Below, one piece after another: positions 1 to 33,756 of a DNA stretch of 33,756 nt. Made by a program: the position numbers and the translations under genes. Source of the DNA: a marine bacterium B5-7 (lineage in GTDB: Bacteria > Pseudomonadota > Gammaproteobacteria > Arenicellales > CAJQKF01); assembly GCA_021604525.1 (NCBI GenBank), contig BQJD01000039.1, positions 1-33,756 of the forward strand, given 5' to 3'. The stretch's first letter is position 1, and every line of letters begins with the position of its first letter. The notes beneath the pieces are model-generated. The model made no database searches. It saw only the letters and a program-made list of their open reading frames with translations, and was not told the origin of the DNA.

Positions 1-138
1 TGCTGTTTCTGATGTCAGTTTGAAGCTTGGCGAATAGTCGGAAAAGTGATGCCCTGATAGGTTTCGCCCCAGCAGTAACACGGCGAGCGCTCGGAGATAG
101 CGCTATTACCGCAGAATCATGCCTGCCACGCAGGCGGG

Positions 139-1227
139 CTATTCTTTGATACGAAGCGTGTCGATATCAATATCAGGATGAACCATATTGATGTCCACGG
201 TATTCTCCACACCCTTGACCTGTTTGTTGCCCTTCCTCTGCCATAGCAACCATTTATTCCAGCCGAAGGGTACATTGGGGACGGTAACACCGTACTCCGC
301 CATCCACAGATGATACTCGGAGAACTCCGGTCGGTAATATTTATCCCAGAAATTAGGACTGGTGTAGATTATTGGCGTTACCCCGAGTTCCTTTTTCAGG
401 GTGCTCAGAAACAACAGGAGGATTTCGGTCATGTCACCGGTGGTGTCGTGACCCAGAGCTTCCACATCCACAGCTGGGGGCAGCGTTCCGGGGTTGTCGC
501 GAATCCGTGAGGCAAAGAACCTGGCCTGCTCGACAGGATCATCCTCGGTGACATAGAAGTGATAAGCACCGTAGTGAATACCTAACTCACTGAGAGACTT
601 CCAGTGCTGTTCAAACATCGGATCCGCAAGGTCGACGCCTTCACTCGACTTCACGTAGGCGAAGCGATATCCCTGTTGCTTTACCTGTTTCCAATCCACA
701 TTCCCGGAATGATGCGAGATATCGATCCCTAAAACGTTGATGTCAGACGGAGAGTAATGGCTGTTGATTCGTTTCAGGGTGACGCTGAAGCCCGGGATGC
801 CAGACTTGTGTGGGTAGAATGTAGCATTGATCGTGTCGGCGGCAACCAGATTTGCATCGATGCGACTCTCGCGCTGTTCCTCAGTGAAGGTCAGCGTTTT
901 GCCGTCGCGGGAGATCTCTCCGCTAACGGCATCATAATGTTCGAATTCCCGACCGTTGAAATCAGCGCCTTTCTTTTTCTCGTCCAACTCGTCAATCACA
1001 TTCCAGCGGTTATGTCCCCGCACACTCCAGCCATCGCTGCTTTCTTGCGAGGAAATTTCCATCCACATCTCAGCCTGATACTTCTCACCGCCCGTTTCGA
1101 CTTCATACTCCCCGTACCAGACGCCAAGTAATTGCGGGGGTTGGGCCGAACTATCGGTGCCGAAAGCTGCTGCAGAAAACGGCACTAGCACGACTATTGC
1201 CAGAAATGTTGTGTACCACTTTCGCAT
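139..1227 (-). CDS. Exported GH25 family lysozyme (muramidase) with extra N-terminal domain
   Basis: The protein is expected to cleave the glycan strands of peptidoglycan outside the cytoplasm. Starting at the ATG at 1227 (362 aa) places a classical signal peptide at the N-terminus (MRKWYTTFLAIVVLVPFSAA); the longer reading from 1284 would bury it. Residues ~30-155 form a beta-rich region of no family I recognise. From ~164 to the end is a glycosyl hydrolase family 25 domain: the strand GIDIS (Asp ~169), the segment YRFAYVKSSEG, GAYHFY, and PPAVDVE with the DxE pair (~254/256) typical of the active site. GH25 enzymes are often phage or secreted lysins; a signal peptide and no nearby holin argue for a chromosomal enzyme. 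It is the last gene of a run of minus-strand genes, but 270 bp separate it from the cupin gene, so it may have its own promoter. Confidence 0.88.
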   Translation of the reverse strand: MRKWYTTFLAIVVLVPFSAAAFGTDSSAQPPQLLGVWYGEYEVETGGEKYQAEMWMEISSQESSDGWSVRGHNRWNVIDELDEKKKGADFNGREFEHYDAVSGEISRDGKTLTFTEEQRESRIDANLVAADTINATFYPHKSGIPGFSVTLKRINSHYSPSDINVLGIDISHHSGNVDWKQVKQQGYRFAYVKSSEGVDLADPMFEQHWKSLSELGIHYGAYHFYVTEDDPVEQARFFASRIRDNPGTLPPAVDVEALGHDTTGDMTEILLLFLSTLKKELGVTPIIYTSPNFWDKYYRPEFSEYHLWMAEYGVTVPNVPFGWNKWLLWQRKGNKQVKGVENTVDINMVHPDIDIDTLRIKE

Positions 1228-1495
1228 ATCAATACTTTCAGTCCCTGATTGATCAAACGGTTTGTTTGACCGGTTCGCTAACACGGTCGGGAGCCTTACA
1301 TGCCCACGCTAGCCGGCCGTAAACATAGATTATCTGCATTTCGACCAAAAGGAAATCTACAGGAAGACCCATAGTCCAGGCTGGAAAGGCTTCCGGATGA
1401 GTCTCTGGCGAAATGTTCAGCGCACACTTCAGGTCTTTAGTCCCGGAAAGAAAGGATGCGGATTCGCCTGCATCACTCTTGATGTTGTATGTCTA

Positions 1496-2050
1496 CTATT
1501 GTTCCAGTGAGGCCGATCGAATGTAATGCTCCACTTCTCGTCGGTATCCGAGTACTATACCTATGGGGGCTAACATTCTGGATATGAGATTTCGTTTCTT
1601 CGAACTGGAGCGAATAGTATGCTTAAAATAGTATTGCAGCACCGCAAGCCGAAGAAGTCCTGGCAGGCCCGCTTCATTAGTCTTGCCATCATTGGACCAT
1701 CCGATCAGCGTTTCGAAAAACTCCTGCATTTGAAGTGCTGGGCGATACTCTTCCAACGCCTGGACTTCCACGTCACTATCGTTTCTCTGAAAGTGGTTGA
1801 CTCCAGCCGGAATTAATATTTCTTTTCCAGCACCGATCTTCTCGTCTCTGCCGTCGATAGTACAGGTGAGCGTGCCCGATAACACTTTAATAATCATCTC
1901 TTGATGTGGATGAGAATGCTCATCGGCAATGGCTGCATGGGGTGACATGGTGTATCCCATTTGAAAAAGTTCGCCATTCGTGTCCCGGGAAGTCTTGAGA
2001 AAGGTGATGGTCTCACCTGTCTTTGGGTTTCGAAGTGTACGTTTTGCCAA
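1496..2050 (-). CDS. Cupin-domain protein with C-terminal extension
   Basis: This is a single-domain cupin of 184 aa. The metal-binding pattern is visible as HSHPHQE (His45, His47, Glu51) in motif 1 and His86 in motif 2 (PAGVNHF), so a bound divalent metal is likely. Residues ~105-184 form a hydrophobic/basic extension (RLAVLQYYFKHTIRS, LAPIGIVLGY) that might associate with the membrane. The start is a TTG: AAGGA lies about 7 nt upstream, whereas no ATG is near. It follows the NodT-type gene by only 21 nt and is probably cotranscribed with it. Small cupins act as sensors, isomerases or dioxygenases, and the substrate cannot be read from the sequence. Confidence 0.8.
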   Translation of the reverse strand: MAKRTLRNPKTGETITFLKTSRDTNGELFQMGYTMSPHAAIADEHSHPHQEMIIKVLSGTLTCTIDGRDEKIGAGKEILIPAGVNHFQRNDSDVEVQALEEYRPALQMQEFFETLIGWSNDGKTNEAGLPGLLRLAVLQYYFKHTIRSSSKKRNLISRMLAPIGIVLGYRREVEHYIRSASLEQ

Positions 2051-2071
2051 TTTGTGATCCTTTAAAGTGTA

Positions 2072-3604
2072 TTACCGATTTCGATCATGAACACAACGGT
2101 TTTTGATAGCCGATTCGAGAGAGGATAAGCATAATTCGGTCACCGCATTACTCGCCTTGCGGGGGACCATAGACAAAGTTGTATCCTGTTGTTCCGGTTC
2201 ATCTGCAAACCAGATCCCACCCAGGCTAAGATACAAATCAACGCGTGCTTCATACAAGGACTGCTCCGCGAGAATTAGATTTTCTCTTTCTGTATCAAGA
2301 GCGCGCCGTGTTTCTAGCACTTTCAGAAGGGTTTCCAACCCCTGGCGATGCCGATTCTGCACGAGTTCATCCGATAGTCGAGCAGACTCCACAGCATCTC
2401 TCAATAGTCGGACTCGCGCTGAGTTTCCTGCCAGCTTGGCTAACGCAGTTTCAACCTCTGACAATGCGGCCAAGGCGGTTCGTGCGTATGCAAACCCTAG
2501 TTCATTAGCTTTAGCCCTTTGTAGTCTGAATTCATTACGCAACCGCCCCCCCTGGAACACTGGTTGTACTAATGACGCAAACAGGCTCGCTGTATAGTCA
2601 ACGAAATCGAATACCTGTCCGGGATAGTTGCTTGTGAATATCAGATTTGATCTGAGAGTTAGACCTGGAAACTGGCTCGCACGAGCGACGCCGACATCCT
2701 CCAATGCTGCACGATACTGCAACTCGGCAACAGCCACATCTGGTCGTCGTGTCAACAAACTGGCTGGCATGCCAATGGGTATGTCTGCATCACTAACGCT
2801 CGGCAGATCACCCTCAAAGGTCTTTGCCGTCACTCCCGGAAACCTGGCCAACTGACCATCGATTTCGAATAGCTGGATTGTTAACTGCGTTTCAAGGTCG
2901 GGAATATCAGCCAGTGCGGAGTCCAAATTTTGTCGTGCAATTTGGACATCGGTAGCCGACGTCAATTTCGAGCCGGTTCGATATTGGCCATCAGTGACAT
3001 TAAGTGTTGTTTGATAACTCTCTGCCGCCGAGCGAGCTAACCGAAGTCGGCGTTTCAGAGCTGCGGCAGCGAGATAGTTATTTGCAAGCGTTGCTATCTG
3101 TTGCTGTTCAAGTGCTGCATAGTCTGCTTCTGTAGCAGCAGCGGTCAATTCTGCAACACGCTGTGATGCACGTAGCCCACCAAATACATCGGTATCCAGA
3201 CTGGCATTCAGTCCGATTGAATAGCTATTGGACCAAGTGTTATTAGATTTGTATCTTAAAGCATTATTATTAAGCGTGACCTCCGGCCAACGGTTACCAC
3301 CTTTCAGCCTCGCGCTGATGCGAGTCTGCTCATTTCGTGAACGCGCTTCAACCAGGACAAGATTATGTTCACGTAGTTGGTTCACCCATTCGGACAATTC
3401 TTTACCACCCAACTCGCGCCACCATTCGTAGGGTTCGGAGATAGATGAGTCTGACATCACACCCGCGCCGCCATAATGGGACGACTCTGCAATACTAGTC
3501 ACTATCTGTGGTTCTTCAAATTGCGGCGTCATCGAACACGCCGGCAGAAAAAAGAACAAGACGGTGCTGGTGTACTTGAAGGGAGGGCAAACAGCGCATG
3601 TCAT
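2072..3604 (-). CDS. NodT-type outer-membrane efflux lipoprotein (TolC superfamily)
   Basis: It forms the outer-membrane channel of a tripartite efflux or secretion pump. With the ATG at 3604 (510 aa) the N-terminus is a lipoprotein signal with lipobox LPAC (Cys23 would be acylated); the longer start at 3661 would add 19 residues ahead of the signal. The family hallmark LLTRRPDVAVAELQ, followed by GVARASQFPGLTL, is present near residue 290, and two long alpha-helical repeats flank it, as in OEP proteins. The C-terminal tail (from about DEPEQQDTTLS) is longer than usual. No periplasmic adaptor (HlyD/MacA type) or RND pump is adjacent. The gene lies downstream of an ABC exporter and an SPFH protein, which suggests these form one export module. 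The start choice is moderately sure; the family is clear. Confidence 0.88.
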   Translation of the reverse strand: MTCAVCPPFKYTSTVLFFFLPACSMTPQFEEPQIVTSIAESSHYGGAGVMSDSSISEPYEWWRELGGKELSEWVNQLREHNLVLVEARSRNEQTRISARLKGGNRWPEVTLNNNALRYKSNNTWSNSYSIGLNASLDTDVFGGLRASQRVAELTAAATEADYAALEQQQIATLANNYLAAAALKRRLRLARSAAESYQTTLNVTDGQYRTGSKLTSATDVQIARQNLDSALADIPDLETQLTIQLFEIDGQLARFPGVTAKTFEGDLPSVSDADIPIGMPASLLTRRPDVAVAELQYRAALEDVGVARASQFPGLTLRSNLIFTSNYPGQVFDFVDYTASLFASLVQPVFQGGRLRNEFRLQRAKANELGFAYARTALAALSEVETALAKLAGNSARVRLLRDAVESARLSDELVQNRHRQGLETLLKVLETRRALDTERENLILAEQSLYEARVDLYLSLGGIWFADEPEQQDTTLSMVPRKASNAVTELCLSSLESAIKNRCVHDRNR

Positions 3605-3769
3605 TCTGGTCGATAAAATCAGGATGATGTTCTTTTCGATATTGACTATGATCTGATACATTGGGAGAACATGCTGAACGCATCACAACCAGAAATGATA
3701 AAGCATACCTCTAGAAAGATCTCCAAGTTGCCCGATTAAATTGACTTTCTTTATCTGCATATTTATATG

Positions 3770-4633
3770 TCATTTTGAACGTGAGCGGGGCTCAGCAGAG
3801 CCATCCAGAACCAGGGGCATGTTTTTCGGGTCACCGATCACAATGATCTTGCTGTTTTCAGAACCAGCCAGTTCATGCAACGCTTTTATCTGCAGCCATT
3901 CGAGCAGTTTCGGGGTCAAGTTGCTACCGACTATATTCTGATATTCCTCAATGCCCTCCGCCTCGATTTTCATTCGCCGGGATTCGTCTTCCTGCTTTTT
4001 GATAAGATATTGGTAAGCCAATGCGTCCTGTTGAAAGTTGAGTTTTCTCTCTATGGCTGCATTGATAGATTCGGGCATGCCGACATTTTCAATGAGCACC
4101 TGTTCGACGACGAAAGGCAGTCCCTGTATCTCCTTCGTTGCCTCCGTAAGTATGGCATCATGTAATGTACTCCGCGCTGTCGTATATAGTTCCTCTGGGG
4201 CATAGTTGCCAATCACCTGCCGCACGGATGAAAATATCGTGGGGACAATGATCGTATCTATATAGTTGTTCCCGATGTGAGTGGCCAGTTCCTTCAATTC
4301 AGTTTTCCTGGGATGGAAAATCGCACTGACTCGCAAAGATATGAACAGACCATCGTTACTAAGGGCTTCTACATCGAGTGTCCGCTTCTGCTTGGTAACG
4401 TCATAAATGTACATCTTGTTCCATGGCGCAAGAAAGTAAAGACCCTCTTCATGGATTTCTTCCGGCAGCGGTTCGGAGGAGAGAGATCTGAATAACAATC
4501 CCGCTTGTCCTGGATAAACATAAATGAACATGGAAGGCGACAAGTAGACAATCAGGAAAAAGACCACAAACAGTACTGACACGATACTGAGCCTGTAGCG
4601 TTTGATCACGGATACGGGGTTCATGTTCTTCAC
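3770..4633 (-). CDS. SPFH/prohibitin-like membrane protein
   Basis: The protein has one N-terminal membrane segment (residues ~13-35, LSIVSVLFVVFFLIVYLSP) followed by an SPFH (band 7) domain. Its recognisable parts are YPGQAGLLFR, the segment GLYFLAPWNKMYIYDVTKQ, TLDVEALSNDGLFISLRVSAIF, and a helical region ending FQQDALAYQYLIKKQEDESRRMKIEAEGI-like coiled coil. SPFH proteins oligomerise into membrane scaffolds or cap proteases and transporters. The gene begins with GTG at 4633, overlapping the upstream ABC transporter stop (GTGA, 4630-4633), so the two are translationally coupled; an in-frame ATG at 4624 is an alternative start. Tight coupling to an exporter is unusual for this family and suggests it organises or stabilises the pump. 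No NfeD partner is present. Confidence 0.85.
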   Translation of the reverse strand: MKNMNPVSVIKRYRLSIVSVLFVVFFLIVYLSPSMFIYVYPGQAGLLFRSLSSEPLPEEIHEEGLYFLAPWNKMYIYDVTKQKRTLDVEALSNDGLFISLRVSAIFHPRKTELKELATHIGNNYIDTIIVPTIFSSVRQVIGNYAPEELYTTARSTLHDAILTEATKEIQGLPFVVEQVLIENVGMPESINAAIERKLNFQQDALAYQYLIKKQEDESRRMKIEAEGIEEYQNIVGSNLTPKLLEWLQIKALHELAGSENSKIIVIGDPKNMPLVLDGSAEPRSRSK

Positions 4634-6267
4634 TCTACAATGCGTCCTGAATCTAGTTTAACTGTGCGGTCGGCGACACCGAAGTATTGCTGATCGTGGG
4701 ATATCGCAATAACGGTTTTGCCTGATTTCCTGAGATTCGGAAGATAGGTTTGATAGTAGAATTGCCGGAACTCAGGGTCAAGATCGGCCGCCACTTCATC
4801 TAACACAAGGAAAGGACTGTCATCCATATGTGCGCACGCCAGCGCCAGGCGCTTGCATTGCCCTGCGGACAGATTCAGATTTTGAAACCGTTCTCCATCC
4901 CAGGCCACGCGATCCCGCAGGCCCATGATATCCAGCAACACGCTCAACTTTTCCTCATCCACCTTACGCTGGCCGTATAACCGGTCGAACAAATAGTAGT
5001 CTGGGAAAACAACGGAAAATAAGTCCCTGTAATTGGGATAATCCTGTTCCTCCATACCACGCCCGCCCAGATACAGCATTCCGGAATCCGGGCGATAAAG
5101 ACCTGTCAAAAGTTTCAAGAGCGTAGTCTTTCCCGCGCCATTGCTACCAACTATAAATACTAATTCGCCCGGTTTAAGGTCCAACGAAACAGGGCCTAAA
5201 GTAAAATCATCAACGTGATCCGAGTGTTGATAGGTAAAGCTCACATTATCAAGCTGTATTGACAGATCGGAAGCCGGAAGCTTTGAGTAATCCACGACAA
5301 TGCCTGTATTACTTTCTCGGGCGATATCCAACTCCTGATCCAGGGAATGCAGTTTATCCAGTGCTCTTTCCGCCTTGAGTATAAGAGGAATCGATTGGAC
5401 GATGCGGGTCATGGAGCCGTAGGTAAACAACAACACCGCAGCCACCTTAAGAATATCCGCATTGCTCATGTCGCCCACTTGCGGCAACAAAAAAATCATC
5501 GAGGTTACGATTAGGTAGTAGTAGGACTGTATAAACACCATGTTGGCGGATAACTTCTTTTCGGCACGAATGCTGGCTTTCTCGGCCTGTCGAGCTTCCG
5601 GCCGGATATAGTCATTGTAGAGGGTCGCGCTCTTGTTTCTGGCTACTTTGAGTTCCTTGAACCCTTCCAGAAAATACTTGAACCGATCTTTAAACTGATG
5701 ATCGTGTAAGCTTGCTTTGTTGATCAGTTCGCTTACCTTCTGAAGGTTCGTGCGGTAAACAAAGTATCCGAACAAATAGAAAACCACGATGATAGCGATG
5801 GCAACAATTGATATGGAGGCTATATAAATCCCGGATACGAGAATCATGATAAACGCAGCGCCCACGTTGGCCAGATTTTTTGATGCTTCGAGAACGATGT
5901 CCGTGCTGGTATGGAGTGTCGAATAAATTCGTGATTTACCCATTTCCTCGAAATCGACCAAATGCATGCGCCTGAGCTTGTCGGCCACATCCAGGTAAGC
6001 GGCGAAGATGACGCGCTCCGTCAGGGCGATTGTACGTGATGTCGAATAATGACTCGCCAGACTGTAGCCACCCAGAAGAAGCAGAAACATGAGCAGGTAA
6101 CGCAGATTGAGATCACTATTTTGCATAGCACTTGCCGCACCGTTTATTACGATGATCATTCCCCCCTGCAGCAAACCCGCCAACAACGCCGCGGATACCA
6201 CGCGCACACAGGTTGTCTTGTCCTGCCTGACCAGAAGTCGATATAACCCGAAGCGGTTAAGATCCAT
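4630..6267 (-). CDS. Cyclic-peptide-type ABC exporter (fused membrane and ATPase domains)
   Basis: This half-transporter (545 aa from the ATG at 6267) has a six-helix membrane domain (residues ~20-300) and a C-terminal ATPase. Walker A is GSNGAGKTT (374-382), the signature is the variant LSAGQ (466-470), Walker B is FLVLDE (486-491), and the switch region is ISHDQQYF. The LSAGQ.KRLAL signature and DEVAADLDPEFR sequence resemble the SyrD/PvdE cyclic-peptide exporter family. A homodimer would export a peptide or siderophore-like product across the inner membrane. ATG 6267 is preferred because GGGA lies 7 nt upstream; a TTG at 6282 would add five residues. No NRPS or precursor gene is in this neighbourhood, so the cargo is unknown. 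It is the first gene of the run that continues into the SPFH and NodT genes. Confidence 0.87.
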   Translation of the reverse strand: MDLNRFGLYRLLVRQDKTTCVRVVSAALLAGLLQGGMIIVINGAASAMQNSDLNLRYLLMFLLLLGGYSLASHYSTSRTIALTERVIFAAYLDVADKLRRMHLVDFEEMGKSRIYSTLHTSTDIVLEASKNLANVGAAFIMILVSGIYIASISIVAIAIIVVFYLFGYFVYRTNLQKVSELINKASLHDHQFKDRFKYFLEGFKELKVARNKSATLYNDYIRPEARQAEKASIRAEKKLSANMVFIQSYYYLIVTSMIFLLPQVGDMSNADILKVAAVLLFTYGSMTRIVQSIPLILKAERALDKLHSLDQELDIARESNTGIVVDYSKLPASDLSIQLDNVSFTYQHSDHVDDFTLGPVSLDLKPGELVFIVGSNGAGKTTLLKLLTGLYRPDSGMLYLGGRGMEEQDYPNYRDLFSVVFPDYYLFDRLYGQRKVDEEKLSVLLDIMGLRDRVAWDGERFQNLNLSAGQCKRLALACAHMDDSPFLVLDEVAADLDPEFRQFYYQTYLPNLRKSGKTVIAISHDQQYFGVADRTVKLDSGRIVE

Positions 6268-6405
6268 AGACAATCCCGTCAATTACCGAGGCGTGAGTCT
6301 TTATCAGTAGCGTCTCTGTTACCGGGTCTTGTAAAAAATTAACACGATGCCGTTGTGTCCATACGTCCGCCATCAGGTTCGAGCCTCGGTAGTATAATAG
6401 CTGAT

Positions 6406-7182
6406 ATGGCGACGACCATTCACCTGAGCAGCGTAGTATCGAAAAAAGCAGAGATCGGGGACGGCTGCATTATCGAACCTTTCGTGGTTATCGACAATGG
6501 AGCTGTCATCAGCAATGACAACCGTATCGGACACGGCACACACATCTGTTCGAACAGCCGGATTGGACATGGCAACATATTTACCAGCCATTGCTGTGTT
6601 GGTTATGAACCTCAGAATATCCGGGTCGACAGGGACAACCGTGGAGGCGTTGCCATCGGAAACACGAATACCTTCCGTGAGTTCTGCACGGTGCATCGCA
6701 GCACTGAACGCGAAGCCACTCTGGTCGGTAACGACAATTTGTTCATGGTCAACAGTCATATTGCTCATGATTGCGTAGTCGGAGATCGCGTAACCATGAC
6801 CAACAACTCGGTTCTTGCCGGTTTCGTTGATGTTGACGACCATGCCGTTCTGTCGGCCTTTGTGGCGATACATCAGTTCTGCCGTGTCGGAAGATATGCA
6901 ATGGTCGGCGCTTATACCAAGATTGTGCAGGGTGTTGTCCCCTTTACTTTAGTGGATGGCAACCCGGCGCGGGTCTACGGGACCAATACCGTCGGGTTGC
7001 GACGTGCATCTTTCTCGAGCCTGGAAAGAAGCACCATCAAGAAAGCGATTAAAACCGTATACGGCGGGTTAGGCAACATCAAAGGCGCCCTTGAAACGCT
7101 CGAAGCCGAACACGCTGACGATGATATGATCATGGAGATAGTCCGATTCATTGCCGAGTCGAAACGCGGCATTATTCGATAA
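6406..7182 (+). CDS. lpxA: LpxA-type acyl-ACP:UDP-N-acetylglucosamine O-acyltransferase
   Basis: It is expected to transfer a 3-hydroxyacyl chain from ACP to UDP-GlcNAc, the first step of lipid A synthesis in the cytoplasm. From the ATG at 6406 it is 258 aa, close to the ~262 aa of E. coli LpxA. Hexapeptide repeats of the left-handed beta helix run through residues ~15-185, the catalytic histidine is in HIAHDC (His121, equivalent to E. coli His125), and the C-terminal helical bundle is present. A GTG at 6355 in the same frame would add 17 residues without similarity to the family. It is alone, not in the usual lpxD-fabZ-lpxA-lpxB operon, so it may be a second copy or a paralogue acting on another sugar nucleotide. 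It is divergent from the ABC exporter, and its 3' end overlaps the next gene by 11 bp. Confidence 0.88.
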   Translation: MATTIHLSSVVSKKAEIGDGCIIEPFVVIDNGAVISNDNRIGHGTHICSNSRIGHGNIFTSHCCVGYEPQNIRVDRDNRGGVAIGNTNTFREFCTVHRSTEREATLVGNDNLFMVNSHIAHDCVVGDRVTMTNNSVLAGFVDVDDHAVLSAFVAIHQFCRVGRYAMVGAYTKIVQGVVPFTLVDGNPARVYGTNTVGLRRASFSSLERSTIKKAIKTVYGGLGNIKGALETLEAEHADDDMIMEIVRFIAESKRGIIR

Positions 7183-8929
7183 GCCTCAGCACTGTGGCCA
7201 GTGATCTTTGCTTCGCTTTCAGCGGTGGAGTGTCGTTCAGCGTGCGACGATAGATTCGGCCAATTCGCCAATGAAGGTAGTTGAGATATGTCCGCTCTAT
7301 GACGTAGTTTGTCGTGGACTGAATCCAAAACATCCATGCTGCCTTGATCGGGAAACCCGAGCGTTTCTGAGTGCGGACTTTCCTGAGCCCCAAGCCAAAT
7401 TCAATCGGATGGATGTCATACCAGAAAAGGGACAACCTGTAACCGACCATGCGTGAGAACACAAGGCGCGTGTCCAGCCCGTCATTCTGGGCCGCCCGAA
7501 GGTATCCCGGGATGCGATGATAGGCAACAAGGGAGCGCCAGGCTCTGCGGTAAGCACGTTTCCATTGACGGCTACTCATTGTCGGGTGTGTCTTGACCGG
7601 ATGATGCAAGGTGTAGCGATTAAGATCGGGATCCAACCACTCACCCGTACTCAATGCATCACGGTGGTTGGCAGAGCCTGGCAGGTGAGTCATGTAGAAG
7701 AACATCACATCATCGAATTGAATCTCATCCAATAAATAACGAACATCCCTGTCGATAGACTCCGGCGTATCTGCCGAGAAGCCCAGAATATAGCCCGCTT
7801 GAACATGGATGCCTGCTTTGCGCCATGCTCGAAACATATCGCGGTACTGTTCGGCACGGTTTTGCTTCTTGACGATTTCCTGCAGATTCTCCTCATTAAC
7901 CGATTCAACGCCAACAAAAACGAAGTGAACCCCGGCGGCGGCACAAAGCTCTACAAATCCTTTCTTGCGATAGCTTGGAACATCGACCTGAATGAGCAGA
8001 CCGAACTCTCTTTCCGAATGACGTCTCAACTCGGCGATAGCGTTCAGCAGTTCACGCCAGTTGGCCAGACGGGAAAAATTGTCATCGGTCACCTGAAAAA
8101 AACGGACGCCCTGTTGAAGATAGACGCGCATAGTAGCGATCACGTCTTCAACACGTCGCTGTCGACCTCCTTTCCCATGTACATTGATGATGGTGCAAAA
8201 TGAGCAGACGAAGGGACAGCCACGCCCAGCATCGAATGGCGCGACGCCACGGGTCTTCTTCAGCAATGTGTTAGGCAAGCTGGGTCCGGGTTCGCCTTCC
8301 AGACCAGGCGGCTCGGATGGACGCGCGTATATGGACTTGAGATTGCCGTCATACGCATCTCGCAGGACCTCATCCAGTCGGCCGCCTTCCGCTTCGCCAC
8401 AGAATAGTGAAACACCAAGGTCCATCGCCTCGTGCAGTTCCGCTGTGGGTTGCGCCAACATGGCGAGTACGCCTGTGACGTGAAAGCCACCCATACACAC
8501 CGGCACACTGGCGTTTCTCAATTGTCTGGCGAGATCCAGTGCACGCGGATACTGGTGGCTTTGAACACCGGTCAGGGCGACCATTCCACGCCGCCGTGAT
8601 CCGCCGATTCGTTCAATGATTTCGTCACTGGGAATCGGATCCGTTGATTCATCCTGCACAACGACTTCTATCGTGACGTGCTGCCCCAGTACTTTGCGTC
8701 GGGCACAGTCAAGCGCCAATCCATTCAGGCACGCCAGGGTGTTGTTCGACAAAGGGGGCGCATCCCAGAAAATGACATAGCCGTCTTCTGTGTAGTGGGA
8801 CGGTGCGATCAGATAGAGGTAAAAAATCGTCGATTCAGAGAGCGCGCTGCGCACCTCGTTGGGTGCGTCATTATTGATACGGTTACTCATGGGACGATTC
8901 CGGGATGCCGTCGAGATGTAACGGATCAT
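7172..8929 (-). CDS. Radical SAM protein with N-terminal B12-binding-like domain
   Basis: The protein (585 aa) has a cobalamin-binding-like region at ~80-190 (VALTGVQSH, VPVCMGGFHVTG) and a radical SAM domain from ~230 with the CxxxCxxC motif at Cys238/Cys242/Cys245 in GRGCPFVCSFC. Further family features are FFQVTDDNFSR, FVFVGVESVNEENL and a GYILGFSADTPESI segment. This is the layout of B12-dependent radical SAM enzymes (BchE/HpnP-like superfamily), which methylate or rearrange lipids, cofactors or peptides. The canonical DxHxxG of base-off B12 domains is not obvious. The substrate is unknown; being beside an LpxA-type gene it could modify a lipid. The start may be the ATG at 8929 or the one at 8890 (MSNRINND); no clear ribosome binding site decides it. 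Confidence 0.87.
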   Translation of the reverse strand: MIRYISTASRNRPMSNRINNDAPNEVRSALSESTIFYLYLIAPSHYTEDGYVIFWDAPPLSNNTLACLNGLALDCARRKVLGQHVTIEVVVQDESTDPIPSDEIIERIGGSRRRGMVALTGVQSHQYPRALDLARQLRNASVPVCMGGFHVTGVLAMLAQPTAELHEAMDLGVSLFCGEAEGGRLDEVLRDAYDGNLKSIYARPSEPPGLEGEPGPSLPNTLLKKTRGVAPFDAGRGCPFVCSFCTIINVHGKGGRQRRVEDVIATMRVYLQQGVRFFQVTDDNFSRLANWRELLNAIAELRRHSEREFGLLIQVDVPSYRKKGFVELCAAAGVHFVFVGVESVNEENLQEIVKKQNRAEQYRDMFRAWRKAGIHVQAGYILGFSADTPESIDRDVRYLLDEIQFDDVMFFYMTHLPGSANHRDALSTGEWLDPDLNRYTLHHPVKTHPTMSSRQWKRAYRRAWRSLVAYHRIPGYLRAAQNDGLDTRLVFSRMVGYRLSLFWYDIHPIEFGLGLRKVRTQKRSGFPIKAAWMFWIQSTTNYVIERTYLNYLHWRIGRIYRRTLNDTPPLKAKQRSLATVLRLIE

Positions 8930-8988
8930 GAGTGTAGCATGCGAAATCAGGCATCCAGTGTGATTTTCCCACGATACAGGACACTCGG

Positions 8989-9019
8989 TTTAGAATCATA
9001 TAATGACAATGATTCTAAA
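8989..9019. promoter_or_regulatory. Perfect 11-bp inverted repeat, possible operator
   Basis: TTTAGAATCAT and its exact complement ATGATTCTAAA flank a 9-bp centre (9000-9008). The element sits 60 bp upstream of the radical SAM gene (minus strand) and just before the transposase-like fragment at 9031. Its AT-rich core (ATAATGACAATGATT) has some resemblance to a Fur-box, but I cannot call the regulator. No T-tract follows, so it is unlikely to be a terminator. Confidence 0.45.
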
Positions 9020-9030
9020 CGAGTGACTAG

Positions 9031-9081
9031 ATGAGCAAGGAACTAAGAACCCACAGCCAGGAAATCAAACAAGAAGCCGTG
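9031..9081 (+). pseudogene. N-terminal fragment of a transposase OrfA-like gene
   Basis: An ATG opens a frame whose first 17 residues (MSKELRTHSQEIKQEAV) look like the start of IS3-type OrfA or related helix-turn-helix transposases. Directly after Val17 the similarity stops and the frame runs 40 more unrelated residues, antisense to the next pseudogene, to a stop at about 9204. The junction near 9082 looks like a deletion or insertion breakpoint. The similarity is short, so this is tentative. Confidence 0.35.
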
Positions 9082-9091
9082 GGGGGGAAGA

Positions 9092-9384
9092 TCAATTCTG
9101 GTGCCAGGTCAATTTCAGCTCATCCCACATCCAGTTGGTGTCGAATTATTCTTGTCCTTGGCTGGCGGTGCAGTGTTGTTCGTTGTTTTTCAGATCTTTA
9201 AGCCACTCGAAAACTTTTTCACGGCCTTCTTGCTTTTTGCACATTGCCGCGGGGTTTTGTTGTTAAGCGCGGGAATGGATTCATCCAGGCACTGGAGATA
9301 GTGTCGATCCAGCATGTCATGGATAACCTCAGCGGCTATCTCGGGATCAATGTTGTCCGTTGGCGTATAATTGCTTGTCCGTGG
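9092..9384 (-). pseudogene. Frameshifted C-terminal gene remnant with IPALxxKTPR motif
   Basis: The minus strand reads DPEIAAEVIHDMLDRHYLQ, then DESIPALNNKTPRQCAKS, in one frame. It continues EGREKVFEWLKDLKNNEQ in the next frame, then passes an in-frame TAA (9146-9148) to reach WMWDELKLTWHQN and a TGA at 9092-9094. The PALxGKTPR...GRxxVxxLL pattern is a conserved C-terminal segment I associate with SEC-C-type proteins, though the family name is uncertain. The frameshift lies around 9225-9239 near a short T-run. Upstream the frame closes at 9385, so only a tail of the gene survives. It lies between two transposase remnants. Confidence 0.5.
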
Positions 9385-9448
9385 TCAATATAAAAGGGAT
9401 AGCAGAGGCTGTGTAGTAACGGAGGATCTGGTTCACTTGGGGTTGATG

Positions 9449-9634
9449 TTAAGCGGCATTGAGCCGGTGGCTTAATGCGGCGGTTTGGATCGTGTGTTTT
9501 TTGATAATTTTTCTCCGGTTAAGAATGGTCTGGTTCCGTCCGAAGTAAACATCGGCTGGGGTAGGGTTGCCCAGGCTTTCATGGTATCGGCGATGGTTGT
9601 AGTACTCGATGAAGGCGCCGATTCGCAACTTATA
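9449..9634 (-). pseudogene. C-terminal fragment of IS3-type transposase (integrase core)
   Basis: The minus strand encodes IGAFIEYYNHRRYHESLGNP, then TPADVYFGRNQTIL and a basic tail ending LSHRLNAA and a TAA at 9449-9451. This is the typical end of IS3/IS481-type DDE transposases: the final Glu-containing helix, YNHxRxHxSL, then TPADVYFG. The N-terminal ~80% of the gene is missing, and beyond about 9634 similarity is lost. No intact inverted-repeat pair was found, so this is a dead remnant and not an active insertion sequence. Confidence 0.75.
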
Positions 9635-9763
9635 GCACCCAAACCCGGGAAGCGGAAGCCCACGCGCTGCCGAAAGAATCCGAACGGAAGAGAAATCAAC
9701 CGCTTACAATCGGAGAAAAATAGGAACTTTTCGATTTGAGTTGCCTCCGAAACGCTAGAAACA

Positions 9764-9790
9764 AATAAGGCCCCCTTGCGGGGTTTTATT
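9764..9790. terminator. Hairpin resembling a bidirectional rho-independent terminator
   Basis: AATAAGGCCCC pairs with GGGGTTTTATT around a 5-nt CTTGC loop, an 11-bp stem including two G-U pairs. The T-rich 3' arm gives a terminator-like shape on the plus strand and the 5' AATAA arm does so on the minus strand. No intact gene is immediately upstream on the plus strand, so it probably once ended an RNA or tRNA transcript. Confidence 0.5.
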
Positions 9791-10331
9791 CATTTCTTGG
9801 GTCAAGATGTATTCGAAACCTCGAATGAAAGATGGGTTCGACCAGCCAACGCGACTGCGTTGGCGCAGAACGCCGGAGCAGCGCGACGGCGCCCCGAAGG
9901 GGTGAGACGTTGGAACGCCGAATCAATCCCTCTCTTAAGCCAGATCTACTCAAATCGAAATCTCTCGACTCCCCGCTGACCTTCCCCGAAATCGCCAGAA
10001 TTGGCTGGCCTTATCGGTGCCGCAACGGTACTTGGCTGTCGCAGCATTCCGTTTGAATCCCCTGTTTTGCCCTCTATATGCGGGTTTTTCTCTGAGCAAC
10101 GGCACCTCGGCGTTTCGAGGTGCGCTTGTGAAATACGTTCCCGATCTGTAGCCTATAAAACCTACCGCGGCGTAGATTTGAAGGACCGTGTTGCCCAGGC
10201 AATTTGCTCGTGGGGACTCAGGTACGCTTGTGGTGGGGGCGATGCTGGTGGCGTAAGTGATTAAAGGCATTCGTGCGATTTCGCGGTACTATTTTCCTAA
10301 GTTTCTCAGAGATTGAGAACGAGAACACTTT
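9791..10331 (+). other. Non-coding stretch with tRNA-tail-like sequence
   Basis: No believable gene lies here: the open frames on both strands have odd, Ser/Arg-rich composition and no domain. The segment GAATCAATCCCTCTCTTAAG followed by CCA (9920-9942) resembles the 3' end of a tRNA-Ser (T-arm end, acceptor strand and CCA). GATGGGTTCGA at 9830 and GTTTGAATCCCC near 10051 look like further T-arm pieces. No complete cloverleaf can be folded around any of them. A second hairpin is at 10102-10123. This composition resembles the repetitive tRNA-derived trailers found downstream of tRNA genes in some proteobacteria; that is inference. Confidence 0.35.
10102..10123. terminator. Hairpin, 8-bp perfect stem
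   Basis: GCACCTCG and CGAGGTGC flank a 6-nt loop (10110-10115). The stem is GC-rich, but the following bases (GCTTGTG) are not a T-tract, so it is a weak terminator candidate or a structural element of the surrounding non-coding sequence. Confidence 0.3.
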
Positions 10332-10337
10332 TTGAGC

Positions 10338-12113
10338 ATGGTTGACCAGGAACTACCAAGAAAACTCGCGGTTCTGCTACACGCCGATGTGGTGGCTTCA
10401 ACTCAATTGGTGCGTTTGAACGAGGCTGTTGCACACCACCGGATTCTCGATGTGTTTAACAGACTTTCAGACGCGATTGCCGAGTATGGCGGAACAACGC
10501 ATGAGATTCGTGGTGACGCTCTAATTGCGGAATTCGGAAAAGCATCGGACGCCGTTGGCGCGTCGCTCGAATTTCAGCAAGCAAACAAGGCGTACAATGA
10601 TCAACTTGGGGACGAAATTCTGCCGGTAGTTCGAATCGGAATCTCCATAGGTGAGGTGATTGTTGCCGACCGGACGGTGACGGGCGAGGGTATTGTACTG
10701 GCCCAGAGATTAGAACAAATTGCCCAGCCGGGTGGTGTATGCATTCAAGGAGCAGCCTATGACACCCTGCCAAAACGATTGCCTTTTGATTTTGAAGATT
10801 TAGGCGAGTGCGAGATCAAGGGTTTCGATGACCGGGTTCGCACATTGGCGGTGAGTCTGCGCTCCGGTGCCAAACTAGAGAAGCCCGTGAATCTGGTTGA
10901 TTCGAGCGCCTTAGGTAAAGTCTCGTTTACTAAACCCTCTATCGCTGTCCTTCCTTTCAATAACATGAGCGATGACTCCGAGCAGGAGTATTTCAGCGAT
11001 GGTATCACTGAAGATATAACTACAGAATTGAGTCGGTTCAGACATCTGTTGGTGATTTCCCGCAACTCCTCATTCACGTTCAAGAATCGATCGGTCGGCG
11101 TCAAAGAGATCGGACAAGAGCTGGGTGTATCCCACGTGGTAGAGGGCAGCGTCCGCAAAGCCGGTAATCGTGTGCGCGTGACAGCGCAGCTGGTAGAAAC
11201 TTTGTCTGGCAACCACATGTGGGCAGAACGGTACGACGGAGACCTCGATGACATATTCACCGTTCAGGATGAGGTCGTAGCTTCTGTAGTGTCGAAGTTG
11301 GGATTGAATTTGCGCGAGACGACGACAACTTTTGCTAAAGGTCGCCAGACGGATAACAGTTCGGCTTATGATCATCTCTTACGAGGACGCGCTGCATGGT
11401 GGCGAGGAAACTGGAATGAGGGATTTGATCATTTAAAGTGGTCGCTAGACGCTGACCCGTCATTTGCCGCCGCTCACGCGTGGTTGGCATTGCAATATGC
11501 TTACCAAAATTTTGGAAGCACGATGGGGTTTTCGGACGAGGAGATCGTGAATAAGACACGTCAGCATGCTGAATCTGCTTTGGCTTTAGACGACCAGGAT
11601 CCGTTCGTTCATATGGCGGCCAGTATGGCTTTCGGGTTTTCTCCCCGACCTAATAAGGATCGGGGTCTGCATCATAGCGACATTTCCATCGGTATGAATC
11701 CTCACGACTTCGACATTATGTTCTGTCGCGCTTATCAACTCGCTTTTTTTGGTCGTCATGTGGAGGCGCTTCAATGGTTGGAAAAAGCACGAGGCCTTAA
11801 TCCTGTAAATACTTACATGTTGTCGGAATGCTTTGCCGACATTTACTACATGATGCGTAATTATGAACAGGCATTAGCCAGTTTCAGGGGGCAAGGAGAT
11901 GTACCTACGCAGGTCAGACTCGTATTTGCGGCTTGTCATGCACAACTTGGTCAGGATAAAGAAGCATTTTCGTGTCGGGCGGATGTGGAGCAAAACTGTC
12001 CCGACGGTTTTAGCTTGTCGCGTTTTGTTAGCGCCCAAATTTCTGCTTGCGCACGAAGTGAAGACGCCGAACATTGGCGTGAAGGCTTTCGAATGGTTGG
12101 AATTGTTTCATGA
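10338..12113 (+). CDS. Class III nucleotide cyclase-domain protein with TolB-like and TPR regions
   Basis: The protein (591 aa from the ATG at 10338; a TTG at 10332 is in frame) starts with a class III adenylate/guanylate cyclase homology domain (residues ~9-180). The two metal-binding aspartates are present (Asp17 in HADVV, Asp60 in RGDALIAEF), and the conserved arginine is kept (Arg124). The asparagine expected four residues before it is Val120 (GEGIVLAQR in place of the usual GDGVNxAAR). A TolB-N-like region follows (~193-325: KPSIAVLPFNNMS, EYFSDGITEDITTELSRF), then TPR-like helices to the end. This architecture is common in Rhizobiales and marine proteobacteria and would act in the cytoplasm as a cAMP-type signalling protein. 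Given the substitution, its activity may be lowered or altered. Confidence 0.85.
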   Translation: MVDQELPRKLAVLLHADVVASTQLVRLNEAVAHHRILDVFNRLSDAIAEYGGTTHEIRGDALIAEFGKASDAVGASLEFQQANKAYNDQLGDEILPVVRIGISIGEVIVADRTVTGEGIVLAQRLEQIAQPGGVCIQGAAYDTLPKRLPFDFEDLGECEIKGFDDRVRTLAVSLRSGAKLEKPVNLVDSSALGKVSFTKPSIAVLPFNNMSDDSEQEYFSDGITEDITTELSRFRHLLVISRNSSFTFKNRSVGVKEIGQELGVSHVVEGSVRKAGNRVRVTAQLVETLSGNHMWAERYDGDLDDIFTVQDEVVASVVSKLGLNLRETTTTFAKGRQTDNSSAYDHLLRGRAAWWRGNWNEGFDHLKWSLDADPSFAAAHAWLALQYAYQNFGSTMGFSDEEIVNKTRQHAESALALDDQDPFVHMAASMAFGFSPRPNKDRGLHHSDISIGMNPHDFDIMFCRAYQLAFFGRHVEALQWLEKARGLNPVNTYMLSECFADIYYMMRNYEQALASFRGQGDVPTQVRLVFAACHAQLGQDKEAFSCRADVEQNCPDGFSLSRFVSAQISACARSEDAEHWREGFRMVGIVS

Positions 12114-12330
12114 CTCAAGACATAAACGAGTCACCACGCCATGAAGAGCTGGGTTGCTGACTTTCTACCCCACCACCCCGCTCCATCCATAAATTGACTC
12201 AGCAATCAACCCACCAGGCTGCCTCCTGAACAATTTCGACTCCTGAAAAACCGGCATTAAAGTTGTAATCCCGCAATTTATCTTCGCGAAAAATTGAAGC
12301 ATTAACCAATAACATGGGTAAACACATAAC

Positions 12331-13161
12331 ATGCGATTTTGCGACACGGACAGGATGATAACCATATGCTACCCGGGAGGCTCGGGTGGTAAGTTCGTTT
12401 CAAGTTGTCTGTCACTTAGTCCCGATGTTTTCCCGATGCTGCCGGCAAAAAGCAGACGCTGGGTATACCGTAGGCTGATTCTCAACAGGATCAAGAACCA
12501 CGCGTTTTCGGATGACACGGAGCAACATTTTGTAGAAGTTTTGTCGCAGTTGGACCTCGAAGAGCAAAAAGAAGAAAAAGTAATGCCCGAAAAGTGGAGA
12601 TTTCTGACTTTGGAGTTCTTTAAAGAGTGCGGCGACGTTTCTACTCGACTTGACTGGATAAAGTGCACATTGCCGGACTCGACTGACAAGTTTCCCGTAT
12701 GGAAAGACTACGAACTACGTCAGTTTCATGAGTTATTTCGGCGAAACTACATGCAGAAAATTCATTTTAACCCTGGTTATTATGAGAAAGGTTTCTTTGG
12801 GGCTTTAATGGAATCAGGAATGTACTTCTTCATGACATTTCACAATGAAGAACAGTTCAATATATTTTTTTCCCAATACCCAAACAGTCAGCAGGTCAGA
12901 TTTATTAATACCTCGAGATGGATCGAACTTGCTTTAGCCAAAGGGAAAAAACACTTCCCGAGAGATCCAGAAATGCGTTCCGTGTCGCGTGGAGTAGACT
13001 TTGACGTCGAATCGTTTTTCTGTGAACAGCACTTTCTCGATGAAATCAGAAAGTTGTACGATTACTTTGATATGTCGGGATACAGTAGATCAGCTATATC
13101 CGAGTACTACCAACAGTATATGTCGCTTCATGGGGTTTATTCTGCAATTGTATCCAGGTAA
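12331..13161 (+). CDS. Uncharacterised protein with N-terminal P-loop-like motif, possibly sulfotransferase-like
   Basis: I do not recognise a named family. Near the N-terminus is a beta strand followed by a glycine-rich loop (ITICYPGGSGGKFVSSCLSL), which resembles the variant P-loop of sulfotransferase-like and other nucleotide-binding proteins. The rest (276 aa) is rich in aromatic and charged residues with no signal peptide or membrane segment. The ATG at 12331 or the one at 12355 (MITICYPGG) may be the start; the second puts the strand right at the N-terminus. The gene is AT-rich compared with its left and right neighbours and begins a group of putative glycan- or metabolite-modifying genes. 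A role in transferring a sulfo or similar group is a guess. Confidence 0.6.
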   Translation: MRFCDTDRMITICYPGGSGGKFVSSCLSLSPDVFPMLPAKSRRWVYRRLILNRIKNHAFSDDTEQHFVEVLSQLDLEEQKEEKVMPEKWRFLTLEFFKECGDVSTRLDWIKCTLPDSTDKFPVWKDYELRQFHELFRRNYMQKIHFNPGYYEKGFFGALMESGMYFFMTFHNEEQFNIFFSQYPNSQQVRFINTSRWIELALAKGKKHFPRDPEMRSVSRGVDFDVESFFCEQHFLDEIRKLYDYFDMSGYSRSAISEYYQQYMSLHGVYSAIVSR

Positions 13162-13202
13162 CAATCTGGGTTCGAATCCAATTATTGATCTGTATTTTGG
13201 AC

Positions 13203-14009
13203 ATGATATATTTTTACAATAATCGTTTCGTTCCGAATTATCTGGTAGAAAAGGAACCGTACAGAACTCTTATCGGAAGACTGGTTGTCTCTTATTACTA
13301 TTGGATTTTAAAAAATTCTAACGTTGATAATATACGGCTTGTAAATCGGGTAGAGGACATAGAGGACCACAGTTCCAACTGGGTGTTTTTTCATTATTCA
13401 GGATATCGAACTATCAGCCGCTTGAAGTACGTTCGTCGAGCTCAGTTTGTTAATGATCGTCCGATCATTCCTCAATGTGATGCGTATTTCGTTGTGCTGC
13501 CGGAAGAACATAATAGCAAGACCAGGTTCTTACATCACCCGTTGCCCGTGGACATTCAAAGCTGCAGGCCGAAATTTCCCCCCAAAATATTCACTTGCAT
13601 ATCGAATAAAGGTACAGTCGATCCATCTGTCATTTTGGCAGCGGCGGCCCTCGAGAAGAAATATTCAATAACTATCCGTTTTCAGTACAGGGATTGGTTT
13701 AATAAAGGTGATGAGGACGTATACTTTTTTGTTCGAGTGAAAGAGGAAGGAATCGATCACAAATCGATGAACCGTTTATTAATAGCGACTTGCATGGGTG
13801 TTCCGGCGATACTATCTGACGAGGTGTCGTTCAAGGGGGCGCCGTATTCATTGAATTATGCATGCGCCAACAACTGCCAGGAGTTTATCGATTCAGTAGA
13901 AATTCTTTTGAATGATGAACGTCGGTTCCGCGAGTTAATCAACCCTCGTTATCCAGTAAGGGAAGATGTTAATCGCCAGATCGTCGACACTATCTCGCAA
14001 CTTCAGTAG
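13203..14009 (+). CDS. Uncharacterised protein, glycosyltransferase-like C-terminal half
   Basis: The protein is 268 aa from the ATG at 13203 (a TTG at 13185 would add six residues). The C-terminal half has the rhythm of a GT-B glycosyltransferase: KIFTCISNKGTVDPSVILAAA (strand-loop-helix with the 'new domain' sequence), VYFFVRVKEEGIDHKSMNRL, then MGVPAILSDEVSFKGAP and a helix with FIDSVEILLNDERRFRELI, which resembles the donor-binding P[AV]I and ExxxxIxxLLxDxxxxxxL end of group 1 transferases. The N-terminal half is short and atypical. It starts 41 bp after the preceding gene and is similarly AT-rich. It could add a sugar to a surface glycan, but the call rests on weak similarity. Confidence 0.5.
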   Translation: MIYFYNNRFVPNYLVEKEPYRTLIGRLVVSYYYWILKNSNVDNIRLVNRVEDIEDHSSNWVFFHYSGYRTISRLKYVRRAQFVNDRPIIPQCDAYFVVLPEEHNSKTRFLHHPLPVDIQSCRPKFPPKIFTCISNKGTVDPSVILAAAALEKKYSITIRFQYRDWFNKGDEDVYFFVRVKEEGIDHKSMNRLLIATCMGVPAILSDEVSFKGAPYSLNYACANNCQEFIDSVEILLNDERRFRELINPRYPVREDVNRQIVDTISQLQ

Positions 14010-14237
14010 AGAGTGTAAAGCAAATTGTAACAATGGCGGATTGTAGATGCCTGGAACAGGTTGTGTCGCCGGTCCTGGCGATGATATGTCGGTTGCATCG
14101 TTCAATCCGGAGTCGCGTTAAGTGGATGTATCGAGTTGCGAGGATGCAGTAAGTTAAACTAATGCAAGTAATGTAATGGTTCGTAATACTGTTGGGGCGA
14201 TTGATGTCAAATACAGTATGAATCGTTAAACGTTGAG

Positions 14238-15026
14238 ATGAAGAGGGTCGCGGTTTTGAGCTTCGGTAGTATATGTGAACCATCTATTCTCGCCATGGAT
14301 TTACAGAAGGATTCTGTAGCGAGTATGTTGCAGCTGGCAAAAAAGAAACAGTTGGAGTTTCTTAGTAATAAACCATTTCCGCACATTGTTCTTGATGGCC
14401 TTTTTCCCGACGACGTTCTTGAACAAGTTTTAAAAGATGTTGAGGGCTGCGATTTACCAATTAGAAAATCGTTTTTCGGTAGTCAAGGCAAATTTGCTAA
14501 CAATGATCCTTGGTCACTGGGTGCAACAGCGAGACGATTTCTCGTGGATTTAACTTCTGAACGGTTTTGCCGTTTTCTGAAAGAGTTGACTGGCGTTCGC
14601 GGAATTATTCCTGACGCTTATTTTGATGGAGGTGGCATTCACGAGATTCGTAAAGGGGGGTTTCTTAAAATTCATTCGGACTTTAATTGGCATGGACGCA
14701 TGAAACTGGATAGGCGACTGAATGTATTAATCTATCTCAATAAAGACTGGGATGAGGAATGGGGCGGGAATTTGGAATTATGGGACAAGACAATGGAAGA
14801 ACGGGTTGTTCGAATAAATCCAGTATTCAATCGGGCGGTGATATTTGAAACTTCTGATATTTCTTATCACGGGCACCCGGATCCGCTGGATTGTCCGGAA
14901 AGCGTGGTAAGGCGTTCGCTCGCAACCTACTACTATACTAACGCTCGACCTACGCAGGAAGGGAAGCAACAAAGGCGAAAGACAACCGACTACAAAGAAC
15001 GTCCGAGCGAGTCGTTTGAGCGTTAA
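14238..15026 (+). CDS. 2OG-Fe(II) oxygenase, prolyl 4-hydroxylase-like
   Basis: The enzyme would use 2-oxoglutarate, O2 and Fe(II) to hydroxylate a substrate in the cytoplasm. The double-stranded beta helix is recognisable at ~130-235: the iron ligands are His146 and Asp148 in KIHSDFNWH and His211 in SYHGHP, and Arg226 (VVRRSLATYYY) would bind 2-oxoglutarate. The strand LNVLIYLNKDWDEEWGGNLELW is characteristic of the PF13640/P4Hc group often found next to sugar- and peptide-modifying genes. It is 262 aa from ATG 14238; ATG 14295 (MDLQKDS) is an alternative that removes a non-conserved hydrophobic stretch. There is 228 bp of apparently gene-free sequence before it. The substrate cannot be inferred; close relatives act on proteins or on surface-glycan precursors. 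Confidence 0.83.
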   Translation: MKRVAVLSFGSICEPSILAMDLQKDSVASMLQLAKKKQLEFLSNKPFPHIVLDGLFPDDVLEQVLKDVEGCDLPIRKSFFGSQGKFANNDPWSLGATARRFLVDLTSERFCRFLKELTGVRGIIPDAYFDGGGIHEIRKGGFLKIHSDFNWHGRMKLDRRLNVLIYLNKDWDEEWGGNLELWDKTMEERVVRINPVFNRAVIFETSDISYHGHPDPLDCPESVVRRSLATYYYTNARPTQEGKQQRRKTTDYKERPSESFER

Positions 15027-15165
15027 AAATATATTTTTTCTTTTGCGAGTTCGATCCGAGCTCCGTGAGTTCCGAGTTGTCCACTATAGGAAGCTTACGG
15101 GGCGACTCTACGAATTTTCGGCTTGCCGGATTTCAACGGGCATGCTGTGGCGTCGTTTCAAGTGA
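15016..15165 (+). CDS. Possible small basic protein (49 aa), TTG start
   Basis: A frame opens with TTG inside the last codons of the oxygenase gene and runs 49 residues to a TGA. The predicted peptide is arginine-rich after a short hydrophobic N-terminus (VKNIFFLLRV, then RKLTGRLYEFSA). No family is recognised. It could be a genuine overlapping small gene, the truncated start of a lost gene, or chance. There is no convincing ribosome binding site. Confidence 0.2.
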   Translation: MSVKNIFFLLRVRSELREFRVVHYRKLTGRLYEFSACRISTGMLWRRFK

Positions 15166-15215
15166 ATTGTTCAGGGTGCACGGTATTCGAATGTAAGGTC
15201 TGAAAATGGACAGGG

Positions 15216-15749
15216 TCAGCCGCGCTCCCAAACCGCGTAAATACGATTGCCGGCATCCCAAGCCGCTTGACTCACGCGATAGCCGTTTTCGGCCGCAAGG
15301 CGATCGTGGTCTTTGAAGGTCCATGGGTAGACGACGATCGATTCAAATTCGCTGTTGCTGTGGTCGTGAAGCCCGGGATTGCAGCGCCAGTAAATGCGAC
15401 TAACAGGTTTCAAGTGGGAGGCGACCTTACGGATCTGACCACGAATATCTTCTCTCGACCCGAAGTTAATGCTTCCGAGACAGAAAGCGATATCAAACAG
15501 TTGCTCGCTCTGAAAAGTCTCGATACTTACCTGGTAATCGGCCTTGGGGTTGGCTGGATCGATGCCTGTCACATCGAGCCGATCCTTGAACGGGTTGCTG
15601 CCGCAGCCGACATCGAGAACCGTTTCACCCGGTTTGACCTGTCCGACGAGCGCCCACCCGGTATACGTGTATTTGTCCAGGCTGCGGTCGCGTTCCAGCC
15701 ACGTTGTGGAGAAATACCGGTTCAGTTTTTCCTGTTCACTCGAGTTCAT
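15216..15749 (-). CDS. Class I SAM-dependent methyltransferase
   Basis: A short methyltransferase (177 aa) of the Rossmann class. Motif I is VLDVGCGSNPF (residues ~44-54), the acidic end of strand 2 is in TGIDPANP, motif II/IV is FDIAFCLGSINFG, and a later strand is RIYWRCNPG. It would transfer a methyl group from S-adenosylmethionine; the acceptor is unknown. It lacks long N- or C-terminal extensions. It points left and its start is 147 bp from the divergent sulfotransferase-like gene, with which it may share a control region. GC content is higher than in the preceding four genes, marking a change in sequence origin near 15.1 kb. Confidence 0.85.
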   Translation of the reverse strand: MNSSEQEKLNRYFSTTWLERDRSLDKYTYTGWALVGQVKPGETVLDVGCGSNPFKDRLDVTGIDPANPKADYQVSIETFQSEQLFDIAFCLGSINFGSREDIRGQIRKVASHLKPVSRIYWRCNPGLHDHSNSEFESIVVYPWTFKDHDRLAAENGYRVSQAAWDAGNRIYAVWERG

Positions 15750-15896
15750 GGTTGCTTAGACTACGGAGGGTTCAAACAGAGGATCGCGCGGAGTCATTCA
15801 GTCTATAAGTACGACATGGTGTTCATCATTGGGAGACGTTAGAATCTCTGGCGTACGAGTTCAGCGCCAGGACTGGACCACTCTTCGACGCAGGTT

Positions 15897-16499
15897 ATGA
15901 CCACGATCACACTTCCCAAGTTTGTTTTCTTCACGGGTGCCCCGGGCAGCAAGTGGAGCGGCATCTCCCAGGTTCTCGAGCAGCATCCGGATATCGACAC
16001 ATCGGACCGAACCCCGGAGCGGGAGTACCTGCATTCCGAGTACTCGGGTCACGTTGGTGCGTATTTCGGTCCCGGAATGGAGCTGGAAGCGCGCCTCGAT
16101 GCCGACTACCTGCTTGACGCCTGGGGAGAACCGGTTAATCATCGGTCGAGTCGAATCGTAAAGAGTCACCATTGGGCATACATGCTGGAAGAGATTTCCC
16201 GTAAGTTTCCACATGATTGGATCGCGCTGGTTTGGCGCGAGAACGGCACGTGTAACGACTGGTGGCACCGGGCAGGCGGGTTTGAAATCAAGTACCCGTC
16301 ATACTCGTGGTATGAAAACGATGCAAAGATGAACCGGGAGATCGCACTCCAGAATGATGCGATTCGGAAATTTGCCGAGCGTAAAAATCTCCAATGGTCC
16401 CTCTTCGACACCCGTTGGGTGAGTGAGAAATTCGGGTTTGAGCCAGACATGAAGATCTCCTATCAGGACGTCTATGTTACCTTGTGGCGAGGTACTTGA
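15897..16499 (+). CDS. Sulfotransferase-like P-loop protein
   Basis: The N-terminus has a strand and loop FVFFTGAPGSKWSGISQVLE (residues 9-28), which matches the 5'-phosphosulfate-binding loop of PAPS-dependent sulfotransferases. RIVKSHHWAYMLEEI (~75-90) is in the place of the conserved KSHHL/TH motif before the 3'-phosphate site, and WIALVWREN follows as the strand bearing the Arg/Ser pair region. At 200 aa it is shorter than most carbohydrate sulfotransferases (250-300 aa), but the core appears complete. It is expected to be cytoplasmic and to move a sulfo group to a small molecule or sugar. The gene is convergent with the transporter genes to its right and divergent from the methyltransferase. 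Confidence 0.65.
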   Translation: MTTITLPKFVFFTGAPGSKWSGISQVLEQHPDIDTSDRTPEREYLHSEYSGHVGAYFGPGMELEARLDADYLLDAWGEPVNHRSSRIVKSHHWAYMLEEISRKFPHDWIALVWRENGTCNDWWHRAGGFEIKYPSYSWYENDAKMNREIALQNDAIRKFAERKNLQWSLFDTRWVSEKFGFEPDMKISYQDVYVTLWRGT

Positions 16500-16553
16500 C
16501 CGATTCTCCTGGGACCCCTGAACCGGTCGCCGACGACAGCGCGAATTCAGGTT

Positions 16554-17639
16554 TCAATTCACCAACGATTCCTTGAACACGCTATCCAGGCCGAATACGC
16601 TTCGATTCCATTCAATCAAAGTCGTCAGCGAGTTGCGTGTCGTGAGCCCTTTCAGAATAGCCACCACTTTGTCGCCGTCGTCACCCACGATCCATTCGTA
16701 TTTCCCGACTTTCTCATGGAAGACCTTGGTGCTTTCCGGATCATTGATCATCTCCGTCATGGCGCGGCGTAATCTTTCGGTATTCGGATTGCCCTTGCGT
16801 ACCCAGATTGCTTTCTGCAGCGCATCGCGATAACTCTTGACGAGTTTATAGGCGTCGTAGAGTTCGCCAGACGGGGCAACGCCCCAAGTCCTTTCGAACA
16901 CCTTCTCGAACTGCAGACCCGGAAAATTCGGGTCGTCGACGTGGTTGCCGCTGTCCTTGTCGAGAAGGCCGTGCGTAAACCAGGTTTCGACATTGCCCTC
17001 CTCGATCAGTGGTTGCACATGTTTTTTGTACGCCGCCGGATTCTCGCGCGTCACAGTCAGTTCCTTTCGCAGAAAGGCAAGTCGCCGCTCGCCGCTTGAC
17101 ATGCCGTTCACCCAGAGGACTTCCTCGTCGAAGCATTGCTTGTAGGCTTCCACGGATTTGTCCGGACCGCACGTCAACAGTGCCAAGGCGATTCCGTCCG
17201 GTACGTTCCCGCTGCCCGCGGCGAACGATATCTTCTCCATATCGCGCCATTTGCCCAGGACTATCGTCAGGTTCATCATCCCGATGCTACTGTAGTTGGA
17301 GTAATCGTAGTCGACTTTCTCTTGCAGGAAGCTGACTCCGTTCCCGCCGTGGGACACCATCATGATGTCATCGTCGAACTGCAGTTCATTCTGGAATTCA
17401 TTAAACCCGGGAATGTCGCGTGCGCCGGCGATGTGTCTTAATGTGATCGACTCGCCCAGTTTCTTCGAGAGTTCCTTGGCGACGATCTGCGCCCAGACGC
17501 TGGTTCCGCCACCGGGTTTTTGCGGGATGACCATGGTGAAATCGGCTTGGGCCGAGCTTGCCCCAAACGCAAGCATCGCAAGTGCGCATAACGTGGACGG
17601 CAGCTTTGACGAACGTTTAGACAAAATCGATTCTTTCAT
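16554..17639 (-). CDS. tctC: TctC-type periplasmic solute-binding protein (tripartite tricarboxylate transporter)
   Basis: This is the extracytoplasmic receptor of a TTT transporter. From the ATG at 17639 the protein is 361 aa and begins with a signal peptide (SSKLPSTLCALAMLAFGASS, cleaved near AQA-DFTM). Right after cleavage is FTMVIPQKPGGGTSVWAQIV, the family's ligand-contact loop, and the Bug-like two-domain fold is consistent with the rest. The longer open frame from 17690 would put 17 residues before the signal. It overlaps the tctA stop by 23 bp and is thus the second gene of a two-gene operon. The body of the protein departs from typical TctC sequence (for example CGPDKSVEAYKQCFDEE), so the ligand may not be citrate. 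Confidence 0.82.
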   Translation of the reverse strand: MKESILSKRSSKLPSTLCALAMLAFGASSAQADFTMVIPQKPGGGTSVWAQIVAKELSKKLGESITLRHIAGARDIPGFNEFQNELQFDDDIMMVSHGGNGVSFLQEKVDYDYSNYSSIGMMNLTIVLGKWRDMEKISFAAGSGNVPDGIALALLTCGPDKSVEAYKQCFDEEVLWVNGMSSGERRLAFLRKELTVTRENPAAYKKHVQPLIEEGNVETWFTHGLLDKDSGNHVDDPNFPGLQFEKVFERTWGVAPSGELYDAYKLVKSYRDALQKAIWVRKGNPNTERLRRAMTEMINDPESTKVFHEKVGKYEWIVGDDGDKVVAILKGLTTRNSLTTLIEWNRSVFGLDSVFKESLVN

Positions 17640-19056
17640 TTCTGGTGACACCATAATAGAGCAGGAAAAGCGTAATTGCGGAGATAACAAGGAAACCCGG
17701 GCGTTGAATCACATCGGTGGCTGAGTACAGAGTATAGGTTTGCAAGCTCAGGGTTTCTACTTTATAGCTGAGAATATAGGCAACGAGAAGGCTCGGCCGA
17801 CTGAAACGATAATGCTTGCACAACATGCCGAGGACGCTGGCTATCGCCAGCATCGCGTAGTCCTCCCAGCCTCCCGTGTATTGCACGCACGCCCAGACAA
17901 TGATTGCGAACACGACCATTGAGTAGTATTTGAATGGAATAGCCGTCAACAATTCCAGGTAACGATTAATAAAGAGGCAAATGAACATCACCAGTACGCT
18001 GGCGGCCAGAAAGCCGAAAGCCATGGCTGCGAAAAACTCGCGATCTTCGAGAAGGTAGATTGATCCCATCTCTATATTCAGGTATGAAAAGAGTCCCATG
18101 AGGACCGCTGCGAACGGCGCGCCTGGAATACCGAACAGCACGGTCGGGATCATCGAGGTAGCCTTTTGTGCATTGTTCGCGCCTTCGGGCCCGATGACAC
18201 CTTTGATGTTACCGTGACCAAATTGCTCACCGCGGTTAGCAGCCACCGCGTGGCTGTACGACAACCAGTCCGCAATGGCGCCGCCGAGTCCTGGAAGGGC
18301 TCCAATTATCGCGCCGATAGCACCACCGCGCATCGCCAGCCATCGGTTATGCCATACCGCCTTCAAGCCGTCGCGTGTCTGGTTTCGATAGGAATCCGAA
18401 GGGATGAACAGATTGTTCTTGCGGCGAATGCCTTCGATGAGTTCGGGCACCGCGAACAATCCGGCTACCAGGGGCACGAGTTGTACGCCGTCCGCGAGGT
18501 AGAACCAGCCGAAGGTGAAACGGCTCGAGGCAGTCACGGGGTCGGTTCCGATGCTCCCGATGAACAGCCCGAGCAGGATAGCCAGAACACTGCGAATTTT
18601 GTGTCGGCTGACCAGCAACGAAACCGATACCAGCGCAAGAATCGTCAATGCCCAGAGTTCTGGAACGCCAAAGTAGAGCACAATCTGGCTGTAGTACGGC
18701 AGAAAAAGGAACACTAAACAGCCCCAGAAAACACCGCTAAGCGTACTTGTGAAAATAGCTGCGGAGAGTGCGTAGATTGCGCGACCCTGACGCGAGAGAG
18801 GGTAGCCGTCGACAATCGACGCTGCGGCCGAGTTCGCGCCTGGAATACCAAGTAAGATGCTGCTGTAGGTATCGCAGGTCGTGCTCCCGGCGACTGCAGC
18901 CATGCAAAAGACCACTCCCAGGTACGGCGTGCTATCGAAGTAGGATATGAAGGAGAAAATAGCGAGTAAACCGGTGGTCGCGCCGACTGCTGGTACGATG
19001 CCTATGATGACCCCGTATATAGAGCCGGCAATCATCCAGAGTAGATACTCGGCCAT
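17617..19056 (-). CDS. tctA: TctA-type large permease of a tripartite tricarboxylate transporter
   Basis: A 479-aa polytopic inner-membrane protein with about 10-12 hydrophobic helices. It shows the TctA repeats: GIVPAVGATTGLLA near the N-terminus, the segment TCDTYSSILLGIPGANSAAA, and the second copy GALPGLGGAIADWLSYSHAV followed by IPTVLFGIPGAPFAAVLMG. These re-entrant loops contact the carboxylate substrate. It would import a carboxylate with sodium or proton coupling, together with the TctC protein encoded just downstream. The small four-helix subunit TctB is not encoded on either side. At its C-terminus, WEDYAMLAIASVLGMLCKHY is part of the TctA fold and not a fused TctB. Confidence 0.9.
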   Translation of the reverse strand: MAEYLLWMIAGSIYGVIIGIVPAVGATTGLLAIFSFISYFDSTPYLGVVFCMAAVAGSTTCDTYSSILLGIPGANSAAASIVDGYPLSRQGRAIYALSAAIFTSTLSGVFWGCLVFLFLPYYSQIVLYFGVPELWALTILALVSVSLLVSRHKIRSVLAILLGLFIGSIGTDPVTASSRFTFGWFYLADGVQLVPLVAGLFAVPELIEGIRRKNNLFIPSDSYRNQTRDGLKAVWHNRWLAMRGGAIGAIIGALPGLGGAIADWLSYSHAVAANRGEQFGHGNIKGVIGPEGANNAQKATSMIPTVLFGIPGAPFAAVLMGLFSYLNIEMGSIYLLEDREFFAAMAFGFLAASVLVMFICLFINRYLELLTAIPFKYYSMVVFAIIVWACVQYTGGWEDYAMLAIASVLGMLCKHYRFSRPSLLVAYILSYKVETLSLQTYTLYSATDVIQRPGFLVISAITLFLLYYGVTRNERIDFV

Positions 19057-19464
19057 GGAGAACTTATGCGTAGTTGGTTACGGACGGCCCAGTGTAAATT
19101 CTATCCGTTTGTGAACTGGATGAGGCAATCCCGATCACGCCGGCTGGGATGAAAAATAGATCTGTGGATCCCGTTAGTGTAGTAGCGACGTCGGCGCCTT
19201 TTTACCAGAAAGCTTTCCATACGACAAGCGCGAGCGAATGCACGGCGCCGCGGCTCGAATTGGGAGCTGTTCGATTCCGATGTCGGTGTTCTTGGGCGGG
19301 GCAAAGGTCCAGCAATCTTTAAATGGAAGTTGGACAAGTTGTCTGACATGGATCAAGGTCAGATAGTTTGCATGTGCATGCGAATACCGTAATCTTGTAA
19401 GTATGCCCTGTATACCGAATTAAACGACCGGTTATTACTGATATCCACAAGCAGAAAATTATTC
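19057..19464. other. Divergent intergenic region (408 bp), probable promoter region
   Basis: The region separates the leftward transporter operon from the rightward redox operon. No gene is credible in it; two short minus-strand frames (60 and 82 codons) have no recognisable features. A near-perfect palindrome is present at 19367-19384. Confidence 0.5.
19367..19384. promoter_or_regulatory. Near-perfect palindrome upstream of the redox operon
   Basis: TTTGCATG-TG-CATGCGAA has arms matching at 7 of 8 positions. It ends 80 bp before the ATG of the DsrM-like gene, a suitable place for an operator. It does not match an Fnr box, and the regulator is unknown. Confidence 0.35.
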
Positions 19465-20109
19465 ATGACGAAAATTGAGTTCATCGACGGTCCTCTATGG
19501 TATTTCTCCGTGATGGTGTTCGTGGTAGGCGTCGCCTGGCGCTTGTTTAGTATCTTCCGGGCCGGAGTAAGGATGGACTACAGCACTGCACGCACCCCCT
19601 CAGGGATGGGTGCGATGTCAACAGTGTTTTCCAGGTTTCTGCCGCATCGTGAAATGCGTGCGCGGTCTGGGATCCAGTTTTTTTGGGGATACGTGTTTCA
19701 TGTCAGCCTGTTTGTACTGCTGCTATTCGGCAGACCCCATGTGGAATTTTACGAAGCGCGCATACTCGGGTTCGGATGGGCGACCTTGCCAGACTGGGTC
19801 TTTCTTATTATTTCTGAACTGGCGTTTGCGGGTATTTTGGTGCTTTTACTCTACCGTGCTATGGAACCGGTGACGCGCTTGTTATCATCCCGGGGCGACT
19901 ATTTCGGATCCATTCTGATTATTGCCGTGATACTGAGTGGTTGCATGTCATTCGGAGAGAGCCAGGAGCCATTGCGCGCTGTGCACTTGTTTTTAGCCGA
20001 GGTGTTGCTTGTCTACTTCCCGTTCGGTAGCCTGATGCATGCTTTCTTGTTCGTGCCGAGCCGGGCGTTTACCGGCATCTTCTTCCGGCGGCGCGGCGTT
20101 TCTGCCTGA
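19465..20109 (+). CDS. NarI/DsrM-like haem b membrane subunit
   Basis: A 214-aa inner-membrane protein with about five hydrophobic helices (residues ~10-30, 70-90, 112-135, 150-170, 180-200). Histidines likely to hold haem b are in FFWGYVFHVSLF and in the last helices (LRAVHLFLAEVLLVYFP, GSLMHAFLFVPS). This pattern matches the quinol-oxidising gamma subunit of nitrate reductase and DsrM. It would exchange electrons between the quinone pool and the iron-sulfur subunit encoded next. The following gene starts 14 bp downstream. There is no NarGHJ or DsrAB nearby, so the electron partner differs from those systems. Confidence 0.8.
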   Translation: MTKIEFIDGPLWYFSVMVFVVGVAWRLFSIFRAGVRMDYSTARTPSGMGAMSTVFSRFLPHREMRARSGIQFFWGYVFHVSLFVLLLFGRPHVEFYEARILGFGWATLPDWVFLIISELAFAGILVLLLYRAMEPVTRLLSSRGDYFGSILIIAVILSGCMSFGESQEPLRAVHLFLAEVLLVYFPFGSLMHAFLFVPSRAFTGIFFRRRGVSA

Positions 20110-20122
20110 GAGAGGAATGCTC

Positions 20123-21418
20123 ATGACGAAGGTCTTACCCGACGATTCCCTACAGCGTGGCATCGATACCCTGAAGTCTCAGATAGATGCCAAGGTGGTT
20201 TCATACCTCTCAAGTTGCGTGCATTGTGGTGTGTGCGCAGACGCCTGTTTGTTCTATACCGAGACCGGTGACCCACGATACACGCCCATCTACAAAACCG
20301 AGCCAATGCGTAAGGTTCTGAGGCAGGAGTACAGCTTCTGGGGCAAGCTCGGGTATAAGCTGGGATTCCTCCAGCCGATGAGAGAATCTGATTTGAAGGA
20401 CTGGGAAGAACTGGTCTACGACGGTTGTACCATGTGCAGTCGCTGTAGCATGGTGTGTCCAATTGGTATCGATATCGCCTACGTGATCCGCAAGGTTAAG
20501 GAGGGTCTTGCCGCTGCCGGATATTCACCTGACGACCTTAAGTCCGCGGCCACGCGTGCGGTCGAGATAGGTAGTCCGATGGGCGTTACTCTGACTACCC
20601 TCCAGGCCACAATTCGGGCCCAGGAAAAGGAGGCAGGTGTGTCTATCCCTATGGATGTGGAGGGTGCCGACTACCTGTGCCTGTTTTCCTCCGGAGAGAT
20701 CGTTGGCTTCCCAGAGTTCATCGGTTCCATATCACGTGTTTTCAAGCAGGCCGATCTAACCTGGACTATCAGCAGTGACTACTTCGAGGCGACCAATACC
20801 GGTATTCAGATCGGTAGCACGCCAATAGCCCATCAGCTTATCGAGCGTGTCGTCGCCGCTGCCGAAAAGCTCGGAGTAAAGACCGTCATCATGCCTGAAT
20901 GCGGCCATGCCTATAGCACGATGCGTTGGGACGCGCCGAATATATTAGGTCGTAAGCTGCCGTTCAATGTTGTGCATATCCTCGAATTACTTGAAAATTT
21001 GCACACGCAGGGCAGGATTCAATTTAAGGGCGGAACCGACGCCCGGCTTACCTATCACGACCCGTGTAACATCAGCAGGCGTGGTGGAGTAGTCGACCAA
21101 CCGCGCAGCTTGCTCGGTAGCATCGCGCCCAATTTTGTCGAAATGAAGGAGCATGGTGCTATGAATTGGTGCTGCGGTGGTGGTGGCGGTGTCAGCGCCA
21201 ACAGCCGCGCGGACGCGTTGCGGCGAAAGGTATTTGCTGTCAAGAAACGTCAGCTCGACGCACTCGGTGTGGATACACTGGTGACAGCATGCTCGAACTG
21301 TCGAAACATGCTGGAGGACGGTCTGGAGGACAACGAGATGGAAATCGAACTTATAGGTCTTACGGAGTTGGTGGCCGAGTTTCTCGTGGAAGACCAAGAC
21401 ACCCTGCGTGCGAACTGA
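20123..21418 (+). CDS. HdrD/DsrK-like iron-sulfur subunit
   Basis: A 431-aa cytoplasmic redox protein. Two ferredoxin-type [4Fe-4S] motifs are present: Cys32/35/38/42 (CVHCGVCADAC) and Cys102/105/108/112 (CTMCSRCSMVC). The C-terminal half carries two CCG-type domains: PECGHAY, then YHDPCNISRRG, NWCCGGGGGVSAN and ACSNCRNMLED. This is the arrangement of the HdrD subunit of heterodisulfide reductase and of DsrK, whose CCG clusters cleave disulfides or trisulfides. The ATG at 20123 is chosen because GAGAGG lies 7 nt before it; an ATG at 20117 is too close. With the membrane subunit it probably forms a two-protein complex linking the quinone pool to a thiol/disulfide or ferredoxin couple. Confidence 0.87.
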   Translation: MTKVLPDDSLQRGIDTLKSQIDAKVVSYLSSCVHCGVCADACLFYTETGDPRYTPIYKTEPMRKVLRQEYSFWGKLGYKLGFLQPMRESDLKDWEELVYDGCTMCSRCSMVCPIGIDIAYVIRKVKEGLAAAGYSPDDLKSAATRAVEIGSPMGVTLTTLQATIRAQEKEAGVSIPMDVEGADYLCLFSSGEIVGFPEFIGSISRVFKQADLTWTISSDYFEATNTGIQIGSTPIAHQLIERVVAAAEKLGVKTVIMPECGHAYSTMRWDAPNILGRKLPFNVVHILELLENLHTQGRIQFKGGTDARLTYHDPCNISRRGGVVDQPRSLLGSIAPNFVEMKEHGAMNWCCGGGGGVSANSRADALRRKVFAVKKRQLDALGVDTLVTACSNCRNMLEDGLEDNEMEIELIGLTELVAEFLVEDQDTLRAN

Positions 21419-21746
21419 GGGTCATCGGGGCAAGGAGTGTTATCTGTTTGCGCGGTCATTGCAACCTGGCGCCACGCCTACATTGTGACATATCGGCATT
21501 CGACATTAGGATTCCAAATCCCGTTTGAAGTGACAGAAAAATTTCCACAACAACCTACAACCTTTGCGAACCGAACTAGAAATAGTGATAGTATTTCTGG
21601 GGGCAGGTCAAGAGGTATTAACGGCCCCATATCAACCTATGATTCTCCAGCTTTTCACAGGTTATCCGATTGTTAAAGATGTGATAAAGAGTGAACTGGT
21701 TTAAGTTTCAGTACGAATATAACACTAGAAGTCTGGGAAGCGATTC
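21419..21746. other. Gene-free gap inside the redox module (328 bp)
   Basis: No frame with a family resemblance was found on either strand. The last part carries the ribosome binding site GGGAAG (21734-21739) of the next gene. A separate promoter for the ferredoxin gene is possible, but no strong -35/-10 pair was identified. Confidence 0.4.
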
Positions 21747-22175
21747 ATGGTTGATGACTCACGCAGGGCGGCAATTCGCGATAAGTATCTCGCGGAAGCA
21801 GTCGAAAAATTACAGATTAAAAAAATTCAGCGGCATATCTTTTTGTGCTGTGACCAGACCAAGCCAAAATGTTCACTTCGAGAGAAGAGTCTTGAGTCCT
21901 GGAATTATTTAAAAACCCGACTCAAGGAGCTGGGTCTGGTAGATCAGGGTGTGGTCTTTCGAACCAAGGCAAACTGTCTGCAAATATGTACACAAGGGCC
22001 AATCGCAGTAGTTTATCCTGAAGGTGTCTGGTATCGAACATGTACACCAGAAGTTCTGGAGAGAATTATTCAAGAACATCTGATTGGGGGCCAGCCAGTG
22101 AAAGAATTTGTATTCACAACACACCCTCTGCCATCTGAAAGCAGGATCGAAGTTGTTGAAAAAGAGAGAGTATAG
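21747..22175 (+). CDS. Thioredoxin-like [2Fe-2S] ferredoxin
   Basis: A 142-aa protein. Four cysteines in the thioredoxin-like ferredoxin spacing are seen: [11 protein letters not shown] near the N-terminus and [10 protein letters not shown] about 45 residues later (C-x3-C). The following strand [13 protein letters not shown] is typical of this family, which includes the NuoE-type fold and CobW-associated ferredoxins. The N-terminal helix ([18 protein letters not shown]) precedes the fold. GGGAAG lies 7 nt before the ATG. It is probably an electron carrier to or from the HdrD-like complex 330 bp upstream. Neighbourhood and cluster type support this, but the direction of electron flow cannot be read. 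Confidence 0.82.
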
Positions 22176-22214
22176 GTAGCGATCTGACCTGTTTTCGAGA
22201 CTGTTATCAGACGA

Positions 22215-22391
22215 TCATGTGTGATGTTCCATTGCACGCAGGTCCTGGATGTCAGTGATGATTATTTTGCGATTACCGATCGTAATATACCCGGCGCTTT
22301 TAAGACTGTTGAGTGCGCCATTTAAAAATTAAAGTGCATTGCAGGCATTACGAAAGGAACTGGTGATGCTGATCAGGTAATCTACTTTCCT
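22215..22391 (-). pseudogene. Degenerate C-terminal tail of a Crp/Fnr-family regulator
   Basis: The minus strand reads LNGALNSLKSAGYITIGNRK and then IIITDIQDLRAMEHHT, closing with a TGA at 22215-22217. This matches the last helix-turn-helix turn, wing and final helix of Crp/Fnr proteins. Just upstream the frame holds a TAA (22329-22331), and beyond it RKVDYLISITSSF resembles the first HTH helix, with the recognition helix damaged. The rest of the gene is gone. The remnant shows that a regulatory gene once lay between the redox module and the YcaO cluster. Confidence 0.5.
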
Positions 22392-22471
22392 CAACTGGTG
22401 GTCTCGGTAAAGCCTTCACGTGAATTAGACTATTGTTCCGCAGGAGAGTTCGAATTCAGGCAAGCAACCAA

Positions 22472-23014
22472 CTACCATATCAAGTCGTCCGGGACCTGGT
22501 AGTCAGCATACGGATCCCCATCGATTGGACTACTTGTCGGGGTGCCGGCGATCGATATAACGATCGATGCATCGCGCGCTTTTATTTTTTCTGATATCTC
22601 AATCGAAACCAGTTCGTACTCGCCTCTGGCCTTTACAATAGCGAGTCGATCCGCGGAAAGTTGTTTCCGCATCGAGTCGGTTACAAGAATACTGCGCACC
22701 TTGTTATTGTGGATAAATTGATAGGTGTGATCCGCATTCGTCCGATCCAGCTTATTCTTGTTTATCAAGTCCAGTGCCTGGGCAACTTTCGCTTTTCGTT
22801 CACTATCTTCCTTTCTTTGAAGATTTAGTTGACGATCACGCTCTGCTTTGTCCCTTGCGCCTTGTTGTGCACGAATTTTGTTCTCATCGATTGGCGTGTT
22901 CGTTTTCTTTCCGCTGGATTTGTTTTTCTTACGCTGTTCTTTCCTGACATTTTGAATCTGCTTGTTATCGACCAGACCGGCTTTCAGTAGTTGATCCTGT
23001 AAAGATTTTGACAT
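22472..23014 (-). CDS. DUF2058 family protein
   Basis: A 180-aa soluble, highly charged protein from the ATG at 23014; the longer frame (to 23059) adds 15 residues unlike the family. It begins MSKSLQDQLLKAGLVDNKQ, the conserved family start, followed by a lysine-rich low-complexity stretch (EQRKKNKSSGKK) and a long charged helix. The C-terminal globular part has YQFIHNNKVRSILVTDSMRKQL. Members such as E. coli YaiL are described as nucleoid/polynucleotide-associated; their molecular function is unclear. The family is largely restricted to Gammaproteobacteria, which helps place the organism. It is divergent from the 81-aa protein gene and separated from it by 0.5 kb. Confidence 0.85.
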   Translation of the reverse strand: MSKSLQDQLLKAGLVDNKQIQNVRKEQRKKNKSSGKKTNTPIDENKIRAQQGARDKAERDRQLNLQRKEDSERKAKVAQALDLINKNKLDRTNADHTYQFIHNNKVRSILVTDSMRKQLSADRLAIVKARGEYELVSIEISEKIKARDASIVISIAGTPTSSPIDGDPYADYQVPDDLIW

Positions 23015-23505
23015 GGTAGTAAGCGCTCGCTTAACAACGTGGTTTATACGCCGACTCAAACTGGAATCATATATTTATTCGGCAAAAGTCGAACGATATT
23101 GATCAGATTATTATCTGGTGAATTTCAAGAAATATTCGTAGCAAATAGTAATGAATTTCAGATAAAACAGCAAAAAACATCTTCGAAATTTCTGGAATAT
23201 ATACGAAGATTCATGACTCGCTAGAAATAGTGAACTAGCAATTACAGGTCATATATGGGATCCAGAGTGTTTATTACTGATTTCAAAAGTAAGAACTGAA
23301 ATACTCAGGTTCACCTCAGCGACATTATTCAACTTCCGGTCGGACATCAATGTCATTTCGTCTGAAAGAATGATACTGATATAGACATGAATCGATACGG
23401 TAGTCTAGTCTGTCTAGTGACAAAGACGGTCAACCTGGTGGCATTTGTGCAATGACCTGGCCGTTTGTCAAAGTTTTGTACAACTATTAATGGCAATGGA
23501 GTGAA
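23015..23505. other. Divergent intergenic region before the YcaO locus (491 bp)
   Basis: This AT-rich stretch must hold the promoters for the DUF2058 gene and for the YcaO locus. A possible -35 TTGTCA (about 23466) and AT-rich TATTAAT (about 23485) lie before the 81-aa gene, but the spacing (~14 bp) is short. A short direct repeat GTCTAGT occurs twice near 23403-23418. No coding frame is convincing. Confidence 0.3.
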
Positions 23506-23508
23506 ATG

Positions 23509-23754
23509 ATGAAAAGTAATAAATCTGGTCCCGATCCTTATCTTGCCGATCATGGTGATGAACTGGTTGCAGTTACTCCTGGTGAAAAAGGTGAAATCAT
23601 CAAGATCACGGAACGTGGCGCAATAAAGGAGTTACGAGAACTCATTGCCACGCGTAGGGAGATTGGCAGGAAGATTAGCAGTAAGCTGGCTGATCACGGA
23701 ATGATCTCGGCTGCCAGTATTGATGCAACGCATGTAGATAAAGGCCCTGATTGA
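23509..23754 (+). CDS. Small hydrophilic protein, candidate YcaO/TfuA substrate or precursor
   Basis: An 81-aa charged protein that I do not recognise. The second of two adjacent ATGs (23509) is preferred because GGAG lies 7 nt upstream (the ATG at 23506 would be 4 nt). An acidic/basic helical middle (ERGAIKELRELIATRREIGR) is followed by a Ser/Thr/Ala/Gly tail ending ISAASIDATHVDKGPD. There is no cysteine, no signal peptide and no membrane segment. It ends 110 bp before the YcaO gene, on the same strand. In RiPP pathways a short gene just upstream of YcaO often encodes the precursor, with an N-terminal leader and a C-terminal core; here the tail would be the core. No Cys means that thiazole formation is impossible, but oxazoline or backbone thioamide formation would be. 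It may instead be an unrelated small protein. Confidence 0.6.
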   Translation: MKSNKSGPDPYLADHGDELVAVTPGEKGEIIKITERGAIKELRELIATRREIGRKISSKLADHGMISAASIDATHVDKGPD

Positions 23755-23864
23755 TTGTTCGACGCTTTGATCGGATCAGAAGCTGACAATAAGTGAACAT
23801 GTTACATGTCGTGATTCGAAGTATTGTCGGATTTTATAATAACTAAAAAGTTTGCGATGGAACT

Positions 23865-25118
23865 TTGTCCGATCTTTATTCACGAACAGTGAACCACGCC
23901 TGTACAGCGTTGGATCTTGGGGGAACTGTTCGTGATGTCGAGCCTGGAGAAACGCTTCGTATGGCGGAAGCAGTTGGTGCTGAACTTGGTGTCACCAGGC
24001 TCGCCAATGTAACAGGCATGGATAATGTAGGTGTGCCTGTATGGGTTGCGATTCGACCGCTTTCTTACTCGCTTACCGTATCCCAAGGAAAAGGTCTTAC
24101 GAACGACCTTGCCAAAGTATCTGCTCTAATGGAATCTATTGAGCTGGCTCATGCTGAACAGTTCGAGAGTTTGGGTCCGTACAAATCATTTGCAGCATAC
24201 ATAAATGATAATCGCTACATGCCTCCACACCAGCTACCGCTTCGGGCCGGAGTCGAATTAGCGGATGTGTCCGATGTTAATTGGATTCAATGCCGAACAC
24301 TTGATGGTTGTACTGAGAGATACATTCCCAGTGACCTCTTTCGGCTGGATTTTCGTTTCGGCGATAATAAAGGTCCGTTTCTTGGGACTTCGAATGGACT
24401 TGCGTCCGGGAACAGTTTTGAAGAAGCGGTATTGCATGGCGTTTGTGAAGTCATAGAAAGAGATCAAGTTAGCTTTTCAATTGTTGGAAACAGCCTCGGA
24501 GGCGATTCATTTAACACGGAACTTGATGTGCATTTACTCGCTGATCCAGATCTTCAGTGGTTGTGTGAGAAGATCGAAACGGCTGGTCTGTTACTAAGAG
24601 TCTGGTATGCGACGACCAATATCGATATTCCAACATTTATCGCACTGGTTCACGGGCCCGATCAAGAATCGCTGTATCCAATTCGCGCCAAAGGGTTTGG
24701 AAGTCACCCGCTAAAAAAAATTGCACTCTGCAGGGCGATAACAGAGGCTTTGCAAAGCAGGTTGACATATATCTCCGGATCTCGTGATGACCGCTTGTGG
24801 AAAAGTTATTCAGAATCAAGATCAAGAAATGTTTCTGACGAGTTTATTACTCCTTCCAGTGTATCGCTCACTAATTTCAATAATGTTCCCGAGTATCAGG
24901 GAGAGATTGATGTTCGCACCATGCTCGACTGGGTACTGGAGAAAAATAAAAATGCTGGTCTTGAGGATGCGCTAATTGTTGATTTAACCAGAAATGATTT
25001 TAAACTGCCTGTCGTGTGGGTATTTATTCCTGAGTTGGAACACTATGGTCTTCAGCCGGACTATATACCGGGGCGGCGGATGAGTGAATTTATTAAAAAG
25101 ATTCCTGTGCTCCAATGA
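23865..25118 (+). CDS. YcaO domain enzyme (ATP-dependent amide backbone modification)
   Basis: YcaO enzymes activate peptide-backbone amides with ATP to form azolines, amidines or, with TfuA, thioamides. The 417-aa protein shows the ATP/Mg sites of active members: SALMESIELAHAEQ (SxxMExxE), the segment GLASGNSFEEAVLHGVCEVIERDQ, and RAITEALQSRLTYISGSRDD. The N-terminal TVRDVEPGETL and the segment LANVTGMDNVGVPVWVAIRP are also typical. The start is a TTG at 23865, the first start codon in this frame; the nearby ATG at 23857 is out of frame. No C-terminal PxPxP tail, no fused E1-like (cyclodehydratase C) partner and no leader-binding domain are seen. Its stop overlaps the TfuA start (ATGA, 25115-25118), so the two are coupled. 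This organisation fits a stand-alone YcaO-TfuA pair. Confidence 0.88.
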   Translation: MSDLYSRTVNHACTALDLGGTVRDVEPGETLRMAEAVGAELGVTRLANVTGMDNVGVPVWVAIRPLSYSLTVSQGKGLTNDLAKVSALMESIELAHAEQFESLGPYKSFAAYINDNRYMPPHQLPLRAGVELADVSDVNWIQCRTLDGCTERYIPSDLFRLDFRFGDNKGPFLGTSNGLASGNSFEEAVLHGVCEVIERDQVSFSIVGNSLGGDSFNTELDVHLLADPDLQWLCEKIETAGLLLRVWYATTNIDIPTFIALVHGPDQESLYPIRAKGFGSHPLKKIALCRAITEALQSRLTYISGSRDDRLWKSYSESRSRNVSDEFITPSSVSLTNFNNVPEYQGEIDVRTMLDWVLEKNKNAGLEDALIVDLTRNDFKLPVVWVFIPELEHYGLQPDYIPGRRMSEFIKKIPVLQ

Positions 25119-25861
25119 AGAGTTGCGTATTTGCTGGGCCAACTCTCTACCAACGTGAAACATATGGATTGTCTGTATTGCCACCGGCACGGCTTGGTTC
25201 AGCTTTCTGGGCATGGCGAAATGGTTATCACAGAATCGCGATAGTTGATGGCTACTTCGGCTCCATACCTTCCATTTGGCACAAAGAACTCCTGTATGTC
25301 ATATCGCAAGGTGTCCAGGTATGGGGTGCGGGTAGCATCGGTGCTCTTAGAGCCGCTGAGTTATGGAAGTACGGAATGGGTGGCGTGGGCAAGATTTGGC
25401 GGCTGTATAAAAAAGGTGTCATTACCGATGATGATGAAGTATGTGTCACACATGCACCTCAATATATGGACTACCAACCACTAACCGAAGCCTTGGTGAA
25501 TGTACGCTTGTCGGTGCGTGCACTACGTCGATATGGAATGATCACAGTGCAACAGGAATCAATTCTGATTGAAACATTTAAGAATCTGCATTTTTCTGAG
25601 AGATCTAATAGAAATCTTCGCCTGTGTTTTAGTCGAGTCCTTGGATCAAATACTCATTTAAAGGTGTGGAAAGTCTATTCACGCATATCGAGGGATCAGA
25701 AGGGTATGGATGCAGATAGCCTCGTACGTGGTTTGGCGAATGAATCTTTGCCATCGATGCCGAAGCAGGATTGGGTCTTTCCCGAAACTCTGCATTGGAG
25801 AAGGCAATTTGTTGAGAGACTTGGTGATCTTCCAGACGGCGACAAGGATCCATTCTTTTGA
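25115..25861 (+). CDS. tfuA: TfuA family protein, YcaO partner
   Basis: TfuA-like proteins partner YcaO in trifolitoxin synthesis and in thioamidation of archaeal McrA, where they are thought to deliver sulfide. The protein (248 aa) has the family core: FAGPTLYQRE near the N-terminus, IAIVDGYFGSIPSIWHKELL, VWGAGSIGALRAAEL and the following GMGGVGKIW. The C-terminal ~100 residues are more variable. It is coupled to the YcaO gene by an ATGA overlap. The pair must be co-produced, and the presence of TfuA favours a thioamide or related sulfur-containing product over simple azoline formation; that last point is inference. Confidence 0.88.
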   Translation: MKSCVFAGPTLYQRETYGLSVLPPARLGSAFWAWRNGYHRIAIVDGYFGSIPSIWHKELLYVISQGVQVWGAGSIGALRAAELWKYGMGGVGKIWRLYKKGVITDDDEVCVTHAPQYMDYQPLTEALVNVRLSVRALRRYGMITVQQESILIETFKNLHFSERSNRNLRLCFSRVLGSNTHLKVWKVYSRISRDQKGMDADSLVRGLANESLPSMPKQDWVFPETLHWRRQFVERLGDLPDGDKDPFF

Positions 25862-25891
25862 CAACTACTGATAAGTCAATATTCAAATCAC

Positions 25892-26716
25892 ATGTATCAG
25901 GAAATCTGTAAGCCAACTGACAATTACTATACTCACCTGAAGAAACTTTTTCAGGCACGTAGATATGATGACATGCTTTCACTGGTAACGGGCATAACTC
26001 CCACAAGCCCGTACTACACGATTTCCAAGGCATGGGAAATAGTTACTACAGGCAAAATATCTGATTCATCAGGCCTCGGTGAATTAATTGACTACGATAG
26101 GGATATCATGGTGTTTGATACAGGCCAGGGAGAAATTCTCTCCAAGCGCGATGATCTGGATAATGAGACCAGACGTATCTGGCACTCGATGGAATGTATC
26201 AAACCGGATTCCAGAATGCCGTATCGAAAGGGCAAGAAAACCAGGGATATATTCGAAGATGAGAGTTTTAATACGGAAACGATCTTTGAAGTATTCTCCA
26301 CATGCTTTGCAGCATTTGTTTGTCATATTCGTCAGGATGCAGTGTTAAGGTCCAGTAAGAATGCCTATCTGCAAGGATGGCAGAATGTTGTTGCTCCAAC
26401 GGGTTCTTTAGGTGCCCACTTTCATCCAGGTGCCTGGATAAGCCTCGTGTATTATCCCCCAAGAGATGGAATCGTTAAGAACAATAATAGTAGTATCGTA
26501 TTCGGATGTTATCCAGAAGAAATGGGTGGTGGTGATGGAATAATGAAGCTGGAAGTTGAGGCAAAGGTAGGGCGCATCATAGTATTTCCAGCCTTCATGG
26601 GACACGCTGTTCGTGAACAAAACGCAAATGCATCAAGGGTCAGTTTGGCTGCGGATATTCGCTTTGCTTATACACAGCAAGATCTCACAGAGCATGCAGT
26701 GTTGCACACCTCCTGA
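25892..26716 (+). CDS. Putative 2OG-Fe(II) oxygenase (TIGR02466-like)
   Basis: The C-terminal third resembles the 2OG-Fe(II) oxygenase group 5: WQNVVAPTGSLGAHFHPGAW (residues ~165-185, likely first iron ligand), ISLVYYPP, then GRIIVFPAFMGHAVREQ (distal His) and ASRVSLAADIRF, with the Arg that would bind 2-oxoglutarate. The N-terminal 90 residues resemble TPR-like helical regions (DNYYTHLKKLFQARRYDDML). It is 274 aa and starts 30 bp after the TfuA gene, so it is probably in the same operon. In this setting it could hydroxylate the YcaO/TfuA substrate or an amino-acid building block. That function is not shown by sequence. No good ribosome binding site is visible before the ATG. Confidence 0.65.
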   Translation: MYQEICKPTDNYYTHLKKLFQARRYDDMLSLVTGITPTSPYYTISKAWEIVTTGKISDSSGLGELIDYDRDIMVFDTGQGEILSKRDDLDNETRRIWHSMECIKPDSRMPYRKGKKTRDIFEDESFNTETIFEVFSTCFAAFVCHIRQDAVLRSSKNAYLQGWQNVVAPTGSLGAHFHPGAWISLVYYPPRDGIVKNNNSSIVFGCYPEEMGGGDGIMKLEVEAKVGRIIVFPAFMGHAVREQNANASRVSLAADIRFAYTQQDLTEHAVLHTS

Positions 26717-26902
26717 AATATAGTATCCCGTAAGCTCTGGTTACCGAATAAAGCGGGTTCAGATTGCATTACTGTCAGGCTCGCCATCTGTCATAAAAGA
26801 CGATTCAATCGAATAGAATCGGCAAACAGTAGCTGAGTCCCTTACGAAAACAAAATTAGGGTAATCTGGCGCATTGGCTTGTCGCAACATAGGTGAATTA
26901 TC

Positions 26903-28252
26903 ATGTCAAAATCTATTCAACAGCCGGAATATACTGAAGGCGATATCAATCTTTCGCCTCGCAGGCAAGAATGGACGAAGCAGAACATTGGAGAGGAAAC
27001 CACACAATTATTGGATGAGGATACGAAGTATTTTCTGCGCCAATCCTTGTCTACTCCGTGTTTGAATGCGATACGGGGGAGCAAGGGAATTTACCTGGAG
27101 GATTTCCAAGGCCGGATGATCATGGATTTCCATGGAAACAGCGTTCATCAGGTAGGTCATGGACATCCCCGTGTTATTGAAGCTATAAAAAAACAACTCG
27201 ATCAGATTCCATTTTGTCCACGACGTTACACTAATCAGATAGCAGTGGATCTGGCAAAGCGCCTGATTGACCTTGCTCCTGATGGTCTTAACAAGGTGTT
27301 GTTTTCTCCAGGTGGTACTTCAGCAATAGGCATGGCACTGAAGCTTGCCCGTTACGCGACCAATCGTTACAAAACCATATCGATGTGGGACAGTTTTCAT
27401 GGCGCATCACTGGATGCAATATCAATTGGCGGCGAGGCGCTGTTTCGTAAAGATATTGGGCCATTGTTACCGGGTTGCGAACACATACCACCGCCAATTC
27501 AGGGAAAGTGTCATTTCAACTGTAAAGACGAGGAGCATACCGGCTGTACTGACTACCTGGAATATTTGCTGAGCATGCATGGCGATGTCGCGGCAATCAT
27601 TGCTGAACCTATGCGGTGGACAACCGTCGAATTGCCGCCACTTGGATATTGGAAACGTGTTAGGGAGATATGCGATCGACACGGTGTGTTACTGATCTTT
27701 GATGAAATACCATCGGCACTAGGGCGAACCGGAAAGATGTTTGTTTGCGAACATTTTGATGTCGTGCCGGACATATTGGTGATTGGTAAAGGACTTGGCG
27801 GAGGTGTATTCCCAATGGCTGCCATGATTGCAAAGGAGGAACTGGATATTGTTGGCGACCGTGCTCTCGGCCACTATACTCATGAAAAAAGCTCGGTAGG
27901 TTGTGCAGCCGCCCTGGCTACCATCGATAGTATTCTCGAAGATGGTTTGATCGAGGCCGCGATAAACTTGGGTAATTATGCACTTGCACGCCTCTCGGAA
28001 ATGCAGACGCGTCTGCCACTTATCCATGATGTGCGTGGTCTTGGATTACATATTGGAATTGAGCTACGCCGAGACGGAATATCCGCTAACGATGAGGCCG
28101 ACGCAGTACTTTATCATTCCCTGTCTCGAGGACTTAGTTACAAGGTAGGTGGTGGTTGTGTGTTAACCCTGTGTCCACCAATGACAATTACACAGGATGA
28201 GCTTGACCGTGCCTTGAAAATTGTTGAAGAGGGTATCGTTTCAGTTAACTAA
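26903..28252 (+). CDS. Class III PLP-dependent enzyme, PbfA-like
   Basis: A 449-aa fold-type I PLP protein. Visible are the substrate-entrance segment DFHGNSVHQVGHGHPRVIEA, the PLP-phosphate loop GGTSAIGMALKLAR, the pyridine-N aspartate Asp267 in LLIFDEIPSALGRTG and the Schiff-base Lys296 in VIGKGLGGG. From memory of the family, the sequence around DFHGNSVHQ, MWDSFHGASLDAISIGGEAL and GPLLPGCEH resembles (R)-1-hydroxy-2-aminoethylphosphonate ammonia-lyase (PbfA), not ordinary ornithine or GABA aminotransferases. No other phosphonate gene is nearby, so either it acts on another amino compound or phosphonate genes lie elsewhere. AGGTG is 7 nt before the ATG. The 186-bp gap from the oxygenase gene leaves room for its own promoter. 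Confidence 0.75.
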   Translation: MSKSIQQPEYTEGDINLSPRRQEWTKQNIGEETTQLLDEDTKYFLRQSLSTPCLNAIRGSKGIYLEDFQGRMIMDFHGNSVHQVGHGHPRVIEAIKKQLDQIPFCPRRYTNQIAVDLAKRLIDLAPDGLNKVLFSPGGTSAIGMALKLARYATNRYKTISMWDSFHGASLDAISIGGEALFRKDIGPLLPGCEHIPPPIQGKCHFNCKDEEHTGCTDYLEYLLSMHGDVAAIIAEPMRWTTVELPPLGYWKRVREICDRHGVLLIFDEIPSALGRTGKMFVCEHFDVVPDILVIGKGLGGGVFPMAAMIAKEELDIVGDRALGHYTHEKSSVGCAAALATIDSILEDGLIEAAINLGNYALARLSEMQTRLPLIHDVRGLGLHIGIELRRDGISANDEADAVLYHSLSRGLSYKVGGGCVLTLCPPMTITQDELDRALKIVEEGIVSVN

Positions 28253-28285
28253 TATAATCTTCTGTTCATGAAGTGGTGAGAATTA

Positions 28286-29239
28286 ATGGAGTACAAAGAT
28301 TATTACGCGATCATGGGCGTCGGTCGTGATGCCACGCAAGATGAAATCAAACGATCCTATCGTAAGCTTGCACGGAAATACCATCCGGATGTCAGCAAGG
28401 AATCTGACGCAGATGAGAAGTTCAAGGAGGTTGGTGAAGCCTATGAAGTTCTTAAAGATCCGGAAAAACGCGCCGCATATGATCAATTGGGTATGCAGTG
28501 GAAAGCAGGACAGGAGTTTCATCCACCACCGAATTGGGACGAAGGATTCGAATTTCGCGGTGGAGGCTACACAGCGGGCGATTCTGGTGGTCATAGTGAT
28601 TTTTTCGAAGAGCTATTCGGTCATGGTCAGGCGCGTCAGGGTCGGTCGAGTGGCCACAGGGGCTTCCGGATGCGCGGGGAAGATCACCATGCCAAAGTAC
28701 GGATTGATCTCGAAGATAACTTTAACGGTGCGACACGATCGATATCACTACGAATGCCGGAAGTAACGGACGACGGCCATGTGATAACTCGTGAGCGTAC
28801 GCTGAGTGTGCGCATCCCCAAGGGTATCCGCGCGGGTCAGAGTATACGACTGGCGGGTCAGGGCGGTCCCGGGTTCGGAGGAGGAGAGACGGGTGATCTG
28901 TACCTTGAGGTGGAGTTTAATAACCACCCGCTTTATCGAATCGATGGGGCGGATATTTATCTCGACCTGCCTGTTACGCCCTGGGAAGCGGCACTTGGCG
29001 CAAGTGTTCAAGCACCAACTCCATCAGGAATAATCGATTTAAAAATTCCACCTAACTCGAAACAGGGACGTAAGCTGAGAGTCAAGGGACGCGGCTTGGC
29101 AGGCAAACGGCCTGGTGATTTATATGTGGTTTTAAATGTAAACCTACCGCCTGCAGATAACGATGCGGCAAAAGAACTATATAGGCAAATGGAAGACCAA
29201 CTCGGATTCAACCCACGCGCAACTATGGGGGTATCCTGA
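28286..29239 (+). CDS. cbpA: DnaJ-like co-chaperone CbpA
   Basis: A 317-aa Hsp40-type protein. The N-terminal J domain (residues 1-70) has the HPD motif at 33-35 (KYHPDVSKE) needed to stimulate DnaK ATPase, followed by a Gly/Phe-rich linker (~75-115). The C-terminal substrate domains include ARVRIDLEDNF-type and GQSIRLAGQGGPGFGGGETG elements and the ending GRKLRVKGRGLAGKRPGDL. There is no cysteine-rich zinc finger, which separates CbpA from DnaJ. It is followed immediately by the modulator gene cbpM, the usual arrangement. It assists DnaK in protein folding in the cytoplasm. The start codon has only a weak upstream purine run. Confidence 0.92.
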   Translation: MEYKDYYAIMGVGRDATQDEIKRSYRKLARKYHPDVSKESDADEKFKEVGEAYEVLKDPEKRAAYDQLGMQWKAGQEFHPPPNWDEGFEFRGGGYTAGDSGGHSDFFEELFGHGQARQGRSSGHRGFRMRGEDHHAKVRIDLEDNFNGATRSISLRMPEVTDDGHVITRERTLSVRIPKGIRAGQSIRLAGQGGPGFGGGETGDLYLEVEFNNHPLYRIDGADIYLDLPVTPWEAALGASVQAPTPSGIIDLKIPPNSKQGRKLRVKGRGLAGKRPGDLYVVLNVNLPPADNDAAKELYRQMEDQLGFNPRATMGVS

Positions 29240-29243
29240 ACTT

Positions 29244-29570
29244 ATGAAAGCTAAAGATTACTCGACAGCGTCAGTCGAACTTATTGATGAACAAACAACA
29301 TTCACGCTTGCCGAATTGTGTCGTTGCTGTTCCGTTGAAGCAGAACTCATCGAGGCCCTGGTAGAGCAGGGTATCATTGAGCCAATCGGTAAACGCGGCA
29401 GGCATTGGTATTTTCCTTCCAGCAGCCTGCGACGCACACGTATCACCATACGACTGCAAAATGATCTCGGCGTTAACCTTTCTGGAGCCGCTCTTGCGCT
29501 TGACCTGCTTGAACGTATCGAGGAACTCGATGCACGCTTGCGAGTCATGCAAAGTGATCGCTCAAGTTGA
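29244..29570 (+). CDS. cbpM: Chaperone modulator CbpM
   Basis: This 108-aa protein is expected to bind the J domain of CbpA and inhibit it. The ATG at 29244 starts 4 bp after the CbpA stop; the frame extends upstream to 29163 but that part overlaps cbpA and does not resemble the family. A MerR-like HTH region is visible: TFTLAELCRCCSVEAELIEA, then LVEQGIIEPIG and SLRRTRITIRLQNDLGVNLSG, with a C-terminal coiled-coil helix ALDLLERIEELDARLRVMQ. This is the typical layout of the family. Confidence 0.9.
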   Translation: MKAKDYSTASVELIDEQTTFTLAELCRCCSVEAELIEALVEQGIIEPIGKRGRHWYFPSSSLRRTRITIRLQNDLGVNLSGAALALDLLERIEELDARLRVMQSDRSS

Positions 29571-29673
29571 TGATATCTTCACGCTGAGGGTCAGAATATG
29601 TTTAAAGAACGCCTGATAAGGACTACTTTGCCGATCGATAGCATCTGGCGGTGAGTAGTACAATTTCATCACG

Positions 29674-30513
29674 ATGAAAATCGTAACTTACAATATTCAG
29701 TTTTCGAGAGGGAAAGATGATCGTTATGATCTTCAACGAATTGCTGACACGGTAACCACTGCAGATATCATCGCACTCCAGGAAGTAGAAAGATTCTGGC
29801 CACGGAGTGGAATGCAGGACCAACCCGCATTACTGTCTGCCCTGTTACCACAATACTATTGGATTTACGCCCCCGTATTCGATGTATATGCAGGCGGGTC
29901 GCCCATTCAGAATAAACGACGACAATTCGGCAATATGCTGCTGAGTAAATATCCTGTTCTGTCGTCACGCTTTGTAGTCTTGCCCAAGCATCATTATCCT
30001 GAAGAATTTAATATGTATCAGGGAGCTCAAGAGTGCGTAATTGAAACACCCGTTGGTGTTCTGTCACTATGGAACGTTCATCTTGGATATTTAGATAGCG
30101 AAGAGCGATTGGAACAACTCGTCTATCTGATGGGAGTAGTGACAAGACTTTCTAAAGAACTGGGTGCCTGGTCAGGGCCAGGTGACTTACAGGGCAATGA
30201 CTGGAGTTGTGGCATGGTATCGCCTCCAGATATCGACCACATAATTTGGTGCGGAGATTTCAATAGTGAGCCGGACTCCCCTGAGTACCAATTTATTCTT
30301 GCTAGTGATTTTGAAGACGCCGCCATGCGTTGCGATGCGATGTCGGATGACTTCACACATATGAGCCTCGACACGGATCCTCCACTACGCAGGCGACTGG
30401 ATTATTGCTTTATACAAAAGGGGTTGTCTGACCGCGTTTCCAATTACCGGGTTGATCGAGAAGCAATTGGCTCTGACCATCAGCCGGTATGGGTGGAGTT
30501 TTCAACAAATTAG
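29674..30513 (+). CDS. Endonuclease/exonuclease/phosphatase family protein
   Basis: A 279-aa cytoplasmic metal-dependent phosphoesterase-type protein. All family landmarks are present: YNIQFSRG, the catalytic Glu in ALQEVERFWP, NVHLGYLDSEERLEQL, WCGDFNSEPDSPEY (GDFN), RRRLDYCFI and the final SDHQPVWVEF. Members hydrolyse nucleic acids, inositol phosphates or sphingomyelin; this one has no signal peptide and cannot be assigned further. The stop TAG (30511-30513) coincides with the left boundary of the MITE, so the inserted element supplies the last base of the stop. The protein still ends where the family usually ends, so function is probably unharmed. Confidence 0.87.
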   Translation: MKIVTYNIQFSRGKDDRYDLQRIADTVTTADIIALQEVERFWPRSGMQDQPALLSALLPQYYWIYAPVFDVYAGGSPIQNKRRQFGNMLLSKYPVLSSRFVVLPKHHYPEEFNMYQGAQECVIETPVGVLSLWNVHLGYLDSEERLEQLVYLMGVVTRLSKELGAWSGPGDLQGNDWSCGMVSPPDIDHIIWCGDFNSEPDSPEYQFILASDFEDAAMRCDAMSDDFTHMSLDTDPPLRRRLDYCFIQKGLSDRVSNYRVDREAIGSDHQPVWVEFSTN

Positions 30514-30648
30514 AACCTGTCTCACAATAGCTGCAACCCACCATGCGGTGTTAAATGCTCGCTCAAATGCTCATTTATCCATGCAAACTGTGCGTTTACG
30601 CTCCCATTTACCTTATCTTGGCGGCCTTGCTCATTTTGAGACAGGTTC
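30513..30648. mobile_element. MITE-like element (136 bp) with terminal inverted repeats
   Basis: The left end reads GAACCTGTCTCACAAT and the right end ATTTTGAGACAGGTTC; these are inverted complements with one mismatch in 16. The interior contains no coding frame. TA dinucleotides flank both sides (30511-30512, 30649-30650), as expected for a TA target duplication of the IS630/Tc1 type, though a 3-bp TTA/TAA interpretation is also possible. It lacks a transposase and would have been moved in trans. It lies between the EEP-family gene and the convergent DUF4399 gene, and may also form a transcription-terminating hairpin. Confidence 0.75.
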
Positions 30649-30664
30649 TAAAGCGTCGAACAAT

Positions 30665-31078
30665 CTACTCTACTGTAATGGTGATCTTCTCAGACACTAC
30701 AGGCGGGTTATGGGGTATATGTGAAAAGTCTCCAAGGAGTAGCTGCAAGGTGTGTTCGCCAGGTGTAAGTTCCACAGACGTTTCCGTTTGACCACCACCA
30801 AAGTGACGATAGTTCTCGTCGCTCGGGATGGGTTGGTCAAGATCAGGTAAATCAGCATCGATAATCAGGTGATGATGCCCGGTATTGTCCTTCTGAGTCC
30901 CGGCTGGAGCGACGCCCATTCCAGACAGGCCGAATCGAACAGTAACCGGACTCGAAACAGTAGCACCATTTACAGGAGTGATTATGTACAGGCTGACGCC
31001 TGCGGGCGCTGGAGTTGTACCAGCAAGCGTAACGGACGGGATGATTAATAATGCGAGATAAATAACCAGTTTTTTCAT
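30665..31078 (-). CDS. DUF4399 family exported protein
   Basis: A 137-aa protein with a signal peptide (MKKLVIYLALLIIPSVTLAG, cleaved near residue 20) and one compact beta domain: LYIITPVNGATVSSPVTVRF, then GLSGMGVAPAG, TGHHHLIIDAD (histidine cluster) and the ending GEHTLQLLLGDFSHIPHNPP. This is the DUF4399 pattern; the HHH may bind metal, but the family has no assigned function. AAGGAG lies 8 nt before the ATG. It is encoded convergent with the EEP-family gene, with the MITE between their ends. Confidence 0.88.
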   Translation of the reverse strand: MKKLVIYLALLIIPSVTLAGTTPAPAGVSLYIITPVNGATVSSPVTVRFGLSGMGVAPAGTQKDNTGHHHLIIDADLPDLDQPIPSDENYRHFGGGQTETSVELTPGEHTLQLLLGDFSHIPHNPPVVSEKITITVE

Positions 31079-31240
31079 CGTCTAACTCCTTTAATAGATG
31101 ATTGGTGGTAGCTGCCGTACGATCAGTACAGCGTGGATATACCGTACCTATGTCCACCATATTTGGTCAAGACTGTATGCAAAAAAAAGTGACAGTCGAG
31201 CGGTATGACTATTACGCATCAGTTCAATTGCCAGTCACAC

Positions 31241-31954
31241 TTAAACGCGAGCGAGATATACGGTTTGTGTGAACGGACGGTCCTGAAGCGGATTGTGAAA
31301 CGTCACTGGCGTCGCCCACGCACTAGTAAAAACACTAGCCAGTCGATCAGTGAATGTTGCATCGGGTTTGTCATTGGACCAGAGGCCGAATACACCATTC
31401 GGTCGCAGGTGAGCAGATAGAGCACGCAACCCGTCAGGTCGGTAGAAACTTTCGCTTCGCTCATCAAGCAGAGCTTCGGGGGAGTGATCGATATCGAGCA
31501 GAATAGCGTCGAATTTTCTATCAGGTGTGTTCGGGTCAAAGCCGGTACTTGTGTTTGACAAGGCAAAGAAATCGCCTTGCACAATCCTGCAACGCGGATC
31601 GCTGGTTAACCCGACTCCCAGCGGGAGTAATCCGCGCTTATGCCAGTCAATCACCGGCTCAAGCATCTCTACGACAATCAACGACCTGACATCGTTATGT
31701 TCAAGAACTGCACGTGCGGTATAACCGAGGCCGAGTCCTCCAACGAGAACATCCAGTTGGTTGCCAACCAGTGGCTCGAGTCCCAACTGAGCCAGCGCGA
31801 TTTCAGATACAGTGAACAAGCTCGACATCAAAAATTCATCGCCGAGCTTTATCTCAAGCACATCCACATCAATTTTCAACTCGCGTCGACGCCGCAAGCT
31901 GATATCGCCAATTGATGTTGATTGACAATCCAGTTCTTCGAATAACTCGTCCAT
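31241..31954 (-). CDS. Spermidine synthase-like (polyamine aminopropyltransferase fold) protein
   Basis: A 237-aa Rossmann-fold protein from the ATG at 31954 (a TTG at 31966 would add four residues). Recognisable parts are the SAM-type motif VLVGGLGLGYTARAVL, the acidic VVEMLEPVIDWH after strand 2, CRIVQGDFFALS and FDAILLDIDHSPEALL. The family includes true aminopropyltransferases and related SAM-binding enzymes; without the N-terminal beta domain of SpeE and without a neighbouring speD it may use another substrate. It begins 18 bp before the end of the small exported protein gene, on the same strand, and may be cotranscribed with it. Confidence 0.82.
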   Translation of the reverse strand: MDELFEELDCQSTSIGDISLRRRRELKIDVDVLEIKLGDEFLMSSLFTVSEIALAQLGLEPLVGNQLDVLVGGLGLGYTARAVLEHNDVRSLIVVEMLEPVIDWHKRGLLPLGVGLTSDPRCRIVQGDFFALSNTSTGFDPNTPDRKFDAILLDIDHSPEALLDERSESFYRPDGLRALSAHLRPNGVFGLWSNDKPDATFTDRLASVFTSAWATPVTFHNPLQDRPFTQTVYLARV

Positions 31955-31971
31955 GTGAAAGAACAAGCCTA

Positions 31972-32382
31972 CTAAGGGTTTTCTCGAACCAACTGCAAAT
32001 AAATTGATGTCGCCGCCATGATCAAGTCATGGTCCGGGTTTTCCTGGCAATAGAGATCGAGTCTGTCTTTCAGGTCGTTGTTGGAAATTTTTACGGGCGC
32101 TTTTTTAGTCACGCTGATTCCACGAGCCACATTCATTCCTGTGAGGAATCCACGGGTCCACTGCCAAACATTTCCAGGAACAGGCCGACTCATGTTTTGT
32201 TCTTTTGCAATATCGAGCATTGCCTGGCAGCTTTGTGATCCAAAGCCTCCGGCTGAGTAGTCCGCATCTGCGATTGAGATAAAACTGATTACCGTAACAA
32301 GAATAACTGAGAATGCTGTTATTCGTAGTGACATTCGATGCGATGCTTTTGAAATCATATTTATGAAAACCCCATTTTTCAC
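31972..32382 (-). CDS. Small exported protein, possibly Rap1a/HdeA-like
   Basis: The protein is 136 aa from a GTG at 32382; in-frame ATGs at 32358 and 32334 are alternatives and none has a good ribosome binding site. A hydrophobic segment (RITAFSVILVTVISFISIAD) is a signal peptide. The mature part is small with two cysteines (QSCQAMLDIA and LYCQENP) likely joined in a disulfide, and the helix-rich layout WQWTRGFLTGMNVA, then LYCQENPDHDLIMAATSIYL. This pattern (C...W..G...G.N...C..NP) recalls the Rap1a/Tai immunity or HdeA-like exported families. The assignment is weak and no effector gene is nearby. Confidence 0.6.
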   Translation of the reverse strand: MKNGVFINMISKASHRMSLRITAFSVILVTVISFISIADADYSAGGFGSQSCQAMLDIAKEQNMSRPVPGNVWQWTRGFLTGMNVARGISVTKKAPVKISNNDLKDRLDLYCQENPDHDLIMAATSIYLQLVRENP

Positions 32383-32400
32383 TTGAAGGTTTACTATAGC

Positions 32401-33168
32401 TTATAACATCCTGTTTTTTGCTCCGATATTTGTTTGTCGAGACAATTCGGAATATGTATGACTTGGTTTTGAACTAATCGTTAGGTGTTGCTCATAACTA
32501 TCGAGAACCTGTTGGGCTTCTCCCTGCATACAAATTGCACCATTCTCAAGCCATAAAACACGGTCACATAATCGAGCTATCTGAGTGCTGGTATGAGATA
32601 CTAGCACTACGGTCTGATTTGATCGAATTTTCTCCGATAATGCATTTTCCGCTTTAATCCTGAATGCTGCATCACCCACGCCCAACGCCTCATCGATCAG
32701 TAATACATCCGGTTTCATGGTAATTGCGATCGCAAATCCGAGACGCATTCGCATGCCAGAGGAGTAGATCCGAACAGGCTGCTGTATAAATTCGCCAAGT
32801 TCTGAAAAATCAACAATACTCTCATAGTTGCGTGTTATGTCCTCCTTGCTTAAGCCCAGAAGAGTAGCACTTAACAAGATATTATCCCTACCGGACAATT
32901 CGGGATCAAATCCCACAGCAAGCGATAGGATAGAAACACGGGCACCATGTCGTTCAATACTTCCGCTATCCGGTGTAAATACGCCAGCGATCAGTCGTAA
33001 CAAAGTCGACTTGCCACAACCGTTACGACCAATAAGGCCCAGAGTTTCACCTTGTGATATATCGATATTTATCGAATTCAGTATCTGATTGGTGTGGTGC
33101 TTGAATAGACCATTGCGTATCGTGAAACTTAGCGACACATCGGAGAGTCTGATGATGGGCGTTTGCAT
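32401..33168 (-). CDS. ABC transporter ATPase for surface polysaccharide export (Wzt-like)
   Basis: A 255-aa ATPase. Walker A is GRNGCGKST (residues 47-55), the signature YSSGMRMRLGFAIA is at ~137-150, and Walker B VLLIDEALGVGD follows. The YSSGM signature and DEALGVGD belong to the group that exports O-antigen, teichoic acid or capsule (Wzt/TagH/RfbE). It lacks the C-terminal carbohydrate-binding domain of long Wzt proteins. It lies 3 bp after the permease gene in the same operon and would drive it from the cytoplasmic face. Confidence 0.9.
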   Translation of the reverse strand: MQTPIIRLSDVSLSFTIRNGLFKHHTNQILNSINIDISQGETLGLIGRNGCGKSTLLRLIAGVFTPDSGSIERHGARVSILSLAVGFDPELSGRDNILLSATLLGLSKEDITRNYESIVDFSELGEFIQQPVRIYSSGMRMRLGFAIAITMKPDVLLIDEALGVGDAAFRIKAENALSEKIRSNQTVVLVSHTSTQIARLCDRVLWLENGAICMQGEAQQVLDSYEQHLTISSKPSHTYSELSRQTNIGAKNRML

Positions 33169-33171
33169 AAG

Positions 33172-33756
33172 TTACTGCATCACAAAACGTGAGTATTTTC
33201 CATGATACTTACGTAGCAAGAGATGTGCTCCGTAAGCGATACATGAACAGATAACAAATATCGTCAATAGTCTACCGAAATCCGGTGGTTCACCATTTAG
33301 CAAAACTTGACGGTAGTTCTTGATAAGTGCTGCCATGGGGTTCAGGAGGAAGATCTCTTGATACTTGTTTTGTACTAATGCTTCATAGCTATAAAAAACA
33401 CCTGAGCCGAATAACAATAATGTCATGCCAGTGGATATGATGAATCTGAAATCCGGAATAATCGGAACAATACACGCAGCAACAAGACCGCTCGCAATAA
33501 TAAATGATCCCTGTACGACCGCAACAAAGGGAAGGTACAGCCAGTTAATGGTGGGGTGTATGCCATAAAGTACAAGGAATACTACAAGCAGGGTAAATAC
33601 AAAAAACTGTTTAACGGAATCCTGAAAAATGACGACCAGAGGGAAAAACACCTTGGGCAAATCGATATGACTGATAAGGCTCTTGCCGGCAACGATTGAA
33701 TTGCTTGAATTCATAACACTTCGCGAATACCAAAGATATGGAATCTGCCCACATAC
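33172..33756 (-). CDS. ABC-2 type polysaccharide export permease (Wzm-like), partial at window edge
   Basis: Four or five membrane helices are visible (FFVFTLLVVFLVLYGI, LPFVAVVQGSFIIASGLVAA, ISTGMTLLLFGSGVFYSY). The sequence has the family pattern: LISHIDLPKVFFPLVVIF, then FYSYEALVQNKYQEIFLLNPMA and a last helix near the C-terminus. The frame stays open to the right edge (IPYLWYSRSVM precedes the internal ATG at 33714), so the N-terminus, with the first membrane helix, lies outside the window. Together with the ATPase encoded downstream it would move an undecaprenyl- or lipid-linked glycan across the inner membrane. Confidence 0.88.
   Translation of the reverse strand, partial: VCGQIPYLWYSRSVMNSSNSIVAGKSLISHIDLPKVFFPLVVIFQDSVKQFFVFTLLVVFLVLYGIHPTINWLYLPFVAVVQGSFIIASGLVAACIVPIIPDFRFIISTGMTLLLFGSGVFYSYEALVQNKYQEIFLLNPMAALIKNYRQVLLNGEPPDFGRLLTIFVICSCIAYGAHLLLRKYHGKYSRFVMQ

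Follow-up and report, generated by a model that had tools for sequence, protein, structure and literature searches.

To our knowledge, the way in which YcaO/TfuA enzyme pairs recognise their substrates, and the residues that they thioamidate, are known in few cases only. Among the described systems, the thiovarsolin cluster of Streptomyces varsoviensis (VarA, VarY and VarT) is the closest worked example and resembles the locus studied here in that its YcaO and TfuA genes are clustered with a precursor gene; varA, varY and varT are sufficient for thioamide formation, and the YcaO/TfuA precursor family of the thiovarsolins ranges from members with no repeat to members with five (PMC6511847). Hundreds of TfuA-linked precursor families have already been predicted, and a genome-mining survey of TfuA-related RiPPs reports a very diverse set of 797 (PMC8120280). 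A pair that thioamidates a glycine of McrA (TIGR03266/NF033432; PMC5589413) provides the closest curated relatives of our YcaO and TfuA. Finally, the YcaO of E. coli is reported to recognise folded uL16 by its tertiary structure, and it thioamidates the backbone of this ribosomally made protein (PMC13063428).

The DNA that we analysed (hereafter the window) is a stretch of 33,756 nucleotides from the marine gammaproteobacterium B5-7. Like the TfuA-related RiPP clusters of the survey, it holds adjacent ycaO and tfuA genes with a small candidate precursor gene, and as in the thiovarsolin family, the candidate precursors of its clade include both non-repeating and multi-repeat C-termini. No sequence similarity to the thiovarsolin system was shown, however, and the tail of the window protein has neither a repeat nor the APR motif. 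The oxidative partner differs as well, being a 2OG-Fe(II) oxygenase in the window and the heme-oxygenase-like VarO in thiovarsolin biosynthesis. Unlike the survey's clusters, the window has a presumed strand-and-helix leader for which there is no Pfam or NCBIfam model. An identity as McrA-glycine thioamidation proteins was rejected, because the window YcaO and TfuA scored well below the equivalog cut-offs (204 bits against TIGR03266, cut-off 365; 144 bits against NF033432, cut-off 235); the neighbourhood, moreover, is that of a bacterial small-ORF operon. The E. coli enzyme shares the YcaO domain with the window but belongs to another YcaO subfamily, has no TfuA and acts on a ribosomal protein. 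Most likely, the small gene next to ycaO and tfuA in the window encodes a peptide that is modified by this enzyme pair, probably through introduction of sulfur into the peptide backbone.

The small gene and its neighbourhood

The preliminary description had proposed a Cys-free protein of 81 residues, encoded upstream of ycaO on the same strand, as a candidate substrate of YcaO/TfuA. The open reading frame at 23509-23754 (plus strand, like all the genes in this section for which we give a domain match) indeed has 81 codons and encodes neither Cys nor Gly-Gly, as had been claimed; it is separated by 110 nt from the TTG start of ycaO at 23865. The ribosome-binding site that had been judged good is a GGAG at 23498-23501, 7 nt upstream of the start codon at 23509, and an alternative in-frame ATG at 23506 would give a protein of 82 aa. 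The codon log-odds score of the frame was 0.18 per codon; 152 gene segments averaged 0.13, and 456 shadow-frame segments averaged -0.13. This score exceeds that of 88% of the accepted neighbouring-gene segments and was reached by none of the 456 shadow-frame segments. Since the frame uses codons in the manner of the accepted neighbouring genes, 23509-23754 is a real gene, beyond a chance ORF.

An AlphaFold2 model built from two sequences (pLDDT 72) predicted strands at residues 11-14, 19-23 and 29-33 (23539-23607), a helix at 36-62 (23614-23694) and a low-confidence tail at 63-81 (23695-23751). The helix, which had been assigned to the N-terminal part, is thus placed by the model in the middle of the protein, after three strands; the Ser/Thr/Ala/Gly enrichment noted for the tail is present, but mild. 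We found no Pfam or NCBIfam domain in the protein, no Nif11/NHLP leader-domain match in these collections, no GG cleavage motif, and no tandem repeat in the ORF or array near it. A possible stem-loop that had gone unremarked lies at 23783-23830 on the plus strand, followed by ATTTTATAAT, in the gap before ycaO; it may be an attenuator, is weak (z -2.27) and was not picked up by a terminator scan.

Downstream, ycaO (23865-25118) encodes an ATP-dependent peptide-backbone-activating enzyme with a full-length domain (PF02624, E 2.5e-64, profile positions 1-325 of 325). Its stop codon is overlapped by 4 nt by the start of tfuA (25115-25861), which encodes a short form of 248 aa (PF07812, E 9e-41); both domain matches lie far above the gathering scores. 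Starting 31 nt after tfuA, a 2OG-Fe(II) oxygenase gene (2OG-FeII_Oxy_5; 25892-26716; PF13759, E 1e-11) may encode a tailoring hydroxylase. The matches to this protein elsewhere, across 109 genomes of the order, were all weak and partial, and we found no relative of it at the two loci with the closest YcaO proteins among the matches listed, so that it would be at most a local tailoring step.

An azol(in)e-forming TOMM cluster of the SagB/C/D type was also considered and rejected: neither an E1-like/ocin-ThiF partner nor an azoline dehydrogenase was among the neighbouring genes scanned, the SagD model gave 92 bits (cut-off 219), and the small protein is Cys-free. No protease, exporter or immunity gene adjoins the operon. 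The next gene, at 26903-28252, encodes a PbfA-like enzyme of the class-III aminotransferase fold and exceeds the cut-off set by NCBI for (R)-1-hydroxy-2-aminoethylphosphonate ammonia-lyase (NF049939, 674 bits, cut-off 525), although we recognised no phosphonate gene next to it. Its membership of the cluster is doubtful given resident orthologues elsewhere in the genus and away from YcaO (58-65% identical in genomes G001, G002 and G022; 64-65% for the genus counterparts), and judging by these comparisons it is probably a resident gene outside the YcaO cluster. Some 15-19 kb upstream of the YcaO genes, the window also encodes an ABC exporter-like protein and a radical SAM (B12-binding-like) protein (4630-6282 and 7172-8929), which probably form a locus apart.

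Upstream genes of the closest YcaO relatives

When the genome collection was scanned with a profile, the best YcaO matches listed were those of locus L105, from Rhodospirillaceae bacterium R-7 (42% identity, E 8e-98), and locus L106, from a Burkholderiaceae MAG (41%, E 4e-94), while the remaining listed matches had at most 39% identity and E-values of 3e-71 or worse. In a tree of 101 YcaOs the window, L105 and L106 proteins formed one clade with 100% SH-aLRT and a long stem, which thus has at least three members among the matches listed. Their TfuAs are all short (243-248 aa), and those of L105 and L106 matched the window TfuA with E-values of 1e-71 and 1e-66, compared with 1e-42 or worse for all others. 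A YcaO profile found no further clade members in 385 and 300 genomes around L105 and L106 or in viral contigs, the next scores being 341 bits versus 750-768 bits within the clade. The window's own genome carries a second YcaO/TfuA pair, on contig C47; in the same tree its YcaO grouped with YcaOs from its own genus and order, which the window YcaO did not. At L105, tfuA is divergent from ycaO.

At both L105 and L106, the loci with the closest YcaO among the matches listed, a small Cys-free ORF lies immediately 5' of ycaO. That of L106 (7670-7933) encodes 87 aa; it is preceded by a ribosome-binding site of the GGAGG type and runs into the start of ycaO. When the 15,340 ORFs of all loci were compared, it and the window ORF were each other's best match, with E-values of 0.5 and 0.077 for the whole set, at 29% identity; 1 of 20,000 shuffles was as good, and the shuffle p was about 2e-4. 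These E-values alone would be insufficient, and the match is convincing because the best match of the whole ORF set falls at the syntenic place. The AlphaFold2 model of the L106 protein (pLDDT 79, two sequences) had the same topology as the window protein, with three strands, one 27-residue helix and a tail; neither model had a PDB match at E<=0.001. A chorismate-mutase-like match of the L106 helix (E 0.04) was far below the cut-off and was discarded. Identity between the two proteins is even along their length (strands 27%, helix 29%, tail 27%).

The L105 ORF (4979-5416; 145 aa) is preceded by GGAGG and ends 21 nt before ycaO. It consists of MRSLEELLHSRQKAGIAIHRALQ followed by nine units of 13 aa (ARDDDERAAVSVF), eight of which have the form ARDDDERAA[VLI][SA]VF; the last is divergent (ARSDDERAAIAH). 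Comparison of the units gave a pS of 0.50 and a pN of 0.03 (pN/pS 0.06), which indicates purifying selection and therefore a peptide that is kept while its codons drift. Its N-terminal helix resembles those of the window and L106 proteins (xLLxxRQKAGxxI). Against the L106 helix (LDLLKKRQKAGQQISKLL), 15 of 20,000 shuffles were as good, whereas the similarity to the window helix (LRELIATRREIGRKISSKL) was weaker (564 of 20,000). A profile of the window and L106 proteins ranked the L105 ORF second among all other ORFs, at E 1.0. Because the direct similarity is weak, the link between window and L105 rests on the L106 intermediate and on position. The homology spans about 20 residues; the L105 protein is without the strands, its C-terminus is entirely different, and no motif common to the window and L106 tails and the L105 repeats was found. 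By its sequence, the L105 layout of a helix and nine repeats is that of a classic multi-core precursor. Three similar-looking ORFs (3219-3911, 6689-7369 and 7521-8252), two of them confirmed as PAS_5, flank the nine-repeat cluster.

The preliminary description had also suggested comparing the small proteins of related clusters. This comparison yielded a whole-length relative in L106 and a helix with nine repeats in L105, but the pattern of a conserved leader and a variable tail was absent between window and L106. It had further named two outcomes that would speak against a precursor, a protein widespread in genomes without YcaO and a folded domain of known function. Neither occurred: our searches did not find the protein in places apart from YcaO, and it carries no domain of the public collections. 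HMMER searches of 100 relatives (among them two congeners and one member of the same family) gave no close homologue, and octapeptide scans of viral and genome contigs and tblastn of plasmids gave none that was convincing.

Role of the small protein

We consider it fairly probable that the 81-aa protein is a YcaO/TfuA precursor with a leader of strands and helix and a thioamidated core in its tail, perhaps hydroxylated by the 2OG-Fe(II) oxygenase. Its coding signal, its position 5' of ycaO-tfuA, the YcaO clade, the syntenic reciprocal match, the nine repeats of L105 and the thiovarsolin precedent all support this role. In such a mechanism, residues ~10-62 would form an integral leader for docking on YcaO and/or TfuA, with the helix as the presumed recognition element, and the flexible C-terminal tail would be the core. 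YcaO would phosphorylate the backbone amide oxygen with ATP and TfuA would help sulfur delivery, giving a thioamide in the tail, to which the oxygenase may add a hydroxyl group; the putative product would be released. In the L105 relative, a similar short helical leader would drive nine repeated cores. We infer a thioamide rather than an azoline as the likelier product because of the TfuA partner and because none of the three ORFs encodes Cys.

Several observations count against a precursor: the even conservation between window and L106, with no sharp contrast between leader and core; the weak direct similarity of the window and L105 ORFs, and the difference of their tails; the operon's want of an adjoining protease, exporter or immunity gene; and an oxygenase with no relative found at L105 or L106. 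The candidacy first proposed is supported by the Cys-free upstream ORFs and the L105 repeats. The even conservation leaves room for an adaptor or a folded substrate. RRE and PqqD-like domains have a winged-helix fold of three strands and three helices. The order of three strands and then a helix recalls RREs, and the protein could be a stand-alone adaptor, either such a leader-binding domain or a small YcaO/TfuA partner, with the true substrate encoded elsewhere. Foldseek placed CteB (5why) at rank 1 and TbiB1 (5v1u) at rank 18, neither significant, and TbiB1 and a lasso B1 protein appeared among the structural rows at Z 2.1 (best Z overall 3.3). We nevertheless regard an adaptor as rather unlikely, as one long helix is predicted and not three, no Pfam or NCBIfam RRE model matched, the L105 ORF bears nine repeats instead of strands, and we recognised no further small candidate substrate next to the genes of the window.

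It is quite unlikely that the protein is a small folded one carrying a permanent functional backbone thioamide, like the McrA glycine or ribosomal uL16, and is not cut to release a peptide. Such a role would agree with the McrA proteins being the nearest curated models, though below cut-off, with the reported action of E. coli YcaO on folded uL16 (PMC13063428), and with our seeing no leader cleavage site, protease or exporter. The nine tandem 13-aa repeats of L105, however, fit a multi-core peptide and not a single folded protein, and the window tail was predicted with low confidence. That the ORF is an unrelated gene lying upstream of ycaO by chance would accord with the 110-nt gap, its possible stem-loop and the weak similarity to the L105 and L106 ORFs, but is very improbable, as its reciprocal best match sits at the same place in L106, one of the two nearest YcaOs among the matches listed.

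If the small protein is a precursor, it belongs to a small precursor family that has no public model and was previously unmodelled. It is possible, if somewhat doubtful, that the three loci represent a separate YcaO/TfuA lineage in at least three proteobacterial groups, with a leader made up of three strands plus an xLLxxRQKxGxxI helix and with Cys-free precursors that range between the lone tail of window and L106 and the nine 13-residue cores of L105, the window tail being thioamidated and 2OG-hydroxylated. One YcaO clade with both kinds of Cys-free precursor would be a clean system, in which the helix common to them predicts the docking element and the L105 repeats predict the core, which makes the precursor role directly testable. 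Its confirmation would mean that little-studied proteobacteria contribute a new family of precursors and, possibly, a peptide with both thioamide and hydroxyl groups.

Small ORFs and repeat proteins at other YcaO/TfuA loci

Small ORFs upstream of ycaO that look alike by eye (a hairpin, then a helix) occur in four distant groups of loci (L116/L130/L135/L153/L155; L103/L104/L172/L177/L184; L124/L126; L107/L114/L125/L131). HHalign E-values were 0.12-0.22 for all four groups and, in the two groups compared with column-shuffled controls, 25-29 of 200 shuffles were as good, so that we claim no homology. In several clusters of the order, tfuA is followed by a third gene for a protein of about 420 aa with the motif GTRFxLFPQ (L020 9105-10376, which had no Pfam match at E<=0.001, and L090 2720-3982). 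Repeat proteins with differing units (DxxAGRMAIEA, GAKIDPTQ, AARGAM, QSRAMM) are encoded upstream of ycaO at L113 (7311-7790) and L141 (7475-7876), and elsewhere in the locus at L142 (8190-9125) and L156 (11210-12022).

About 28 of the approximately 101 YcaO-TfuA loci encode, usually 2-3 kb from ycaO, a protein with a common N-terminal domain of about 130 aa, for which the members tested gave no Pfam or NCBIfam match. Examples are L020 10445-11176 (contig C47 of the window's own genome, G000), L101 3107-3610, L154 5248-6111, L118 5629-6312 and L094 9887-10381, among others. Most of these proteins end in short tandem repeats (VSGAR, SRMAMA, MNARG, SGGKAY, SGKRV), and from their sequences they look like a large, apparently unmodelled family of multi-core precursors.
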